From: Clostridia bacterium
Lineage (GTDB): Bacteria; Bacillota; Clostridia; Oscillospirales; Acutalibacteraceae
Assembly: GCA_017524165.1 (NCBI GenBank)
Contig: JAFWUH010000050.1
Location: 56,553 to 120,552, forward strand
Length of the DNA stretch: 64,000 nucleotides
Direction: 5' to 3'
Shown here: in pieces, positions 1-64,000 of the stretch
Layout of the letters: the number at the start of each line of letters is the position of its first letter
Position numbering within the stretch: the stretch's first letter is position 1
Notes under the pieces: generated by a model
What the model was told of the DNA's origin: nothing
Seen by the model: only the letters and a program-made list of their open reading frames with translations
Database searches by the model: none
Program-made: the position numbers and the translations under genes

Positions 1-826
1 AGGCGCCGTTGGCGCAATCCAAACCGATACGCAAATGCTTATAGGAATTGGAAGCCAGCGAAATCAGATAACCGACATAACGGTTTCTACCCGAAACATA
101 GTCCACGATACAACCGATGCGTTCCCGCTCTGCCCACGGCAAATCGTCGCCTTCGACACCCAGGGTTTTCAGGTCGCCGTCGATATAGGCTTCGATCAAC
201 GCGGTGGTCGCGTCATCGAGCTTTTCGCCGTAACGGTTAATGACCTTAATCCCGTTATCATAGAAGGGGTTATGGGAAGCGGTGATCATGATACCGCAGT
301 CAAACTCATCCTGACGGGTGACATAAGAAACGCTGGGGGTCGTGGTTACATGCAGCATGTAAGCATCGGCGCCCGACGCGGTGATACCGGCAACCAACGA
401 GTATTCTAACATATAGCTGGAACGGCGGGTATCTTTTCCGATCACGATTTTCGGACGGTAACCCATATTTTTACAACCCGACAGCGCCGAACCGTAGTAC
501 CAGCCCAGGAACCGACCGACACGATAGGCATGCATGGAAGTCAAATTCAGGTTTGCTTCGCCGCGGAAACCGTCGGTACCGAAATATTTGGTCTTGATCG
601 GTTCGCCCGGCAAATTACGGTGAATAATCTTATTCTCTTTTAACAGCTCATCCGCCGTTACATGAAACATTTCGCAAATCTGCAAAATTTTGTCGATCTG
701 CGGCTGAACCTGATCCATTTCCCATTTGGAAATAGATTGACGGGAAACCGCCAGTTCTTCCGCCAGAATTTCCTGTGAAATATTTGCGGCTTTGCGTAAA
801 TGAGTGATTTTCTCTCCGATGGTCAT
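1..826 (-). CDS. glmM: HTH-domain/phosphoglucosamine mutase fusion (GlmM), 3' end cut by window edge
   Basis: GlmM interconverts glucosamine-6-phosphate and glucosamine-1-phosphate in UDP-GlcNAc synthesis. The frame opens at ATG 826 behind GGAGGA and stays open for 275 codons to the window edge. Residues 1 to about 63 form an XRE/Cro-type helix-turn-helix (SQEILAEELAVSRQSISKW, then a typical last helix ending DELLKE). A linker of about 15 residues leads to the mutase domain, which begins near residue 80 with YFGTDGFRGEAN. The phosphoserine loop ITASHNP puts the catalytic serine at about residue 184. Both domains are in one frame without a stop, which I checked codon by codon. Ordinary GlmM starts at the TDGxRG segment and has no DNA-binding domain. 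The gene lies 19 bp after the LbH acetyltransferase-like gene, so the two are probably co-transcribed. The family call is firm; a regulatory role for the HTH is inference. Confidence 0.9.
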   Translation of the reverse strand, partial: MTIGEKITHLRKAANISQEILAEELAVSRQSISKWEMDQVQPQIDKILQICEMFHVTADELLKENKIIHRNLPGEPIKTKYFGTDGFRGEANLNLTSMHAYRVGRFLGWYYGSALSGCKNMGYRPKIVIGKDTRRSSYMLEYSLVAGITASGADAYMLHVTTTPSVSYVTRQDEFDCGIMITASHNPFYDNGIKVINRYGEKLDDATTALIEAYIDGDLKTLGVEGDDLPWAERERIGCIVDYVSGRNRYVGYLISLASNSYKHLRIGLDCANGA

Positions 827-845
827 CTTGTTCGTTCCTCCTCAA

Positions 846-1511
846 TCAGTCTTTCTTTACGATATCGTCCTGGCGCTTGAAGATACTGCCGCCCGGCACA
901 TATCCTCTGACCATAGACAACGGATAGATTTGGGATTCTTTGCCGATGATCGTGCCGGGATTCAATACCGAACCGCAACCGACTTCGACGCAATCGCCTA
1001 AAATGGCACCGAATTTCTTCAATCCGGTTTCCACCTTTTCTCCGTTATGCTTTACGGTAACCAGGGTTTTATCCGACTTCACATTGGAAGTGATCGATCC
1101 GGCACCCATGTGCGAACGGTAACCGAGAATAGAGTCGCCGACATAATTATAATGGGGAACCTGAACATTATCAAACAAAATCACATTTTTTAATTCGGTC
1201 GAGTTGCCGACCACGCAATTTTTCCCGACCAGTGCATTGCCGCGAATAAAGGCGCATTGGCGCACTTCGGTATCCTCCCCGATAATGCAGGGGCCGGTAA
1301 TTGAAGCGGTCGGCGCGATCTTTGCCGAACGGGCGATCCAAATATTTTCACCCTTCTTTTCAAAAACCTCCGGATCCAGCGTTTCGCCCAATTGGCAAAT
1401 AAACGCGCTGATTTTCGGCAGAACCTCAAAAACCTGCTCAACGCCTTCCAAAAGCGGTGCCGCCGCGGTATGCTCTAACGAAAAAAGTGCTTGCGACGAA
1501 AAATCGTTCAT
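846..1511 (-). CDS. Left-handed beta-helix GlmU-like acetyltransferase, no uridylyltransferase domain
   Basis: This 221-residue protein has a helical N-terminal section (about 1-55) followed by hexapeptide-repeat strands (IAPTASITGPCIIGEDTEV, and later CGSVLNPGTIIGKESQIYP), which fold as a left-handed beta helix. The middle part, NYVGDSILGYRSHMGAGS, resembles the acetyl-CoA region of GlmU-type enzymes. The N-terminal Rossmann pyrophosphorylase domain of full-length GlmU is missing. Proteins of this size are common in Clostridia and are often labelled UDP-N-acetylglucosamine pyrophosphorylase, which their domain content does not support. The adjacent GlmM suggests a role as glucosamine-1-phosphate N-acetyltransferase, but another acyl-acceptor is possible. 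The start at 1511 has GAAAGGG nine bases upstream. Confidence 0.8.
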   Translation of the reverse strand: MNDFSSQALFSLEHTAAAPLLEGVEQVFEVLPKISAFICQLGETLDPEVFEKKGENIWIARSAKIAPTASITGPCIIGEDTEVRQCAFIRGNALVGKNCVVGNSTELKNVILFDNVQVPHYNYVGDSILGYRSHMGAGSITSNVKSDKTLVTVKHNGEKVETGLKKFGAILGDCVEVGCGSVLNPGTIIGKESQIYPLSMVRGYVPGGSIFKRQDDIVKKD

Positions 1512-1527
1512 AGTTTACAACCCTTTC

Positions 1528-1553
1528 TTATTCTCAAGATAATTCAAGAATAA
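1528..1553 (-). promoter_or_regulatory. 26-bp imperfect inverted repeat in the amino-sugar operon leader
   Basis: Seven-base arms TTATTCT and AGAATAA are perfectly complementary and separated by 12 bases; the inner part pairs partly as well. The site lies just upstream of the GAAAGGG ribosome site of the LbH gene and about 70 bases below the proposed promoter. It could be an operator for the HTH domain fused to GlmM, or an RNA hairpin beside the ribosome site. Function is inferred. Confidence 0.45.
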
Positions 1554-1622
1554 TCGCTTTTGTTTTCTTTTTCAAGCAACAAAAGTTTGAATTTTTTGCG
1601 CTTTGAAGTTGCGTCTATGAAC

Positions 1623-1652
1623 ATTATATGCGGTTTTTACACAAAAAATCAA
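1623..1652 (-). promoter_or_regulatory. Sigma-A promoter of the LbH-glmM operon
   Basis: On the minus strand a TTGATT -35 box (1652-1647) is followed after 18 bases by a perfect TATAAT -10 box (1628-1623). This gives an untranslated leader of roughly 105 bases that contains the inverted repeat at 1528-1553. The rest of 1512-1731 is AT-rich with nothing else recognisable. Confidence 0.7.
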
Positions 1653-1731
1653 GAAAAACTTTTCTTTTTAGTAAACAATTATTGACGATTGTCAAAATGT
1701 TTTCCGTGTTTTGCCAGATGTAAACCTTTGT

Positions 1732-2031
1732 TTACACCCATAGTCCGATCAATAAAGCGGCGAGCGACGCCGCCGTTGCAACGACAATCAACGGCAGGTC
1801 GAAATACGCCAACAAAAGCGCCACCGCTGTACCGACTGCCGCGGTGACCGTATTGCCGGTGGCATAAAAAATCGCCGGAAAGGTCATGGCAGACAGAACG
1901 GCATAGGGCAGATAAAACATGAAGCTCCGCCAAAAAGGTGACCGGATCTCCTTGCGGAAGAGGGTAAACGGAAGCATGCGGATCAGATAGGTCACCCCCG
2001 CCATCACCGCAATATAAATGCCGACACTCAT
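1732..2031 (-). CDS. azlD: Branched-chain amino acid exporter small subunit AzlD
   Basis: This 99-residue, strongly hydrophobic protein has about three membrane spans and the AzlD signature near the N-terminus (YLIRMLPFTLFRK). With AzlC it forms a two-component exporter of branched-chain amino acids or their analogues. The start overlaps the azlC stop by four bases (ATGA), so translation is coupled. Length is normal for the family. Confidence 0.9.
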   Translation of the reverse strand: MSVGIYIAVMAGVTYLIRMLPFTLFRKEIRSPFWRSFMFYLPYAVLSAMTFPAIFYATGNTVTAAVGTAVALLLAYFDLPLIVVATAASLAALLIGLWV

Positions 2032-2726
2032 GCTTTTTCCTCCTTTATCGGAAAGAAAAACGCCGCCAGGATACAGGTAATCAGCGCGCTGAGGATCACC
2101 GCAAAGCCGCCGGAGATAAAGGGCGTGGCATAGGTAAATAAAACGCTGAAGCCTGCCGCGATGAGGATCACCGCAATCAACGGATGGGATTTTTTACAAG
2201 GCGGAATGATGATCGCGATAAACATACCGTAGAGCATCAGCCCGAGCGCGTCGGAAAGAACCGGCGGCAACAGTTGTCCCGCCGCCATGCCGCCCAAAAA
2301 GGTGCCAGTCGTCCACCCGATCAGCGGGGTAAAAATCAATCCTTGCATATAACGGGGTGTGAGCGGTTCTTTCTGCGCCATCGCCACGGCATAGATTTCA
2401 TCGGTGATGCCAAAGGCGACCAGCATGCGTTGAGGGGTGTGAAAAGAACCGTCCAGCTTTTGCGTGAGGGAGACTGCCATCAGCGAATACCGGAGATTGA
2501 TCACCAATTGGGTCAGGATCATCTCGATCAAGGTGCCGCCGGCGGCAATGATTCCTATGCCTGCCGCCTGTCCGGCAGAGGTCAAGTTGGTCAGCGAAAT
2601 GCCGACCGCCGCCAACACCGAAAGCCCCGCTTTGACTGCTAAAATACCAAACCCAAAGGACACTGAAAGATAGCCGAGGGCAATCGGCATGCCGTCTGCC
2701 ATTCCCTTTACAAATTTTGAGCGCAT
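2028..2726 (-). CDS. azlC: Branched-chain amino acid exporter large subunit AzlC
   Basis: This 232-residue membrane protein has the AzlC opening (KGMADGMPIALGYLSVSFGFG) and several hydrophobic spans. The ATG at 2726 is preferred over an upstream TTG in the same frame because AAAGGAGGGGG precedes it at the right distance. The gene begins only 49 bases after pflA ends and no promoter is obvious there, so azlCD may be read through from pflB-pflA. Confidence 0.9.
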   Translation of the reverse strand: MRSKFVKGMADGMPIALGYLSVSFGFGILAVKAGLSVLAAVGISLTNLTSAGQAAGIGIIAAGGTLIEMILTQLVINLRYSLMAVSLTQKLDGSFHTPQRMLVAFGITDEIYAVAMAQKEPLTPRYMQGLIFTPLIGWTTGTFLGGMAAGQLLPPVLSDALGLMLYGMFIAIIIPPCKKSHPLIAVILIAAGFSVLFTYATPFISGGFAVILSALITCILAAFFFPIKEEKA

Positions 2727-2775
2727 AGATCCCCCTCCTTTCGACAAATCGGTTTGTACTGCTTAACGCATTGTA

Positions 2776-3492
2776 TTATGATAGATAAATCGGATCAATC
2801 AGCGCGGTTAAAGATTGCATGGTTTCGTGTGAGGGCGAATCGGTTCCCTTTAACGGAAAATCCAGCCCCAACGCGGTATACTTTTCCTCGCACAGATTGC
2901 GAAACGGCAACAATTCTACCTTTTTAACGCAGGAAAACCGCCGTGCGACATCGTTCAATTGCCGCACCGACGCTTCCCGGTCGGTTTTTTGTGGAATAAT
3001 AACCCGCCGAAGCCAAACGGGGATCTGCCGCCGTTCCAGTTCGGTCAAAAACCGCTCGGTTTGCGCCAGACTGCCCCCGACGAACCGCCGGTAGTCCGCC
3101 TCAGTCGGGTATTTATGGTCTAAAAGCACCAAATCGGTATAGGTCAGCACCGCTGCCGCCGATTCGTTCCAAAAGCACCCTGAAGTATCGAGTGCCGTGT
3201 GTATTCCGTTTTCTTTGAGCCGACGGAACAACTCCGCCACAAAAGGCGCCTGCAAAAGCGGTTCGCCGCCCGAAACGGTCACCCCGCCGCGTTGCCCGAA
3301 ATAACCGCGAAACCGCAGAATTTTGCGGACAAGCGGCTGTACCTCGACGGCTTCCCCGCCGTTCGGGTCCCAGGTATCGGGATTGTGACAACAGATACAC
3401 CGTAAAGGACAGCCCTGCATAAAGACGACACACCGCACGCCCGGCCCGTCTACCGTGCCGAGACTTTGAAAAGAATGAATCCGTCCCTGCAT
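2776..3492 (-). CDS. pflA: Pyruvate formate-lyase activating enzyme
   Basis: This 238-residue radical-SAM enzyme installs the glycyl radical on PflB. The 4Fe-4S motif CxxxCxxC is seen as CPLRCICC near residue 29, followed by HNPDTW typical of PflA. The GGE segment (TVSGGEPLLQ) for SAM binding follows. The gene begins four bases after the pflB stop, so the two are one transcriptional unit. Activity is oxygen-sensitive, which fits an anaerobe. Confidence 0.95.
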   Translation of the reverse strand: MQGRIHSFQSLGTVDGPGVRCVVFMQGCPLRCICCHNPDTWDPNGGEAVEVQPLVRKILRFRGYFGQRGGVTVSGGEPLLQAPFVAELFRRLKENGIHTALDTSGCFWNESAAAVLTYTDLVLLDHKYPTEADYRRFVGGSLAQTERFLTELERRQIPVWLRRVIIPQKTDREASVRQLNDVARRFSCVKKVELLPFRNLCEEKYTALGLDFPLKGTDSPSHETMQSLTALIDPIYLS

Positions 3493-3496
3493 CGCG

Positions 3497-5725
3497 TTAA
3501 ACGGTGGTGTGGAAGGTACGCATGATCACTTCACGCTGTTGTTCACGGGACAGCTTGCAGAAGTTGACGGCATACCCCGAAACACGGATGGTCAGGTTGG
3601 GATACTGTTCGGGATGCTCGTACGCGTCGAGCAGGGTCTCGCGGCGCATCACATTGACATTCAGGTGGTGCGCGTCATTCAGAAAATATCCGGTCAAGAT
3701 GGCAACCAAATTTTCGATCCGTTCTTCCCCGGTCTTGCCGAGTGCCTCGGGAACAATGGAGAAGGTGTTGGAAATGCCGTCCGACGCCGAAGAATACGGC
3801 AATTTGGAAACCGAATTGAGCGACGCCAACGCGCCGTTATGTTCCCGGTTGTGCATCGGATTGGCGCCCGGGGCAAACGGTTCTCCCTTTTTGCGGCCGT
3901 CGGGTGTGGCGCCGGTCTTCTTGCCGTACATGACATTGGAGGTAATGGTCAGCGCCGACAGCGTATGCCGCGCGCCGCGGTATGCCGGCGTCTTTTTCAG
4001 CTCTGCACGCACCGCGACCAATAAGTTTTGCGCAATTTCGTCCACGCGGTTATCGTCGTTGCCGTATTTCGGGAAATCGCCGACCGTATCAAAATCAACA
4101 ATGATCCCGTTTTCATCACAAATCGGGGTAACCTTGGCATACTTGATCGCCGAAAGCGAGTCGGTAATTACCGAAAGTCCCGCCACCCCGAACGCCATTA
4201 ACCGTTGTACATCGGTATCGTGCAATGCCATCTGGGTTTTTTCATAGGCATATTTATCGTGCATATAATGAATACAGTTCATGGTATTCACATAAAGCCG
4301 GCAGAGCCAGGTCAAATAGATGTTGAACCGCTCGATCACCTTGTTGTACTCCAAAACCCCGCCGGTCATCGGCTCCATCTGCGGTCCCAAGCGGGTACCA
4401 AACATATTATCCACGCCGCCGTTCAATGCCAACAGCAACAGCTTTGCCAAATTGGTCCGTGCACCGAAGAACTGCATCTGTTTGCCGACCTTCATGGCGG
4501 AAACACAACAGGCAATGGCATAATCGTCCCCGAACCGGGCACGCATCAGGTCATCGTTTTCGTATTGGATCGCATCGGTATCGCAGGAAATCCTGGCGCA
4601 GAATTTTTTAAAGGGTTCCGGCAGCGCGTGACTCCACAATACCGTCAGATTCGGTTCGGGCGCGGGACCGAGATTATACAGCGTCTGCAACATCCGGAAC
4701 GAGGATTTGGTCACCAGCGTTTGGTGGTTCAGATTCATCCCGCCGATGCTTTCGGTGATCCACATCGGATCGCCCCCGAACAGTTCGTTGTATTCCGGCG
4801 TGCGCAGATGCCGTGCGCAACGAAGCTTCAGCACCAAATCGTCGATCAACTCCTGCGCGCCGCGTTCATCCAGAACGCCGTTCTTTAAATCGCGTTCAAT
4901 ATAAATATCAAAGAAGGTCGAGGTGCGGCCAAACGACATGGCGGCACCGTTTTGCTCTTTATTGGCGGCTAAATAGCCGAAATAGGTCCATTGAATCGCC
5001 TCACGCGCGTTGGCGGCGGGCCGGGAAATATCGTAGCCGTACATCTCAGCCATCTTTTTCAATTTGTTTAAGAAGGCAATCTGCTGGTACAGTTCCTCGG
5101 TCAGACGGATGTTCTCCACGTCCATCAAATTCTCGCCCAGCGCCGCCTTATCTTTTTCTTTTTCAACGATTAGATAATCCACCCCGTAAAGCGCAATGCG
5201 ACGGTAGTCCCCGATAATACGGCCGCGGCCGTAGGCGTCGGGCAGTCCGGTCAACAGCGCGCAATGGCGCGCCGCCTTCATTTCGTCGGTATAGACGCGG
5301 AAAACACCGTCGTTATGGGTGGTGCGGTAGGTGAAGAACTCTTCAATCTTATCCGAAAGCTTATAGCCGTACGCCTCGCAAGCCGCCCGCGCCATGCGAA
5401 TCCCCCCGAACGGGTTGACGCCGCGCTTCAACGGCTCGTCGGTCTGCAAACCGACGATCAGATCCTCTTTGGTCAGATAGCCCGGCTGATAATTGCACAG
5501 CGAAGAAACGGTTGAAACATCGACCGAAAGCACGCCGCCGCGCGCCTGCTCTTCCTTTTTTAACCGTTCCAATTCCGCAAGCGCCCGTTCGGTACGCGCG
5601 GTGGGTCCGGTCAAAAAAGACGCGTCCCCCAAATACGGCGTATAGTTTTTGTCGATAAAGTCACGGACATTGACGCCCTCCTGCCATACACCGAATTGAA
5701 AACCGTTCCATTGCTCAAAAGTCAT
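3497..5725 (-). CDS. pflB: Formate acetyltransferase (pyruvate formate-lyase)
   Basis: This 742-residue glycyl-radical enzyme converts pyruvate and CoA to acetyl-CoA and formate. The active-site cysteine pair is present ([18 protein letters not shown]), and so is the C-terminal radical loop RVSGYAVNF, with the glycine near residue 717. Length and motifs match the true PFL clade rather than glycerol or choline-type relatives. Transcription starts at a strong sigma-A promoter (5884-5912) and passes through a ZTP-riboswitch-like leader with an intrinsic terminator. Formate output is therefore likely tied to one-carbon folate status. The pflA gene follows immediately. Confidence 0.97.
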
Positions 5726-5763
5726 GTTTCTTCCCCGTTTCTTTGTGTTTTATCCGAATAAGA

Positions 5764-5866
5764 CAAAAGGGTAACCCGAAAAACGAGTTACCCAGACGGT
5801 CGGTATCCTATCAACCGATCCCGCGCACTGTGTCGATTCACATTCCGTCAGCACAGAATCAGCCGG
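5764..5866 (-). ncRNA. ZTP (pfl-motif) riboswitch with overlapping terminator, upstream of pflB
   Basis: Read on the minus strand, P1 pairs CTGATTC (5862-5856) with GGATCGG (5821-5815), using G-U pairs. The next hairpin has arms TGTG and CACA (5842-5839, 5832-5829). A pseudoknot pairs GACGG (5849-5845) with CCGTC (5799-5795), followed by CTGGGTA. The class consensus as I know it has GGCGG paired with CCGCC followed by UGGGCA, so these substitutions are compensatory. The conserved TGGGTAAC is also the 5' arm of an intrinsic terminator (arms GGGTAAC and GTTACCC, 5793-5769) ending in TTTTGTCTT. Ligand binding and termination are therefore mutually exclusive, the usual on-switch layout. ZTP/ZMP rises when 10-formyl-tetrahydrofolate is short, and PflB makes formate for that pool. 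Confidence 0.85.
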
Positions 5867-5883
5867 AAAATATTTCCGAAAGT

Positions 5884-5912
5884 ATTGTAACCTTTTTTTT
5901 ACAGTTTGTCAA
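5884..5912 (-). promoter_or_regulatory. Sigma-A promoter of pflB
   Basis: A perfect TTGACA (5912-5907), a 17-base spacer and TACAAT (5889-5884) lie on the minus strand. The box overlaps the last codons of the upstream nucleosidase gene. Transcription should begin near 5877, just before the riboswitch, giving a leader of about 150 bases. Confidence 0.85.
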
Positions 5913-6660
5913 GTAAATTTCCCGGGTTTTTTGTCCAGGCGTCCAAGAGGTCAAAACAGAATTTTTGACCGTATTCCGCCGCGCTTTTCCGAAACGGTTG
6001 ATCGGGATACAGCTCATTATTACTGATGACCCGCACCGCCAGCATCGGCAGAGAAAACTGTTTACAGACCTGCGCCACAGCGGCGCTTTCCATCTCTTCG
6101 CAGTCGGAATGTAATCTTTCGTGCAAAAAGGCGATCCGGTCGAGTTCCCGATTCCACATGTCGCCGCTGACCATCGTTCCGCGTTTCAGCACACCGTGTT
6201 TGTAGGGAACCGCCATTGCCGCCTGCAATAACCGCCCGTCGCTGTGGAAAACAGCCGTGCGGGTCAATTTGCCGTCGGTCACCGTCTGCGCGCCGATATA
6301 CTGCCAATCCAAAACGGAAATGCCCTCTCCGCTCGCGCGGCGCGGCGTCACATAGGACGCATATTCCACGATGTTTTCGCCCAAAACGATATCGTTCTGC
6401 CGGATCTTCGGGTGATGTCCCCCGGCGGTACCCTGCAAAATCATACAGCAGGGATGCAACCGTTCCATCGCCACGACGGCGGCTGCCGCGGCGTTGACCG
6501 CCCCGATCAGGCACCGAATGACCGTAACGGGATACCCGTTGACGGTACCGCTTTGGAAACGGTAGTCGCCCACCGCCGTTTCGGCGGCGTTTTGCAGCCG
6601 CGCGGCAAGATATTCATATTCACAATCCATCGGACAAAGCACCGCGATCGGTTTCGGCAT
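5899..6660 (-). CDS. MTA/SAH nucleosidase-family protein (PNP/UDP phosphorylase fold)
   Basis: This 253-residue protein belongs to the nucleoside phosphorylase superfamily. The N-terminal PMDCE block aligns with MEEE of MTA/SAH nucleosidase and keeps the catalytic-base glutamate. The ribose-binding EMESAAVAQVC is clear. Where E. coli MTAN has the general-acid aspartate in RAISD, this protein has RVISNNE, so asparagine replaces aspartate. That may shift substrate or activity; MqnB-type futalosine hydrolases also have ISN there. It follows mtaD by 41 bases in the same direction, which supports a role in S-adenosylhomocysteine or methylthioadenosine breakdown. Exact substrate is uncertain. Confidence 0.8.
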   Translation of the reverse strand: MPKPIAVLCPMDCEYEYLAARLQNAAETAVGDYRFQSGTVNGYPVTVIRCLIGAVNAAAAAVVAMERLHPCCMILQGTAGGHHPKIRQNDIVLGENIVEYASYVTPRRASGEGISVLDWQYIGAQTVTDGKLTRTAVFHSDGRLLQAAMAVPYKHGVLKRGTMVSGDMWNRELDRIAFLHERLHSDCEEMESAAVAQVCKQFSLPMLAVRVISNNELYPDQPFRKSAAEYGQKFCFDLLDAWTKNPGNLLDKL

Positions 6661-6701
6661 GCTTTCTCTTCCCTTCCGTTTTGACGCTGATATCCCGTTC
6701 T

Positions 6702-8000
6702 TTATTCCCCGGCAAGCTCTCCGAGTATGCGCAGGCGCCGCTGTTCACATTCGGCGGTGATCCACTCGATATCCAGCGTGGGATAGTTGCCGTCGCGGTA
6801 GAGCACCCGTCCGTCGACCATAGTCAACGCGACATCGTTGCCCGCGGCGGAATAAATCAGATTGTTAAGCACATTGTATTCGGGTTGCAGATAAATCCGA
6901 TCCAGTTCCAATACGGTCAGATCGGCTTTGAACCCGACCTTCACCAAACCGCAATCCGCGCGTTGCTGTGCCAGCGCGCCCGCGCGGGTAGCGGCAAACA
7001 GCGTTTCTTTGGGCGTGATTACGGTCGGGTCGAGTGTTGCGGCTTTTTGCAACAGGTTAAAGAAGCGCATTTCCTCGATCATGTTCAGATTGTTGTTGCT
7101 CGCCACGCTGTCGGTGCCGATGGCAACATTGACGCCCGCCTTTAACAGCGCAGAAACCGGACAGATCCCGCTCGCCAGCTTGGCGTTGCTTTTCGGACAG
7201 GTGGCGACCGTAACGCCGTACTCTTTCAGAATGGCAATATCCTCGTCATCCACATGCACCACATGCGCGGCAACCGTCGGCACCGAGAAAAGACCGCAAT
7301 CCGCCAGATACCGCACCGGGCTTTTTCCGCCATGCCGTTCGCGGCAGGCCTGCACCTCGCCGGCGGTTTCCGAAACATGAACATGCATGGAAGAACCGTA
7401 CTTCGCGGCGGTTTCCGCCAGACCGCGAACGATTTTTTCGGTCGAAGTATATTCGGCATGAAGCGAAAATTCAGCGCGGATCCTGCCGTCGGCGGCGCCG
7501 TTATATTTTTGGATCGTTTCCAAGGTCTCTTTATAAATCGGCAGATCAAAATAACCTTCGTCCCCGAAACCGTTACAGCATTGTGCAAAATTCGCTTTCA
7601 CACCGCTTTCGGCAAAGGCGCGCCCCAGCGGATCCTGCCGGATATACATCTCCTCGGTCGCACCGATGCCGTACCGCAGCATTTCGGCGATCCCCATCAG
7701 ACAACCGTAGTAGATATCGTCGTCGGTCAGATGTGCTTCAAACGGGAAAATGCGGGTTTGCAGCCAGGTCATCAACGGTAGATTTTCGCCGTACCCGCGC
7801 AAAAACACCATCGGCAGATGGCTGTGCATATTATAAAAAGAGGGGATCAGCAACCGATTTGTGCCGTCATAGATTTCCCCGAAATCCTCTTTCGGCGGCT
7901 GATCGGAGCAGTAGGCAATGCGATCGTCCCGCACGCCGACATAGTAATTACTTCGTACCTCAAAATTTTCATCCAAAACCGTAATATTTTGAAAAAGCAT
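6702..8000 (-). CDS. mtaD: 5-methylthioadenosine/S-adenosylhomocysteine deaminase (MtaD-like amidohydrolase)
   Basis: This 432-residue metal-dependent amidohydrolase deaminates SAH, MTA or related adenosines to inosyl compounds. Metal-binding residues are visible: NMHSHLPM (His59 and His61), SMHVHVSET, a further histidine in AAHVVHVDDED, and the aspartate in IGTDSVASNNNLNMIEEM. Length is normal. It is the first gene of a two-gene unit with the nucleosidase-like gene, so products of SAM-dependent methylation appear to be salvaged through this pair. Confidence 0.88.
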   Translation of the reverse strand: MLFQNITVLDENFEVRSNYYVGVRDDRIAYCSDQPPKEDFGEIYDGTNRLLIPSFYNMHSHLPMVFLRGYGENLPLMTWLQTRIFPFEAHLTDDDIYYGCLMGIAEMLRYGIGATEEMYIRQDPLGRAFAESGVKANFAQCCNGFGDEGYFDLPIYKETLETIQKYNGAADGRIRAEFSLHAEYTSTEKIVRGLAETAAKYGSSMHVHVSETAGEVQACRERHGGKSPVRYLADCGLFSVPTVAAHVVHVDDEDIAILKEYGVTVATCPKSNAKLASGICPVSALLKAGVNVAIGTDSVASNNNLNMIEEMRFFNLLQKAATLDPTVITPKETLFAATRAGALAQQRADCGLVKVGFKADLTVLELDRIYLQPEYNVLNNLIYSAAGNDVALTMVDGRVLYRDGNYPTLDIEWITAECEQRRLRILGELAGE

Positions 8001-8060
8001 GAAATCACCCTTTTGTTTTTTTTAAATTTTATCATATTATTTCCTTTTTTTCAAGCGCAC

Positions 8061-8101
8061 AAAAAAAGACTTCCCTTGCCCGCAGGCAAACAGGAAGTCT
8101 T
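8061..8101 (-). terminator. Intrinsic terminator after the 8117-8317 gene
   Basis: The stem has arms AAGACTTCC and GGAAGTCTT (8101-8093, 8074-8066), with an inner TTGCC/GGCAA pairing. Read on the minus strand it runs into seven T residues. It separates the small membrane-protein gene from mtaD. Confidence 0.85.
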
Positions 8102-8116
8102 CAACGGTTAATCGGA

Positions 8117-8317
8117 TCAAATTCCCCGGCGGATAAACGGCCGCTCGGCGGTTTGAGACAAATTATTTTTACGAACGACCGACAGTCTTTTCCGGCGAAT
8201 CCGCGCAAAAAGGCGCTCCTCCGCCGCCGCAAACCGATCCTCGTGAAATACCGCCCAAACGGTGAAGATCACCAAAGCAAGCTCAAAAACAGTTCTTAAA
8301 ATCATTCCGAATGTCAT
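8117..8317 (-). CDS. Small hypothetical membrane protein
   Basis: This predicted 66-residue protein has one N-terminal hydrophobic span (MILRTVFELALVIFTVWAVF), then a charged, arginine-rich tail. I prefer the ATG at 8317 because GGAGG sits eight bases upstream; an ATG six bases earlier would be too close to that site. I do not recognise the family. It has its own terminators on both sides, so it is probably transcribed alone. Confidence 0.55.
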   Translation of the reverse strand: MTFGMILRTVFELALVIFTVWAVFHEDRFAAAEERLFARIRRKRLSVVRKNNLSQTAERPFIRRGI

Positions 8318-8413
8318 GGTCATTTCCTCCGCCGAACAAATGTTCGTTTTCTGTATTTTTATTATAACCGCACCTGATTCGTTTGTCAAGTACTTTTTTC
8401 AAATAAAATTTTA

Positions 8414-8451
8414 CCGCCGCCGGAGTCCAAAAGTACGGACACCGACGGCGG
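8414..8451 (-). terminator. Intrinsic terminator after the SPFH gene
   Basis: The arms CCGCCG and CGGCGG extend through GTCC/GGAC to form a long GC-rich stem. AT-rich runs lie on both sides, so it may work in both directions. It lies between the SPFH gene and the small membrane-protein gene. Confidence 0.75.
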
Positions 8452-8477
8452 ATTTTTTCTTTTTTCAAAAAAACTTG

Positions 8478-9440
8478 TTATTCTTTTTCAAACCGCTCAC
8501 AGCAGGGATCTTCTTTCGGCGCGGGCGACGGTTTTTTTGCCGGTACGGTTGCATTGCCGAGTCCGGTCGTTTCGGAGAAGAGCGCGTTGTTGGTCACCGC
8601 GTTGACTGCATCGGTCGGAATGATCAACTTAGCGGCGGTGCCGTCCGACATCTTGACCAGCGCCTCAAACTTTTTCAATTCCAGCACGCCGGCGTCCACG
8701 CCGACTTCCTTTAAGGCACGCAGACCGTCGGCCTCGGCTTTCTTGGAAAGAAAGATTGCCTTGGCTTCACCTTCGGCGCGGGCAATGCGGGCGTCGCGTT
8801 CACCTTCCGCCGCCAAAATCATGGCTTGTTTGTCACCCTCGGCACGCGTAATCGCGGCGGCTTTATGACCTTCCGCCTGCAAGAGGGTCTCACGGCGGTC
8901 ACGCTCTGCCTTCATCTGCTTTTCCATCGCGTTTTGAATTTCGGTCGGCGGAATGATGTTCTTCAGTTCTACGCGGTTGACCTTGATGCCCCACTGGTCG
9001 GTCGCCTCGTCCAGAATTTCGGTCATTTTTCCGTTGATGGTATCGCGCGAGGTCAGGGTGCCGTCCAACTCCAACTCACCGACGATATTACGCAGGGTGG
9101 TCGCGGTCAGGTTTTCGAGCGCCATGATCGGATTTACCGCACCGTAGGTATACAGCTTTCCGTCAAAAATACGGAAATAAACTACGGTATCAATCTGCAT
9201 GGTAACATTATCCTTGGTGATAACCGGTTGCGGGGGAGAATCCATCACCTGTTCTTTGAGGGTGATTTTCTTGGCAATGCGCTCCAGAAGCGGAATTTTT
9301 ACATGCAAGCCGGCATTCCAGGTGCTTTTGTATTTTCCCAAAAATTCAATGATATACTGATTTCCCTGCGGTACAATACAGATGTTTTTGAGAATAATCA
9401 AAAACACAATAACAGCTAAAGCAATCGCTACATAAGTCAT
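8478..9440 (-). CDS. SPFH/Band 7 (stomatin/prohibitin-like) membrane protein
   Basis: This 320-residue protein has an N-terminal membrane anchor (about residues 1-20), then an SPFH domain (IVPQGNQYIIEFLGKY; VYFRI; ENLTATTLRNIVGELELD). A long alanine/glutamate-rich coiled coil follows (AEGDKQAMILAAEGERDARI). Such proteins scaffold membrane microdomains and often support proteases or quality control. The ATG at 9440 follows GGGAGG at seven bases; the longer frame upstream lacks family features. It starts 20 bases after the 9461-10207 gene and probably shares its promoter. Confidence 0.88.
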   Translation of the reverse strand: MTYVAIALAVIVFLIILKNICIVPQGNQYIIEFLGKYKSTWNAGLHVKIPLLERIAKKITLKEQVMDSPPQPVITKDNVTMQIDTVVYFRIFDGKLYTYGAVNPIMALENLTATTLRNIVGELELDGTLTSRDTINGKMTEILDEATDQWGIKVNRVELKNIIPPTEIQNAMEKQMKAERDRRETLLQAEGHKAAAITRAEGDKQAMILAAEGERDARIARAEGEAKAIFLSKKAEADGLRALKEVGVDAGVLELKKFEALVKMSDGTAAKLIIPTDAVNAVTNNALFSETTGLGNATVPAKKPSPAPKEDPCCERFEKE

Positions 9441-9460
9441 AAAAAGACCTCCCGAAAAAA

Positions 9461-10207
9461 TTATTCTGCCAACAAGGCGGTTCGCAAAGCCTTGTTGCGT
9501 GCAAACATGGGAATAAACGCTTCGTAGGCGGATTTCAACACGGTCTGTTCGGTCAGCGCCTCGGTCAAGGCGGCGGCGCAATCGGGATGTTCAAAGGATG
9601 CCGCCGTCAACAATGCGACCGCTACATTCGCCGTTTCGCGATCTCCCTGCATATAGGCGCCCGAGACCAGCTCAATCAGTTTTTTGACCGATTTCTTATT
9701 GTTTTCGGTCAAAACCGTGCGCATCTGCGGCACCAGCGTTTTGCCGAAAAAGTCCAGATACAAAAAGTTTCCGTAAACAGCAACATGACTTTTATAGTCT
9801 TCCTTGAACTGCGGATAGATATCCAATACTTTTTTGGTAAATCCGGAAACGGTCAACGCGCCGTTCTTTTCGGCAGTCGGCAAATCCACCGCGGCACCTG
9901 CCGCGCGTTTGACGCGTACGCCAAGCTGTTCGCGTACCGTCGCCGCAAAATCAATGCCGACCGAATGCGCGTCTTTTTCGGTTTGACTGTCGTCAAAAAG
10001 CCATGCCGATACCTCGGCAAAATCCCCGACCGTTCCGTCGGTCACCTCCGCCGCCTGCAGAACATACATCTGCCGCGACGCATCATAACTGACGCGATAG
10101 GCCTTTTTTTCGTTCTGAAAAGAACCGTCCTGCCGCGCCGTAAATCCCTGCTCGTCAAAAACGGGTTTCATTTCTTCGAGCACTTGATTGTCATAACGGT
10201 TATCCAT
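9461..10207 (-). CDS. Conserved-looking hypothetical protein, co-transcribed with SPFH gene
   Basis: I do not recognise this 248-residue soluble protein. It has no membrane span or signal peptide. The N-terminal third has alternating beta-like segments (YRVSYDASRQMYVLQAAEV), and the C-terminal third is helical and alanine-rich (TANVAVALLTAASFEHPDCAAALTE, a HEAT-like look). The ATG at 10207 is chosen over an in-frame TTG 15 bases upstream; neither has a strong ribosome site. It is the first gene behind a near-consensus promoter and precedes the SPFH gene, which suggests a linked function. Confidence 0.6.
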   Translation of the reverse strand: MDNRYDNQVLEEMKPVFDEQGFTARQDGSFQNEKKAYRVSYDASRQMYVLQAAEVTDGTVGDFAEVSAWLFDDSQTEKDAHSVGIDFAATVREQLGVRVKRAAGAAVDLPTAEKNGALTVSGFTKKVLDIYPQFKEDYKSHVAVYGNFLYLDFFGKTLVPQMRTVLTENNKKSVKKLIELVSGAYMQGDRETANVAVALLTAASFEHPDCAAALTEALTEQTVLKSAYEAFIPMFARNKALRTALLAE

Positions 10208-10236
10208 GGGCGTCACATCCAAATATTATTTTTTTC

Positions 10237-10265
10237 ATTATACAACATTTCTTTTGGTTTGTCAT
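10237..10265 (-). promoter_or_regulatory. Sigma-A promoter for the 9461 gene and SPFH gene
   Basis: On the minus strand ATGACA (10265-10260), a 17-base spacer and a perfect TATAAT (10242-10237) form a strong promoter. It is back to back with the rsmA promoter 12 bases away. Confidence 0.8.
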
Positions 10266-10276
10266 CTAAAATTTTC

Positions 10277-10305
10277 TTGAAACCGACACTTTTAAGGGGT
10301 ATAAT
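10277..10305 (+). promoter_or_regulatory. Sigma-A promoter of rsmA
   Basis: TTGAAA (10277-10282), a 17-base spacer and TATAAT (10300-10305) lie 60 bases before the rsmA start. This should drive the long plus-strand gene run that follows. Confidence 0.82.
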
Positions 10306-10365
10306 AAAGAGAAATCATTTTTTCGGCTGACAAAACCGCCAACCGAACGGAAACCGAGGGGAATT

Positions 10366-11217
10366 ATGGAGCTTTCAAACCGACAGGAAATCAGCCGAAT
10401 ATTGGCGTCTGACGGATTCACCTTTAAAAAATCGCTGGGGCAAAACTTTTTGGTCGACCCGACCGTCTGTCCCGCCATGGCGGAAGCCGCCTGCGACGGC
10501 GAGACGGGCGTTTTGGAGATCGGTCCGGGCGCCGGCGTGCTGACGGTAGAGCTGGCGGCACGTGCCAAGAGGGTTTTAGCCATTGAGCTGGACGAGCGAC
10601 TGCGGTCCGTTTTGGAAAAAACCACCCGCGGTTTTGACAATGTTTCATTTTTGTTTCAGGATGTCATGAAGGTCGACCTTGCCGCTGTGATCCGGGAACA
10701 CTTTGCCGATTGCAAGCGCGTTACCGTGGCGGCAAATCTTCCTTATTATATTACTTCGCCGATCGTCATGCAGTTGTTGGAAAGCCGCTTGCCGGTCGAC
10801 AGCATTACCGTGATGGTGCAAAAGGAAGCCGCCGAGCGTTTTTGCGCCCCGGTCGGGAGCCGTGCGGCAGGCGCCGTGACGGTGGCGATCGCCTACTTTG
10901 CCGAAAGCGAAATGCTGTTTTCGGTGCCGCGGGACTGCTTTTACCCCGCGCCGAAGGTCGATTCGGCGGTCATTCGCCTGACGGTACGGTCGACGCCGCC
11001 CGTCACCGTTCATGACGAGAAAAAGTTTTTTTCGTTGGTCAAGGGATGCTTTGCCCAACGGCGCAAAACCCTGCTGAATACCGTTTCCAATACCGTCGGT
11101 ATTCCGAAAGAGGAGCTTCGCGCCGCCCTTGCCGCGCTCGGTCTGCCCGAAACGGTACGGGGCGAGACCTTAACGCTCGAACAACTGGCGGCGCTGCATA
11201 ATCAATTAAGCGAATAA
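10366..11217 (+). CDS. rsmA: 16S rRNA dimethyladenosine transferase RsmA/KsgA
   Basis: RsmA dimethylates two adjacent adenines in helix 45 of 16S rRNA during 30S maturation. The 283-residue protein has KSLGQNFLVD at the N-terminus, the SAM-binding EIGPGAGVLT, the adenine-site NLPYYITSPI, and a C-terminal FAQRRKTLLN helix. Ribosome site GAGGGGAA precedes the ATG. It leads the operon rsmA-pth-mfd. Confidence 0.96.
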   Translation: MELSNRQEISRILASDGFTFKKSLGQNFLVDPTVCPAMAEAACDGETGVLEIGPGAGVLTVELAARAKRVLAIELDERLRSVLEKTTRGFDNVSFLFQDVMKVDLAAVIREHFADCKRVTVAANLPYYITSPIVMQLLESRLPVDSITVMVQKEAAERFCAPVGSRAAGAVTVAIAYFAESEMLFSVPRDCFYPAPKVDSAVIRLTVRSTPPVTVHDEKKFFSLVKGCFAQRRKTLLNTVSNTVGIPKEELRAALAALGLPETVRGETLTLEQLAALHNQLSE

Positions 11218-11231
11218 TCAGGAGAAAAAGT

Positions 11232-11822
11232 ATGTTTTTCAAAAAAAATACGGCTGAATTTTGGCTGATTGCCGGTCTCGGCAACCCCGAAAAGAAATAT
11301 GAGCACACCCGACATAATATCGGCTTTGCCGTCGCCGACCGTCTGGCAGAGAAATTCGGCTGTGATTTCAACAAGCACAAATTCCGCGCCGACTACGGCG
11401 AATGTACCATTGCCGGTAAGCGCGTTTTATTGGTCAAGCCCCAAACCTATATGAATCTTTCGGGCGAGGCATTGGCGCCGCTCGTGGCGTTTTATAAAAT
11501 TCCGCCCGAGCGGATGTTGGTCATTTTCGACGATATTTCGTTGGATGTCGGCAATCTGCGCCTGCGCCGCAAGGGCAGTCACGGCGGACATAACGGCATG
11601 CGCAATATCGCGGAACAGCTTGGCACCGATAACATTCCCCGCCTGAAGATGGGCGTCGGCAACAAACCCCGCCCCGATACCGACCTCAAGGATTGGGTGC
11701 TGGGCAAATTTCTAAAAGACGAAGAAAAAAAACTAAACGAAGGATTGGATAAGGCGGTCGCGGCGGTCGAGGAGACCTTGACCAACGGCATAGATTCCGC
11801 CATGAACAAGTATAATTCCTGA
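11232..11822 (+). CDS. pth: Peptidyl-tRNA hydrolase
   Basis: Pth releases peptides from prematurely dropped peptidyl-tRNA. The 196-residue sequence shows IAGLGNPEKKYEHTRHNIGF with the catalytic histidine, PQTYMNLSG, the aspartate-bearing VIFDDISLDVG, and SHGGHNGMRNI. It starts 14 bases after rsmA behind AGGAGAAA. Its TGA overlaps the mfd start (TGATG). Confidence 0.97.
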   Translation: MFFKKNTAEFWLIAGLGNPEKKYEHTRHNIGFAVADRLAEKFGCDFNKHKFRADYGECTIAGKRVLLVKPQTYMNLSGEALAPLVAFYKIPPERMLVIFDDISLDVGNLRLRRKGSHGGHNGMRNIAEQLGTDNIPRLKMGVGNKPRPDTDLKDWVLGKFLKDEEKKLNEGLDKAVAAVEETLTNGIDSAMNKYNS

Positions 11823-14800
11823 TGATGAAGTTTTTAACAGAGCGCCTCGGCGCAGACGCCGAATACCGCCGTTTGTGTTCGGCGGTGACCGACGGTCGCC
11901 TGCCCGCCGCCGCCAACGGCTTGGCGCAAATTCACAAAGCGGCGATCGTCGCGGCGCTTCAACATGATACCGCAAAAAAAATTGCGGTGCTTTGCCACGA
12001 TGAGGCGGCGGCGACAGCCCTGCGCGAGGATTTGACCGCACTCGGCAAGAAAGCCCTCGGCTTTCCCCTGCGGGACTACCGTTTTGCCGAGCTGTCCGGC
12101 TACTCGCGCGAATACGAACAAAAGAGAATAGAGACCCTGTCCGTTTTGTCGGACGGGGATTTTGAGGTTTTGTGCCTTTCGGTCGACGCGGCGTTACAGT
12201 ATACCCTGCCGCCCGACCGGTTACAGCAGTCTAAACAGATTCTGCGCACCGGAGAACCGTTTGATACCGAATCCTGGATCGAACGGTTATTATCGCTCGG
12301 CTATACCCGCTGTGATTTGACCGAAGGCGTCGGGCAGTTTTCGGCGCGCGGCGGCATTGTCGACCTTTTCCCCGTCGGACAGAACCGCCCGGTTCGTGTA
12401 GAGCTGTGGGGGGATGAAATCGACTCGCTGTGCTACTTTGATCCCGTCAACCAACGACGGGAGGAATCGACGGAGGAGATTCCGGTGCTTCCCGCCGCCG
12501 AACTGCTTTATCGGTACGATGAATTGGCGGCAACCTTGGAAGATTATCTTAAAAAAAGCAAAAAATCTCTTACCGACCGTCAACAACAACACCTGCGGCA
12601 GGATATAGATCTGCTGACAAGCGGTATTGCGATCTGTGCCGACCGCTATCTTCCTTTTTTGAGCCAATCGACCGTTTTCGACTACCTGCCGGACGCGCTT
12701 TTCTGCATTTCTGAATCGGGCAATCTAAACGAACGGTTCAAAAGCATTTTGTGGCAGCAACAAACCGATATTGCCACGCTGTTGGAAGAAGGTATCTTAT
12801 CCAAAGCCACCGCGAAATTTGGCTTGGAACGGGCGGAACTGTTGCAAAAAGTCTCTCCGGCTTTGTTCCTGGAAAACTTTCCGCGGGCTTCCTATGACCA
12901 GCCGCTGCGTGAGCTTTTTTCGTTTGATTGGAAGCGAACCACCCCCTGGAGCGGTGATTTGAATGTTTTGTTGGAGGATCTTTCCTATCCGCTTTCCTGC
13001 GGCGGTCAGGCAGTGATTCTGGCGGGTGAAAAACGCGCGGCACAGGTCTTGGCGTTTGAGCTGAACGAACGAAAGATCCCCGCCGCCTTTTCGCTGGACA
13101 GCGATGTGTTGCCGGCGCGGGTAACGGTGCTTTGCGGCGGACTGTCCAGCGGCTTGGAATTGCCCGATCAACACTTTTTGGTGATCAGCCACCGTTATAT
13201 CGCCGCCACCAAAACCAAAAAGCGCCCGCGCCCGAAAAACGCGAAGGAAATCGGCTCATTAGACGAGCTGAAGCTCGGCGATTATGTGGTGCATGTATCC
13301 CACGGCATCGGCATTTTCGACGGCATTCACCGTATCACCAGCCAGGGCGTGACCAAAGACTATATCAAAATCCGCTACCGGGGCAGTGATGTGCTTTATG
13401 TGCCGGTAACACAATTGGACTTGGTTTCCAAATATATCGGCGCCGCCACCGAGGACGGCGGCATACGGCTGAACAAATTAGGCAGTCAGGAATGGCAACG
13501 CACCCGTGCGCGCGTCAAGGCGGCGGTGCGCGATATGGCAAAACAGTTGACGGCGCTTTATGCCAAACGCATGTCGGTGAAAGGTTATGCCTTCTCCGAG
13601 GACACCGATCTGCAAAATGATTTTGAACGCCGCTTTGAGTATGAAGAAACCGACGATCAACTGCGTTGTATCCGCGAAATCAAAGCCGACATGGAACGCG
13701 CCGTCCCGATGGATCGGCTTTTGTGCGGCGATGTCGGCTTCGGCAAGACCGAGGTTGCCCTGCGCGCCGCCTTTAAATGTATCAGCGAGGGCAAGCAGTG
13801 CGCCCTCCTTGTGCCGACCACCATTTTGGCGATGCAGCACTATAACACGGTCAAACGGCGGTTTGGCGAACTGCCCGTCACCGTTAAAATGCTTTCCCGT
13901 TTTGTTCCTGCCAAAGAACAGGAAAAAACCTTGCTGGCGTTGAAGCGGGGCACGGTAGATATGATCATCGGCACCCACCGTATGATTTCAAAGGATGTCG
14001 CCTTTCGCGACCTCGGTTTGGTGATCGTCGATGAGGAGCAACGCTTTGGCGTCGCTCAAAAAGAACGGTTAAAGGAACGCTATCCGACGGTGGATGTCCT
14101 GACCTTGAGCGCCACGCCCATCCCGCGCACCCTCAACATGGCGCTGTCGGGGCTACGGGATATGTCGTCCATCGACGAAGCGCCCACCGACCGTCAACCG
14201 GTACAAACCTATGTATTAGAACAGAACACCGGCGTTTTAATCGACGCCGTCCATAAAGAACTCCGCCGCGGCGGTCAGGTTTATTATCTGCACAACCGGG
14301 TGGAAAGTATCGACCGCTGTGCCGCCAAACTGCAGGCGCTGCTGCCCGAGGCGCGCATCGGCGTTGCCCACGGCAAGATGGACGAGGACACCCTCAGCGA
14401 AATTTGGCGGCGGTTGTTGGAGCATGAAATTGATGTGTTGGTCTGCACCACCATTATCGAAACCGGCGTAGATGTGCCCAACGCCAACACCCTGATCGTT
14501 GAACGCGCCGACCGCATGGGGTTGGCGCAATTGCACCAGCTGCGCGGTCGCGTCGGTCGCTCACCGCGCCGTGCCTATGCCTATTTCTGTTTCGATCGCG
14601 GCGCACAGCTTTCCGAGATCGCATCCAAACGGTTGGAAGCCCTGCGCGAATATACCGAATTCGGTTCGGGCTTTAAAATCGCCATGCGCGACTTGGAAAT
14701 TCGCGGCGCCGGCAGTATTTTGGGCGGCGAACAGCACGGCAATATGGAGGCGGTCGGTTACGATATGTACCTGAAACTGCTGTCGGATGCCGTCAATGCC

Positions 14801-15250
14801 GAAAACGGCATCGAAAGTCACGAAGAAGCGGCGTGTACCGTCGACCTGAATATCTCGGCACATATTCCGGAGGGATATATCCCCGCGCTGCCCGCCCGAC
14901 TGGGTATTTACAAGCGCATTGCCGATATTCGCTCCCGCGCCGACAGCGAAGATGTGATCGACGAGCTCTGCGACCGTTTCGGCGAACCGCCCAAACCCGT
15001 CATGGGGCTGATTCATGTGGCAACGGTGCGCAATCTCGCGGCGGCGGCGGGGATTACCGAAATCACCAACACCCGCGACCGTGTACTGTTGCACGCCGTC
15101 TCCCCCAATCCCAAGGTCATGGCAGGATTGAGCGGCGCTTTCGGCGCTCAATTTTCGGTCTTGGCGGAGAAGGAAACCGTTTATGCCGTTCGCCTTGCCA
15201 AAGGACAGACCTTGACCGATATCGTCGACCGCCTGGCGGCGGTATTGTAG
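11822..15250 (+). CDS. mfd: Transcription-repair coupling factor Mfd
   Basis: Mfd removes stalled RNA polymerase and recruits UvrA to lesions. The 1142-residue protein has an N-terminal UvrB-homology region, then the polymerase-interaction domain (LKLGDYVVHVSHGIGIFDGI). The RecG-like helicase follows, with Walker A GDVGFGKTEVA, DEEQ in VIVDEEQRFGV, SATPIPRTL, and QLRGRVGRS in motif VI. The C-terminal TRCF domain ends the protein. The ATG at 11822 overlaps the pth stop; an ATG three bases on is an equal choice. Confidence 0.97.
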   Translation: MMKFLTERLGADAEYRRLCSAVTDGRLPAAANGLAQIHKAAIVAALQHDTAKKIAVLCHDEAAATALREDLTALGKKALGFPLRDYRFAELSGYSREYEQKRIETLSVLSDGDFEVLCLSVDAALQYTLPPDRLQQSKQILRTGEPFDTESWIERLLSLGYTRCDLTEGVGQFSARGGIVDLFPVGQNRPVRVELWGDEIDSLCYFDPVNQRREESTEEIPVLPAAELLYRYDELAATLEDYLKKSKKSLTDRQQQHLRQDIDLLTSGIAICADRYLPFLSQSTVFDYLPDALFCISESGNLNERFKSILWQQQTDIATLLEEGILSKATAKFGLERAELLQKVSPALFLENFPRASYDQPLRELFSFDWKRTTPWSGDLNVLLEDLSYPLSCGGQAVILAGEKRAAQVLAFELNERKIPAAFSLDSDVLPARVTVLCGGLSSGLELPDQHFLVISHRYIAATKTKKRPRPKNAKEIGSLDELKLGDYVVHVSHGIGIFDGIHRITSQGVTKDYIKIRYRGSDVLYVPVTQLDLVSKYIGAATEDGGIRLNKLGSQEWQRTRARVKAAVRDMAKQLTALYAKRMSVKGYAFSEDTDLQNDFERRFEYEETDDQLRCIREIKADMERAVPMDRLLCGDVGFGKTEVALRAAFKCISEGKQCALLVPTTILAMQHYNTVKRRFGELPVTVKMLSRFVPAKEQEKTLLALKRGTVDMIIGTHRMISKDVAFRDLGLVIVDEEQRFGVAQKERLKERYPTVDVLTLSATPIPRTLNMALSGLRDMSSIDEAPTDRQPVQTYVLEQNTGVLIDAVHKELRRGGQVYYLHNRVESIDRCAAKLQALLPEARIGVAHGKMDEDTLSEIWRRLLEHEIDVLVCTTIIETGVDVPNANTLIVERADRMGLAQLHQLRGRVGRSPRRAYAYFCFDRGAQLSEIASKRLEALREYTEFGSGFKIAMRDLEIRGAGSILGGEQHGNMEAVGYDMYLKLLSDAVNAENGIESHEEAACTVDLNISAHIPEGYIPALPARLGIYKRIADIRSRADSEDVIDELCDRFGEPPKPVMGLIHVATVRNLAAAAGITEITNTRDRVLLHAVSPNPKVMAGLSGAFGAQFSVLAEKETVYAVRLAKGQTLTDIVDRLAAVL

Positions 15251-15326
15251 CTGAAGGTATGGCGCGCTCAACTCCTTGCTTTTTTTCTCTTTTTCAGGTA
15301 TACTGTAAAAAAATGAGGTAAACAAA

Positions 15327-15518
15327 ATGGATATTCAACTCGGCGACCGTTTGGTCATGAAAAAAAAGCATCCCTGCGGATGCGATACCTTTCTCGTCGC
15401 GCGTATCGGCATGGATTTCAAACTGCGGTGCGAGGGTTGCGGACACGAAGTCATGCTGCCGCGCGTCAAGGTGGAAAAGAATATCAAAAAATGGATTCAG
15501 GAGAAGGATCATGTTTGA
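15327..15518 (+). CDS. DUF951 family small zinc-ribbon-like protein
   Basis: This 63-residue protein matches DUF951 of Firmicutes: [18 protein letters not shown], then [13 protein letters not shown]. The cysteine pairs CGC and CxxC suggest a bound metal. Function is not established; it usually sits near translation or replication genes. Here its last eight bases overlap prfA, so the two are co-translated. Confidence 0.88.
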
Positions 15519-16590
15519 AAATTTAGCGGCGGTCGAAAACCGGTATGAACAAATCGGCATGGAATTGACCCGTCCCGAAGTGGTCGCGCAAACCGACCGG
15601 TTCCGTAAATTAATGAAAGAGCACAGCGATCTGACCCCGCTGGTCGAGGCGTACCGCGCCTTTCGTCAAGCCGAGGCGGACGAACAGGAAGCCAAAGCCC
15701 TGTTGGCGGATAGCGCCTTAGACCGCGATTTTTGCGAACTGGCGGAGGAAGAATACAAAGACGCCCAGGCAAGAATCGCCCGGTTGACCGAAGAGCTCAA
15801 GGTGCTGTTACTGCCCAAAGATCCGAATGATGAAAAAAATGTCATTGTGGAAATTCGCGGCGGTGCCGGCGGCGAGGAGGCGGCGCTGTTTGCCGCTTCG
15901 CTGTTTCGGATGTATTCGATGTACGCCGAAAGCAAGCGTTGGACGGTTGATATCAGCAGTGAAAACGCCACCGAGCTGGGCGGATATAAGGAAGTTGTTT
16001 TTATGGTGGAGGGCAACGGCGCCTATTCGCGCCTGAAATATGAAAGCGGCGTGCACCGCGTCCAGCGCGTGCCCGATACCGAAACGCAGGGACGGATCCA
16101 TACCTCGACCGTTACGGTGGCGGTATTGCCCGAAGCCGACGATGTTCAGCTGGAGATCAATCCGGCTGATTTAAAAATCGACACCTTTCGATCCTCCGGC
16201 GCCGGCGGTCAACATATCAACAAGACCTCTTCGGCTATCCGCATCACCCATCTGCCGACCGGCACGGTGGTGGAATGTCAGGACGAACGAAGTCAGTATA
16301 AAAACAAGGATAAAGCCATGCGCGTGTTGCGGGCACGGCTTTTGGACGCCGCACAGCAGGAGCATGACGCCGCGATTGCCTCCGACCGCCGGTCGCAGGT
16401 CGGCACCGGCGACCGCAGTGAACGCATTCGTACCTATAATTTTCCGCAGGGTCGCGTGACCGATCACCGGATCGGCTTGACCCTTTACAAATTGGAACAG
16501 ACCCTGAACGGCGATTTAGATGAAATAATAAACGCTTTGACGACGCATTACCGCACCGAAGCGCTGAAAGCACAGGAGCAGGAACCATAA
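15511..16590 (+). CDS. prfA: Peptide chain release factor 1
   Basis: RF1 recognises UAA and UAG and triggers peptide release. The 359-residue protein has the catalytic GGQ loop ([17 protein letters not shown]) and the RF1-type domain 2 segment before it. An AGGAGAAGG ribosome site lies inside the end of the DUF951 gene. Length is normal. Confidence 0.97.
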
Positions 16591-16604
16591 CAAGGAGGGA
16601 TCGT

Positions 16605-17612
16605 ATGCAAACCGAACGGTTATCCGCCGACGCCGACGGAATCCGCCGCGCGGCGGCGCTGTTGACGGCGGGCGGTATTGTCGCCATTCCGACCGAAACG
16701 GTTTACGGGCTCGCCGCCGACGCTACCAACGAAGCCGCCATTCTGAGGGTTTTTGCCGCCAAGGGCAGACCGCAGGACAATCCCCTGATCGTTCATATTG
16801 CCGATCTTGCCGATCTGCCGCGCTTGGCGAAAGAAATCCCCGACACGGCGTATGCGCTCGCCAAACGGTTTTGGCCGGGACCGCTTACGCTGGTTTTAAA
16901 GCGTACCGACGCTGTGGCGGACTGCGTCAGCGCCGGACTTGATACCGTTGCCGTTCGGATGCCCTCCCACCCGGTTGCGCGGGAGATCATTCGCGCCTCG
17001 GTACCGTTGGCGGCGCCTTCCGCCAACACCTCCGGCGCGCCGAGTCCGACCGAAGCCGGTCATGTCCTGCATGATCTGGACGGCAAAATCGACGCTGTGG
17101 TTCTCGGCGACCGCTGTACCGTCGGGGTCGAATCGACCGTTGTTTCATTGGCTGTGACGCCGCCGCGGCTGTTACGCCCGGGCGGTATTTCTGCCGAGCA
17201 ACTGCGCGAAGTGTTGCCCGACCTTGTGTTGGATCAAGCCATTTTGCATCAACCCGAACCGCATGCCCGCGTGGCTTCTCCGGGCATGAAATATCAGCAT
17301 TATGCCCCCCAAACCAAGTGCTTTTTGGTGGAGGGGACCGGCGAACAATTTATAGATTATGTAAACCGAAAACCCGCCTGTGCCGCCCTCTGCTTTTCGG
17401 AGGAGGCTTCCCGCCTGACCGTGCCGCACCTCGATTACGGCAGGGGTTCTTCGGCTGAGGAATTGGCACAAAATCTCTTTGCCGCTCTGCGCCGGGCGGA
17501 CGATTTCGGCGTGGCGGAGATCTACATTCACGCGCCGCAAAAAACCGGCGTCGGGTTGGCGGTCTATAACCGCCTCATCCGCGCCGCGGCGTTTCAGGTG
17601 ATTTCGTTATGA
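16605..17612 (+). CDS. tsaC: L-threonylcarbamoyladenylate synthase (Sua5/YrdC with C-terminal Sua5 domain)
   Basis: This enzyme makes threonylcarbamoyl-AMP for the t6A modification at tRNA position 37. Residues to about 200 form the YrdC domain, with IPTETVYGLAADA, KGRPQDNPLIVHI and SANTSGAPSPTEAG. The remaining C-terminal part is the Sua5 domain (SPGMKYQHYAP). At 335 residues it is the long Sua5 type. GAGG precedes the ATG, and the 3' end overlaps coaE by four bases. Confidence 0.95.
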   Translation: MQTERLSADADGIRRAAALLTAGGIVAIPTETVYGLAADATNEAAILRVFAAKGRPQDNPLIVHIADLADLPRLAKEIPDTAYALAKRFWPGPLTLVLKRTDAVADCVSAGLDTVAVRMPSHPVAREIIRASVPLAAPSANTSGAPSPTEAGHVLHDLDGKIDAVVLGDRCTVGVESTVVSLAVTPPRLLRPGGISAEQLREVLPDLVLDQAILHQPEPHARVASPGMKYQHYAPQTKCFLVEGTGEQFIDYVNRKPACAALCFSEEASRLTVPHLDYGRGSSAEELAQNLFAALRRADDFGVAEIYIHAPQKTGVGLAVYNRLIRAAAFQVISL

Positions 17613-18193
17613 AAAAAACGATTGGATTGACCGGTCCGACCGGAGCCGGCAAAAGTCTTGCCGCCGCCGTAGCGGAAAAAATGGGCGTACAGGTTTTGGA
17701 CTGCGACCGTTTGGCACGGCAGGCGGTTCTGCCCGGAACGCCGGGATTGGCGGCATTGACGGCGGTCTTTGGCAAAGAAATACTATTGCCCGACGGTACC
17801 TTGAACCGCAAGGAAACGGCACGGCGGGCATTCTGCGATCCGGCGCATACCGCGTTGCTAAACCGAACCCTTTTGCCGCATATCATTCCGTTGGTGGAAG
17901 CCGCCCGCACCACCGACCGGGTGCTTCTGGACGCCCCGACCCTGTTTGAAAGCGGACTGGACGCCGAATGCGACGCCGTGGTGGCGGTATTGGCGGCACG
18001 AGAGCTTCGCCGGACACGGATCATGGAACGCGACGGCTTGACCGCAGACGAAGCGGAATTGCGGATTCACGCCGGAAAAACGGATACCTTCTATACCGAG
18101 CGGACATCCTATATACTGCACAACAACGGCGATACCGAAACCTTTTTAACCGAGGCGGCGTCGCTGTTCAAAAAATTATACGGAGGAAACTAA
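17609..18193 (+). CDS. coaE: Dephospho-CoA kinase
   Basis: CoaE phosphorylates dephospho-CoA in the last step of CoA synthesis. The 194-residue protein has the P-loop GLTGPTGAGKSLAA, the DCDRLARQAV motif and the LDAPTLFESGLD segment with the catalytic aspartate. It overlaps tsaC by four bases and precedes the M18 peptidase by one base. Confidence 0.95.
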   Translation: MKKTIGLTGPTGAGKSLAAAVAEKMGVQVLDCDRLARQAVLPGTPGLAALTAVFGKEILLPDGTLNRKETARRAFCDPAHTALLNRTLLPHIIPLVEAARTTDRVLLDAPTLFESGLDAECDAVVAVLAARELRRTRIMERDGLTADEAELRIHAGKTDTFYTERTSYILHNNGDTETFLTEAASLFKKLYGGN

Positions 18194-18194
18194 T

Positions 18195-19595
18195 ATGGCT
18201 GAAGAAAAGAGCGCGGCAGAGCAACTGCGCGAACAACTGTGCAACACACGAAAGAACGGACGGCTGACCGCCGATGACGAGACCCTGGCGACGGCTGACC
18301 GCTACTGCGAGGGATACAAGCAATTTATCAACACCGCCAAAACCGAGCGCGAAGCGGCGGCGGCGGCGGTTCGTTTGGCGGAAGCCAAAGGCTTTGTACC
18401 CTTTGAAATCGGCAAAAAATACGAAAGCGGCGACAAGGTTTACTTCAACAATCGCGGCAAAACGGTCGCCTTTGCCGTGATCGGTACCGAGCCGATCGAA
18501 AACGGCTTCAACATTACGGCGGCGCACATTGATTCGCCCCGTTTGGACTTAAAACCCAATCCGCTTTATGAGGAGTTGGAATTGGGTCTTTTCAAGACCC
18601 ATTACTACGGCGGTATCCGCAAATATCAGTGGCCGACCGTGCCGCTGGCACTGCACGGTGTTTTTGTGAAGAAGGACGGCACCGTGATCCCGGTCACGCT
18701 CGGCGAGGCGGCAGACGAGCCGAAATTTGTCGTCAATGACCTGTTGCCGCATTTAGCGGCTGAGCAGAGCAAACGCCCCCTGTCCGAAGGCATTCGCGGA
18801 GAAGAGTTGAATGTACTGGTCGGCAGTCATCCTTTCCGGGAGGATAAGGGCAGTGAATTGGTAAAGCTGAATATTTTGAAGCTGCTGAACGAAAAATACG
18901 GCGTTTGCGAGGAGGATTTCCTCTCGGCGGAATTAGAACTGGTTCCCGCCTTCCCCGCCTGCGATATCGGATTTGACCGCAGTTTGATCGGCGGATACGG
19001 TCAGGACGATCGCGTCTGCGCCTATCCTGCTTTGACGGCGATCCTGGCGGTCGAGAAACCCAAGCGCACCGCGCTTGCCATTCTGACCGATAAAGAAGAA
19101 ATCGGCTCGGTCGGCAACACGGGATTAAGTTCCTCTTTTCTGCGTTATATTGCGGGCGATCTTGCGGCGATTCAGCACGCCGATCCGACGGTTGCCCTCC
19201 GGCATTCCCGTTGCCTTTCCGCCGATGTAAACGCCGGCATGGATCCCACCTTCCAGGATGTTTTTGAGCGCCGCAACGCCTCCAAACTGAACTACGGCGT
19301 CGTGGTCACCAAATACACCGGCGCACGCGGCAAATCCTCCACTTCAGACGCTTCGGCGGAATATATGGCAGAGGTACGCGAGCTGTTGGATCGCACCGGT
19401 ATTATTTGGCAGACCGGCGAGCTCGGCAAGGTGGATATCGGCGGCGGCGGTACCGTAGCGATGTTTATCGCCGACCTTGGCGTGGATGTCGTTGACCTTG
19501 GCGTACCGGTGCTCTCCATGCATGCGCCTTTTGAAACCACCGCCAAATTAGATGTCTATATGTGCTACCGCGCCATGTTTGAGTTTATGAAATAA
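18195..19595 (+). CDS. apeB: M18 family aminopeptidase
   Basis: This 466-residue zinc aminopeptidase carries the M18 metal residues: AAHIDSPRLDLKP (His, Asp), TDKEEIGSVGNTG (Glu-Glu), the later SADVNAGMDP, and a C-terminal SMHAPFETTAKLD. M18 enzymes remove N-terminal residues from cytosolic peptides, typically acidic ones. GGAGG precedes the start. It follows coaE directly and is probably the penultimate large gene of the operon. Confidence 0.92.
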   Translation: MAEEKSAAEQLREQLCNTRKNGRLTADDETLATADRYCEGYKQFINTAKTEREAAAAAVRLAEAKGFVPFEIGKKYESGDKVYFNNRGKTVAFAVIGTEPIENGFNITAAHIDSPRLDLKPNPLYEELELGLFKTHYYGGIRKYQWPTVPLALHGVFVKKDGTVIPVTLGEAADEPKFVVNDLLPHLAAEQSKRPLSEGIRGEELNVLVGSHPFREDKGSELVKLNILKLLNEKYGVCEEDFLSAELELVPAFPACDIGFDRSLIGGYGQDDRVCAYPALTAILAVEKPKRTALAILTDKEEIGSVGNTGLSSSFLRYIAGDLAAIQHADPTVALRHSRCLSADVNAGMDPTFQDVFERRNASKLNYGVVVTKYTGARGKSSTSDASAEYMAEVRELLDRTGIIWQTGELGKVDIGGGGTVAMFIADLGVDVVDLGVPVLSMHAPFETTAKLDVYMCYRAMFEFMK

Positions 19596-19690
19596 TGCAC
19601 CTTTTAACCTGTCCCGAATATACTGTTATTGACCTTTTGCCGACGCATGCCGGCGAAACGGTCAATTTGTTACGGGATGTGGAGAAATGA
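19595..19690 (+). CDS. Possible 31-residue micro-ORF linking the M18 peptidase to the next gene
   Basis: The ATG overlaps the peptidase stop (TAATG) and the TGA overlaps the start of the next gene (ATGA). Both junctions have the form of translational coupling. The predicted 31-residue peptide begins MHLLTCPEYTVIDLLPTHAG. No family is recognised and chance overlap is possible, since there is no separate strong ribosome site. Confidence 0.35.
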   Translation: MHLLTCPEYTVIDLLPTHAGETVNLLRDVEK

Positions 19691-19947
19691 ACTATCAACC
19701 TTGTACCGGCGGAAACACCCCGTGCGAACAGAGACGCACCGGCTCCTGCTGTTTGGCATGGATCACCGCGGCTTTGGCGGCGTTGACTCTTCTTGCCGCA
19801 GGCATTTTAATCGGTTCTGCCATTACGGCAACCGTCACCGAAAACCTGGCGGCATTTATCGTCCTCACGGTCGTACTGGCAGTCGTTACCCTGGCGTTTT
19901 TGACCATGGCGCTTTGCCGTAAAAACCGTTGTTGCCTCGGTTCGTAA
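19687..19947 (+). CDS. Small cysteine-rich membrane protein, hypothetical
   Basis: This 86-residue protein has a cysteine-containing N-terminus (CTGGNTPCEQRRTGSCC), two hydrophobic spans (about 24-48 and 56-76), and a short CRKNRCC tail. I do not recognise a family. GGAG lies upstream in the micro-ORF. A bidirectional terminator follows, which closes the plus-strand operon that began at rsmA. Confidence 0.6.
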   Translation: MNYQPCTGGNTPCEQRRTGSCCLAWITAALAALTLLAAGILIGSAITATVTENLAAFIVLTVVLAVVTLAFLTMALCRKNRCCLGS

Positions 19948-19981
19948 CCTCATACGGTAGCTTTTTCGTCACCTCAATAAA

Positions 19982-20012
19982 AAAAGGACTTCGGTTTTGC
20001 CGAAGTCCTTTT
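19982..20012. terminator. Bidirectional intrinsic terminator
   Basis: Arms AAAAGGACTTCGG and CCGAAGTCCTTTT form a perfect 13-bp stem flanked by A and T runs. It serves the convergent plus-strand operon and the minus-strand ddh gene. Confidence 0.9.
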
Positions 20013-20023
20013 GTTCTGTCATA

Positions 20024-21010
20024 TCAGACAAATTCTTTGAGCAGTTGTTCGCGGGAACGGGCGCTTAAATAGACGGGCGGGATATCCAACAGGGTGCGAC
20101 AGCCGCTTTGTCCCTCTTGCTGCATCCGCACCGCGGCGCGTGCGCACGCCAGCAAAATGCTTCCCGTAAATTCGGGGTTGGAATCCAGGGTCAGTTTGTA
20201 TTCCACGGTATGACGGTGTTCCCCGTCTTTGCCCGTCACGCCGCTGCGAATGACGGCGCCGCCGTGCGGAAATTCACCGTGATCGCGCAATAACTCTTCT
20301 TCCGTAATAAAGTGTACGGTCGTATGATAATCGGCAAAATAGTTGGGCATGGTCACAATGCTTTCGCGGATTTTTTCAAGATCCGCACCCGGTTTTGCCA
20401 CCACAAAGCACTCGCGTTCGTGCTTTTGCGCGGTCGTCAATTCGGGACATTCTCCGCGCTGTACCGCCGCAAGCGCTTCGGCGACCGGCACGGTATACTG
20501 CCGTGCGTCCAGTACGCCCTCGATCCGCCGAATAGCGTCCGAATGACCTTGACTGATTCCTTTGCCCCAAAAAGTATAGCTTTTGCCTGCCGGCAGAACG
20601 GCGTCGCCGTAAAAACGCGCCAAGCTGAACATGCCGGGATCCCAACCGCAGGAAATGACGCTGATTTTCCCCGCCTGCCGCGCGACGGCGTCGACCGCGG
20701 CAAAATGCGCCGGGATATTAGCATGGGTATCAAAACTGTCTACCGTGTTAAACAAAGCCGTAAACTGCGGCGTTTGTTTCGGCAGATCGGTCGCACTGCC
20801 GCCGCAAAGGATCAGCACATCAATTTTATCGGTCCATGCGGCAATGTCCTCGGTCGATACGACCGCGACCCCTGCCGTTTCGACCGAAACCGTCGCCGGG
20901 TCTCTTCTGGTAAATACCGCGGCAAGGTGCATATCCGGATTTTGCCCGAAAGCATACTCCACCCCGCGTCCCACATTACCGTATCCTAAAATTCCAACTT
21001 CAATACTCAT
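20024..21010 (-). CDS. ddh: meso-Diaminopimelate dehydrogenase
   Basis: Ddh makes meso-diaminopimelate from tetrahydrodipicolinate, ammonia and NADPH in one step, for lysine and peptidoglycan. The 328-residue protein has the N-terminal dinucleotide-binding GILGYGNVGRGVEYAF, CGGSATDLPKQTP, CGWDPGMFSLARF and KGISQGHSDAIRRI, all characteristic of this enzyme. A GGAGGAAAT site precedes the ATG. It is transcribed alone. Confidence 0.95.
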   Translation of the reverse strand: MSIEVGILGYGNVGRGVEYAFGQNPDMHLAAVFTRRDPATVSVETAGVAVVSTEDIAAWTDKIDVLILCGGSATDLPKQTPQFTALFNTVDSFDTHANIPAHFAAVDAVARQAGKISVISCGWDPGMFSLARFYGDAVLPAGKSYTFWGKGISQGHSDAIRRIEGVLDARQYTVPVAEALAAVQRGECPELTTAQKHERECFVVAKPGADLEKIRESIVTMPNYFADYHTTVHFITEEELLRDHGEFPHGGAVIRSGVTGKDGEHRHTVEYKLTLDSNPEFTGSILLACARAAVRMQQEGQSGCRTLLDIPPVYLSARSREQLLKEFV

Positions 21011-21095
21011 CTCATTTCCTCCTTGAAACCATTTTTAAATGCAAATATAATACCACAATCTCTGTTGAAAAGTCAATCTTTTTTGCCGAAAACTC

Positions 21096-21124
21096 TTGAA
21101 AACAAGGCAAAAAGAAGATATAAT
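21096..21124 (+). promoter_or_regulatory. Sigma-A promoter of the aminotransferase gene
   Basis: TTGAAA (21096-21101), a 17-base spacer and TATAAT (21119-21124) lie 26 bases before the start codon. Confidence 0.82.
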
Positions 21125-21150
21125 AAGATGATTATGAAAGGGTGAACGTT

Positions 21151-22422
21151 ATGAAATATAACGAAATGTCGCGGCAACAGCTGGAGCAGGAATTTGCCAC
21201 GGTGAAAAAAGAATACGAACAGTTTTTCGATTTACATCTTTCGCTCGACATGTCGCGCGGCAAACCGGGTTTTGAAAACGCCGATTTAAGCGAAGATCTG
21301 TCCTGTGCGGTGAATCGCGAAACAGGCTATAAAAACGCCGACGGCACCGATTGCCGGAACTACGGCGGCTTGGACGGCTTGACGGAATTAAAGCAATTGT
21401 TCGGTGCGATTTTGGGCGTACCGTCGACCCAGGTCATTGTCGGCGGAAACTCTTCCCTGAACCTGATGTTTGATACGATTGCACAAGCCATGACGCACGG
21501 CGTCTGCGGCGGCAAACCGTGGTTCACCGAAGAAAAACGCAAGTTTTTATGCCCGGCACCCGGCTATGACCGCCATTTCGGCGTTACCGAATATTTCGGA
21601 TTTGAATTGGTTACCGTTCCGATGACCGACGAAGGTCCCGATATGGACGCCGTGGAAGAATGGGTAAAGGATCCAACGGTCAAGGGAATTTGGTGTGTAC
21701 CGAAATACTCGAATCCCGAAGGACTTACATACAGCGACGCCGTGGTTCGCCGTATGGCGGCATTGCGGCCGGCGGCAAGCGATTTCCGCGTATTTTGGGA
21801 TAACGCCTATGCGGTTCATGATCTGTACGAGCAAGGAGACAGCTTGTTGGATTTCTATGCCGAATGCGAAAGGGCGGGCAATCCCGATTTGTGCCTGCTG
21901 TTCACCTCGACCTCAAAGATCACCTTCCCCGGTGCCGGCGTGGCGGCGGTGGCGGCAAGTCCCGCCAATATATCTTGGCTGAAAAACCGTATGACCTATC
22001 AGACCATCGGTCCGGATAAGATCAATCAACTGCGCCATGCGCGGATCCTGCGAAACATGGACGATGTTTGCGCGCAGATGAAGCGGCACGCCGCCCTTCT
22101 CCGCCCGAAATTCGACTGTGTTTTGGCGGAAATGGATCGGCAGTTGGCGGATCCGGGCATTGCCCGCTGGTCGAAACCGAAGGGCGGCTATTTTATCAGT
22201 CTGTATGTCCCAAACGGGTGTGCCCAACGGGTTTGGAAGCTTTGCGCCGATGTCGGGATGGTCCTGACCAAATCGGGCGCGACCTACCCCTACGGCAAGG
22301 ATCCAGACGATGCCAATCTGCGCATCGCGCCCTCTTTCCCGCCGGTCGAAGAGATCGCCCGCGCCGCCGAGGTTTTGTGCGTCGCCGTCCGGTATGCCGC
22401 TTTAGAACAGCTTTTGTCGTAA
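21151..22422 (+). CDS. Aspartate/alanine-type aminotransferase of the MocR-like (PF12897) class
   Basis: This 423-residue PLP enzyme resembles the type Ic aspartate aminotransferases and alanine-glyoxylate aminotransferase-like proteins. Visible features are DMSRGKPGFENADLS near the N-terminus, NYGGLDGLTELKQLFG, CPAPGYDRHF, FWDNAYAVHDL, and the PLP lysine in TSTSKITFPGAGVA. The ATG at 21151 sits behind AAAGGGTG; an in-frame GTG nine bases earlier is less likely. It has its own promoter and is followed by the secD promoter. Confidence 0.88.
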   Translation: MKYNEMSRQQLEQEFATVKKEYEQFFDLHLSLDMSRGKPGFENADLSEDLSCAVNRETGYKNADGTDCRNYGGLDGLTELKQLFGAILGVPSTQVIVGGNSSLNLMFDTIAQAMTHGVCGGKPWFTEEKRKFLCPAPGYDRHFGVTEYFGFELVTVPMTDEGPDMDAVEEWVKDPTVKGIWCVPKYSNPEGLTYSDAVVRRMAALRPAASDFRVFWDNAYAVHDLYEQGDSLLDFYAECERAGNPDLCLLFTSTSKITFPGAGVAAVAASPANISWLKNRMTYQTIGPDKINQLRHARILRNMDDVCAQMKRHAALLRPKFDCVLAEMDRQLADPGIARWSKPKGGYFISLYVPNGCAQRVWKLCADVGMVLTKSGATYPYGKDPDDANLRIAPSFPPVEEIARAAEVLCVAVRYAALEQLLS

Positions 22423-22448
22423 ATCGACGGCTTTTCCGCGGATATTGA

Positions 22449-22477
22449 TTGACTTTTTGTGTGTTATAAGCTATAAT
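22449..22477 (+). promoter_or_regulatory. Sigma-A promoter of secDF
   Basis: TTGACT (22449-22454), a 17-base spacer and TATAAT (22472-22477) give a leader of about 55 bases before secD. Confidence 0.8.
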
Positions 22478-22539
22478 ACTGTTTAAGTGGGCGCCGTTTG
22501 CCCGCAGGAAGCAACAAAGAAAAATTGGAGGATTTGCCA

Positions 22540-23922
22540 ATGAAGTCCAAAAGAACAGGCAAGCCGGTTTTTTTTGTGGTTTTCATCTTGATTCTCGCTT
22601 TGACCTACACGGCGTTTTTCGGAATTGAAGACTACTACGGCGATACCAGAAAGGTTTATTTAAAAGGGGCTGAAGATATCCGCTGGGGTATTGATATCAG
22701 CGGCGGTGTGGAAGCTGTTTTTTCTCCGGATAAAGAGGGCGTTAAAATCACCGACGACGATATGGAATCAGCCAAAGCCATTATCGAAACCCGTTTGGTA
22801 AACCAAAACATTACCGATTATGAGGTTTATACCGACGCTGCCAACCATCAGATCATTGTCCGTTTCCCGTGGGCGGCGGATGAAAGTAATTTTGACGCGC
22901 AGGCGGCTGTACAGGAATTGGGCGAGACCGCACTGCTTTCGTTCTGCCGCAACGAGGATAAGAACGATGTGATTTTAAGCGGTTCTGCCGATATCAAACG
23001 CGCAACGGCGGGCGTAAACGAAAACAACGCCTATGTCGTTTATTTGGAATTTACCGATGCCGGTACCTCTAAATTTGCCGAGGCAACGACCGCGTTAGCG
23101 GCATCGGGCGGTAAGATTTCCATCTGGATGGATGAAACCGAAATTTCCGCACCGACCGTTAAAACCGCCATCTTGAACGGCAACGCCTACATCGACGGTA
23201 TGGCGAATGCCGAGGAAGCTAAAAGCCTTGCCAACAAGATTAATGCCGGTTCTTTGCCGTTTGCCTTAACGGTTGATGACAGCAAATTACAGATTGTTTC
23301 GCCGTCTTTAGGCTCAAATGCGTTGGATGTTATGTTGATCGCCGGCGCGATCGCCTTTGGTGTGATAGCGCTGTTGATGCTTTTACGCTACCGCCTGCAC
23401 GGTCTGATCGCCGTCTTTGCCCTGTTGGGACAGTTGGCGGGTTCCATCGCCTGCATTTCGGGATTCTTTCCCAAGGCGGCAAGCTTCACCTTGACCATTC
23501 CGGGTATTGCCGGTATCATCCTGTCGATCGGCGTCGGCGTAGACTGTAATGTTATTGCCGCCGAGCGTATTCGCGACGAATTCAAAAAGGGCAAGACCAT
23601 TGATGGCGCGATCGACAGCGGTTTCCGCAATTCCTTAAGCGCTATTATCGACGGTAATGTCACCATCGTGATCGTTTCCCTCGTCTTGATGGGCGCTTTC
23701 GGTACACCGGACAGCTTCATGGCGAAAATCTTCTCGCCGCTGATGTCCTTGTTCGGCGCCTCCATCACCGGCTCGATCTACTCGTTCGGTTACACCCTGC
23801 TTGTCGGTGTTATCTTCAACCTCATTATGGGCGTTCTTGCTTCCAAATGGATGCTCAAGAGTATTTCTCAATTTAAGTTCCTGAGAAAACCTTGGTTGTA
23901 TGGAGGGAAGAAAAATGGCTAA
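22540..23922 (+). CDS. secD: Protein translocase subunit SecD
   Basis: SecD helps pull secreted proteins across the membrane using the proton gradient. The 460-residue protein has an N-terminal span, the periplasmic-type P1 domain after WGIDISGGVEAVF, and five C-terminal spans including the conserved SIGVGVDCNVIAAERIRDEF block. The ATG at 22540 follows GGAGGATTTGCCA. It overlaps secF by eight bases. Confidence 0.95.
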   Translation: MKSKRTGKPVFFVVFILILALTYTAFFGIEDYYGDTRKVYLKGAEDIRWGIDISGGVEAVFSPDKEGVKITDDDMESAKAIIETRLVNQNITDYEVYTDAANHQIIVRFPWAADESNFDAQAAVQELGETALLSFCRNEDKNDVILSGSADIKRATAGVNENNAYVVYLEFTDAGTSKFAEATTALAASGGKISIWMDETEISAPTVKTAILNGNAYIDGMANAEEAKSLANKINAGSLPFALTVDDSKLQIVSPSLGSNALDVMLIAGAIAFGVIALLMLLRYRLHGLIAVFALLGQLAGSIACISGFFPKAASFTLTIPGIAGIILSIGVGVDCNVIAAERIRDEFKKGKTIDGAIDSGFRNSLSAIIDGNVTIVIVSLVLMGAFGTPDSFMAKIFSPLMSLFGASITGSIYSFGYTLLVGVIFNLIMGVLASKWMLKSISQFKFLRKPWLYGGKKNG

Positions 23923-24841
23923 TAAAACAATCCAAACCAATAAAGTTTTCCGTGTTTCGTTGATCGTTTATATCGCGATTTTCGTAATCGGTATTATCAT
24001 GTGTTTCTTCGGCATTAAGTTGGACATCAATTTCTCCGGCGGTACCAGAATCACCTATTCTTATACCGGCGATGTTAAAGAAGCTGATTTCGACGCAACC
24101 GTTAAGGAATTCATTCAACAGGACTACAAATTAACGCAAAACACCTCCTTGGCCGGCGATGCCAAGACCTACACCATTAACCTGATCGGTCGCAAGGCGC
24201 TGGACGCTGATGTGCAGGAAAATGTCACCAAAGCCTTGGAAGAAAAATTCAAAGACAATAAAATCGAACTTTACGATTCCACCTCGGTCAGCCCGACCGT
24301 TGCCGGCACCTTCTTCTTGAAGAGTATGGTCGCCGTAATTTTGACCGCCGTTTTCGTGGTCATTTATGTCGGATTCCGTTTCCGTAAGATCGGCGGTATC
24401 TCGGCGGCGTTGACCGCCCTGTGCGCGTTGGTTTTCGATGTGTTGGTTTCTTTCTTCGTCTGCGTGATTTTCCGTTTGCAGATTGATTCCAACTACATCG
24501 CCGTTGTGTTGACCTTGCTCGGTTATTCCCTGAACGACACCATTGTGGTGTATGACCGCGTTCGTGAAAACAACAAGCTGTACCCGCAATTGACGGTCGG
24601 TGAGCTGATGGATCGCAGTATTTCGGGCGTTATTTCAAGAAATATCGTGACCACCGTGACCACCGTGTTGGCGGTACTGACGATCATTGTCGTTTCCGAA
24701 CTGTACGGGCTTTCCTCGTTGCGCACCTTTGCGATCCCGATGGTATTTGGATTGCTTTCCGGTTGTATTTCTTCGATGTTTGTTGCCGGTCCGTTGTGGG
24801 TGCTGTGGAAAAACCGCAAAGCCAAAAAAGAACAAAAATAA
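23915..24841 (+). CDS. secF: Protein translocase subunit SecF
   Basis: SecF is the partner of SecD. The 308-residue protein has an N-terminal span, FSGGTRITYSYTG at the start of its external domain, and the conserved TLLGYSLNDTIVVYDRVREN in the membrane part. The ATG at 23915 uses GGAGGG inside the secD end and is preferred to the in-frame ATG 15 bases earlier, which is part of that ribosome site. Confidence 0.95.
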   Translation: MANKTIQTNKVFRVSLIVYIAIFVIGIIMCFFGIKLDINFSGGTRITYSYTGDVKEADFDATVKEFIQQDYKLTQNTSLAGDAKTYTINLIGRKALDADVQENVTKALEEKFKDNKIELYDSTSVSPTVAGTFFLKSMVAVILTAVFVVIYVGFRFRKIGGISAALTALCALVFDVLVSFFVCVIFRLQIDSNYIAVVLTLLGYSLNDTIVVYDRVRENNKLYPQLTVGELMDRSISGVISRNIVTTVTTVLAVLTIIVVSELYGLSSLRTFAIPMVFGLLSGCISSMFVAGPLWVLWKNRKAKKEQK

Positions 24842-24847
24842 AAAGCC

Positions 24848-24871
24848 AAAGAGGACAGCGATGTCCTCTTT
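24848..24871 (+). terminator. Intrinsic terminator after secF
   Basis: Arms AAAGAGGACA and TGTCCTCTTT enclose a GCGA loop and lead into GTTGTTTTA. The next gene starts 22 bases later, so partial readthrough is possible. Confidence 0.78.
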
Positions 24872-24892
24872 GTTGTTTTAAGGAGTATTGCT

Positions 24893-25738
24893 ATGATCGA
24901 ACTAAAAAACGACGCTATCCACGCATGGATCAGCGAGACCGGCGCCGAACTGCGCCGTTTGACCTTAGACGGGGTAGATCAGCTTTGGAACGGCGACGCG
25001 AAGTTTTGGACGGGCGTTTCACCGGTGCTGTTTCCGCTTTGCAGCGGTATGCCGGGAAACATCTACACCCTTGGCGGAAAAGAGTATACCATCGGTAAGC
25101 ACGGCTTTGCGCGCAATATGGAATTTCAGGTCGTGGAGCGCGGCTGTCGTTCGGTTTCCCTGCGATTGACCGATACCCCCGAAACGCTGAAACAGTATCC
25201 GTGGCATTTTGCCTTAACCGTCACCTTCCGGTTGCACGGCAGACGGCTGGATGTTACCTATACCGTAGAAAACAAGACGGATCGCATCATGTACTTTTCG
25301 GAGGGGTCGCACGAGGCGTATGCCTGCCCGGAGGGCATTGAAGAATATGATGTTATTTTTGAAAAGGAAGAGACGGTCGGCATCCATGAAATTGACGGCG
25401 TTCGCATGAAATCCGAAACGATTCCGATGTTATATCAATCCCGCGTATTCCCGCTTTATGAAAAATATTTTGTGACCGACGCCTTGATTTTTAACGATTT
25501 GCAGTCGCGGCGCGCAACCCTGCGGCATCGCCCGACCGGGCGCGCAATCACGGTGGATTTCCCCGGTTGTGATTACTTCTTGATTTGGCACAAGCCCAAT
25601 GCTCCCTATATCTGTTTGGAGCCGTGGTGCGGCATTTGCGGCACCGTTGGCGACGGTATTGCCATCGAAGAAAAAGAGGGTATTCTGCAATTAGGCGCTA
25701 ACGGCACCTACGAACGCACCCATTCGATTCAGTTTTGA
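24893..25738 (+). CDS. Aldose 1-epimerase family protein (LacX type)
   Basis: This 281-residue galactose-mutarotase-fold protein has the LacX-type pattern: ISETGAELRRLTLDG, LFPLCSGMPGNIY, KHGFARNMEF with the catalytic histidine region, and EPWCGICGTVGDG with a conserved glutamate. Members interconvert anomers of hexoses or bind related sugars. AAGGAG precedes the ATG. It stands between secF and a terminator with no sugar-pathway neighbours, so the substrate is unknown. Confidence 0.85.
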   Translation: MIELKNDAIHAWISETGAELRRLTLDGVDQLWNGDAKFWTGVSPVLFPLCSGMPGNIYTLGGKEYTIGKHGFARNMEFQVVERGCRSVSLRLTDTPETLKQYPWHFALTVTFRLHGRRLDVTYTVENKTDRIMYFSEGSHEAYACPEGIEEYDVIFEKEETVGIHEIDGVRMKSETIPMLYQSRVFPLYEKYFVTDALIFNDLQSRRATLRHRPTGRAITVDFPGCDYFLIWHKPNAPYICLEPWCGICGTVGDGIAIEEKEGILQLGANGTYERTHSIQF

Positions 25739-25757
25739 TTGGTTTAGGACATTAAAA

Positions 25758-25792
25758 AACCGCGTATCTCCGACAATCGGAAATACGCGGTT
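25758..25792. terminator. Bidirectional terminator between the epimerase gene and pnp
   Basis: Arms AACCGCGTAT and ATACGCGGTT with an inner TCCG/CGGA pairing make a strong stem. A and T runs lie on both sides, so it can stop the convergent transcripts. Confidence 0.85.
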
Positions 25793-25804
25793 ATTCTTTT
25801 ACGC

Positions 25805-28012
25805 TTAATCGTGCTTTTTAAAGCCGCGGCGCTCTCTGCCGCGTTTACGGTCACCATGCGGTGCGCGGCGGGAGTCCTCCTCGCCGTCATCCTCTACCAC
25901 GGCGCCGTTGATTTCCACCAACGCGTCTCTGCGGGGGAGGTTGATGCGTCCCTGATCGTCAATTTCGGTAACCTTGACCATGACCTGATCGCCGACCGCG
26001 ACAACATCCTCTACCTTGTCCACGCGTTTGACATCCAGCTTGGAAATATGAACCAAGCCTTCCTTGCCGGGTGCAATTTCGACAAACGCGCCAAAGGTCA
26101 TCAGGCGGGTAACCTTGCCGCTGTAGATGGCGCCGATTTCGGGATCGTTGGCAATGAGGTCGATAATGTCAATCGCCTGTTTTGCCTTGTCGATATCCAA
26201 GCCGGCAACATAAACATGACCGTCTTCTTCAATGGTGATTTCGCAGGAGCATTGCTCTTGAATGGACTGAATGATTTTGCCCTGCTTACCGATAACATCA
26301 CCGATTTTATCCGGATTGATCACGGTGGTCAACATTTTCGGTGCGTATTTCGACAACTCGGCACGCGGCGCCGGAATACACTTGAGCATAACCTCGTCCA
26401 AAATATAATCTCTGGCTTTATGGGTTTTTGCAAAAGCCTCTTTAATGATTTCAGGCGTTAAGCCGTGTACTTTCAAATCCATCTGAATGGCGGTAATACC
26501 CTTATGGGTACCGGCAACCTTAAAGTCCATATCGCCGTAGAAATCTTCCAGACCTTGAATATCCACCATGGTCATGAAATCGCCGTAGACCCCTTGGTCT
26601 CCGGTAATCAAGCCGCAGGAGATACCGGCAACCGGCGCCTTGATTGGCACGCCGGCAGCCATCAGCGCTAAGGTCGAACCGCAAATAGAGCCCTGCGAGG
26701 TTGAACCATTAGAGGACAACACCTCCGAAACCACACGGATGGCATAGGGGAACTCTTCCACGCTCGGGATCACCGGCACCAATGCACGCTCCGCCAAAGC
26801 GCCGTGACCGATTTCACGACGGCCGGGGCCGCGGGAGGGCTTGGTTTCACCGACCGAGAAGGACGGGAAGTTATAGTGATGAATATAACGCTTGGAGGTG
26901 TCTTCGTCCAAACCGTCTAATTTCTGCGCCTCGCTCATCGGCGCCAGTGTAGCAACCGACAAAACCTGCGTCTGACCGCGCGTGAACATACCGGAACCGT
27001 GCGCACGCGGCAACAAATCAACCTCGGCGGCTAACGGACGGATCTCATCAATGCCACGACCGTCCACACGCTTGTGCTCGTTTTTCAGCCAATCGCGGAC
27101 GATATGCTTCTGGATCAGGTACATGATTTCGTCCAGCTTCGCCTCATTGCCTTCAAATTGAGCATCATATTTTTCATGAACCGCGTTATAGATGGGCAGT
27201 AATGCCGCGTCGCGAACATTTTTATCATCGGTATCCAGCGCTTTTTTAACATCTTCAATGCAGAACGCTTCAATTTCGTTAAAGATCACCGGATCGGGGT
27301 TGCTGGACTCAAATTCAAACTTTTTCTTGCCGATTTCGGCAACAATACCGTTAATAAAAGCAACGATTTCCTGATTGACCTTATGCCCCGCCATAATGCA
27401 GTCAAACATCACATCATCCGGGATCTCGTTACCGCCCGCCTCGATCATCGCAACCAGATCGGCGGTTGAGGAAACGGTCAGGGACAAATCGGTCTTTTCC
27501 CGCTGTGCCAAGGTCGGGTTAATGACGATTTCGCCGTCTACCAAGCCGACCGAGGTGCTGGCGATCGGGCCGTCCCACGGAATATCCGAAACGGCGATTG
27601 CGGCGGAAACACCGATCGCGGCGGTGATTTCGGGTGAGCAATCGGGGTCAACCGACATTACGGTCGCCACGACCGAACAATCATTGCGCATATCCTTCGG
27701 GAACAGCGGACGAATCGGGCGGTCGATACAACGCGACGAAAGGATCGCCTTTTCACTTGCGCGACCCTCGCGGCGCTGGAACGAACCGGGGAACCGACCA
27801 ACCGAATACATTTTTTCCTCAAAATCAACCGAAAGCGGGAAGAAATCAATCCCCTCGCGCGGTTTTGCGGAAGCCGTTACGGTACAAAGCACGCAGGTCT
27901 CGCCATAGGACGCCATGAACGCGGCGCTTGCCAACTGTGCCATTTTGCCGGTTTCCAGTTTAAACGGACGGCCGGCAATGGTGGTTTCATAAACCTTGTA
28001 GTTTTCAAACAT
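25805..28012 (-). CDS. pnp: Polyribonucleotide nucleotidyltransferase (PNPase)
   Basis: PNPase degrades RNA from the 3' end using phosphate and takes part in RNA turnover. The 735-residue protein has two RNase PH domains (GRFPGSFQRREGRASEKAIL; then FPYAIRVVSEVLSSNGSTSQ and GDFMTMVDIQGLEDFYGDMD). A KH domain follows (VIGKQGKIIQSIQEQC), then an S1 domain (GKVTRLMTFGAFVEI), and a charged tail rich in arginine. It follows rpsO and is preceded by a long stem-loop in the leader. Confidence 0.97.
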   Translation of the reverse strand: MFENYKVYETTIAGRPFKLETGKMAQLASAAFMASYGETCVLCTVTASAKPREGIDFFPLSVDFEEKMYSVGRFPGSFQRREGRASEKAILSSRCIDRPIRPLFPKDMRNDCSVVATVMSVDPDCSPEITAAIGVSAAIAVSDIPWDGPIASTSVGLVDGEIVINPTLAQREKTDLSLTVSSTADLVAMIEAGGNEIPDDVMFDCIMAGHKVNQEIVAFINGIVAEIGKKKFEFESSNPDPVIFNEIEAFCIEDVKKALDTDDKNVRDAALLPIYNAVHEKYDAQFEGNEAKLDEIMYLIQKHIVRDWLKNEHKRVDGRGIDEIRPLAAEVDLLPRAHGSGMFTRGQTQVLSVATLAPMSEAQKLDGLDEDTSKRYIHHYNFPSFSVGETKPSRGPGRREIGHGALAERALVPVIPSVEEFPYAIRVVSEVLSSNGSTSQGSICGSTLALMAAGVPIKAPVAGISCGLITGDQGVYGDFMTMVDIQGLEDFYGDMDFKVAGTHKGITAIQMDLKVHGLTPEIIKEAFAKTHKARDYILDEVMLKCIPAPRAELSKYAPKMLTTVINPDKIGDVIGKQGKIIQSIQEQCSCEITIEEDGHVYVAGLDIDKAKQAIDIIDLIANDPEIGAIYSGKVTRLMTFGAFVEIAPGKEGLVHISKLDVKRVDKVEDVVAVGDQVMVKVTEIDDQGRINLPRRDALVEINGAVVEDDGEEDSRRAPHGDRKRGRERRGFKKHD

Positions 28013-28034
28013 TCTTTTTTCTCCTTTTTCTCTC

Positions 28035-28114
28035 GAAGCCGTTCACGGTTAGCAATAAATCCGACATCGCCCTTGAGCGCGGTGCCCGATTTACCGCTAA
28101 AGCGAAACAGCTTC
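28035..28114 (-). promoter_or_regulatory. Long imperfect stem-loop in the pnp leader
   Basis: On the minus strand TTAGCGGTAAATC pairs with GATTTATTGCTAA over 13 positions including G-U pairs. The outer GAAGC/GCTTC arms extend the helix to about 80 bases in all. In E. coli a comparable pnp leader stem is cut by RNase III and mediates PNPase autoregulation; a similar role here is inference. Confidence 0.55.
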
Positions 28115-28148
28115 TTTTTTAGATACTGCGTATCACGAATTTACAATA

Positions 28149-28179
28149 AAGCAGACCGAACCAAAGCCCGGTCTGCTTT
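28149..28179 (-). terminator. Intrinsic terminator after rpsO
   Basis: Arms GCAGACCG and CGGTCTGC form the stem, followed on the minus strand by TTTATTG. Some readthrough into pnp is plausible since the two genes are often co-transcribed. Confidence 0.7.
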
Positions 28180-28187
28180 TCTTGTGC

Positions 28188-28451
28188 TTACTTACGGATA
28201 CCGAGACGCTTAATGACAGCGCGATATCTCTCAATGTCGTTCTTTTGCAGGTAAGCCAACAGGTTTCTTCTGTGACCGACCATTTTCAGAAGACCGCGGT
28301 GCGAGTGGTTATCCTTCGGATGCTGACGCAAATGTTCGTTCAACTCGTTAATACGGGTATGAAGCAAAGCGATCTGAACCTCCGGAGAGCCGGTATCGCC
28401 CTCATGAACAGCATATTCAGCAATGATCTGCTGTTTTTGTTCCTTTGTCAT
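28188..28451 (-). CDS. rpsO: 30S ribosomal protein S15
   Basis: S15 binds the central domain of 16S rRNA early in 30S assembly. The 87-residue sequence is typical: [34 protein letters not shown], and [22 protein letters not shown] precedes the ATG. The rpsO-pnp order is widely conserved. Confidence 0.98.
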
Positions 28452-28608
28452 GTTTCTTCACTCCTTTTTTATTTTCGCCGTTATCCGCGCAAAAGGTCCA
28501 AGAGTGTTCCGCCATGCGGCAGACGCCAAAAGCGCAGAAAACGGTAGCTTACATATTATACCACGGTTCTTTCAAAAAGTAAAGCTTAATTTTTTCTTTT
28601 CTTTCCGG

Positions 28609-28637
28609 TTGAAGAAAAAACCGGAAAATGGTATAAT
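28609..28637 (+). promoter_or_regulatory. Sigma-A promoter for the 28663 gene and nuclease
   Basis: TTGAAG (28609-28614), a 17-base spacer and TATAAT (28632-28637) lie 25 bases before the start. Confidence 0.78.
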
Positions 28638-28662
28638 AATGCTTTAAAGAGAGGTTTTGCAG

Positions 28663-29079
28663 ATGAAATTGATCGTTTGTATCAGTGAAGAAAAAGGGCT
28701 TCTGTTTAACGGCCGCCGGCAGAGTCAGGACGCCGTTTTGCGCCAAAAAGTGCTGGCGCTTTCGGGTGGCAGTCTTTTTTTGAACGAATATTCCGCGCGG
28801 CAGTTTGCGTCGCAAGAGGGTTTGACGGTGCGGGAAGATTTTTGTGCCGCCGCAGGGCAAGACGATTTCTGCTTTTTTGAGGGCGAAACCGTGCCGCTGG
28901 CGCAGGCCGACGAATTATATTTGTTCTGCTGGAACCGGCGGTATCCCGCCGACAGTTTTTTGGACTGGCAGACGGTCGAAAACGATTTTGAACCGGTTCA
29001 TACCGAAAACTTTGCCGGTTCTTCCCACGACAAAATCACGCTGACGGTTTATCGCAGAAAAGGAGGTTCCGCCCGATGA
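28663..29079 (+). CDS. Small conserved clostridial protein, function unknown
   Basis: This 138-residue protein begins MKLIVCISEEKGLLFNGRRQ and contains QDAVLRQKVLALSGGSLFLN and AADELYLF-like segments. Related clostridial proteins are often labelled ribonuclease Z, but no HxHxDH metal motif is present here, so I do not accept that label. The ATG at 28663 follows AGAGAGG; an in-frame TTG six bases earlier is weaker. It overlaps the nuclease gene by four bases, so the two are coupled. Confidence 0.7.
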   Translation: MKLIVCISEEKGLLFNGRRQSQDAVLRQKVLALSGGSLFLNEYSARQFASQEGLTVREDFCAAAGQDDFCFFEGETVPLAQADELYLFCWNRRYPADSFLDWQTVENDFEPVHTENFAGSSHDKITLTVYRRKGGSAR

Positions 29080-29840
29080 AAGAAAAGCAATCTTCCGCTG
29101 CCCGTTCCTTTCTGCCGCTGCTCGCCGCGCTGATTTTTATTGTTGCTTATCTGGTAATCCGCGGCGGTCTTTGGCAAAAAGAGGAACAACCCTCGCCCGA
29201 TTCTTCCGCCGTCGGCACCGCCTCTTCCCAGCCGACCGGCGCCGACAGTCTTGCCGACATTCCGCCCTACAGCGGATCGCCCTATGCGGTGCTGTGCAAC
29301 AATGTGCCGAATTTTTCGGCAGAGGAACTGAAAACAAAAGGGTTTGAATCGTACAGCGCGCTGGACGAACTCGGTCGGTGCGGCGGTGCGGTTGCCTGCT
29401 GTGGGCGTGAGATCATGCCGAAAAAAGGTGAAAAACGCGGCAGCATCAGCCAAATCAAACCGACCGGATGGGTTCAGGCGTTTTATGATAATGTATCGGG
29501 CAAAAGCTTATACAACCGCTGTCATTTAATCGGCTGGCAACTCTCGGCGGAAAACGCCAACAAACAAAATCTCATTACCGGTACCCGCTACCTGAACGAA
29601 ACCGGCATGTTACCCTTTGAAAATATGATTGCCGACTATATCCGCGAAACAAACAACCATGTCGCCTATCGCGTTACCCCGATCTTTGCGGGCGACAACC
29701 TCGTTGCCGACGGGGTGGAAATGGAGGCGCAATCGGTTGAAGATGACGGCGAAGGCATCTGTTTCCATGTCTTTTGCTATAATGTTCAGCCCGGAATCGT
29801 CATTGATTACCGAACGGGACAAAGTCATGCTGAAAAATGA
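29076..29840 (+). CDS. Membrane-anchored or secreted DNA/RNA non-specific endonuclease (EndA/DNA-entry type)
   Basis: This 254-residue protein has an N-terminal hydrophobic span (about 11-29) as anchor or uncleaved signal. A low-complexity serine/proline/alanine linker follows, then a nuclease domain. The catalytic histidine lies in LYNRCHLIGWQLS, with NKQNLITGTRYLN following; the second is typical of the streptococcal EndA branch. Such enzymes cut DNA outside the cell for uptake or nutrition. An AGGAGG site lies in the end of the upstream gene. Confidence 0.88.
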   Translation: MKEKQSSAARSFLPLLAALIFIVAYLVIRGGLWQKEEQPSPDSSAVGTASSQPTGADSLADIPPYSGSPYAVLCNNVPNFSAEELKTKGFESYSALDELGRCGGAVACCGREIMPKKGEKRGSISQIKPTGWVQAFYDNVSGKSLYNRCHLIGWQLSAENANKQNLITGTRYLNETGMLPFENMIADYIRETNNHVAYRVTPIFAGDNLVADGVEMEAQSVEDDGEGICFHVFCYNVQPGIVIDYRTGQSHAEK

Positions 29841-29845
29841 AACTG

Positions 29846-29873
29846 ATCCCGCTTGCCGACGGGCAAGCGGGAT
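29846..29873 (+). terminator. Intrinsic terminator after the nuclease gene
   Basis: Arms ATCCCGCTTGCC and GGGCAAGCGGGAT around a three-base loop lead into CTTTCTATT. It faces the end of the convergent ABC permease gene. Confidence 0.82.
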
Positions 29874-29877
29874 CTTT

Positions 29878-31641
29878 CTATTCATTTATATATTCTTTTT
29901 CCGCACCAAGCGCTCGTTGTTGCGCGATCCGTTCCGGAAGATTCAACGCTTCCAGCGCGGCTTTTGTCTCGGCAAAGCCGGGTTCCACGCGCAGTAAAAA
30001 ATCCCGGTAATAATCAGCGTTTTTGCCGCCGTGGATTTCAATTAAATACTCCGCACAAAGATCGTTGCGATACAAGCTGTCCGTCGTCGCATGCGGCAGA
30101 TCTTTAAAATAGGCGTCGGTCAAGTGCCGCAATTCGGCATTGGTCAACGGCACCGTCTCGCCAAACCATTCTGCGTCTTGCTCCTCTGGGGTATACTGTT
30201 GCCACAGGGCGACATATTCCCCGGCACCCACCGCGTCAATCTCTTTTTTCAGTTGTTGGATGCGTTCCGGACTGCGATAAATCGCCAACAGTTTTTGCTC
30301 GATCGCCGAATTTTGCCCAACGGTATATTCGCGTTCCATGGTACGATTGCCTTTTAATTGATAGGATATCGTCAAAGAAATCGGCACATCTTCTTCTGCC
30401 GGCGTCAAGTCTTCCAACTGCTCGACCACTGCGCCGTGCAACGCCAACACCGCTTCGGGAGATACCTGCGCTTGTTCAAATCCCGGAAGACTTACCTCTG
30501 CCGAAACGATATCCTTTTGTTTCGGCAGACGGGTCTCGTACCCGAAGCCGCCGGATGCAACGACTACCGTTGTCGCCGCCAAAAAGAGTACCGCAATGCC
30601 GCCGATCACAAAGGACTGCTTCAGCATTTTAAAGCCACGGTTGGTCACGGCGCCGTACGCCACCGCAAAGAGCAATCCGCCGATGACGGCGAAGACCCAA
30701 AACGGCGCGTCCATTTCCTCTTGCGAGAAGATCATGCCCACGACAAAGGCGCCGATGTTGGCGGCAACCAAACCGCAAAGGATCGGCATAAACCGGAAGG
30801 CATAGGAACCGCCCGAAGCCTCGGTCGGACGGCGCTTGAACAGGACGGCGGTCAGGAGGATCGACCCGACCGTCCATACGCCCCATTCGATAAAGCAACG
30901 GATCGGCACCGAAGAAAGCGTACAAGGTGTGGCGCCCGAAATAAATCTTACCAATATTTCTCCCGCCAAAAAAATCGGCGAGATCCGCGACATGACGGCG
31001 GTCATCGTGTTTTCGGACGAGGTAAATCCAATCAGGAAATTCTCGCAAAGCAGATGATAGAACAAAACCAAAATCAGCACGCCGGCATTGATGCCGATAA
31101 ACGAAACCAACAGATCAAACACACTGCCTGCCGCCGTGAAAAAGATCAAACTGAAGCAACCGAACAGCAACACGCACGCCGCGATCAGCAAAAAACCGAG
31201 CAGGAATCCGCCGACGCCGGAAACCCCGGTAACCAGGTGCACGACTACCATTACGGCACTGCTGACTGTAATAGGAATCATGGTGAGCATAAACCCTGCC
31301 GCCGCGCGGGAAAACAGTAACGAACCGCGCGTCAGCGGTAACGCGAAAAAGACATCGCCTGCGCGTTTGGTATACAAAAAGCTAAAATGGATGAAATTGA
31401 ACAGAAAAATCATCATCCCGCCGACAACGGCGTTGATCGACAGTACAACCTGATCCAACTCGTGAACATGATTCATTAGTTCGTTTTTACCCATTTCGTC
31501 GATGGATCTCAGCATAAAACCCGGGCTGATCAGCAAAAGTCCGATGGTCAGCAACGCCAGCAGTCCGATATTCTTACGCAGGGTAACGGCGATCATTTTT
31601 ATCGTTTCGCGTGTTTTAATGGAGAATGTTTTTGACATCAT
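29878..31641 (-). CDS. ABC transporter permease with large extracytoplasmic/C-terminal domain
   Basis: This 587-residue protein has about ten membrane spans in the first 380 residues in an ABC-2-like pattern. A soluble C-terminal region of about 200 residues follows (from EVSLPGFEQAQ onward). Together with the ATPase and the GntR regulator it resembles the Bacillus ytr-type operon for cell-envelope or antibiotic stress. The start overlaps the ATPase gene by 26 bases. Substrate is unknown. Confidence 0.8.
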   Translation of the reverse strand: MMSKTFSIKTRETIKMIAVTLRKNIGLLALLTIGLLLISPGFMLRSIDEMGKNELMNHVHELDQVVLSINAVVGGMMIFLFNFIHFSFLYTKRAGDVFFALPLTRGSLLFSRAAAGFMLTMIPITVSSAVMVVVHLVTGVSGVGGFLLGFLLIAACVLLFGCFSLIFFTAAGSVFDLLVSFIGINAGVLILVLFYHLLCENFLIGFTSSENTMTAVMSRISPIFLAGEILVRFISGATPCTLSSVPIRCFIEWGVWTVGSILLTAVLFKRRPTEASGGSYAFRFMPILCGLVAANIGAFVVGMIFSQEEMDAPFWVFAVIGGLLFAVAYGAVTNRGFKMLKQSFVIGGIAVLFLAATTVVVASGGFGYETRLPKQKDIVSAEVSLPGFEQAQVSPEAVLALHGAVVEQLEDLTPAEEDVPISLTISYQLKGNRTMEREYTVGQNSAIEQKLLAIYRSPERIQQLKKEIDAVGAGEYVALWQQYTPEEQDAEWFGETVPLTNAELRHLTDAYFKDLPHATTDSLYRNDLCAEYLIEIHGGKNADYYRDFLLRVEPGFAETKAALEALNLPERIAQQRALGAEKEYINE

Positions 31642-32515
31642 AACCGGTTACCTCCAATTCATAAACAAACATTTCTTCAAGTGACGGCGCTACGCTCTCC
31701 AAAAAGACCGGATCAAACCGCTTGAAATATTCGAGGATCTCCTCCTCATCTCCGCGAATGACCATCTGCAGCAACGAGCCGGTGCGGTCGCATTTCAATA
31801 CATTCAATCCGTCAAACGCCGATTCCTCCGGCACACCGCGGAACGCCGCCTGCACCTTGTGCAAACCGCCCTTTAACCGCTCGGTTTCATCGTTAAAGAG
31901 CATTTTTCCGTCGTGGATCAGCGCCACATGGTCGCACAAATCTTCCAGTTCCCGAAGATTGTGAGAAGCAATGACCGTGGTCATGCCGCGATTTTCCACC
32001 CCGTCCATGATCAAGTTGGCTAAAACACGGCGCATGACGACATCCAAACCGTCAAAAGCCTCATCCATCAACAGATACTGCGGTTCGGTGGCGAGCAGCA
32101 ACATCAGCGCCGCCTGCCGTTGTTGTCCTTTGGACATCGCCGTAAGCCGTTTTCTGGCGTCCAACGGAAAAACGCTTTGCAGCTGCCGGAAGGTTTCCGC
32201 GTTAAAATTCGGATAAAGAGAGCTGTAAAACCGCGACATTTCGGCAAGGGTGGATTGCGGTAAAAAGTAGGGGGTGTCCCCTAAAAAGGCAATTTTGGAT
32301 TTCAGCATCGGATGATCAAAGGTTTCGATGCCGTCGATCCCGATACTGCCCGAATCGGCGCGATATACGCCGGAAATCAGACGCAAAAGGGTGGATTTCC
32401 CCGACCCGTTAGAGCCAACCAACCCGCAAACGGCGCCCTCTTCCATCTCAAATGAAACATTATCAAACGCCACACGGTCGCCAAACCGTTTGGTAAGATT
32501 TCTTGCCGTGATCAT
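31616..32515 (-). CDS. ABC transporter ATP-binding protein (YtrB type)
   Basis: This 299-residue ATPase shows Walker A GLVGSNGSGKSTLLR, a signature region MSKGQQRQAALMLLLA, Walker B YLLMDEAFDGLD, and the switch histidine in TVIASHNLREL. It overlaps the regulator by four bases and the permease by 26, so all three are coupled. It is the energy subunit for the membrane protein encoded next. Confidence 0.92.
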   Translation of the reverse strand: MITARNLTKRFGDRVAFDNVSFEMEEGAVCGLVGSNGSGKSTLLRLISGVYRADSGSIGIDGIETFDHPMLKSKIAFLGDTPYFLPQSTLAEMSRFYSSLYPNFNAETFRQLQSVFPLDARKRLTAMSKGQQRQAALMLLLATEPQYLLMDEAFDGLDVVMRRVLANLIMDGVENRGMTTVIASHNLRELEDLCDHVALIHDGKMLFNDETERLKGGLHKVQAAFRGVPEESAFDGLNVLKCDRTGSLLQMVIRGDEEEILEYFKRFDPVFLESVAPSLEEMFVYELEVTGYDVKNILH

Positions 32516-32874
32516 GTTGTTTCCTCCTTCAACACCAAAGTTACAAGGTCTTCCTGCGAGAGTCCCAGCGATTTTGCGGTCCTGACCGCCGCCGTAAAAT
32601 CGGTCTCGGCTTTTTGCCGTACCGCATCGTGCGCGCGTTCATCGTCCGACAAAAAAGAGCCTTTGCCCTTGACCGAATAGATGATGCCTGCATTTTCCAG
32701 TATGGCATACGCCTTTTGCACCGTGTTCGGATTGACCGACAGCTGTGACGCCAACGCCCGAACCGACGGCAATTGATCGCCGCCCTTCATCAGCCCCAAC
32801 GCCTTTAGCTGAATGAACCGGTTGACCACCTGTTCGCAGATGGATTGACCGCTTTTATAATCTAACTGAATCAT
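32512..32874 (-). CDS. GntR-family regulator, YtrA subfamily
   Basis: This 120-residue protein has a winged helix-turn-helix of the GntR kind (LPSVRALASQLSVNPNTVQKAY) and a short C-terminal dimerisation segment, which is the YtrA size class. The ATG at 32874 follows AAGGAGGGAGC. It is first in the operon and lies just after a palindrome at 32898-32916 that overlaps the transcription start. It very likely represses its own operon. Confidence 0.9.
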   Translation of the reverse strand: MIQLDYKSGQSICEQVVNRFIQLKALGLMKGGDQLPSVRALASQLSVNPNTVQKAYAILENAGIIYSVKGKGSFLSDDERAHDAVRQKAETDFTAAVRTAKSLGLSQEDLVTLVLKEETT

Positions 32875-32897
32875 GCCCGCTCCCTCCTTTTTGTTGT

Positions 32898-32916
32898 GTA
32901 CCAATTGAATTAGTAC
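32898..32916 (-). promoter_or_regulatory. Operator-like palindrome for the YtrA-type regulator
   Basis: The 19-base site GTACTAATTCAATTGGTAC has 9-base arms with a single mismatch around a central base. It lies directly downstream of the -10 box, overlapping the expected start of transcription, which suits repression. Binding by the encoded regulator is inferred from position. Confidence 0.75.
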
Positions 32917-32920
32917 AGTT

Positions 32921-32949
32921 ATTATACACGGTGATTGCTCTCTTGTCAA
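32921..32949 (-). promoter_or_regulatory. Consensus sigma-A promoter of the GntR/ABC operon
   Basis: Perfect TTGACA (32949-32944), a 17-base spacer and perfect TATAAT (32926-32921) are present. Such a strong promoter would need the adjoining operator to hold it down. Confidence 0.88.
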
Positions 32950-32979
32950 GCGGTTTTGGAAAATTTTTTCTTTTCCGCA

Positions 32980-33020
32980 AAAAAAGACCTTTCTCCTCCG
33001 CGAACGGAAAAGAAAGGTCC
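32980..33020 (-). terminator. Intrinsic terminator after the alcohol dehydrogenase gene
   Basis: Arms GACCTTTCT and AGAAAGGTC form the stem with an inner CCG/CGG pairing. Seven T residues follow on the minus strand. Confidence 0.85.
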
Positions 33021-33036
33021 TTTAAAATTCGTTTTC

Positions 33037-34182
33037 TTACATCAAACTGCGATAAATCGCTTCAATATCCTCCACGCTGGTTTCTCTCGGATTGCCCGGA
33101 CGGCAAGCGTCATTATAGGCGTCGACGGACATCTGGTGAATATCCTCTTCCTTGGCAACGCCCTTTAGCGAGAGAACAATGCCGACATCCTCCGCCAGCT
33201 TGGCAACGGCGTCAATAGCGGCGTTGCGGTATTCTTCCTGACTCATGGCGTCGACATTTTGAACGCCCATGGCTTTAGCAATGTCGCGATATTTTTCGCC
33301 GGTCGCCGGTGCATTATATGCCATAACAGCCGGCAACAGGGTGGCGCATGCCTTTCCATGCGGCATATCATAGTATGCCGAGAGGGTGTGTGCCATCGAG
33401 TGATCCACGCCCAGTCCGACATTGGAGAAGCCCATCCCGGCAACATATTGACCGAGCGCCATGCCGGTCCTGCCCTCTGGGGTGTTGTTGACGGCGTCAC
33501 GCAGAGAGCGCGCAATGATTTCAATGGCTTTCAGATGGAACATATCCGAAAGCTCCCACGCGCCCTTGGTGATATAGCCTTCGATCGCATGGGTCAAGGC
33601 GTCCATACCGGTCGCGGCGGTCAGCGATTTGGGCATCGACGCCATCATGTCGGGATCGACGACGGCGACGATCGGAATATCGTGCGCGTCCACGCAAACG
33701 AATTTTCTCTTCTTCTCCACATCGGTGATCACATAGTTAATGGTGACTTCCGCCGCGGTACCTGCCGTGGTCGGAACGGCAATGATCGGCACCGCCGGAT
33801 TCTTGGTCGGCGCTACGCCCTCCAACGAGCGAACATCAGCAAACTCCGGATTTGCAATAATGATGCCGATGGCTTTCGCGGTATCCATCGAAGAACCGCC
33901 GCCGACGGCAACAATGCAATCGCAAGCCGACGCCTGAAAGACTTCCACGCCGTGCTTCACATTTTCAATGGTCGGATTCGGCTTAATATCCGAATAAACC
34001 ACATAAGGAATCCCCGCCTTTTCCAGCAGATCGGTCACCTTTGCGGTGATACCGAACTGCACCAAGTCGGGATCGGAAGCAACAAAGACCTTATTGAATC
34101 CGCGGCTCTTTACCTCGTCCGGAATGGCGGCAATCGCCCTGGCGCCGTGATAGGATGTTTCGTTCAGCATAAATTTGTTCAT
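33037..34182 (-). CDS. Iron-containing alcohol dehydrogenase
   Basis: This 381-residue type III dehydrogenase reduces aldehydes or ketones with NAD(P)H. It has the nucleotide-binding VAVGGGSSMDTAKAIG, PTTAGTAAEV, and metal residues in GMDALTHAIEGY and the HSMAHTLSAYYDMPHGKA block. GAGG precedes the ATG. The exact substrate (ethanol, butanol, propanediol) cannot be told. It is followed by its own terminator. Confidence 0.92.
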   Translation of the reverse strand: MNKFMLNETSYHGARAIAAIPDEVKSRGFNKVFVASDPDLVQFGITAKVTDLLEKAGIPYVVYSDIKPNPTIENVKHGVEVFQASACDCIVAVGGGSSMDTAKAIGIIIANPEFADVRSLEGVAPTKNPAVPIIAVPTTAGTAAEVTINYVITDVEKKRKFVCVDAHDIPIVAVVDPDMMASMPKSLTAATGMDALTHAIEGYITKGAWELSDMFHLKAIEIIARSLRDAVNNTPEGRTGMALGQYVAGMGFSNVGLGVDHSMAHTLSAYYDMPHGKACATLLPAVMAYNAPATGEKYRDIAKAMGVQNVDAMSQEEYRNAAIDAVAKLAEDVGIVLSLKGVAKEEDIHQMSVDAYNDACRPGNPRETSVEDIEAIYRSLM

Positions 34183-34244
34183 GATAATAACCTCCTCTTA
34201 ATATTTATTATGTCGCGCCTGCGCGCAATCATGAAACAACAAAA

Positions 34245-34892
34245 TTATCTTTGGAAGAACTTCTGCAAAGTTTTATTCTCCCCGAGTACAAAAAGGGACA
34301 TTTCCTGCGTTAAAACGGTATCGGGCGTAAAAAACATATTAAATTTCCCGTCGGTCTTCATACCGAGAATATTTAAGTTGTGTTTGCGGCGAATATCCAG
34401 CTCGGCAAGCGTATGCCCCACCCAGTTTTTCGGCACATTGACCTCCAACACGGCAAAGCCCTCCTCCAGCTCGAAAAAGTCCAAAACATGTTCCGCGCTG
34501 TAACGAATGGCTGTCCATTTGCCCATCTGCCGTTCGGGGTACACGATATCGTCGGCGCCGTTGCGCAAAAGAAATTTTGCGTGAACATCCCGATCGGCGC
34601 GCGAAACCACAAACTGTGCGCCCAATTCCTTCAACAGGGAGGTCGTCTCCAGCGAGCTTTGAAAATCATTCCGGATGGTAACGATACAAAGATCGTAGTT
34701 ATCCACCCCCAGCGACTTCAAAAAAGCCGGGTTGGTACTGTCTCCGATCTGCGCGTTGGTGACCAACGGCAAGACCTCATTCACGCGTTCCTCATTGCGG
34801 TCTACCGCCATGATCTCGTGTCCCAACGCGTTGAGTTGTGCGGCAATGTGTTTGCCGAATCTGCCCAATCCGATCAACAAAACTGTCTTCAT
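34245..34892 (-). CDS. ktrA: Potassium uptake regulatory subunit (TrkA/KtrA family)
   Basis: This 215-residue cytosolic gating subunit has an N-terminal RCK domain with nucleotide-binding VLLIGLGRFGKHIAAQL, and a C-terminal RCK_C domain (AVLEVNVPKNWVGHTLAELD), which in this family can bind c-di-AMP. It lies 21 bases after the channel gene. No c-di-AMP riboswitch is visible upstream of the pair. Confidence 0.93.
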   Translation of the reverse strand: MKTVLLIGLGRFGKHIAAQLNALGHEIMAVDRNEERVNEVLPLVTNAQIGDSTNPAFLKSLGVDNYDLCIVTIRNDFQSSLETTSLLKELGAQFVVSRADRDVHAKFLLRNGADDIVYPERQMGKWTAIRYSAEHVLDFFELEEGFAVLEVNVPKNWVGHTLAELDIRRKHNLNILGMKTDGKFNMFFTPDTVLTQEMSLFVLGENKTLQKFFQR

Positions 34893-34913
34893 GTTTTTTC
34901 TCCTTTGAATTTA

Positions 34914-36251
34914 TCAGCCAACCGTAATTTTTTCCTGCGGCAATTTGGAAACATTGTTGACGGTGCGGAAAAAGGTTGCGTAGATCATGGTCAAGCCGCC
35001 GACTCTGCCAAAAAACATCAACAACATCAGCACCGTTTGCGAGAGAACGCCCAACCCCGGTGTAATGCCGAGGGTCAACCCCACCGTACCGACCGCCGAC
35101 GCCGTTTCAAACAAACAGGTGGTGAACGGTAAATGCTCGGCAAGACTTAAAATGACCGCGCCGCCGAAGCAGAGCGAAAAATAAAGCGTTAACACGGCGG
35201 CGGCGTTTTTAATGACCTCCGGCGCGATACGCCGACCGAATGCTTCCGCGTCGGCCTTGCGGCGAAAAACCGAAAAGGAGCTGATCAGCAAGACCGCCAG
35301 CGTAGTGGTTTTCATGCCGCCCGCCGTGGAGCCGGGCGAGCCGCCGATCAGCATGAGCAGCATCATGATGCCTTTCCCGCTGCCGCTCATAGCGTTTAAA
35401 TCGACCGTGTTGAATCCCGCCGTACGCGGTGTAATTGCTTGAAAAAGCGCGGTCAGGATTCGCCTGCCAACCGGCAAGTCCGAAAAATCCACCCAAAAGA
35501 AGAAAAGGAAGGGCAGAACGATCAACAACGCCGTGGTCACCAAAACGACCTTGCTTTGCAACCGATACCGCTTAAAGCGGAATATGTGGGCACAGAAATC
35601 TCTCCAGGTCAAAAAGCCAAGTCCGCCGAAAAAGATCAGCAACATCACCGGAATATTGAGCGCCGGACTTGCCTGAAACGAGATCAGGGACTGAAACGGC
35701 GCCGCGCGGGTACCCATCAGGTCAAATCCCGCGTTGCAAAACGCCGAAATTGAAGTAAACACCGCCATCCAAATCCCCTTGGCGCCGAAGCGCGAACAAA
35801 AAACCGGCAACAGGCAAACAATGCCAACGGTTTCAATCAGAAAAGTCAGCTTGTAGATAAATAAAATATGGCGTACAATGCCGCCGACCTCAGGTGCGGC
35901 AACCGCTTCCTGTAGGGTGCTCCGCTGCATCAGACCGATCCGCCTGCCCGAAAGCAACGCAATCGACGCGGCAGCGCTGACCACGCCGAGCCCGCCGATT
36001 TGAATCAACAACAAAATAACCGTCTGCCCGAACGACGACCAGTAAGAGGCGGTGTCCCGCACGACTAATCCGGTCACACAAGCGGCGGATGTGGCGGTAA
36101 ACAACGCCTCGTTGAACGGCGTGACCCTGCCGTTTTGCGCGGAAAAAGGAAGCATCAGAAGAAGCGCTCCCAGCAAGATCACGCCGGCAAAACCCAAAAT
36201 AATGATTTGAAAAGAAGAGAGTCCCCGCCATCGTGTTTTTTCCAGCGGCAT
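34914..36251 (-). CDS. ktrB: Potassium uptake channel subunit (TrkH/KtrB family)
   Basis: This 445-residue membrane protein has the four-fold M-P-M arrangement. Selectivity-loop glycines are seen in ATSAACVTGLVVRD, SAFCNAGFDLMG, ITPRTAGFNTVDL and SAVGTVGLTLGITP. With KtrA it forms the potassium or sodium-coupled potassium uptake system. It starts 29 bases after the aldo-keto reductase gene. Confidence 0.93.
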   Translation of the reverse strand: MPLEKTRWRGLSSFQIIILGFAGVILLGALLLMLPFSAQNGRVTPFNEALFTATSAACVTGLVVRDTASYWSSFGQTVILLLIQIGGLGVVSAAASIALLSGRRIGLMQRSTLQEAVAAPEVGGIVRHILFIYKLTFLIETVGIVCLLPVFCSRFGAKGIWMAVFTSISAFCNAGFDLMGTRAAPFQSLISFQASPALNIPVMLLIFFGGLGFLTWRDFCAHIFRFKRYRLQSKVVLVTTALLIVLPFLFFFWVDFSDLPVGRRILTALFQAITPRTAGFNTVDLNAMSGSGKGIMMLLMLIGGSPGSTAGGMKTTTLAVLLISSFSVFRRKADAEAFGRRIAPEVIKNAAAVLTLYFSLCFGGAVILSLAEHLPFTTCLFETASAVGTVGLTLGITPGLGVLSQTVLMLLMFFGRVGGLTMIYATFFRTVNNVSKLPQEKITVG

Positions 36252-36280
36252 TTCCCTTTCCTCCTTTTCTGTTTCGTTTC

Positions 36281-37276
36281 TTATTCTCCCAGTGCAATGC
36301 GGTCAATCGCGGCTAATTCCTCCGCTGTAAAGCGCGTATTTTCCAACGCTTTGATATTGTCGAGAATTTGTTCGGGTTTCGACGCACCGAACAAAACGGC
36401 GGTGACGATTCCGTCGCGCAAAATCCAACTGAGCGCCATCTGCGAAAGCGTTTGCCCGCGGGAAAGCGCCAGTTCGTTCAGCGCCCTGATTTTTTCCAGC
36501 TTCTTTTCGGAAAGGGAAGCTTCGGTCAGGAACCGTCCGTCGGTCTTTATGCGACTGTCGGCGGGAACGCCCTTTAAATAACGGTCGGAAAGCAACCCCT
36601 GCGCCAAGGGCGAAAAGGCAATAATGCCCTTTTTCAGTCGGTGGGAGGTTTCTTTCAGTCCGTTCCGTTCAATCGTGCGATCAAAGATAGAATAGGCGTT
36701 TTGATTGATAATAAACGGCACATGATATTCTTGTAACAGTGCGGCGGCTTTTTCCAGCTGTTCTCCGTTGTAGTTGGAAAGACCGATATAAAGCGCCTTG
36801 CCCGAACGAACGATATCGGCAAGTGCCAGCATGGTTTCTTCCAACGGCGTGTTGGGGTCGGGACGGTGATGATAAAAAATATCAACATAGTCGAGTCCCA
36901 GCCGCTTCAGACTGGCGTTCAGACTGGCGTTCAGATATTTGCGACTGCCCCATTCGCCGTAAGGACCGGGCCACATATAGTATCCTGCTTTGGTGCTGAT
37001 GATCAGCTCATCCCGCCAGGCGCCCAAGTCCCGGCGGAGGATCTCGCCGAAATTCGATTCCGCACTGCCGGCGTCCGGACCGTAGTTGTTGGCAATATCA
37101 AAATGGGTGATGCCGTTGTCAAACGCCGTAAAGCACATCTGCCGCATGGTTTCAAAGCACCCGGTATCGCCGAAATTATGCCACAAGCCCAGACAGGCGC
37201 CCGGCAACTTTAAGCCGCTTTCGCCACAGCGGTTGTAGGTCATTGAATCATATCTTTGAGGAGCCGGTTGATACAT
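36281..37276 (-). CDS. Aldo/keto reductase (YghZ/L-glyceraldehyde-3-phosphate reductase type)
   Basis: This 331-residue NADPH-dependent reductase has the catalytic tetrad region (FDIANNYGPDAGSAESNFG with Asp and Tyr; IISTKAGYYMWPGPYG with Lys; DIFYHHRPDP with His). The wording YGEWGSRKYL is typical of the AKR14/YghZ branch, and the N-terminal leader before the barrel matches that branch, so the first ATG is used. The physiological substrate is unknown. Confidence 0.88.
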   Translation of the reverse strand: MYQPAPQRYDSMTYNRCGESGLKLPGACLGLWHNFGDTGCFETMRQMCFTAFDNGITHFDIANNYGPDAGSAESNFGEILRRDLGAWRDELIISTKAGYYMWPGPYGEWGSRKYLNASLNASLKRLGLDYVDIFYHHRPDPNTPLEETMLALADIVRSGKALYIGLSNYNGEQLEKAAALLQEYHVPFIINQNAYSIFDRTIERNGLKETSHRLKKGIIAFSPLAQGLLSDRYLKGVPADSRIKTDGRFLTEASLSEKKLEKIRALNELALSRGQTLSQMALSWILRDGIVTAVLFGASKPEQILDNIKALENTRFTAEELAAIDRIALGE

Positions 37277-37386
37277 TACAAGTTCATCCTTTCAACTTTC
37301 CTATTTATTTTTTTATTATACCAAAACCCGGCAGAAACCGCAAGGAACAAAATAAAAATCAGCGCATTTTTTCTCTGCGCGGATCA

Positions 37387-37415
37387 TTGACTCTCTTGCG
37401 ATCTTCCGTTATAAT
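37387..37415 (+). promoter_or_regulatory. Sigma-A promoter of mnmE
   Basis: TTGACT (37387-37392), a 17-base spacer and TATAAT (37410-37415) precede the mnmE start by 34 bases. This supports the short start over the longer open frame, most of which lies upstream of the promoter. Confidence 0.8.
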
Positions 37416-37449
37416 GAAAAAAAGATTTTATCAGAAAGGACGGTTTTTT

Positions 37450-38811
37450 ATGGCTGAACCGACCATTGCCGCCATTGCAACCCCTTTGGGAGAGGGCGGC
37501 ATCGGCGTGATCCGCGTTTCGGGCGCTGACGCCATTTCGATTGCCGACCGCTGTTTTCGCGCCTATTCGGGGCAACCGCTTTCCGCGCTCAAGGGTTATC
37601 AAGCCGCCTACGGTCAGGTCATTGACGGGGATCTCGTGTTGGACGACGCGGTCGCACTGGTATTTCACGCGCCGAAAAGCTTTACCGGCGAAAACACGGT
37701 GGAGATTTCGGTTCACGGCGGGCGCATGATGGTGCAAAGTGTTTTGCGGCAGGTCTTTGCCTGCGGCGCCGCCCCTGCGGCGGCGGGCGAATTTACCAAG
37801 CGCGCCTTTTTAAACGGCAAAATAGACCTTGCCGACGCCGAAAGCATTATGGGTCTTATTTCGGCAAAGAACGAAGCGGCGCTGCGCATATCGCGCGCGG
37901 CGCACGGCGGACGCATTCGCCGCGAAACCGACCGTATCGTTTCCCTTTTGTTGCAGACCGCCGCCAGTCTTGCGGCGTACGCCGATTATCCTGACGAAGA
38001 GATTCCGGAGCTTTCTCCCGAAAACTTCGGCAATTTACTGCAAACGGTTTGCGACAGCTGTCAAAAAATGCTTTCGACCTATGACGCCGGTCGACTGATC
38101 CGTGAAGGCATTCGCTGTGCGATCGTCGGCAAACCGAATGTCGGAAAATCCACCCTGATGAATCTGCTTTGCGGTCAAGACCGTTCAATCGTGACCGATA
38201 TTGCCGGCACCACCCGCGATGTGGTGGAGGAGACCGTGACGGTCGGCGATGTCACGCTTGTTTTAGCAGATACCGCCGGGATCCACGAAACCGACGAGCC
38301 GGTAGAACGGCTTGGGGTAGATCTGGCGCTTCGGCGGGCGCAAAACGCCGACCTGATTTTAGCCGTTTTTGACGGTTCCAAGCCGTTAGACGAGGACGAT
38401 CTGCGGCTGATTGAACGCGTGCGCGAACAGCAAACCTTGTTTTTATGGAATAAATCCGACCTTGCTTCCCTGCCGGTACCGTCGGTTTTAGACGGTTGCC
38501 CGGTGCTGTCCCTTTCGGCACAGACCGGAAACGGCGCGGAAGCCTTAGCCGAAAAAATCGCGCAGACCGTTCACACCGCCGGGTTGGATCCCGACGCCGC
38601 CGTTTTGATCAGCGAACGCCAGCGCGCCTGCGTGCAAACCGCATTGGATTCTGCCGGGCAGGCACTTGCCGGTCTGCAAGCCGGCTTGACGCTCGACGCA
38701 GTCGGCGTTTGCGTGGATGACGCCCTGGCGGCGCTGTTGGCGTTGACCGGACAACGAGTGACCAACGAGGTGACCGACGAGGTTTTCCGCCGGTTTTGCG
38801 TTGGAAAATAA
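37450..38811 (+). CDS. mnmE: tRNA uridine-5-carboxymethylaminomethyl modification GTPase MnmE
   Basis: MnmE, with MnmG, modifies U34 of certain tRNAs using a folate-derived carbon. The 453-residue protein has the N-terminal folate-binding domain (IAAIATPLGEGGIGVIRVSG), a GTPase domain with GKPNVGKSTLMN, DIAGTTRD and DTAG in VLADTAGIHETDE, and NKSD. The C-terminal FCVGK holds the conserved cysteine. The ATG at 37450 follows AGAAAGGA. Confidence 0.96.
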   Translation: MAEPTIAAIATPLGEGGIGVIRVSGADAISIADRCFRAYSGQPLSALKGYQAAYGQVIDGDLVLDDAVALVFHAPKSFTGENTVEISVHGGRMMVQSVLRQVFACGAAPAAAGEFTKRAFLNGKIDLADAESIMGLISAKNEAALRISRAAHGGRIRRETDRIVSLLLQTAASLAAYADYPDEEIPELSPENFGNLLQTVCDSCQKMLSTYDAGRLIREGIRCAIVGKPNVGKSTLMNLLCGQDRSIVTDIAGTTRDVVEETVTVGDVTLVLADTAGIHETDEPVERLGVDLALRRAQNADLILAVFDGSKPLDEDDLRLIERVREQQTLFLWNKSDLASLPVPSVLDGCPVLSLSAQTGNGAEALAEKIAQTVHTAGLDPDAAVLISERQRACVQTALDSAGQALAGLQAGLTLDAVGVCVDDALAALLALTGQRVTNEVTDEVFRRFCVGK

Positions 38812-38890
38812 TGTCCGTTTTTTTCCATTTGTTTTTACAAATAAAAAATCCCTTTTTGCCGATACTAACGGTAGAAAGGGAGGGAAAATC

Positions 38891-39073
38891 ATGCAAAACA
38901 ATTCTTCAATGAACTTTGTGAAAGGGTTGGGTGCCGGGATGTTGGCGGGCGCCGCCGCCGTTACGGTCGGCAAAATTCTGCTTCAGGATCGCCACAGCGT
39001 TGCCAAAGGGTCTTCTAAAATGGTCAAGGCTATCGGCGAGTTTGTCGACGGTGTGCAGACGGTTTTTCACTAA
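38891..39073 (+). CDS. Small glycine/alanine-rich hypothetical protein
   Basis: This 60-residue protein has a short hydrophobic section (about 11-27, GLGAGMLAGAAAVTVGKILL) and a polar tail. An AGGGAGGG ribosome site lies seven bases before the ATG, which supports it as a real gene. It resembles the small single-span proteins often found in Clostridia, but I can assign no function. A terminator follows. Confidence 0.6.
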   Translation: MQNNSSMNFVKGLGAGMLAGAAAVTVGKILLQDRHSVAKGSSKMVKAIGEFVDGVQTVFH

Positions 39074-39082
39074 ATCAAAAGA

Positions 39083-39127
39083 CGGTTGTCTCTCTTCTTT
39101 CAGAGAAACAACCGTTTTCTTTTTTTA
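39083..39127. terminator. Bidirectional intrinsic terminator
   Basis: Arms CGGTTGT and ACAACCG, extended by TCTC/GAGA, are followed by a T run on the plus strand and by TCTTTTGATTT on the minus strand. It separates the small gene from the convergent TPM gene. Confidence 0.8.
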
Positions 39128-39895
39128 AAACCCGCGACCGGCACCGCCGCCGCCGAACGAACCGCCGCCGCCGGAAAAGCCGCCGAATCCGCCGCCGCCA
39201 AACGGCCCGATAAACGGACCGAAAAAGATACCGCGCCGGCGGGAGAGCCACACAGCCAGCACAACCAGGACGAGCAATACCGCCCACGAAATCGCAACCT
39301 CTTGCACGCTGGGTACTTCTTCGTCATCTTGTAACTGATCGGCAGGAACATACCCTTCTTCGGGTTGCATACCGCTTTCCAAATAGACCTCATTCACGAT
39401 GGCTCTATAAAGCGCCGTCATTCCGGCGGAAAAACGGTCCTCCCTCAAATCCGGCAGGGCATAGTGATCGATCAGCCGTCCGGTTTTGCTGTCCGGCAAT
39501 CCGCCTTCCAAGCCGTACCCGACAGCTACATAAATCTGCCGTTCCTCTTCGGCAAGCAACAGCACCACGCCGTTGTCCTTCTCCGCGTCACCAACGCCCC
39601 ATTTTCTGCCGAGCTCCAGCGCATAATCCGCCGGCTCTTTCCCGTCCAGCGTTTCGACCGTTACCGCCACGACCTGTGCCGTCGTCTTCTCCTGAAGCTG
39701 AACCCCGGCGTTATAGATCGTCTGTTCATCCGCTTCTGCCAGCAAATCGGCAAAGTCGTTGACAAAAAACCGCTCGGTCGGTTCCGGATACGGATCCTTT
39801 GCTTCCCCGCATCCGGACAACAACAGCAACGAAAGCGTTACCGCCGTGATCAGCAAACACGCAAGAATGCGATGAACTTTTTTGGTATTCCTCAT
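39125..39895 (-). CDS. TPM-domain membrane lipoprotein (YgcG family)
   Basis: This 256-residue protein has a signal with a lipobox-like LLLSGCGEA. A TPM domain follows (FVNDFADLLAEADE; KWGVGDAEKDNGVVLLLAEEERQIYV; VGYGLEGGLPDS), then a membrane span near 207-222 and a glycine/phenylalanine-rich tail. TPM proteins are commonly encoded beside LemA, as here, three bases apart. They are linked to membrane or photosystem repair in other organisms; the role in Clostridia is not known. Confidence 0.88.
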   Translation of the reverse strand: MRNTKKVHRILACLLITAVTLSLLLLSGCGEAKDPYPEPTERFFVNDFADLLAEADEQTIYNAGVQLQEKTTAQVVAVTVETLDGKEPADYALELGRKWGVGDAEKDNGVVLLLAEEERQIYVAVGYGLEGGLPDSKTGRLIDHYALPDLREDRFSAGMTALYRAIVNEVYLESGMQPEEGYVPADQLQDDEEVPSVQEVAISWAVLLVLVVLAVWLSRRRGIFFGPFIGPFGGGGFGGFSGGGGSFGGGGAGRGF

Positions 39896-39898
39896 CGG

Positions 39899-40468
39899 TT
39901 ATTCAAAAGATACCTTCGGTACTTCGTTAGACGCCGCGTCATTTTCAAAATAGTCGGCTTTATGGAATCCAAACAAACCGGCAACGATATTCCCCGGGAA
40001 TTTTTGAATCGCAACATTGTATTCCTGCGCGGCTTTGTTATAATCCTGCCGGGCGCGGGCGATCCGGTTTTCGGTTCCCGCCAGCTCATCCTGCAAAGCA
40101 ACATACTGCTCGTTGGCTTTCAGATCGGGATACGCCTCGGTCACGGCGTTGACCCAAACGCTGATCGCCTTGTTTAAATCGTCCGCCGCTTTTTGCGTTT
40201 CGGCAACCGACGACGCCTTGGCGACAGCCGCGCGCGCCTCGGTCACGGCGGTCAGGGTCTTCTGCTCGTAATCTGAATAGCCCTTCACCGTTTGCACGAA
40301 GTTCGGAATCAAGTCCGCACGGCGCTGTAACTGATTGTGGATATTCGACTGCGATTCGGAAACGATTTCGCGTTGGTTGACAAATCCGTTATATGCCGGA
40401 ATGGTCATGAGCGCCAAAAGAAGAATCACAACCCCGGCAACGATCAATATTTTTATCGTTTTACCCAT
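39899..40468 (-). CDS. lemA: LemA family protein
   Basis: This 189-residue protein has an N-terminal membrane anchor and the LemA coiled-coil signature (YNGFVNQREIVSESQSNIHNQLQRRADLIPN, split over helix 1; ELAGTENRIARARQDYNKAA). The ATG at 40468 is preferred because the earlier in-frame ATG falls inside the GAGGCGAG ribosome site. The C-terminus FGFHKADYFE is typical. It forms a unit with the TPM gene. Confidence 0.9.
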   Translation of the reverse strand: MGKTIKILIVAGVVILLLALMTIPAYNGFVNQREIVSESQSNIHNQLQRRADLIPNFVQTVKGYSDYEQKTLTAVTEARAAVAKASSVAETQKAADDLNKAISVWVNAVTEAYPDLKANEQYVALQDELAGTENRIARARQDYNKAAQEYNVAIQKFPGNIVAGLFGFHKADYFENDAASNEVPKVSFE

Positions 40469-40654
40469 AAAATCTCGCCTCATTTCAAATAGATGTGTCT
40501 ATTATAACTGATTTCTTTGTATTTTTCCACCTTTTTTTCAAATTCTTAAAAAATTTTTTTCGTAGAAAAACCGCGCGGTTGATTTTATCGCTTTCCTGTG
40601 CTAAACTAAAAAAAACGGTTTTTTAGAACCCGTGCTTTTCAAAGGAAAAAAATC

Positions 40655-41698
40655 ATGAAAGATTCCAACTGGACACTGAAAGACAGCCGCCCGCTCGGCG
40701 AAATGGTAGCCCCCCTGCTCTCGTGGTACCGACAAAATCAACGCATCCTGCCGTGGCGCGAAAATACCGATCCCTACCGGGTATGGATTTCGGAAATCAT
40801 GCTGCAACAAACCCGTGTGGACACCGTGATCCCCTACTATCTGCGCTTTTTGGCGGCATTACCCGACATCCGCTCCTTGGCGGAAGCTCCGGAAGAACAG
40901 CTGCTGAAGCTGTGGGAGGGTCTTGGCTATTATTCGCGGGTACGCAATTTGCAGCGCGCCGCAAAACAGATTGTCGAACGCCACGGCGGCGTTTTCCCCT
41001 CCGGCTTTGACGAGGTGCGCCGTCTGACCGGCATCGGCGATTATACCGCGGGCGCCATCTGCTCAATTGCCTTTTCACAACCCACGCCGGCGGTGGACGG
41101 CAATGTGTTGCGCGTCATTTCAAGATTATGCAAAAATCCTTATGACATCAAAGAAGCGACCACCAAAAAGCAGGTGACCGAACAACTGGCAAAAATCTAC
41201 CCGGACGAGGGTCGCGGTGATTTTACCCAAAGCCTGATGGAGCTGGGCGCAATCGTTTGCCTGCCTAACGGCGCGCCGCTGTGCGACCGCTGTCCGCTGA
41301 AAGCGCTCTGCGCGGCGGCGGACGACGATCCGACACAGTATCCCATCGTGCCGCCGAAACCGGTCAAAAAGATTGTCCCGATGACCGTCTTTTGTCTCCG
41401 CCACGGTGACCGCTTTGCCGTGCGCAAACGCCCCCAAAACGGTTTGTTGGCAGGACTTTGGGAACTGCCGAACCTCGACGGCACCCTTTCGGAAAAAGCC
41501 GTTTCCGACTATCTGCAAGCACACAGCATTCACGGCACGGTCGAAGCCAAACCGCGAAAAAAGAAGCACATTTTCACCCATATTGAATGGCAAATGCTTT
41601 GTTACGATATTGTCTGCGCGGAGGAATCGCCCGAATTTTGCTGGGTGACCGCCGATGAGATCGCTCTGCCGACCGCCTTTAAAAAATTAATAAAATAA
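40655..41698 (+). CDS. mutY: A/G-specific adenine DNA glycosylase MutY
   Basis: MutY removes adenine paired with 8-oxoguanine. The 347-residue protein has an HhH-GPD domain with the catalytic LTGIGDYTAGAICSIAF and VDGNVLRVISRL. A 4Fe-4S cluster motif follows (CLPNGAPLCDRCPLKALC, C-x8-C-x2-C-x5-C), and then a C-terminal Nudix-like domain (RKRPQNGLLAGLWELPN). It is convergent with the proS 3' remnant; in the ancestral order it was probably convergent with proS itself. Confidence 0.95.
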   Translation: MKDSNWTLKDSRPLGEMVAPLLSWYRQNQRILPWRENTDPYRVWISEIMLQQTRVDTVIPYYLRFLAALPDIRSLAEAPEEQLLKLWEGLGYYSRVRNLQRAAKQIVERHGGVFPSGFDEVRRLTGIGDYTAGAICSIAFSQPTPAVDGNVLRVISRLCKNPYDIKEATTKKQVTEQLAKIYPDEGRGDFTQSLMELGAIVCLPNGAPLCDRCPLKALCAAADDDPTQYPIVPPKPVKKIVPMTVFCLRHGDRFAVRKRPQNGLLAGLWELPNLDGTLSEKAVSDYLQAHSIHGTVEAKPRKKKHIFTHIEWQMLCYDIVCAEESPEFCWVTADEIALPTAFKKLIK

Positions 41699-41721
41699 TG
41701 TCTGCTGAACCTGCAACCCAA

Positions 41722-41753
41722 AAGACCGTGACAGAAACCTCCGTCACGGTCTT
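41722..41753. terminator. Bidirectional terminator (copy 1 of the proS terminator)
   Basis: Arms AAGACCGTGAC and GTCACGGTCTT pair perfectly and are flanked by A and T runs. The same hairpin, with one changed base, lies at 46858-46889 after intact proS. Here it follows mutY and ends the proS fragment. Confidence 0.85.
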
Positions 41754-41758
41754 CCCTT

Positions 41759-42005
41759 TTAATACGCTTTGCCCCAATAGAGCATTTTATCCGTCTTTTT
41801 TCCGCAACAAACACAGGTATCGGCAATTTTTTCCTGCTCAAACGGAATACAACGAGCGGAAACACCGGCTTCCTCTTTGAGCCGATCCTCACAGGCGCGG
41901 TCCCCGCACCACATTGCCCGAATAAAGCCGGGTTTGTTCTCGGCGATTTCTTTCATTTCTGCCAAATCATGTGCGTCAAAGGTCATGTTTTCCCGGCGTT
42001 CCAAC
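41759..42005 (-). pseudogene. 3'-terminal fragment of proS (duplicate)
   Basis: About 80 codons of the prolyl-tRNA synthetase C-terminus are repeated here, including [18 protein letters not shown] and the final LYWGKAY. Only two residues differ from the intact gene (Ala for Ser, Thr for Ala), although a dozen bases differ; the differences are mostly silent. That suggests descent from a functional gene in a related lineage and not free decay. Upstream the frame runs into the MITE-like repeat and has no ribosome site. Confidence 0.9.
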
Positions 42006-42158
42006 AGGACAGGGAACCGTCCGAGACTGCTGAAATAGTCCACACAATGCTCCAAGCACCACAACATATAGGTTAAAATATATGTCGAAAACGCCTATAT
42101 AGTGTAGGTTGCTTTTGAAAAGCGACTTTTTCAGTGGTTTCGAACCATCCCCTGTCCT
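42006..42158. mobile_element. MITE-like repeat, copy A (153 bp)
   Basis: The element opens with AGGACAGGGAACCGTCC and closes with the inverse CCCCTGTCCT. Inside the ends, GAGACTGCTGAAATAGTC is an imperfect inverse of GACTTTTTCAGTGGTTTC. The central 118 bases are the same as in copy B at 43777-43934 except for one base. It has no coding capacity of its own. It abuts the proS fragment on one side and the 3' end of the glycosyltransferase-like gene on the other. Confidence 0.8.
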
Positions 42159-42180
42159 ATTTTCAAATTTGCGAAAAATA

Positions 42181-43665
42181 TTATACCTTATCTGTCCCGT
42201 CCCTATCAAATTTTCCCTTTTCTTGAAGGACACACAACCCAAAAGGAGCTACTAATGATAATGCAATAATTGGTGTGAACCGATATCTTGTCTGAATTTC
42301 CACAAAAATAAACATAACATAATAAGCAATAACAATCGCTTGCAATAATAAATACCCTTGTTTTTGTACAAAATCTTCTCTCTTCTTTTTTAAACCATAC
42401 GCACCCAATAAAATAAAAAAGCTATAAATAAATTTATCCAAGCACATAAAAAAATTAATTATTAATTTCCAAAAAACGGAGTCACTAGGTAAATTTCCCC
42501 AACCAATCGTTGTATCAATGCTTCCCCACATTTTTGTCATTTTGCGAATATAAAACATTATCCAATCAAAGATATTCATATCTTTCGTCATTTCCTGCAT
42601 AATTACTTTAAACGCTTTCCCTTTTTCTTGTGTGGAAAGATCAAGAATGTACGCATAATCCGTATTGTATATTCCATCATGATTCGGATTTAATCCGACA
42701 ACAAGCGGCCAATATAATGATGTGCCTTTTTTGCTTTTTAAAGTTAACCCGCATAACCAGACTATGATCTGATAAACAACTTTCATTCCAAAGAAACCCA
42801 TCCACATTAAAAAAACTCCAAATAAAACTTCCGCCAAGCTACGATAATCTTTTTCTCCTAAAAATTTAATAACCAAATATGCACTAACACACGATAATGC
42901 AAGAATCGGCAAATTTCCGTCCGTTTTAAATTGCGCAGATATTTTCGATATTACTCCAATCAAAAAGAAATTACCTAACTTTTTCCATATTTTCCCCTTT
43001 GTTTGAAATAATTCCCATAATATAATGGATAAATAAATAATTAAAGCCAAAAAAAGGCCAACAAAAATATAACTATACAAAATCCCTATACTTAAAAAAG
43101 AGGATGGCAAAAACATATAAAAACAAGAAATAATTAATGCAACCGTGATATCCTTATTCAAACGATTGACAACAAGATAAATAAGGTAAGCGGTTATCAC
43201 ACTCCATAATACATTAAACAAATATAATGCTCGAACGGTTTTAAAAATATTTAAAACTAAAGCTTCATACAATACCAATAGCCATTGCCCTGTATGGATT
43301 TCAAAATACGAAGTCTTCGCCCAAGACAAGTTCCCCATGGCCATTTGTCTTGCCGCTTCATAACACTTATTCATATCTGATCGAATGTCAAAATCAAAAG
43401 CAATTGCATAAACTATTTTTAAGATAATACCTAAAACAAAAATGCCCCATAACAATTTCTGATTTTCAAAAACTCTTTTTTTATACAAAATGTAAAGCAA
43501 CAAAACCATACCAATAGCAAATGCCATAAAATCAATTCCCTGAACCCCACCGTTTGTCAGGTATCCGAGAATACAAAAAGCGCTTAAGCTAATCATAATC
43601 ACAACAAAAATACAAAATACGCTTTGATAAATAATCTGTTCACTTTTTTTAAAAAATCTATTCAT
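42181..43665 (-). CDS. AT-rich polytopic membrane protein, GT-C glycosyltransferase-like
   Basis: This 494-residue protein has about eleven membrane spans. An early loop FDFDIRSDMNKCYEAARQMA is reminiscent of the acidic first loop of GT-C (PMT/ArnT-like, GT39/GT83) glycosyltransferases that use polyprenyl-phosphate sugars. The middle external segment LNPNHDGIYNTDYAYIL also fits. Base composition is much more AT-rich than the core genes, a sign of transfer. It has its own promoter and is bracketed by two MITE-like repeats. Its last codons contain a GGGACGGGACAG stretch like the repeat core. Substrate is unknown. Confidence 0.65.
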   Translation of the reverse strand: MNRFFKKSEQIIYQSVFCIFVVIMISLSAFCILGYLTNGGVQGIDFMAFAIGMVLLLYILYKKRVFENQKLLWGIFVLGIILKIVYAIAFDFDIRSDMNKCYEAARQMAMGNLSWAKTSYFEIHTGQWLLVLYEALVLNIFKTVRALYLFNVLWSVITAYLIYLVVNRLNKDITVALIISCFYMFLPSSFLSIGILYSYIFVGLFLALIIYLSIILWELFQTKGKIWKKLGNFFLIGVISKISAQFKTDGNLPILALSCVSAYLVIKFLGEKDYRSLAEVLFGVFLMWMGFFGMKVVYQIIVWLCGLTLKSKKGTSLYWPLVVGLNPNHDGIYNTDYAYILDLSTQEKGKAFKVIMQEMTKDMNIFDWIMFYIRKMTKMWGSIDTTIGWGNLPSDSVFWKLIINFFMCLDKFIYSFFILLGAYGLKKKREDFVQKQGYLLLQAIVIAYYVMFIFVEIQTRYRFTPIIALSLVAPFGLCVLQEKGKFDRDGTDKV

Positions 43666-43680
43666 TTCCCTCTCCTTTTT

Positions 43681-43704
43681 AATATTAAAAAATTTTTTAA
43701 TATT
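43681..43704. promoter_or_regulatory. Perfect 24-bp AT palindrome at the glycosyltransferase-like gene promoter
   Basis: Arms AATATTAAAAAA and TTTTTTAATATT are perfectly complementary. The site overlaps the -10 box TATAAT (43707-43702), which lies 16 bases from a TTTACA -35. GGAGAGGG precedes the ATG. It could be an operator or a leader hairpin. Confidence 0.55.
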
Positions 43705-43776
43705 ATAATATATATGTCATATTTGTAAAAAGAAATATAAGTTGATTTCTGCGTGTCTTCCTTGGAACTATTCTGC

Positions 43777-43934
43777 AGGACAGGGGACGGTTTGAGACTG
43801 CTGAAATAGTCCACACAATGCTCCAAGCACCACAACATATAGGTTAAAATATATGTCGAAAACGCATATATAGTGTAGGTTGCTTTTGAAAAGCGACTTT
43901 TTCAGTGGTTTCGGACAGTCCTGTCCCCCGTCCT
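43777..43934. mobile_element. MITE-like repeat, copy B (158 bp)
   Basis: This copy runs in the same orientation as copy A, with outer ends AGGACAGGGGACGG and CCCCCGTCCT. Its core differs from copy A by one base. It lies upstream of the glycosyltransferase-like gene, so the gene is bracketed by direct copies. The right end GGACAGTCC next to GAAACCACTGAAAAAGTC (read inverted) is the form found again at 55694-55728. Confidence 0.82.
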
Positions 43935-43962
43935 ACCCTGAACTGTTATCGAATCTGGATCG

Positions 43963-44691
43963 TTATCCTTCCATAAGGCCGAAAGCAATCACACCGAGGG
44001 AGATGTATGTCAACATAGAGGCAAAGAGCCTGCCTCTTCTGGTTTTGACGCGGAACAGCAGAAAAACGATGCTGTAGATCAGACCGCAGCCACCTGCAGC
44101 CAGTGAAGCGCCGATGTACCATGCATGTTGATCCACCATGGACGCGACAAACGGATAGGTGCCCTCCATCACGTAATGTCCCATCCAGTTGAACGCAAAC
44201 GAGAGAAGCATACACCAAACGCCCCAGTCAAAGCTGTGGTGCTTTTTGCCGTAAATCAGCAACAGGATGAACAAACATGCGATCGGTAAGGTCGTTACGC
44301 TTTCAAGCGGAACAAAATGGATCCCGCCCACCGAATAATGCCATGAGATTTCACCGATGACCTGCCACAGCAGGATCCCTGCCGCAAACCCGAAAAGCGA
44401 AGACGCGTAGTGCTTGTCTTTTTTCGCCGCTCGTGACGCGATAAACGTAAAAACGAACCATAGCGCCAGCGCGACGACGCCGAACGCCAGCCTGCCGACC
44501 ATGGGCTTGGTCTGTTCTTCTCCGACCATGGCAAGCTCTTCGATCATAGGGCCAAGCATCTTCAGCAGTCTGAAAGGCATGATGCACAGGACCAATATCA
44601 AAAACTCCGCGAGCAGAGGCAGAAAATACTCAAAAAGAAGTTCCCTCCGCGTGCTACGGATATGCATGCTGTAGTTCTCAAATGCTTTCAT
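43963..44691 (-). CDS. Polytopic membrane protein, hypothetical
   Basis: This 242-residue protein has about seven hydrophobic spans and one conserved-looking HWE-type pattern of aromatic residues (ISWHYSVGGIHF, HAWYIGASLAAGGCG). I do not recognise a family. The ATG at 44691 follows AGGAGAAAG; the longer frame upstream runs into a repeat. It follows the PPC gene in the same direction. Confidence 0.65.
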   Translation of the reverse strand: MKAFENYSMHIRSTRRELLFEYFLPLLAEFLILVLCIMPFRLLKMLGPMIEELAMVGEEQTKPMVGRLAFGVVALALWFVFTFIASRAAKKDKHYASSLFGFAAGILLWQVIGEISWHYSVGGIHFVPLESVTTLPIACLFILLLIYGKKHHSFDWGVWCMLLSFAFNWMGHYVMEGTYPFVASMVDQHAWYIGASLAAGGCGLIYSIVFLLFRVKTRRGRLFASMLTYISLGVIAFGLMEG

Positions 44692-44730
44692 TTTCACACT
44701 TTCTCCTGTTTTCAGAATGGCATATTCGGG

Positions 44731-44757
44731 CAGGACAGGGGGCGGTTCTATGTCCTG
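44731..44757. repeat. GGACAGGGG-family palindromic repeat
   Basis: Arms CAGGACA and TGTCCTG bracket GGGGCGGTTCTA. It lies in the gap between the membrane-protein gene and the PPC gene. The GGNCGGTTCTATG part is shared with the repeats that end near 54304 and 55880. Confidence 0.75.
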
Positions 44758-44780
44758 TATTGATCCCGGCGAACCGAAGA

Positions 44781-45218
44781 TTATCGAAAACTCCAAAAGC
44801 CGGTGCCTGTCTCCGGATTAAATTGCCGGCGGATAATACCTCCTACAACCGGTCTTAGTTCAATTTCAGCAGTATATAATACCGTGATTGATTGGATATG
44901 CCCTGCCGCAACACAGTGCTGATCACCGTGTTTATAGGAAAACACAGCGTGTGTATGATGATAAAGTCCTTTCTGATCATCCGTAACTATGTTTCCCGAA
45001 AGAGACACAAGTTCCAACATCCCGCAAAGCGTTTGTGTTTCAAATGTTTTGGTTTCCGGCAAAAAGGTCTGAACCTGTGCTTCGCTGCATCCGCCGATCC
45101 CGCTGTAGACAGCTGAAAAAATCTGCTCTTTTTTGCAGACATTCAGGATGCATCCAATAATTTCATCGCCTTTGTCCATCCGAATATATACGGTATCGCC
45201 ATATTTCCTATAATCCAT
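44781..45218 (-). CDS. PPC/DUF296 domain protein
   Basis: This 145-residue protein is a single PPC (plants and prokaryotes conserved) domain: YIRMDKGDEIIGCILNVCKK, FSAVYSGIGGCSEAQVQTF, ELVSLSGNIV, and the histidine-rich HHTHAVFS and GHIQS. Prokaryotic members form trimers; they have been described as DNA-binding or metal-binding, without a firm general role. It lies 25 bases after the cstA remnant, suggesting one transcript. Confidence 0.85.
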   Translation of the reverse strand: MDYRKYGDTVYIRMDKGDEIIGCILNVCKKEQIFSAVYSGIGGCSEAQVQTFLPETKTFETQTLCGMLELVSLSGNIVTDDQKGLYHHTHAVFSYKHGDQHCVAAGHIQSITVLYTAEIELRPVVGGIIRRQFNPETGTGFWSFR

Positions 45219-45243
45219 GATATCTCACCTTTGTTAATCTCTA

Positions 45244-46692
45244 TTATTTAAAGAACCTTTTTGACCGTAGCTTTGAAAAAAGTAAAAACAGATAGACCAG
45301 AATAAGCAAAGCTGCTATAACCACTCCGATAATAATGGATATGGTACTGTCAAGGCACAATCCCTCATCGGCTACAAGAATATAAGTCGTGCTGACAGCG
45401 GTCATAAATGTTGCGGGCAACGCGGTTACGAGAGAGCCGAAACGGTATTTGCCCTTTTTCAAAAGGTATGCCGTCATAACCCAAAGCGCTATCATGGCAA
45501 GTGTTTGATTGCTCCAAGAAAAATAACGCCAAACGGTTTGAAAGCCATCGTTATTAACAATGGAAACCCATGTTAAAAATCCGCCGACCGCCAAAAGAGG
45601 TATGGTGATTTTAAGTCGGTTTTTAAGATTTTTTGGTCAAGTTTAAAAGTTTCCGCCAGAATAAGCCTTGCGCTTCTAAATGCCGTGTCGCCCGATGTTA
45701 TGGGACATATTATTACTCCCGCCACGGCTATAATTCCACCAAAAGCACCAAGCACACCGGTTGAAATTTCGTAAACAACATTGGAAGCGCCGCCGGCAAG
45801 AGCCTCATTTAAAGCCTGCGTTGTGCCGTAAAAAGCAACGCCTGCCGCCGCCCAAATAAGTGCTATAACAGATTCACTGATCATAGCCCCATAAAAGACC
45901 TTTCTGCCTGCCTTTTCTGATGTGATACATTTTGCAATCATAGGCGATTGAGTTGCGTGAAAGCCTGAAACCGCACCACAAGCAACCGTGATAAACATAT
46001 ACGGCCAAACGGGAGTTCCCTTTGGATGAAGGTTTGAAAGGCTTATTTCGGGTATTGTATATTCTCCAACCAAAAACAAAATACCGCCGATTACAGTGAC
46101 CGCCATAACCATCAGTAAAACACCGAACACAGGATATAATTTACCGATAAGCTTATCAATAGGAAGCAATGTTGCAAGCAGATAATAAACAATAATTACT
46201 ACCGTCCAAAATGTACCGTTCATCCAAGCGGGGGGTCAGTTTATCTAAAAGTTCCGCCGGGCTTGTAACAAAAACTGTACCGCAAAGCACCAGCAAAATC
46301 ACCGAAAAAATACGCATGACAACCTTAACCGATTTGCCGAGATATTCGCCCGAAAGATCTGCAATAGATGCCCCATTATGGCGTAGGCTTACCATACCGC
46401 ACATATAGTCATGAACTGCGCCGCCAAAAATGGCACCTAAAACAATCCACAAGAACACAACCGGCCCGAACACCGCACCCAAAAGCGCGCCAAAAATCGG
46501 TCCTGTTCCGGCTATGTTTAAAATTTGAATTAAAAACGCTTTCCAGGGTTTCATTGGCACAAAGTCCACACCATCGTTTAATCTTTCCGCCGGTGTTGGT
46601 CTTGTATCGGGGGAAAATATTTTTTCTGTAATCTTTCCGTAAACAAAGTAACCTAAAATTAAAACGGCAATCGAAATAAATAATAAAATCAT
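45244..46692 (-). pseudogene. cstA: Carbon starvation protein A (CstA), frameshifted twice
   Basis: Together the pieces make a nearly full-length CstA-type peptide or pyruvate transporter of about 480 residues with many membrane spans. The N-terminal part has ILNIAGTGPIFGALLGAVFG and GGAVHDYMCGMVSLRHNGAS; the middle has ACGAVSGFHATQSPMIAKC and CPITSGDTAFRSARLI; the end has RYFSWSNQTLAMIALW. Frame is lost at a run of six G on the plus strand (46230-46235; five would restore it) and at a run of six T (45629-45634; seven would restore it). Both are homopolymers, so sequencing error, slippage variation and true decay are all possible. Confidence 0.85.
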
Positions 46693-46857
46693 TTTTTCAC
46701 CTATTATATATTTTTTTATTCACTTTAAAAATACGGTCGACGAATATAGATAGCCCCAACATAGATTGCAACTGATTTCATGCAGGACAAAATCGTTCTG
46801 CCTTTATACTTAAACCGTGTTTTATGCTACTGATTAATATATTAATAAACAACCTCA

Positions 46858-46889
46858 AAGATCGTGACAGAAACCTCCGTCACGGTCTT
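46858..46889 (-). terminator. Intrinsic terminator of proS (copy 2)
   Basis: AAGATCGTGAC pairs with GTCACGGTCTT through one G-U pair. On the minus strand the hairpin is followed by TTTGAGG. It is the counterpart of 41722-41753. Confidence 0.75.
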
Positions 46890-47141
46890 CCCTTTTAATA
46901 CGCTTTGCCCCAATAGAGCATTTTGTCCGCCTTTTTCCCGCAACAAACACAGGTGTCGGCGATTTTTTCCTGCTCAAACGGAATACAACGGGAAGAAACG
47001 CCGGCTTCCTCTTTGAGCCGATCCTCACAAGCGCGATCCCCGCACCACATTGCCCGAATAAAGCCGGGTTTGTTCTCGGCGATTTCTTTCATTTCTGCCA
47101 AATCATGTGCGTCAAAGGTCATGTTTTCCCGGCGTTCCAAC
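46858..47141. repeat. 284-bp direct repeat, copy 2, within intact proS
   Basis: This is the 3' end of proS with its terminator and pairs with 41722-42005. Outside both ends the two copies lose all similarity at once. The gap 46693-46857, between the cstA start and this copy, is AT-rich and shows no gene. Confidence 0.9.
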
Positions 47142-48331
47142 GCGCGGTCATACAAACCGTTTTGCACCGCCGCCAACAATTCCGGTATTTTCTGCGCCAA
47201 CTCGTCAAGCGAAACCACCGTTTTTTCGCGGTTATCGCGGCGCACCAAAACACAGCTGTTATTTTCAATGTCGCGCGGGCCGATTTCCAAACGAAGCGGC
47301 ACGCCCTTCATTTCATATTCCGCAAACTTCCAACCGGGAGACTGCTCGCCCAAGTCCAGCTTGACGCGGCAAACAGACTTTAACTGCTCGAAAATTTCGG
47401 TTGCCTTTTCGGTCACGCCCTCTTTGTGGGAAGCGATCGGGATCACAACGACCTGAATCGGCGCAATGGCGGGCGGCAAAACCAAACCGTTATCGTCGCC
47501 GTGCGTCATAATGACCGCACCGATCAATCGGGTCGTAGTTCCCCAAGAAGTCTGAAACGGATGGATCAAATTATTTTCTTTATCGGTATATCCTACTTCA
47601 AACGCCCGGGAAAAACCGTCGCCGAAATAGTGGGAAGTGCCGCTCTGCAAAGCTTTGCCGTCATGCATCAACGCCTCAATGGTATAGGTCGCTTCGGCGC
47701 CGGCAAACCGCTCTTTTTCAGTTTTTTGCCCCTTGACCACCGGCATTGCCAAGCATTGCTCGGCAAAATCAGCATAAATGTTCAGCATTTGCACCGTCTC
47801 GGCTTTGGCTTCCTCGGCGGTAGCGTGCAGGGTATGTCCCTCCTGCCACAAAAACTCGCGCGAACGCAGGAACGGGCGGGTCGTCTTTTCCCACCGCACC
47901 ACACTGCACCATTGATTATACAGTTTCGGCAAATCACGGTAGGAGTGCACGATATTTTTAAAGTGGTCGCAAAACAGCGTCTCGCTGGTCGGGCGAACGC
48001 AAAGCCGCTCTTCCAGTTTTTCCTCCCCGCCGTGCGTGACCCACGCAACCTCCGGTGCAAAGCCCTCGACATGATCTTTTTCTTTCTGCAACAGACTTTC
48101 CGGAATAAAAAGCGGCATATAGACATTTTCATGTCCCGTCGCCTTAAAACGGTCGTCCATCAAGCGCTGAATATTTTCCCAAATCGCATACCCATACGGG
48201 CGGATGATCATACATCCTTTGACCGAAGCATAGTCGATCAACTCTGCTTTCAGGCAAACATCGGTATACCATTTTGCGAAATCATCCTCCATCGAAGTGA
48301 TTTCTTTTACCATTTTTTCGTTTTTCGCCAC
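46895..48331 (-). CDS. proS: Prolyl-tRNA synthetase, archaeal/eukaryotic type (ProS type 3)
   Basis: This 478-residue class II synthetase charges tRNA-Pro. Motif 2 is seen at [29 protein letters not shown], split over two strands, and motif 3 at [16 protein letters not shown]. The C-terminal zinc-like domain has CGDRACEDR and [10 protein letters not shown]. Family members start near AKNEKMVEEIT, so I use GTG 48331 (weak GGTGA site); ATG 48313 is the alternative. A promoter TTGAAA-17-TATAAT lies at 48396-48368 on the minus strand. Its last 247 coding bases are the duplicated segment. Confidence 0.93.
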
Positions 48332-48434
48332 AAAATTCACCACATTTTTCAGTTTATAAACATCTTTATTATAACAAAGCCCTTTTCTTTTTTCAACCGT
48401 TTTCCATCTGAAAGAAAAAAAATTAAAAAGCCTA

Positions 48435-48463
48435 TTGACAAACCGCGTTTTAGAACATATTAT
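48435..48463 (+). promoter_or_regulatory. Sigma-A promoter of acpP
   Basis: TTGACA (48435-48440), a 17-base spacer and TATTAT (48458-48463) precede an ATTAGGAGGAAC ribosome site and the ATG at 48499. The promoter and ribosome site look fully functional. Confidence 0.82.
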
Positions 48464-48498
48464 TTGATTAGCGAACTTTTCCATTAGGAGGAACAAAA

Positions 48499-48729
48499 AT
48501 GATTTTTGAAAAAATTGCAACGCTTTTGGCAGATTAATTGGATGTCGATCCGGACGATCTGACCCCGGAAACCCGCATTATTGAGGATCTGGGTGCCGAC
48601 AGTCTGGATGTCGTGGAATTGCTGATGGCGGCAGAAGATGAATTTGAGGTTGAAATTCCGGACGAGAGCATTGAAGGAATGAAAACCATCGGCGATGTGG
48701 TCAACTACATTCAAAACAATGTTGAGTAA
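48499..48729 (+). pseudogene. acpP: Acyl carrier protein gene with in-frame TAA at codon 13
   Basis: The gene starts with ATG at 48499 ([12 protein letters not shown]), then has TAA at 48535-48537, then continues in the same frame as [19 protein letters not shown]. The phosphopantetheine serine is in [13 protein letters not shown] (Ser35), and the protein ends [10 protein letters not shown]. Other ACPs commonly have glutamine here, so a single CAA to TAA change explains the stop. A TTG follows the stop directly and could allow a restart, giving a 63-residue protein lacking helix I. ACP is normally essential for fatty-acid synthesis, so another copy, a restart, suppression or an assembly error is needed. 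Confidence 0.85.
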
Positions 48730-48735
48730 AGACAA

Positions 48736-48760
48736 AATTCCCGCCTAAACAGCGGGAATT
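48736..48760 (+). terminator. Intrinsic terminator after acpP
   Basis: Arms AATTCCCGC and GCGGGAATT enclose a seven-base loop and lead into TATTTTG. Confidence 0.82.
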
Positions 48761-48777
48761 TATTTTGCCAATAAAAA

Positions 48778-48811
48778 ACCGAAGGTACCGTTTGATACCT
48801 TCGGTTTTTTT
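48778..48811. terminator. Bidirectional terminator after the ferredoxin gene
   Basis: AACCGAAGGTA pairs with TACCTTCGGTT, and T runs follow on both strands. It ends the minus-strand ferredoxin transcript and backs up acpP termination. Confidence 0.85.
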
Positions 48812-48818
48812 GCTATGT

Positions 48819-48989
48819 TTATTCAGCAGCAATTGCTTCTACCGGACAACCGGCGGCACAAGCTCCGCAATCACAGCACTTATCTGCATCAATCTCGAAA
48901 TGCTCTGCCCCCTCGGCAATCGCCTCACACGGACAACCGGCGGCGCAGGCTCCGCAGCTGATACAAGCGTCGGAAATTTTATATGCCAT
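48819..48989 (-). CDS. 2[4Fe-4S] ferredoxin
   Basis: This 56-residue clostridial-type ferredoxin has two CxxCxxCxxxCP cluster motifs (CISCGACAAGCP and CCDCGACAAGCP). It carries low-potential electrons in anaerobic metabolism, for example from pyruvate:ferredoxin oxidoreductase. The ATG at 48989 follows GGGGGTG; the 14 codons upstream in frame do not resemble ferredoxin. Confidence 0.95.
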   Translation of the reverse strand: MAYKISDACISCGACAAGCPCEAIAEGAEHFEIDADKCCDCGACAAGCPVEAIAAE

Positions 48990-49088
48990 TCTCAAACACC
49001 CCCAATACACTTTAAGATGCCGTTTTGACATCTTCTATATTGTAACAAGGTTTCACGAAAAAAGCAATAGAAAAATTTGCAATTACCG

Positions 49089-49970
49089 TCAATCTTTTTT
49101 GGTTTGTTTTTTCGCATCCGGATTCTTTTGTCCGCCGCCTTCTTCTTTCTGTTTGTTTGGACGGCGCGAAAGCATTTTTACCCGGTCGCGATGTGTTTTC
49201 ATCGGAATCGCGTCGGCGTCCTTGCGCTGAACGATCAGATTGCCCGAAAGCGGGTTGGCGTCGACCACGGTGCAAACACCGTCATCGGTCTGAACCGTTG
49301 CGCCGACCGGCGGCGTGATCGAACGGAGATAGTCATAGGCGTTCTGTTCGTATTTCAAACAGCACATCAACCGACCGCAGCTGCCCGAAATCTTGGTGGG
49401 GTTGAGGGAAAGTCCCTGCTCCTTTGCCATTTTGATGGAAACCGGTTGAAAATCATCCAAAAACTGCTTACAGCAATACGGCTGACCGCAAATGCCGATC
49501 CCGCCGAGCATTCTCGCCTCGTCGCGCACCCCGATTTGCCGCAATTCGATACGGGTATGGAATTGAGAAGCTAACACCTTGACCAATTCCCGGAAATCAA
49601 CGCGCCCGTCTGCCGTAAAGAAAAAGGTGATTTTTGCCCGATCAAAGGCATATTCCGCGCTGACCAGCTTCATTTCCAATCCGCACTCTGCCACCTTTTC
49701 TTCACAGATGCGCAGTGCTTCCGCCTCTTTTTGACGGTTTTCTTCGACCTGCTGAAGATCCCGGCGGTTGGCTTTGCGTACCACCTGCTTTAGCGGCGAA
49801 ACGATCGTTTCTTCCTCCACCGGATGATTGGCTTTGCTCACTCTGCCGAAGCCGAGTCCGTTTGCCGTTTCGACAATGACCCTGTCGCCGATTTGATAGG
49901 TTTGACCGTTCGGATCAAAATAATATCCGCGGCCCTCCTCTTTAAATTTTACTGAAATAACTTCTGTCAT
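49089..49970 (-). CDS. ricT: PSP1-domain protein RicT (YaaT)
   Basis: This 293-residue protein has the PSP1 domain with IVETANGLGFGRV, the cysteine-rich core GGIGICGQPYCCKQFL and SGSCGRLMCCLKYE, and a basic tail. In Bacillus RicT is part of the RicAFT complex that acts with RNase Y in mRNA processing. Its position after holB matches the conserved holB-ricT order of Firmicutes. Confidence 0.93.
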   Translation of the reverse strand: MTEVISVKFKEEGRGYYFDPNGQTYQIGDRVIVETANGLGFGRVSKANHPVEEETIVSPLKQVVRKANRRDLQQVEENRQKEAEALRICEEKVAECGLEMKLVSAEYAFDRAKITFFFTADGRVDFRELVKVLASQFHTRIELRQIGVRDEARMLGGIGICGQPYCCKQFLDDFQPVSIKMAKEQGLSLNPTKISGSCGRLMCCLKYEQNAYDYLRSITPPVGATVQTDDGVCTVVDANPLSGNLIVQRKDADAIPMKTHRDRVKMLSRRPNKQKEEGGGQKNPDAKKQTKKD

Positions 49971-49987
49971 TATAGTCTCCCTGTTTG

Positions 49988-50923
49988 TTACCGGTTCCTT
50001 TCGGCAGTCATCTTGCAGACCAAAGCCGAAAAAAGCAACGGTAAATTGATATTTGTTTTTAACAGACCCAACGAACGGTATATTTCCTCGTTGAGCGCTG
50101 TTAATAATCGTAATTCCGTGCGGTTGTTTATGCGCCGACGCATCTCGGTCGCCGCTTCCTCCCGGATCGTGTGAAAAAGCAGTTCCGTTGCGCCGCGATC
50201 CTTTTCAAACGGTTTTAACACGGTCAATAGGGCGTAAGCGTCTCCTGCGAACAATAAGCGCAAAAACTCGGCGGCGGCAACGACCGTTTTATCCTCGGTT
50301 CGTTTGCCCAACAAGGTCAGCGCCCGCCCGATCCGGTTGCCTGCGGCGGCAAGCGCTTTTTGAATTTCCTCATCCGACTTTTTGGTGTGCTGTTGCAGAT
50401 AGCCGAACGCCTCCTCGGTCTTGGGCACCGAGACCGAAAGCACCGTGCACCGCGAAACCACCGTTTCAAGCAACTGCGCTTTACCGGCAGCGATCAGAAT
50501 AAAGATCACCCCTTCGGGCGGTTCCTCTAAAATTTTTAAGAGCGCATTCTGTGCCTGCTCGTTTAATGTTTCGGCGCGATCAATCAAAAAAACGCGTCGA
50601 TCTGCCATGTGCGGACGGATCCACGCCTGATTGCGCAGTTCCCTTGCCTGTTTGACCGAAATGTTCTTTTTGTCCTCCTCCGGCGCGATCACCGAAATAT
50701 CGGGATGATTCCCCGCCTGCGCCAAACGGCAGTGCTTGCAACTGTTGCACGGTTTCCCGGCGTTTCCGTCGCAGACCGCCGCCCGGGCGAGGTAATTCGC
50801 CAGCGTATGCCGTCCGGTTTGCATCTCTCCCTCAATCAACATGGCGTGCGGAAAATGGCCGGACGCAATCATTCTTGCCGCTGTTTCTGCCAGCCGTGCG
50901 TTACCTACCAACGGGAAGCTCAT
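49988..50923 (-). CDS. holB: DNA polymerase III subunit delta prime
   Basis: This 311-residue clamp-loader subunit has the zinc module CDGNAGKPCNSCKHC and the helper region LIDRAETLNEQAQNALLKILEEPPEG, split across the B and sensor segments. The P-loop is degenerate (GEMQTGRHT), as expected for delta prime, which does not hydrolyse ATP. It overlaps trpS by four bases and precedes ricT. Confidence 0.92.
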   Translation of the reverse strand: MSFPLVGNARLAETAARMIASGHFPHAMLIEGEMQTGRHTLANYLARAAVCDGNAGKPCNSCKHCRLAQAGNHPDISVIAPEEDKKNISVKQARELRNQAWIRPHMADRRVFLIDRAETLNEQAQNALLKILEEPPEGVIFILIAAGKAQLLETVVSRCTVLSVSVPKTEEAFGYLQQHTKKSDEEIQKALAAAGNRIGRALTLLGKRTEDKTVVAAAEFLRLLFAGDAYALLTVLKPFEKDRGATELLFHTIREEAATEMRRRINNRTELRLLTALNEEIYRSLGLLKTNINLPLLFSALVCKMTAERNR

Positions 50924-51930
50924 AAAACAAACCCGATTTTTTTCGCGGCTTTCCGCAGCGTTTTGGTTGCCATGTATGCGGCGCGGTCGGCGCCTTGCCG
51001 GAAGTTCTCTTCTAAATACGCCTTATCTTTCATCAGTTGGTCATAGCGTTCGCGAATCGGCGCCAATTCATCAGCGACCACTTCTCCGACCGCCGTTTTA
51101 AAGGTTCCGTAACCGCAACCGTCAAACTCGCGTTCGATTTCTTCGGTCGACTTGCCGGTGATCACGCTGTAGATGCCGATCAAATTGGAGATTCCCGCCT
51201 TTTCGGGCGCAACCCTTACGACCGCTTCACTGTCGGTCACCGCACGCTTGAATTTACGGATGATCTCCTCCCGAGAATCCAACATGGAAATATAGGCGTT
51301 GACATTCTCGTCCGATTTCGACATTTTCTTTTCGGGATCTTGCAGGGACATTACCTTAGCGCCAGCCTTGGCAATATACGGCTCCGGCACCCGGAAGACC
51401 TCCCCGTAAAGACCGTTAAACCGGGCCGCGATATCCCGCGCAATCTCCAAATGCTGTTTCTGATCGGCTCCGACCGGCACAAAATCCGGCTGATACAACA
51501 AAATATCCGCCGCCATCAGTACCGGATAGGTGAACAGACCGGCGTTGATATTATCCGCGTGCCTTGCCGATTTGTCCTTAAACTGCGTCATCCGGGAAAG
51601 CTCTCCAAACTGCGTATAGCAGGACAACAGCCAGCTCAACTGCGTATGCTGCGGTACATGCGACTGTATAAAAACGGTCGATTTTTGCGGATCCAAACCA
51701 ATGGCAAGCAATAAGGCATACGCCGAATAAATTTGTTGACGGAATTTTGCCGGCTCCTGCCGCACGGTAATGGCGTGCAGATCCGCCACGGCAAAAATGC
51801 CCTCGAAATCCTCCTGCATGGCGACCCAGTTTTTCAGCGCACCCAAATAATTGCCAAGCGTGGGGATCCCGCTCGGTTGAATACAGCTTAACGCTCTTTT
51901 GCGCGGCTGTTCTGTTTTTTCCGAACACAT
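50920..51930 (-). CDS. trpS: Tryptophanyl-tRNA synthetase
   Basis: This 336-residue class I synthetase has the HIGH-equivalent PSGIPTLGNYLGAL, the VPVGADQKQHLEIARDIA block, and KMSKS in KKMSKSDENVN. A promoter TTGTAT-17-TACAAT lies at 52004-51976 on the minus strand, and the leader is short with no T-box. It heads the trpS-holB-ricT transcript. Confidence 0.96.
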   Translation of the reverse strand: MCSEKTEQPRKRALSCIQPSGIPTLGNYLGALKNWVAMQEDFEGIFAVADLHAITVRQEPAKFRQQIYSAYALLLAIGLDPQKSTVFIQSHVPQHTQLSWLLSCYTQFGELSRMTQFKDKSARHADNINAGLFTYPVLMAADILLYQPDFVPVGADQKQHLEIARDIAARFNGLYGEVFRVPEPYIAKAGAKVMSLQDPEKKMSKSDENVNAYISMLDSREEIIRKFKRAVTDSEAVVRVAPEKAGISNLIGIYSVITGKSTEEIEREFDGCGYGTFKTAVGEVVADELAPIRERYDQLMKDKAYLEENFRQGADRAAYMATKTLRKAAKKIGFVL

Positions 51931-51975
51931 AAATAATCCATTCCTTTCACGGAAAACAAATCTTTATTCTTGGTT

Positions 51976-52004
51976 ATTGTAACATATTTTTTCGCCGAAT
52001 ACAA
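51976..52004 (-). promoter_or_regulatory. Sigma-A promoter of trpS-holB-ricT
   Basis: TTGTAT (52004-51999), a 17-base spacer and TACAAT (51981-51976) lie 45 bases upstream of the trpS start codon. Confidence 0.7.
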
Positions 52005-52042
52005 CAAAAATCCACGCAGTCTCTTTCGGAAAATTTTCGGGG

Positions 52043-52070
52043 TTGTCTTTCTGTCGAAAAATGATATAAT
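52043..52070 (+). promoter_or_regulatory. Sigma-A promoter of the amidase gene
   Basis: TTGTCT (52043-52048), a 16-base spacer and a perfect TATAAT (52065-52070) precede the start by 35 bases. It diverges from the trpS promoter. Confidence 0.72.
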
Positions 52071-52105
52071 AAGATAGATTTTTATGGTATTAAGAGGTTT
52101 GTCCT

Positions 52106-54127
52106 ATGCAAAAAAAGACGCTGATTTTAATTCTTGTTTGTATTGTTTTGTCCATCGCGCTTGCGACAGGGGCAGCATTCCTGTTGGTTCATATTACGAA
52201 AAAAGGCCTTTCGGAAGAATCCGCCTCTTCCGGTCCTGAAAGTACCGTATCGGATGTTTCTTCCGCCCTTCCGGTGGTTGCCGAACCGGTTCCGGAGCCG
52301 GAAATCGGACTGTCCTTTTCCTCGCCGCAGGACAATACCGTTACCACGACCGACGCGTTTTTCCGTTTTGCCGGCGGTTCCGATCCGGCACAACCGGTTT
52401 TGATGAACGGGACTGAAATCGAACGAAACGCCGACGGTTCTTTTTCGTTGGATGTCAATCTTTCGGTCGGGAAAAACGAGTTTACCTTTACCCATAAAGG
52501 GCAAACTGTTACCAAAACGATTCAATATCGCTATGTGATCATTCAATCCTATTCACCCCGCGGCAACCAAAGCTTTGAAAGCGGCGCCACCTTCCGCGTC
52601 ACGGTAAGAGCGCGCGCCGGCAGTGCGGTCTACTCGGAATTTCACGGCGAAACCATTCGTCTGACCCGCACCGAATTGCAGGAAGACGATACCCTGACGC
52701 AAAGCGACGATTTTGCCGACTTTATCGGTCAATTTACGCTGCCGGGCGATAACGCCGCCAACCTTTCGCTTGGCAAGGTTTGGGTCTCTGCCAACTATAA
52801 CGGCTCTACCGAGCGTTTTTCCTCCGGCAATATCACCTGCAAAAAAGCGCAGATCCACATTGTACCGGATGATACGATTCCGCCCAACAATAAAAATTAC
52901 AATGCCGTCGGTGCCGGCTATATCGCAGAAATCGTCGGCTACACCGCCGAGACTTTTACCACCTCGGACCCGAATCTTTGGTGTCTGCCGACCAATAACT
53001 ATCTGCCGCAAGGCACGGTAGACTATTGCAGTCCGTCCTTTTTCCGGGAAACCGGCAGCGGTCTTGACTATGCCGTTCTGCGTTGCGGACGAAACGTTTT
53101 GCTGGAAAAGAAGGATGTCGGCTCGTCTAAATCGACCGTCACCCGATGCTATGAGGGGATGCTTCCCGACCACAACGAAGTGCATTTACAATCCCTTTCG
53201 GTCAACGGGCATCACTCGGTTTTGACCCTAAACACGCTTTGGAAAGCACCCTTCTTCTTTGAATTAAAGGATCAGGGCTTTGCCGATCCGGCTCATCAAA
53301 ATTACACCTTTTCCAACACAACCTTCTCCTATGTGGATATTACCTTCTGTTATGCAACGGTTTTGGACGGAGAGATTGAAATTCCGGGCGACCATCCGCT
53401 GTTCAGCCGCGCCGAAATCATTCCGGGCAACCGCGAACAGATTCTGCGGCTTTACCTCAAAAAAACCGGCGCCTTTTACGGATGGGACGCCAATTATAAC
53501 GCCCAAGGTCAGCTTTGCTTTTCTTTCCTGAATCCCACCCCTGCCCAATCCGCGAGCAATGCTTACGGCGCGGATCTTTCCGGCATTACGATCCTTTTAG
53601 ATGTCGGACACGGCGGCGCGGATGGCGGCGCGCCCGCGCTCAATCCCGGTGCCGGGAACGAAGCGGTACAAAATCTGCGGTTAGCGAATCAGATTCGCTC
53701 GGAATTGGAAAGTATGGGCGCGACCGTCGTCATGAACCGCACCGACAACACAACCAACATTACTCAACAGGATCGCTGTCGGCAGGTCAAAACGCTGGCG
53801 CCCGATCTCGTGCTTTGCATTCATCATAACTCTGCAAATTCCTCTGCCGCAAACGGCTTTGACGCCTACTACTTTGCGCCGTTCTCCAAAAAAGCCGCCG
53901 AATCGGTCTATCAGCAGACGCGCAATACGGGACTTTACCAAAAATACGGCTTAAACTGGCATGCCTACTATGTCGGCAGAATGTCCTCCTGCCCCGTCGT
54001 GTTAACCGAAAACGGTTATATTTCCAATAGCTACGATTTCCAAAATATTGTCAATGACGCTTCCAGTCGGCAAAAAGCGCAAGCCATTGCCCGCGGCATC
54101 GTAAATTATTTCCTTTCCTTAAATTAA
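52106..54127 (+). CDS. N-acetylmuramoyl-L-alanine amidase (Amidase_3) with N-terminal anchor and Ig-like region
   Basis: The 673-residue protein cleaves the bond between muramic acid and the stem peptide in peptidoglycan. It has an N-terminal membrane span (about 7-28), a serine/proline linker, and an Ig-like beta region (about 65-175). A long middle section of unclear fold follows, then a C-terminal Amidase_3 domain from about residue 490. Zinc and catalytic residues are visible: LLDVGHGG, the glutamate in GNEAVQNLRLA, CIHHNSA, and VVLTENGYIS. It probably acts on the outer face of the membrane in wall remodelling or spore/septum processing. GAGG precedes the ATG. Confidence 0.92.
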   Translation: MQKKTLILILVCIVLSIALATGAAFLLVHITKKGLSEESASSGPESTVSDVSSALPVVAEPVPEPEIGLSFSSPQDNTVTTTDAFFRFAGGSDPAQPVLMNGTEIERNADGSFSLDVNLSVGKNEFTFTHKGQTVTKTIQYRYVIIQSYSPRGNQSFESGATFRVTVRARAGSAVYSEFHGETIRLTRTELQEDDTLTQSDDFADFIGQFTLPGDNAANLSLGKVWVSANYNGSTERFSSGNITCKKAQIHIVPDDTIPPNNKNYNAVGAGYIAEIVGYTAETFTTSDPNLWCLPTNNYLPQGTVDYCSPSFFRETGSGLDYAVLRCGRNVLLEKKDVGSSKSTVTRCYEGMLPDHNEVHLQSLSVNGHHSVLTLNTLWKAPFFFELKDQGFADPAHQNYTFSNTTFSYVDITFCYATVLDGEIEIPGDHPLFSRAEIIPGNREQILRLYLKKTGAFYGWDANYNAQGQLCFSFLNPTPAQSASNAYGADLSGITILLDVGHGGADGGAPALNPGAGNEAVQNLRLANQIRSELESMGATVVMNRTDNTTNITQQDRCRQVKTLAPDLVLCIHHNSANSSAANGFDAYYFAPFSKKAAESVYQQTRNTGLYQKYGLNWHAYYVGRMSSCPVVLTENGYISNSYDFQNIVNDASSRQKAQAIARGIVNYFLSLN

Positions 54128-54153
54128 GCAAAACAATGATAATTCTTTCGTCA

Positions 54154-54304
54154 GCAAAGAGCAACGATCCCTACTTTTCCCTTGAACCCGAAAATAGAAA
54201 GACAAAACAGGCGTGACCAGTCCGGTCACGCCTGTTTGATTCTTGTTTGAACAAATCCTATTAAGCCCCCAACAACTAAGACATAGAACCGACCCTTGTC
54301 CTGT
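54154..54304. repeat. 151-bp direct repeat, copy 1 (amidase terminator region)
   Basis: This segment matches 55730-55880 over the same length with 16 differences by my count (about 89 percent). It contains the amidase terminator (arms AAACAGGCGTGACC and GGTCACGCCTGTTT, 54205-54237) and ends with CGACCCTTGTCCTGT, a GGACAGGGG-family end read inverted. The two copies bracket a two-gene cassette. Confidence 0.88.
54205..54237 (+). terminator. Intrinsic terminator after the amidase gene
   Basis: A 14-bp perfect stem with a five-base loop is followed by GATTCTTGTTT. A variant copy lies at 55781-55813. Confidence 0.82.
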
Positions 54305-54371
54305 ACGATGATGTTTTTCTATTTTATCAATATACATGACAAAATAGTAGCAAAAAATATTAATTACATAC

Positions 54372-54400
54372 TTGACAATTTTTAATACATGTGTTATATT
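54372..54400 (+). promoter_or_regulatory. Sigma-A promoter of the DUF2089 cassette
   Basis: Perfect TTGACA (54372-54377), a 17-base spacer and TATATT (54395-54400) lie 18 bases before the start. The cassette thus carries its own promoter. Confidence 0.82.
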
Positions 54401-54418
54401 ATGTATGGAGGCGATAAA

Positions 54419-55186
54419 ATGATCAAACGAATTTCACAGTGTCCGGCTTGCAACAGCAAATTGCAAATCGTGACATTAAGATGTCAGAATTGTGGGTTAG
54501 AACTTCATAATGAATTTAAACCGGATCCTTTTGAAACACTTAATTCGGAGCAATACGAATATTTGATTTCATTTCTTAAAAATCGAGGCAATATGAAATT
54601 ATTGCAAGCGGAATTAAATATTTCTTATCTTAATGCAAAGAAAAAATTAGACAACTTACTTATGGCATTAGGTTTATTAACCAAAGAAAAAGAAGGTGCA
54701 AAAACAATGGAAAACATAGAAATCATTAACACCGAAACATGGAACACGGACAACGCCTCTGCAAAGGCGTCTGATATCATTAAATGCAAATTGAAACAGT
54801 GTGGCGGAAAAGCGACGGTCAGCACTTTAGAGGGAAAAATCTATGAAATTATTGCCCTTAAAGACGGGGAAACATTTTTTTGCGAGGCTTTGCCTGTTGA
54901 TCCCTACGCTTACCGTGTGTTCGATATTATTACAGATTTTCTTATTGATCAGGGTGGAAAAGCACCGAAAGGGAATGCGAGAAATTATAAAGTCGGCGAA
55001 GAAAAGTGTGATGAAAATACCGTTGCCGGCATAATAGGAATTTCATATTTCAAGAAATCTTACGGTGAATCAACCTTCGACCCGGTCTTTATAATGGCGG
55101 CGATTTTGGAGTGGGCGGGTATTGTTCATAATCTTCGCGGATTTTTAGAACTTACAGAGGAGTATAAAAAGAAGATTTGTTTTTAA
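54419..55186 (+). CDS. DUF2089 zinc-ribbon/HTH protein with long C-terminal extension
   Basis: This 255-residue protein opens with a DUF2089 module: zinc ribbon CPACNSKL...CQNCG (two CxxC pairs) and a helical DNA-binding-like segment (FLKNRGNMKLLQAELNISY). A C-terminal part of about 150 residues follows (from DIIKCKLKQCGGKATVSTL) which I do not recognise; standard DUF2089 proteins are about 100-120 residues. GGAGG lies seven bases before the ATG at 54419. The gene is more AT-rich than the core and lies in a repeat-bounded cassette with a membrane-bound zinc-ribbon protein. Confidence 0.8.
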   Translation: MIKRISQCPACNSKLQIVTLRCQNCGLELHNEFKPDPFETLNSEQYEYLISFLKNRGNMKLLQAELNISYLNAKKKLDNLLMALGLLTKEKEGAKTMENIEIINTETWNTDNASAKASDIIKCKLKQCGGKATVSTLEGKIYEIIALKDGETFFCEALPVDPYAYRVFDIITDFLIDQGGKAPKGNARNYKVGEEKCDENTVAGIIGISYFKKSYGESTFDPVFIMAAILEWAGIVHNLRGFLELTEEYKKKICF

Positions 55187-55198
55187 GGATTAATCACA

Positions 55199-55630
55199 AT
55201 GAATTACAATGAGATTAAAACAAATAGCTATTTGTTTTGCCCGAGGTGCGGCGGCAATCATTTAGAATATCAGATGCGATTGGCGGAGACAAAGGGAAAT
55301 GCGAATTATTACCATATCCATTCCGGCAAAAGTTGGATTATTCCCTCGTGGCAAAAAACATATAAAAGCGAAAGAAATTACAAGTCGGTGGCTTTATGCA
55401 AAGACTGCGGATATTGTTTTGAGCCGTATCCGAAAAAAGGTTTTTTATATTATTTTTTCTGCTTGTTGATACTCCCGCTTGCTTTGGGATATTTATTTTT
55501 TACATCAAAATGGTTTAAGATAAATAAAAAACAGTTTTTTAGAATTGCCGGAATTACAGTAGCGGTAGGATTTATTTTGACAATAATTTTATATTTCATT
55601 GGAATAAATATTCCCGATCCAACAGTATGA
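55199..55630 (+). CDS. Zinc-ribbon protein with two C-terminal membrane spans
   Basis: This 143-residue protein has CPRCGGNHLE near the N-terminus and CKDCGYCFEPYPKKG in the middle, giving a four-cysteine zinc ribbon. Two hydrophobic spans follow (about 81-101 and 112-136). The function is unknown. It lies 12 bases after the DUF2089 gene and is probably translated from the same message. Confidence 0.65.
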   Translation: MNYNEIKTNSYLFCPRCGGNHLEYQMRLAETKGNANYYHIHSGKSWIIPSWQKTYKSERNYKSVALCKDCGYCFEPYPKKGFLYYFFCLLILPLALGYLFFTSKWFKINKKQFFRIAGITVAVGFILTIILYFIGINIPDPTV

Positions 55631-55693
55631 GGTGCGGTTTTCTGCATTTTACATGGGGTGTAATTTTGTCAGGCAGAGCCATCTCGGGTGCTT

Positions 55694-55728
55694 GGACAGG
55701 GGACTGTCCGAAACCACTGAAAAAGTCA
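55694..55728. mobile_element. Solo end of the MITE-like repeat
   Basis: GGACAGGGGACTGTCCGAAACC and the following CACTGAAAAAGTC correspond to the inverted right end of copy B (43777-43934), without the rest of the element. It abuts the second 151-bp repeat. The stretch 55631-55975 holds only this end, the repeat copy and further GGACAGGGG palindromes, and shows no gene. Confidence 0.78.
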
Positions 55729-55729
55729 A

Positions 55730-55880
55730 GCAAAGGGCACCCATCCCTGCTTTTCCCTTGAACTCAAAAACAGAAAGACAAAACAGGCGTGGCCGATCCG
55801 GTCACGCCTGTTTAATTCTTGTTTGAACAAATCCTGTTAAGCTCCCAACATCAAAGACATAGAACCGACCCCTGTCCTGT
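55730..55880. repeat. 151-bp direct repeat, copy 2
   Basis: This is the partner of 54154-54304. It has the same terminator hairpin with one G-U pair and the same CGACCCCTGTCCTGT end. Directly after it, AGAACCGTCCCC adds a second inverted repeat core. Confidence 0.88.
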
Positions 55881-55975
55881 TCAGAACCGTCCCCTAGCTT
55901 CATTGTCTCTCCTTAATCAAAATATGACGACTTTGTTTCATTTATAACGGCCGCGACCCAAATGTTTTGCTCCTG

Positions 55976-56782
55976 TTACCCGTTGTGTTGTTCGCTTTTA
56001 CGGTATTCACGCGGACAGACGCCGCATTTTTGCTTGAATAAGCCGGAAAAATACTTAGCGTCGTGATACCCGACCGCCTGCGCGATCTCGGACACCGTCA
56101 GAGCGGTGTCCCGCAGCAATCGCCTGGCAATGCGCATTTTTGTCCTGATCTGGTAATCGTACGGCGACAGTCCGTATTCCCGGCGAAACAGCTTCACGCA
56201 ATAATCGGGCGAACGGAAAATATGCGCCGATAGTTCCTGATTGCTGACGATGCGGAAGGTCAGGTTATCCAGATAATTTTTCAGTCTAATCGCTTCCGAG
56301 GTGTGTTCAAGCCGATTACCGTTCGTTCCCAGCCGGGAGATCACATAAAAGACCAGCGCGCAAAGCTGCTGCTGCAAACTCTCGCTCCCGCTTTCCAAGG
56401 CCTTGGCCGCCGCTTCAAACACGGGGCGCAATTCCCGATCCTCAAACAGCCATTCATCCTCTATATGGTACTCCTGCATCAGCGTGACGGGCAGATCGCC
56501 CTCAATATTCAAAAAGATTTTTTTCCACGGATTTTCGGCGCCGGACCGGTAGTCGTGGTCTTCCCCGCGTTTGAGAATATAAATCTGATCCTCCCCCACC
56601 GGCACGGCGCGCCCGCTGCGCAGGACGGTCCCTTCCCCCGCCAGCACGTATTCCATAACGGTAATATGGGAAGCCGGCCGCACGATCCGGTAACTGCCGT
56701 CACAGTAGGAGACCCCCGCCATTTGGATATGGATAGGCAGTGTGACCTCTGACGCGGGAAAAATTTTAATATCTTCTTTCAA
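55976..56782 (-). CDS. AraC-family transcriptional regulator
   Basis: This 268-residue protein has an N-terminal cupin-like sugar-sensing domain (about 20-110) and a C-terminal double helix-turn-helix (LSAHIFRSPDYCVKLFRREYG, then IAQAVGYHDAKYFSGLFKQKCGVCPREYRK). It is divergent from the DUF4965 gene, so it probably activates that gene in response to a carbohydrate. The inducer is unknown. Confidence 0.9.
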   Translation of the reverse strand: MKEDIKIFPASEVTLPIHIQMAGVSYCDGSYRIVRPASHITVMEYVLAGEGTVLRSGRAVPVGEDQIYILKRGEDHDYRSGAENPWKKIFLNIEGDLPVTLMQEYHIEDEWLFEDRELRPVFEAAAKALESGSESLQQQLCALVFYVISRLGTNGNRLEHTSEAIRLKNYLDNLTFRIVSNQELSAHIFRSPDYCVKLFRREYGLSPYDYQIRTKMRIARRLLRDTALTVSEIAQAVGYHDAKYFSGLFKQKCGVCPREYRKSEQHNG

Positions 56783-56974
56783 ATTGTATTCCTCACCTTT
56801 TCAATTGCATTATCGGTGTGTTTCGCCTTTTTTTCCCATTATAATACAGTAAATGATAAATCACAATATCGTTTTTTCTTCCCCCTGTTTTGATATAAAT
56901 AACAGTTGCGAAGGGGTTTCCCGTTTGGGACTGTTGTTGATATGATTTTGTATTTTGATTTGGAGGCCAAGTTT

Positions 56975-58852
56975 ATGAAAATGCGTGTTCCCTATGCGCC
57001 GCTGGTTGCCATTGATCCTTATTTTTCTATATGGGCTTATGACGACATCAACGGCCGCTACCCCGACCATTGGACCGGTCGCCGCAACGCCATGCGCGGA
57101 ACCGTCACCGTTGACGGGAAAAATTATCGCTTCCTCGGCTGGTCGTATGACCAGGTGATCCCTCAGGTATCGTTGGATATGGACGCCTTTTCCACCGTCG
57201 CCGTCTTCCGCAACGAGCTGATCGAATTGACGGCCACCTTCACCTCGCCCACGCTGATCACCGATCTTTACTATGCGTCCCGCCCCGTTTCTTACGTCAA
57301 AGTGTCGTACAAGAGCGTGGACGGCAAAGATCACAAGGTGTCGGTGCGCCTTTCCTGCAGTGAGGAACTGGTTTTGAACCGGCAGGGAGAAAGCCGCGCC
57401 GTATCCCAGCCCGCCGCCATTGAGGGTTGTACCGCCATTCGCATCGGTAACGGAATCCAAAAGGTGCTTTGGCGCGACGGCGATGACCTCCGCATCGACT
57501 GGGGCTACTGCTATCTGGCCGTCAAGGGTCAGGGAAAGTGCGACTGGGAGGTATATGACGATCTGTATGCCGTATACGCCGAGACCGAGTTGAATCCCGA
57601 CACGCTGTTTGCGCTTGGCTATGATGATATCGACAGTATCCTCTACTTCGGCAAGCCGGCCAAGGCCCACTGGAAAAAGGACGGAAAGACCATTGAGCAG
57701 GCCATGGCGGAAGCCGTGGCGGAATACGACGCTTTAATGAAAAAGTGCCGGGTCTTTTCCGACAAACTGATCGCCGACGCGACCGAAAAGGGCGGCGAAA
57801 AGTACGCTGAACTGTTGACGCTTGCCTACCGTCAGGTCATGGCCGCCCACAAGCTGATCGTGGATGAGAACGGTCAAAACATCTACATTTCCAAGGAGTG
57901 CTTCTCCGACGGCTGCGCCGCCACGGTGGACGTGACTTATCCGAGCGCACCCTTATTCCTCTATTATAATTCAGAATTGCTCAAAGCCATGCTGCGCCCG
58001 GTGATCCGGTTTGCTCGCAGCGACGATTGGGAGTTTGACTTTGCGCCGCATGACGTCGGTCGCTATCCCTGGGTAGACGGCCAGCGGTATTATCCCCATA
58101 AATTAGAGGGGCAGATGCCGGTGGAAGAGTGCGGCAACATGATTATCCTGAGCGAGGCCATCTGCCGCGCTGACGGCAACGCCGAATTTGTAAAGGATTT
58201 CATGGATCTGCTCGAACAATGGAAGAATTACCTGGTCAAGTTCGGTCTGGATCCCAAATCTCAGCTTTGCACCGACGACTTCGCCGGTCGCCTGGCCCAC
58301 AACTGCAACCTCTCTTTGAAGGCCATTATGGGTATGGCGGCGTTCGCCGAGATCTTAAAACGCTTTGGCCGCGAAGCGGAGGCGCAGGACCTAATGGCGA
58401 AGACCAAGGAATACGCCCTTTCGTTCTGTGAACGCGCCAAAAACCCGGACGGCAGTTATCGGCTGGCCTTTGACAAGGAAGGCACCTTCAGTTTGAAGTA
58501 CAACGCCGTTTGGGATAAGATTTGGGGCACCGGTCTGTTCCCCGATGATTTCTATCGCGGCGAGATCGCCCGCTATCGCCAAGAGGCGCTTTGTTTCGGC
58601 GTTCCGCTTGACAGCCGCAAGAAGTTTACGAAATCCGACTGGGAGATCTGGGCGGCGTGTCTGGCTGACGACAAGAAAGATTTTGAATATTTGGTTGGCC
58701 TTGTGTGGAACGCCTTCCACACCATGCACACCCGCGCCCCCATGCCCGACTGGTATGAGGCGGATATTTCCGAGATGACCCTGTATTCCACCGGCGGATT
58801 CCGTCATCGTTCGGTACAGGGTGGTCTGTTTATCAAACTGATGATGGATTGA
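56975..58852 (+). CDS. DUF4965/DUF1793 (glutaminase A-like) protein, (alpha/alpha)6 hydrolase fold
   Basis: This 625-residue protein has the family opening RVPYAPLVAIDPYFSIWAYDD, then YAELLTLAYRQVMAAHKL, and an acid-rich centre DFAPHDVGRYPWVDG. It ends with WDKIWGTGLFP, DSRKKFTKSDWEIW and GGFRHRSVQGGLF. Proteins annotated as glutaminase A belong here, but many bacterial members sit in carbohydrate loci and may be glycoside hydrolases. No signal peptide is seen, so the substrate is probably cytosolic. The ATG at 56975 follows GGAGG; it diverges from the AraC gene. Confidence 0.82.
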   Translation: MKMRVPYAPLVAIDPYFSIWAYDDINGRYPDHWTGRRNAMRGTVTVDGKNYRFLGWSYDQVIPQVSLDMDAFSTVAVFRNELIELTATFTSPTLITDLYYASRPVSYVKVSYKSVDGKDHKVSVRLSCSEELVLNRQGESRAVSQPAAIEGCTAIRIGNGIQKVLWRDGDDLRIDWGYCYLAVKGQGKCDWEVYDDLYAVYAETELNPDTLFALGYDDIDSILYFGKPAKAHWKKDGKTIEQAMAEAVAEYDALMKKCRVFSDKLIADATEKGGEKYAELLTLAYRQVMAAHKLIVDENGQNIYISKECFSDGCAATVDVTYPSAPLFLYYNSELLKAMLRPVIRFARSDDWEFDFAPHDVGRYPWVDGQRYYPHKLEGQMPVEECGNMIILSEAICRADGNAEFVKDFMDLLEQWKNYLVKFGLDPKSQLCTDDFAGRLAHNCNLSLKAIMGMAAFAEILKRFGREAEAQDLMAKTKEYALSFCERAKNPDGSYRLAFDKEGTFSLKYNAVWDKIWGTGLFPDDFYRGEIARYRQEALCFGVPLDSRKKFTKSDWEIWAACLADDKKDFEYLVGLVWNAFHTMHTRAPMPDWYEADISEMTLYSTGGFRHRSVQGGLFIKLMMD

Positions 58853-58882
58853 TACGCCCGGTAGCGCGATCCATAATACTAA

Positions 58883-58912
58883 GCACCTGCCGAAATTGCT
58901 TTTGGCAGGTGC
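58883..58912 (+). terminator. Intrinsic terminator after the DUF4965 gene
   Basis: Arms GCACCTGCC and GGCAGGTGC lead into GTTTTC. A GGACGGGGGAC repeat begins directly after it, again next to a terminator. Confidence 0.8.
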
Positions 58913-58918
58913 GTTTTC

Positions 58919-58966
58919 AGGACGGGGGACGGTTCTACACAGGACAGGGGACAGTCCTCCGTCCTG
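58919..58966. repeat. Double GGACAGGGG-family repeat
   Basis: CAGGACGGGGGACGGTTCT is followed by a palindrome ACAGGACAGGGGACAGTCC with its inverse TCCGTCCTG. It lies between a terminator and the convergent zinc dehydrogenase gene. Confidence 0.8.
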
Positions 58967-59036
58967 CTCTGCTTTTCAGCAGTATAGATGTCCCACACAA
59001 TTTCCCCGAATGATAAGACCTTCATTTGTTTTCACC

Positions 59037-60056
59037 CTACGGCAGGATGATGAATTTGCCGTTTGCCCTTTGAGAATCGCTTGCCAGAATTTCCGGTAAT
59101 TTTTCCAGCGGCTCATAAGCATACACAATGGAGCTGACATCGATTTTTCCGCTGTCGATAAGCTCGAGGGCACGCTTTTGGGTGTAGGGATTTATAAAGG
59201 ACGCTTTCAAAACGATCTCCTTTTGGAAAATTTCAAACGGCTTTACGGTGATCGTATCGTCGGGTGCTGTCAATCCGAACATCATAACAGTTGAATATTT
59301 CCCTGCTATATCGATCGCCTGTTCAATGGTTGCTGTTTTTCCGACACATTCGATGACCGTCGAAATTTTGTCTATATGATTGCTCGCCAAAACGGATTTA
59401 ACATTCTCGTTTATGGGGTCGATGGTAATATCGGCTCCGAGTTTTTTTGCGATCTCACGCTTGGAAGCGACCGGCTCGATCATGATAAGTTTTCCTGCGC
59501 CCGAAAGCTTGGCTAACTGAAGCATTATCATCCCGATCATACCGCCGCCGATGATCACCACCGTATCTCCGCAGGAAATATTGCACATATCGATACCGTG
59601 AACACAGCAGGCGACCGGCTCGGTCATTGCCGCCATTTCGTAGGTTGTAGTGTCGGCAATTTTATAAACCTGCGACTGCGGAACGGCGCAGTATTCGGCA
59701 AATCCGCCGTTTACGCTTGTTCCGATGCCGATCATCCCTTCGCAAAAATGACCGATCCCGCTCTTGCAATAATAACATTCATTACAAAGTTTATTAGGAT
59801 CGACGCAAACCCTGTCGCCCGGTTTTATCTCTTTAACTTCCTCGCCCACCGATTCGACGATGCCTGCAAATTCATGCCCGAGAACCGTTCCTGAAGGCGT
59901 AGGGAAGCAACCCTTATCCCCCTTGAAAATGTGAACATCGGTTCCGCATATTCCGCAAGCCATAACCTTTATCAGAACTTCGCCTTTTTCAGGCGTCGGT
60001 TTTTGGATATCCTCGACCTTCAAATTATTTTCAGAATAGAATACTCCTGCTTTCAT
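59037..60056 (-). CDS. Zinc-dependent medium-chain alcohol/polyol dehydrogenase
   Basis: This 339-residue enzyme has the catalytic zinc residues in ACGICGTDVH and VLGHEFAG, and the structural-zinc cysteines in CNECYYCKSGIGHFC. The nucleotide-binding loop is VIIGGGMIGMIMLQLA. It is closest in pattern to sorbitol, galactitol-phosphate or threonine dehydrogenases; the exact substrate is not clear. It lies 14 bases after the PHP gene and is probably co-transcribed. Confidence 0.88.
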   Translation of the reverse strand: MKAGVFYSENNLKVEDIQKPTPEKGEVLIKVMACGICGTDVHIFKGDKGCFPTPSGTVLGHEFAGIVESVGEEVKEIKPGDRVCVDPNKLCNECYYCKSGIGHFCEGMIGIGTSVNGGFAEYCAVPQSQVYKIADTTTYEMAAMTEPVACCVHGIDMCNISCGDTVVIIGGGMIGMIMLQLAKLSGAGKLIMIEPVASKREIAKKLGADITIDPINENVKSVLASNHIDKISTVIECVGKTATIEQAIDIAGKYSTVMMFGLTAPDDTITVKPFEIFQKEIVLKASFINPYTQKRALELIDSGKIDVSSIVYAYEPLEKLPEILASDSQRANGKFIILP

Positions 60057-60070
60057 TTTTTTACCTCCGT

Positions 60071-60898
60071 TTATATATTAATGCTTTGCGCATTACGGTT
60101 TTTATAATAAAAAATTCTGTCAAAACCTGTTTTTCTTAAAACGTTCAGAGCCGTTTCAAAATGAACCGACGCATTTTTCGATATATGCGCATCAGACCCT
60201 AATGTGATAAGTCTTCCGCCCATATCATAATACCGTTGCACGATCGTTTGATCGGGCAAAAAATCATTCAACAAATCAAAAGAAGATGTGTTGATCTCCA
60301 GCGCAATTTTCCTTTTGATGATCGTTTCAAGAACTGCGGATATCTGCGCCTCAAACGGCGTAAGATCAATGTCTATCCCATATTTTCCCCTGATATACCG
60401 TATAGGGCAATTAAGGTGCGCTAAAATGTCAAAATCTTCCGTTTCAAGCATTGTGATCATATCGTTAAAATAGCAGTCAAGATATTCATATATCTTTTTG
60501 TCACTCAAAACCAAAAAATTGATCTTTGAATATGCTATTTCCAAATTGTCACATTTAACACAGTGAACCGAGCCGATAATAACATCATAAGGCACCAGAT
60601 CGTGGATTTTTTGATACTGTTCGGGGAACCAGAAACCCTCGCTGATCTCAGCGCCCGAAAGTATTTGACACCTGCCGGCATATTTTTCATTCAACGCCTG
60701 CACCGTCCGATAGGAGTCAAGGATCGGCGTGAAAACATCATAATCCCGAAAAGAGGCAACATCGCAATGATCGGTCACCGCAAAAATATCAGTGCCTTTT
60801 TGAATTTCGGAAAGACACATTTCTTCGATAGGACAGGAAGAATCATGCGAAAATTCCGAATGGGTGTGCATATCTGCGATCATAATGTTTTTCATCAT
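60071..60898 (-). CDS. PHP-domain phosphoesterase (histidinol-phosphatase HisJ-like)
   Basis: This 275-residue PHP protein has metal-site motifs ADMHTHSEFSHDSS near the N-terminus, VTDHCD, SVHC, and GSDAH near the C-terminus. HisJ-type members hydrolyse histidinol phosphate, but others act on different phosphoesters. With a polyol dehydrogenase next to it and no his genes nearby, a sugar phosphate is at least as likely. ATG 60898 is preferred, behind GAAAGG. Confidence 0.82.
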   Translation of the reverse strand: MMKNIMIADMHTHSEFSHDSSCPIEEMCLSEIQKGTDIFAVTDHCDVASFRDYDVFTPILDSYRTVQALNEKYAGRCQILSGAEISEGFWFPEQYQKIHDLVPYDVIIGSVHCVKCDNLEIAYSKINFLVLSDKKIYEYLDCYFNDMITMLETEDFDILAHLNCPIRYIRGKYGIDIDLTPFEAQISAVLETIIKRKIALEINTSSFDLLNDFLPDQTIVQRYYDMGGRLITLGSDAHISKNASVHFETALNVLRKTGFDRIFYYKNRNAQSINI

Positions 60899-61011
60899 AT
60901 CAAACCTTTCAAAAGTGCAATTTGACAAATTGATTTTATAATATTATAATAACTAAAACGATCAATTATATCAACTATCGCCGCCAAAAAAGAAAATATG
61001 ATCGGAAAAAC

Positions 61012-61040
61012 ACAGGACAGGGGACAGTCCCCCGTCCTGT
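61012..61040. repeat. 29-bp GGACAGGGGAC palindrome
   Basis: ACAGGACAGGGGACAGTCC plus its inverse end form a near-perfect palindrome. It is identical over all 29 bases to the one at 62950-62978. It lies 40 bases after the end of the GH20 gene. Confidence 0.9.
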
Positions 61041-61079
61041 GCGCAACATTTCCGAAATTCGTTTTCATTTCCTATAAAG

Positions 61080-62826
61080 TTATATCCCCGGAAAAGCGAA
61101 TTTTTCATAATAAAACCCGCGATTTTCACCGTAAACAGGCGTATACTCCAATTCCTCAATTGTTGATATTTCACCTTTGCCGTACGCCTCCAGCAAGGCT
61201 TTTTCCGAAAAAAGACGACCGATCGTGGCGTGATATCTCGCTTCAATTCTTTCAAAACCGAAAGGCTTGTTAATCTTCATCCAATTTTCACGGTGAAGCG
61301 CCAATAGCTTCGTATAATCCTCTGCCAGCCGACCGAATAGTTGTACATATACCGAAAGATCCGTTCCAGTGCGATATTCCTTTTGCAAATTGGCGTAAAT
61401 CTGTGCTTTCATTGCCGAAATACGGAAAACCAATTTTGCAAATTCGTTCTCTCCCAAATAAGATGATTCCGCTGCGGCGGAAAATAGTGCTTCATGCTCA
61501 GTTTTTGAAAAATCAAGCCCTGTCAGATTATAGAACGCATCACCCCAAATCAGACCTTTTTCTGCAGTTAGCGAATGAAATTTTCCGATTTCTTCTCTTG
61601 CCTTAGCAGAGGTTCCACTGATGAGTTCCCCCCATTTTCATGATTTGTTCTTTTGCGGGTTCCGCTTCACTGTAACAATACTCCGAGAAAAAAGCAAAAT
61701 CGATCAAGCCCCTGAAATAATCGGTTTCGCAACCGTTATCCCCCCACATGGTGGCGATCACATTGCCAACGCCGTTTTCCCGGCAGACTTTAAGCGCCGG
61801 CATCATTGTCTTTTCCGTCCGGATATGATCGGGTAAAAACCCGTTCCATGTCCAGATTCCTCCCGCAAATATCATCGGTTTTTGGAGTTCTTTGTGCAGA
61901 CGCACCATATTGCGATATGCGCCCTCTGTACTGTTATAATAATCCCAATACACCATTTCCACATCAGGAATATTTTCGATCATTTCCTCGGGAAAATGGT
62001 AATTACCATCATAATTGTAATAGTCATCGGTCGGGGAATCCAAACGGAAAAACATATCGCTCCACATCATGGGCATGAAATCATATTGCTTGCAAATGTC
62101 CGCCACCTTTGCCAAATGGCGCTTCATCAATTCATAGCGATCTTCAAATCCATTTTTCTTCAAATACTGTCCCAGTCCCACATCGTGAGCCTCATCCATC
62201 CCGATATGAATACGCTTACTGCGAAACACTTTTCGCATTTTTGCAATTTCCGCCTCGATAAAACGGTAGGTATCCTCACTGTCGCACAAAAGAACATCGG
62301 CAGTATCTCTGATTTTGGCGGTTTCCTCTCTCCAAGAAAGATACTGACCCATATGTCCGAGCGTTTGAATGCAGGGTACCACCTCCATATCAAGGGAAGC
62401 GGCATAAGCGTCGATTTCCTTTAATTCTTCATCGGTATATGCTCCGCGCAGATATCCGAAATGCGGATAATCCTCAAGCGTATAGGTATCCTCCGTATAT
62501 AAAAGCAGTTGGTTCGCACCGTATAGCGCTAAACGGTTGATATATTTCTTGACCGCTCCGACACGCATCACGCCCCCGCGCGACATATCCAGCATGGCGC
62601 CCAACTTTTCAAACCCCGGAATTTCTCTCAATGAAAATGTTTTTTTTTCGTCGTGAAGCGAAAGCAAAGAAAAAGCACGCAGTTTTTGTGGTGTATTGGC
62701 ACCGCCTACAACTCTTTTGTTTTTCCGTATTTCAACAAATACGCTGTCACTTTCGATCATTTCAACATCAGCAAAAGACCTCGAGAGGCACCTTTCTGCA
62801 AGTTCCCTTATGCTACTATTTGTCAT
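61080..62826 (-). pseudogene. GH20-type beta-N-acetylhexosaminidase gene, one frameshift
   Basis: The two pieces form a protein of about 580 residues. It has a GH20 catalytic barrel: FEKLGAMLDMSRGGVMRV, LLLYTEDTYTLEDYPHFGYLRG, the acid pair in RIHIGMDEAHDVG, and MWSDMFFRL. A helical C-terminal part follows. Frame is lost at six C on the plus strand (61628-61633): with five, MGELISGTSAKAREEIGKFH continues through LIWGDAFYNLTGLDFSK into the second piece. GH20 enzymes remove terminal GlcNAc or GalNAc, here possibly from host glycans or cell-wall pieces. No signal peptide is seen. Homopolymer error or true decay are both possible. Confidence 0.85.
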
Positions 62827-63637
62827 TTAGATTCTTCCTTTCCGATAATCTGGGTAAATGATACGGTCGGGCAGTGATCGCTCATAGCAATCAGTTCAAA
62901 ACTGTCGATTCCTTTATTCGGCTTGATTGCCACGGTAATTTTCCCCAGGACAGGACAGGGGACAGTCCCCCGTCCTGTGAAATCAGCTGTTTGCGGATTA
63001 TATTTGGCGCGAACAAACCTTTCAGACCCCCAAAAAACATTCATTGCAAAGTCTTCGGCAAAAATATCGGCGCCGGTCTCTTTGAAAATAGTATGGATAT
63101 TTTTTTCATGGTAGTCCTCGTCAAAATTCATGGATTTTGACGTTTGAATCATTTCGAGATACCACGGGTCTTCGCCGCGCACCGATCGTGAATACCGTTG
63201 GTTATTTTCCGGCGTGTTCTTGACTAGGGTCATATGACCGACGGCAAAAATTTTATCAAAATCTTTTTCCAAAACCGGCGAAAGAAAATCATCCAAATCA
63301 CCAAGTAAAACATCACAGTCGCAATGACCCCAATAATCATATCCGGCCAACAATTCTGCAAACAGCACACCGAACATCGGACGGTAATCGTTAATTTTAT
63401 ACGGAACAGGCAAAACGCTTTTCTCTCCGAACAGTTGTTTCACCCGTTCTTGCAATTCGGAGAATTTCATCGGAACAACCTTCAAATTTACCGGACAATC
63501 GTAATTCGCCTCAACGTCAATATCGGTCACGAGAATTAAATCATAGCCTTTATTATAGGAAAGAGTTCGTAAAAAGAGCGGAAAAAAATCGGTAGCGTCC
63601 CGAAATACGGAATTAGAAAAGCGCACTTTTTCAGCAA
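62823..63637 (-). pseudogene. DUF6625-type glycosyltransferase-like gene, frameshift near N-terminus and repeat inserted in frame
   Basis: The long frame from about 63590 reads FLRTLSYNKGYDLILVTDID, YDYWGHCDCDVLLGDLDDFL and FAEDFAMNVFWGSERFVR, typical of the DUF6625 capsule or polysaccharide group. The expected start KKCAFLIPYFGTLPIFF lies in another frame from TTG 63637 behind AGGAGG. One extra T in the run at 63582-63588 would join them. A 29-base GGACAGGGGAC palindrome at 62950-62978 is read through in frame as TGRGTVPCPV. The stop overlaps the GH20 start by four bases, so the pair is an operon. Confidence 0.72.
62950..62978. repeat. 29-bp GGACAGGGGAC palindrome inside a coding region
   Basis: This copy is identical to 61012-61040 but lies inside the DUF6625 gene without breaking its frame. 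A further AGG-ACAGG half repeat adjoins it on the left. It adds about ten residues with a proline/glycine/cysteine-rich character unlike the rest of the protein. Confidence 0.9.
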
Positions 63638-63700
63638 GGAGTTCCTCCTGTTTATTATTAAATAAATTATACCATTATTTTCTTTTTAGTGCAACAAAAA

Positions 63701-63724
63701 AAGACAGATAAAAATCTGTCTTTA
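63701..63724 (-). terminator. Intrinsic terminator of the rRNA operon
   Basis: AAAGACAGAT pairs with ATCTGTCTTT around four bases. On the minus strand seven T residues follow. It lies about 64 bases after the 23S 3' end, which leaves no room for a 5S gene. Confidence 0.85.
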
Positions 63725-63787
63725 AAACCATATTGCTCGCACCCAAAAAACCGAACAAAGAGGCAAGAGGTGAGGAACGAAAAAATA

Positions 63788-64000
63788 GGTCAAGCCCTCG
63801 GTCTATTAGTACAGCCTGGCACACATATCACTACGCTTACACCTGCTGCCTATCAACCCGGTAGTCTTCCGGGGACCTTACTAGCTTATGCTATGGGAAA
63901 TCTAATCTTGAGGTTGGCTTCATGCTTAGATGCTTTCAGCGTTTATCCAATCCGCACTTAGCTGCCCAGCTATGCCCTTGGCAGAACAACTGGTGCACCA
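63788..64000 (-). rRNA. 23S ribosomal RNA, 3' end (partial)
   Basis: Read on the minus strand the sequence shows the conserved 3' domain of 23S rRNA. Examples are GCTGAAAGCATCTAAG, ACCGGGTTGATAGGC, AGGTGTAAGCGTAGTG, and an end near ACTAATAGACCGAGGGC. The 3' end is near 63788; the exact base is not certain. The gene continues beyond the window. Confidence 0.95.

Follow-up and report, generated by a model that had tools for sequence, protein, structure and literature searches.

A helix-turn-helix domain fused to the amino-sugar enzyme GlmM in uncultured bacteria and its likely operator

Why should GlmM, an enzyme that supplies the peptidoglycan pathway and is considered essential, carry a DNA-binding domain of its own? 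The question is raised by a gene at the edge of the 64-kb stretch of DNA analysed here (the window; its genome is denoted G000), which encodes GlmM behind a helix-turn-helix (HTH) of the XRE/Cro type. NadR, BirA and RbkR are trigger enzymes with a DNA-binding domain, and their metabolite-dependent binding is known. HTH-GlmM resembles them in joining a pathway enzyme to an HTH, so that by analogy feedback on its own pathway would be the expected role; it differs in enzyme and in pathway, and metabolite-dependent binding is a property of theirs. HTH-GlmM would extend the trigger-enzyme idea to a new enzyme and pathway; in that part of the literature open to our search, no report of such a fusion, or of such an operator, was found.

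The fused gene, its protein and its spread

The minus-strand frame that begins with an ATG at 826 is open over positions 2-826 and leaves the window edge without a stop (Table 1), and in the genome (1.53 Mb, 88 contigs, 98.6% complete) it continues uninterrupted into an ORF of 540 aa (L004:9757-11379). In its product HTH_3 (PF01381) is complete (38.8 bits against a cut-off of 23, profile positions 4-55 of 55), domains I-IV of PGM_PMM occupy residues 80-530, with II-IV outside the window, and the whole scores 501.3 bits against NCBIfam TIGR01455 (glmM), above the curated cut-off of 447.55. TASHNP, DGDADR, GEQSGH and RQSGTEP are all present, and in the 45 fused proteins extracted the corresponding [TS]ASHNP, DGDxDR, GExSGH and RxSGTEP are kept in 45/45 with a search pattern that allows variants (a stricter one gave 24/45). 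The preliminary description of the window, which had reported a complete HTH in frame with a GlmM that keeps TDGFRG and ITASHNP, is borne out on both points. The fusion itself is certain, and profiles and motifs place an intact enzyme and a DNA-binding part on one polypeptide, which is one of the marks of a trigger enzyme. A search of G000 with PGM_PMM_I found three genes, and since the other two ORFs (570 and 511 aa) resemble HTH-GlmM weakly, it is the only GlmM found in that genome. As a member of the GlmM family it is ordinary in its score, four domains and catalytic motifs and differs in the N-terminal DNA-binding domain; 44 PDB sequences match it at E 1e-6, and in none of them does the best-matching stretch extend over the HTH.

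Table 1. Features of the window at and upstream of the HTH-GlmM gene
Feature	Position	Strand	Basis
HTH-GlmM gene, 5' part (275 codons)	1..826	minus	ORF list, profile search; 797 bp further outside the window
GlmM domain I (PGM_PMM_I), residues 80-216, with TASHNP active-site motif	179..589	minus	Pfam, motif search
Variable linker, residues 64-79	590..637	minus	alignment of 45 fused proteins, dN/dS
XRE/Cro-type helix-turn-helix, HTH_3, residues 10-61	644..799	minus	Pfam, conservation, dN/dS
Recognition region VSRQSISKWE, residues 27-36	within HTH_3, 644..799	minus	window protein
221-aa left-handed beta-helix (LbH) protein, like the acetyltransferase half of GlmU	846..1511	minus	ORF list, profile search
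Predicted -10, TATTCT	1547..1552	minus	by eye, inference; 17 bp after the -35, inside the 1528-1553 repeat
Predicted -35, TTGAAA	1570..1575	minus	by eye; 36 bp after the CAAC-arm start, as in most clade relatives
O2, second operator-like site TCAAACTTTTGTTGC, 9/12 constrained positions	1576..1590	minus	leader 15-mer scoring
O1, degenerate operator copy GCAACTTCAAAGCGC, 9/12 constrained positions	1598..1612	minus	leader 15-mer scoring

Separate HTH and GlmM products, or a sequencing error hiding a stop between them, had been named beforehand as findings that would undo this picture, and both points come out in favour of the fusion. Between residue 61 and FGTDG, 4/45 fused genes have an ATG in frame and 25/45 have any of ATG, GTG or TTG, and a Shine-Dalgarno-like sequence precedes such an internal start in 1/45 (L102) against 41/45 for the fused start; internal ATGs and Shine-Dalgarno-like sequences being so rare by comparison, a separate GlmM product appears unlikely. 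A sequencing artefact is ruled out because full-length, stop-free fusions recur in 29 of the 61 genomes of a genus sample, to which G047, split over two contigs, may be added. The fusion was likewise found in 19/200 genomes of a family sample (G000 and G209, cut by a contig start, included, and with a further split case in G087) and in 28/295 of an order sample (including G000 and G054); the three samples overlap, and full-length matches were counted from printed rows. Among the matches listed in named records, 46/80 loci are fused; all 46 are metagenome-assembled (MAG) or uncultured records, 11 of them titled Erysipelotrichaceae, Bacillales or Acholeplasmatales and the remainder Clostridia, Oscillospiraceae, Lachnospiraceae, Ruminococcus or uncultured bacterium. 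HTH-GlmM is carried by many uncultured gut and rumen bacteria, and the taxonomic spread that the preliminary description had proposed to map reaches from Clostridia MAGs to records under those other titles. A tree of the catalytic part alone, from 45 fused and 35 unfused GlmM (L130, the thirty-sixth unfused one, duplicates L112 and was left out), places all fused rows in a single clade (support 100/96) whose 55 rows also include 10 unfused ones. The fused/unfused label changes five times on the tree, against a mean of 26.3 after shuffling; three changes are all that the starred branches force. A single gain with about four losses fits the tree, the change count itself giving no direction.

Selection on the head and an operator-like palindrome

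Constraint along the fused protein is uneven. Across the 45 fused proteins VSRQSVSKWE (residues 27-36) is almost invariant, and at no position of the linker (residues 64-79) does identity reach 95%. Median dN/dS was taken over the usable ones among 263 pairs of low catalytic divergence: it is 0.085 for the HTH (61 pairs), near that of the enzyme (0.077; 166), and about 0.47 for residues 64-76 of the linker (133). The recognition region, at 0.016 (167), is more constrained than any other part tested. All these ratios are rough because synonymous sites are near saturation. They indicate that the HTH is under purifying selection, as is the enzyme, and the linker much less so. XRE helices of the VSRQSVSKWE type are common in XRE proteins and generally resemble each other, so the invariance of the helix alone is no proof of a fixed target. 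Beside unfused GlmM, a free HTH was found as one weak match (L134, 40% identity) among the 35 unfused loci.

A candidate target, GCAAC-N5-GTTGC, was first spotted by reading leaders side by side. In 68/81 fused genes and 0/69 unfused relatives the palindrome, CAACYNNNRGTTG and most often GCAACYNNNRGTTGC, is found in the 300 bp upstream. Searched as CAACN5GTTG over that distance, it is present in 43/45 fused and 0/35 unfused leaders of the first set and, in the named loci, in 25/36 and 0/34 (the 36 remain of the 46 fused records once L230, for want of upstream DNA, and nine whose leaders the first set already contains are set aside); the 400 bp before the FGTDG codon of the unfused genes also lack it (0/34 and 0/35). 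CAACN5GTTG ranks first among the 256 x 13 four-base palindromes tried, and 300 mononucleotide shuffles gave it in a mean of 0.15, and at most two, of the 81 fused leaders. These leaders, being related by descent, are not independent trials, and the phylogenetically independent pairs number three (five with unsupported branches), each of which goes the expected way (sign test p 0.25). On this comparison the operator-like palindrome goes with the HTH and is absent without it.

All 68 sites have Y...R as their inner pair, 66 have the outer G and 58 the outer C (A in the other 10); the flanks, T before and A after, are much less conserved. An exact site is missing from 13/81 leaders, namely L004 (the window genome), L085, L213, L216, L228, L237 and seven others that belong to the 11 records titled Erysipelotrichaceae, Bacillales or Acholeplasmatales; L085 and L216 hold near matches, and L237 has a site 367 bp upstream. 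Among the matches listed, exact GCAACN5GTTGC is unique in 7/34 fused genomes (G013, G024, G025, G026, G038, G039 and G153), where it stands before the HTH-GlmM gene, and the other fused genomes contain further copies, many of them within ORFs.

The palindrome is found before other genes too. It stands upstream of free-standing XRE genes, some reached via the palindrome (L203, L204, L331, L340, L347, L348) and others via the HTH (L200, L202), and just upstream of three genes that join an XRE head to an ADP-ribosylglycohydrolase (PF03747 with PF01381; L187:1278-2855, L188:1188-2810 and L343:1536-3110). These fusions are like HTH-GlmM in head and matching palindrome and unlike it in their unrelated enzyme. 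Several such XRE and fusion loci share a layout of a TTGG-like -35 region and then a TATAAT-like -10. Among 31 non-glmM site loci, chosen by eye from the matches listed and therefore no census (L198-L202, fetched for their HTH match, are excluded), nine have the site upstream of an XRE gene, five in other intergenic DNA (the terminator-like copy at nagA among them) and 17 inside an ORF. Read by eye from these picked loci, the palindrome would serve this XRE type in general as its operator, an idea on which the searched part of the literature yielded nothing; and because palindrome and promoter layout are shared with these free XRE genes, we read the fusion as the capture of a whole XRE gene head. 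HTH-GlmM shares with XRE-family autoregulators (HTH_3) the HTH type, the palindrome, the promoter layout of their free genes and the genome group, and differs from them in having a metabolic enzyme as its effector part.

In most leaders a predicted promoter is close to the site. Of 47 site-bearing leaders scored automatically (the 43 of the first set with L229, L231, L232 and L233), 23 have a best -35 that begins 36-38 bp on from where the CAAC arm starts. In four clade B leaders (L091-L094) it begins at +10, GTTGACA serving as arm and -35 at once, with TATAAT 16-17 bp on, and in the four Erysipelotrichaceae/Bacillales leaders the site precedes the ATG by 27-28 bp. The best automatic promoter is upstream of the site in 7/43 first-set leaders and at +64 and +86 in two, and in these leaders its placement is uncertain. 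This shifting position, upstream of the -35, over it or near the start codon, would suit a repressor better than an activator.

In the window's own leader, O1 and O2 are the two best 15-mers, 22 bp apart, the distance at which relatives score highest on average. A lone 9/12 site means little, since 58 positions across the 64-kb window score 9 or more, and the argument rests on a pair in place. Elsewhere in G000 there are four exact GCAACN5GTTGC copies, none with the Y...R centre. The likely operator is 1576-1612, an element that stands before the LbH gene and has stayed with the operon through a change of gene order, but is degraded and may bind weakly. The preliminary description had proposed aligning leaders in search of a shared palindrome, and CAACN5GTTG answers to that; it had pointed for the operator to the inverted repeat at 1528-1553, which exists but spans the predicted -10 and whose 7-bp arms recur in 0/44 other fused leaders, and this candidate was rejected. 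Its broader idea of a DNA-binding, self-regulating enzyme finds good comparative support in the conservation of the HTH and the co-occurrence of the palindrome, with the conserved element moved to 1576-1612; that such an enzyme could report flux or substrate state is plausible.

Readings of the fusion

Comparison across genomes establishes that the fusion exists, that its catalytic motifs are intact, and that its HTH is under purifying selection and co-occurs with the operator-like site; it makes DNA-binding autoregulation by HTH-GlmM likely. As a whole, we regard it as probable that glmM took over an autoregulated XRE head and that its product binds the promoter of its own operon, probably repressing it. 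An autoregulated XRE gene would have supplied promoter, operator and HTH, joined in frame to glmM; the product would remain a working GlmM and, probably as a dimer, bind GCAACYNNNRGTTGC sites in the promoter of its own amino-sugar operon. Repression seems the better guess than activation, and GlmM and its partners (a GlmU-type acetyltransferase and NagB, with GlmS in some species) would thus be produced to need. GlcN-6-P, GlcN-1-P or the bisphosphate could control DNA binding, as could the enzyme's phosphorylation state. This last element, a metabolite-gated feedback regulator of amino-sugar supply whose DNA binding follows active-site occupancy or phosphorylation, we put tentatively at somewhat under an even chance.

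Autoregulation by abundance alone, the HTH capping expression without metabolite sensing and the GlmM part merely supplying a dimer, is possible if on the doubtful side. The same operator stands before XRE genes that have no enzyme part, and the linker varies in sequence and length, with no hint of tight allosteric coupling; yet retention of the head on GlmM in 45/55 clade rows is then left without a reason, although simple dosage control could provide one. That the palindrome is bound by another XRE protein, leaving the fused HTH without a DNA target, seems unlikely: the palindrome is common to other XRE genes, and these genomes hold further XRE HTHs, but the site accompanies fused and not unfused glmM (68/81 against 0/69), and purifying selection on the fused HTH is strong. 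An HTH kept as a structural or oligomerisation module, its DNA binding lost, would account for the degenerate sites of the window itself, but hardly for a recognition region that is the most constrained of the parts tested, or for the co-occurrence with the operator, and we think it quite improbable. Very improbable, too, is a palindrome acting as an RNA hairpin or as the terminator of the upstream gene. It can make a 5-bp stem with a 5-nt loop, and a copy before nagA in L197 resembles a terminator stem followed by T's; at most fusion genes, however, it is located before the predicted -35 or overlaps with it, its flanks (a preceding T, a following A) are the reverse of a terminator's, and positions 1-6000 of the window match no Rfam family. 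That assembly or annotation wrongly merged two genes is a negligible prospect, for although all 46 fused named records among the matches listed are MAG or uncultured, the identical, stop-free, in-frame join in many genomes and on different contigs contradicts it.

Amino-sugar setting and what an HTH-GlmM could mean

The LbH gene is the first of the presumed operon, 19 bp before HTH-GlmM, which is thus second in the window genome and first at most fused loci; NagB follows 22 bp downstream (L004:9024-9734; 268.5 bits against a cut-off of 236.9). GlmS above cut-off was not found in G000 (98.6% complete) and is present in 12/34 fused and 6/20 unfused genomes. Because that genome has nagB in its glmM operon and no GlmS above cut-off, NagB may there work biosynthetically, making GlcN-6-P. 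Across 33 fused genomes (G022 was left out), 13 have nagB in the locus without GlmS, eight have neither, nine GlmS only and three both, so that nagB partly accompanies the absence of GlmS, which is no more than suggestive of its replacing GlmS. In G045 and G024, glmS directly follows HTH-GlmM. Farther off, at 2776-5725 of the window, two adjoining minus-strand ORFs of 742 and 238 aa resemble, by eye from the translation, pyruvate formate-lyase and its activating enzyme.

The glmS ribozyme (RF00234) is a feedback device on the amino-sugar pathway in Bacillus. It acts on the same pathway but is RNA-based. It was found in 0/34 fused and 1/20 unfused genomes, and the notion that the fusion replaces it was dropped for want of association (over 40 genomes, with stricter filters), the ribozyme being so rare in unfused relatives too. 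A metabolite-gated HTH-GlmM, if real, would do the ribozyme's job where GlmS is often missing and nagB is in the operon. It would also be one of a wider set of metabolic enzymes with a ready-made XRE promoter-operator-HTH head, the ADP-ribosylglycohydrolase being another; a head common to free XRE genes, together with this second enzyme fusion, suggests that an enzyme can gain transcriptional feedback in one step. A GlmM with its own regulator head and a predicted 15-bp operator makes the control of cell-wall precursors testable with one protein and one DNA fragment.

Regulon members beyond the operon were sought at glmS. Its start was located in 11 of the 12 glmS loci of fused genomes (all but L307), and one of these 11, in G046, has a site within 600 bp upstream, 84 bp before the gene and with promoter-like sequence (TIGR01135 assignment above cut-off). 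A nagA (L197, above cut-off) was discarded as a member, its palindrome and following T run forming a terminator-like stem. Some loci merit mention in their own right. L187 and L188 have a ribokinase-like ORF, named by eye, after the HTH-ADP-ribosylglycohydrolase fusion. Contig G026:C61 carries a fused and an unfused GlmM (L065 and L101) about 20 kb apart, with the palindrome upstream of the fused one only, and G046:C34 and G046:C35 (L093, L094, L306) hold two fused GlmM copies, each with the palindrome, as well as the palindrome-bearing glmS.
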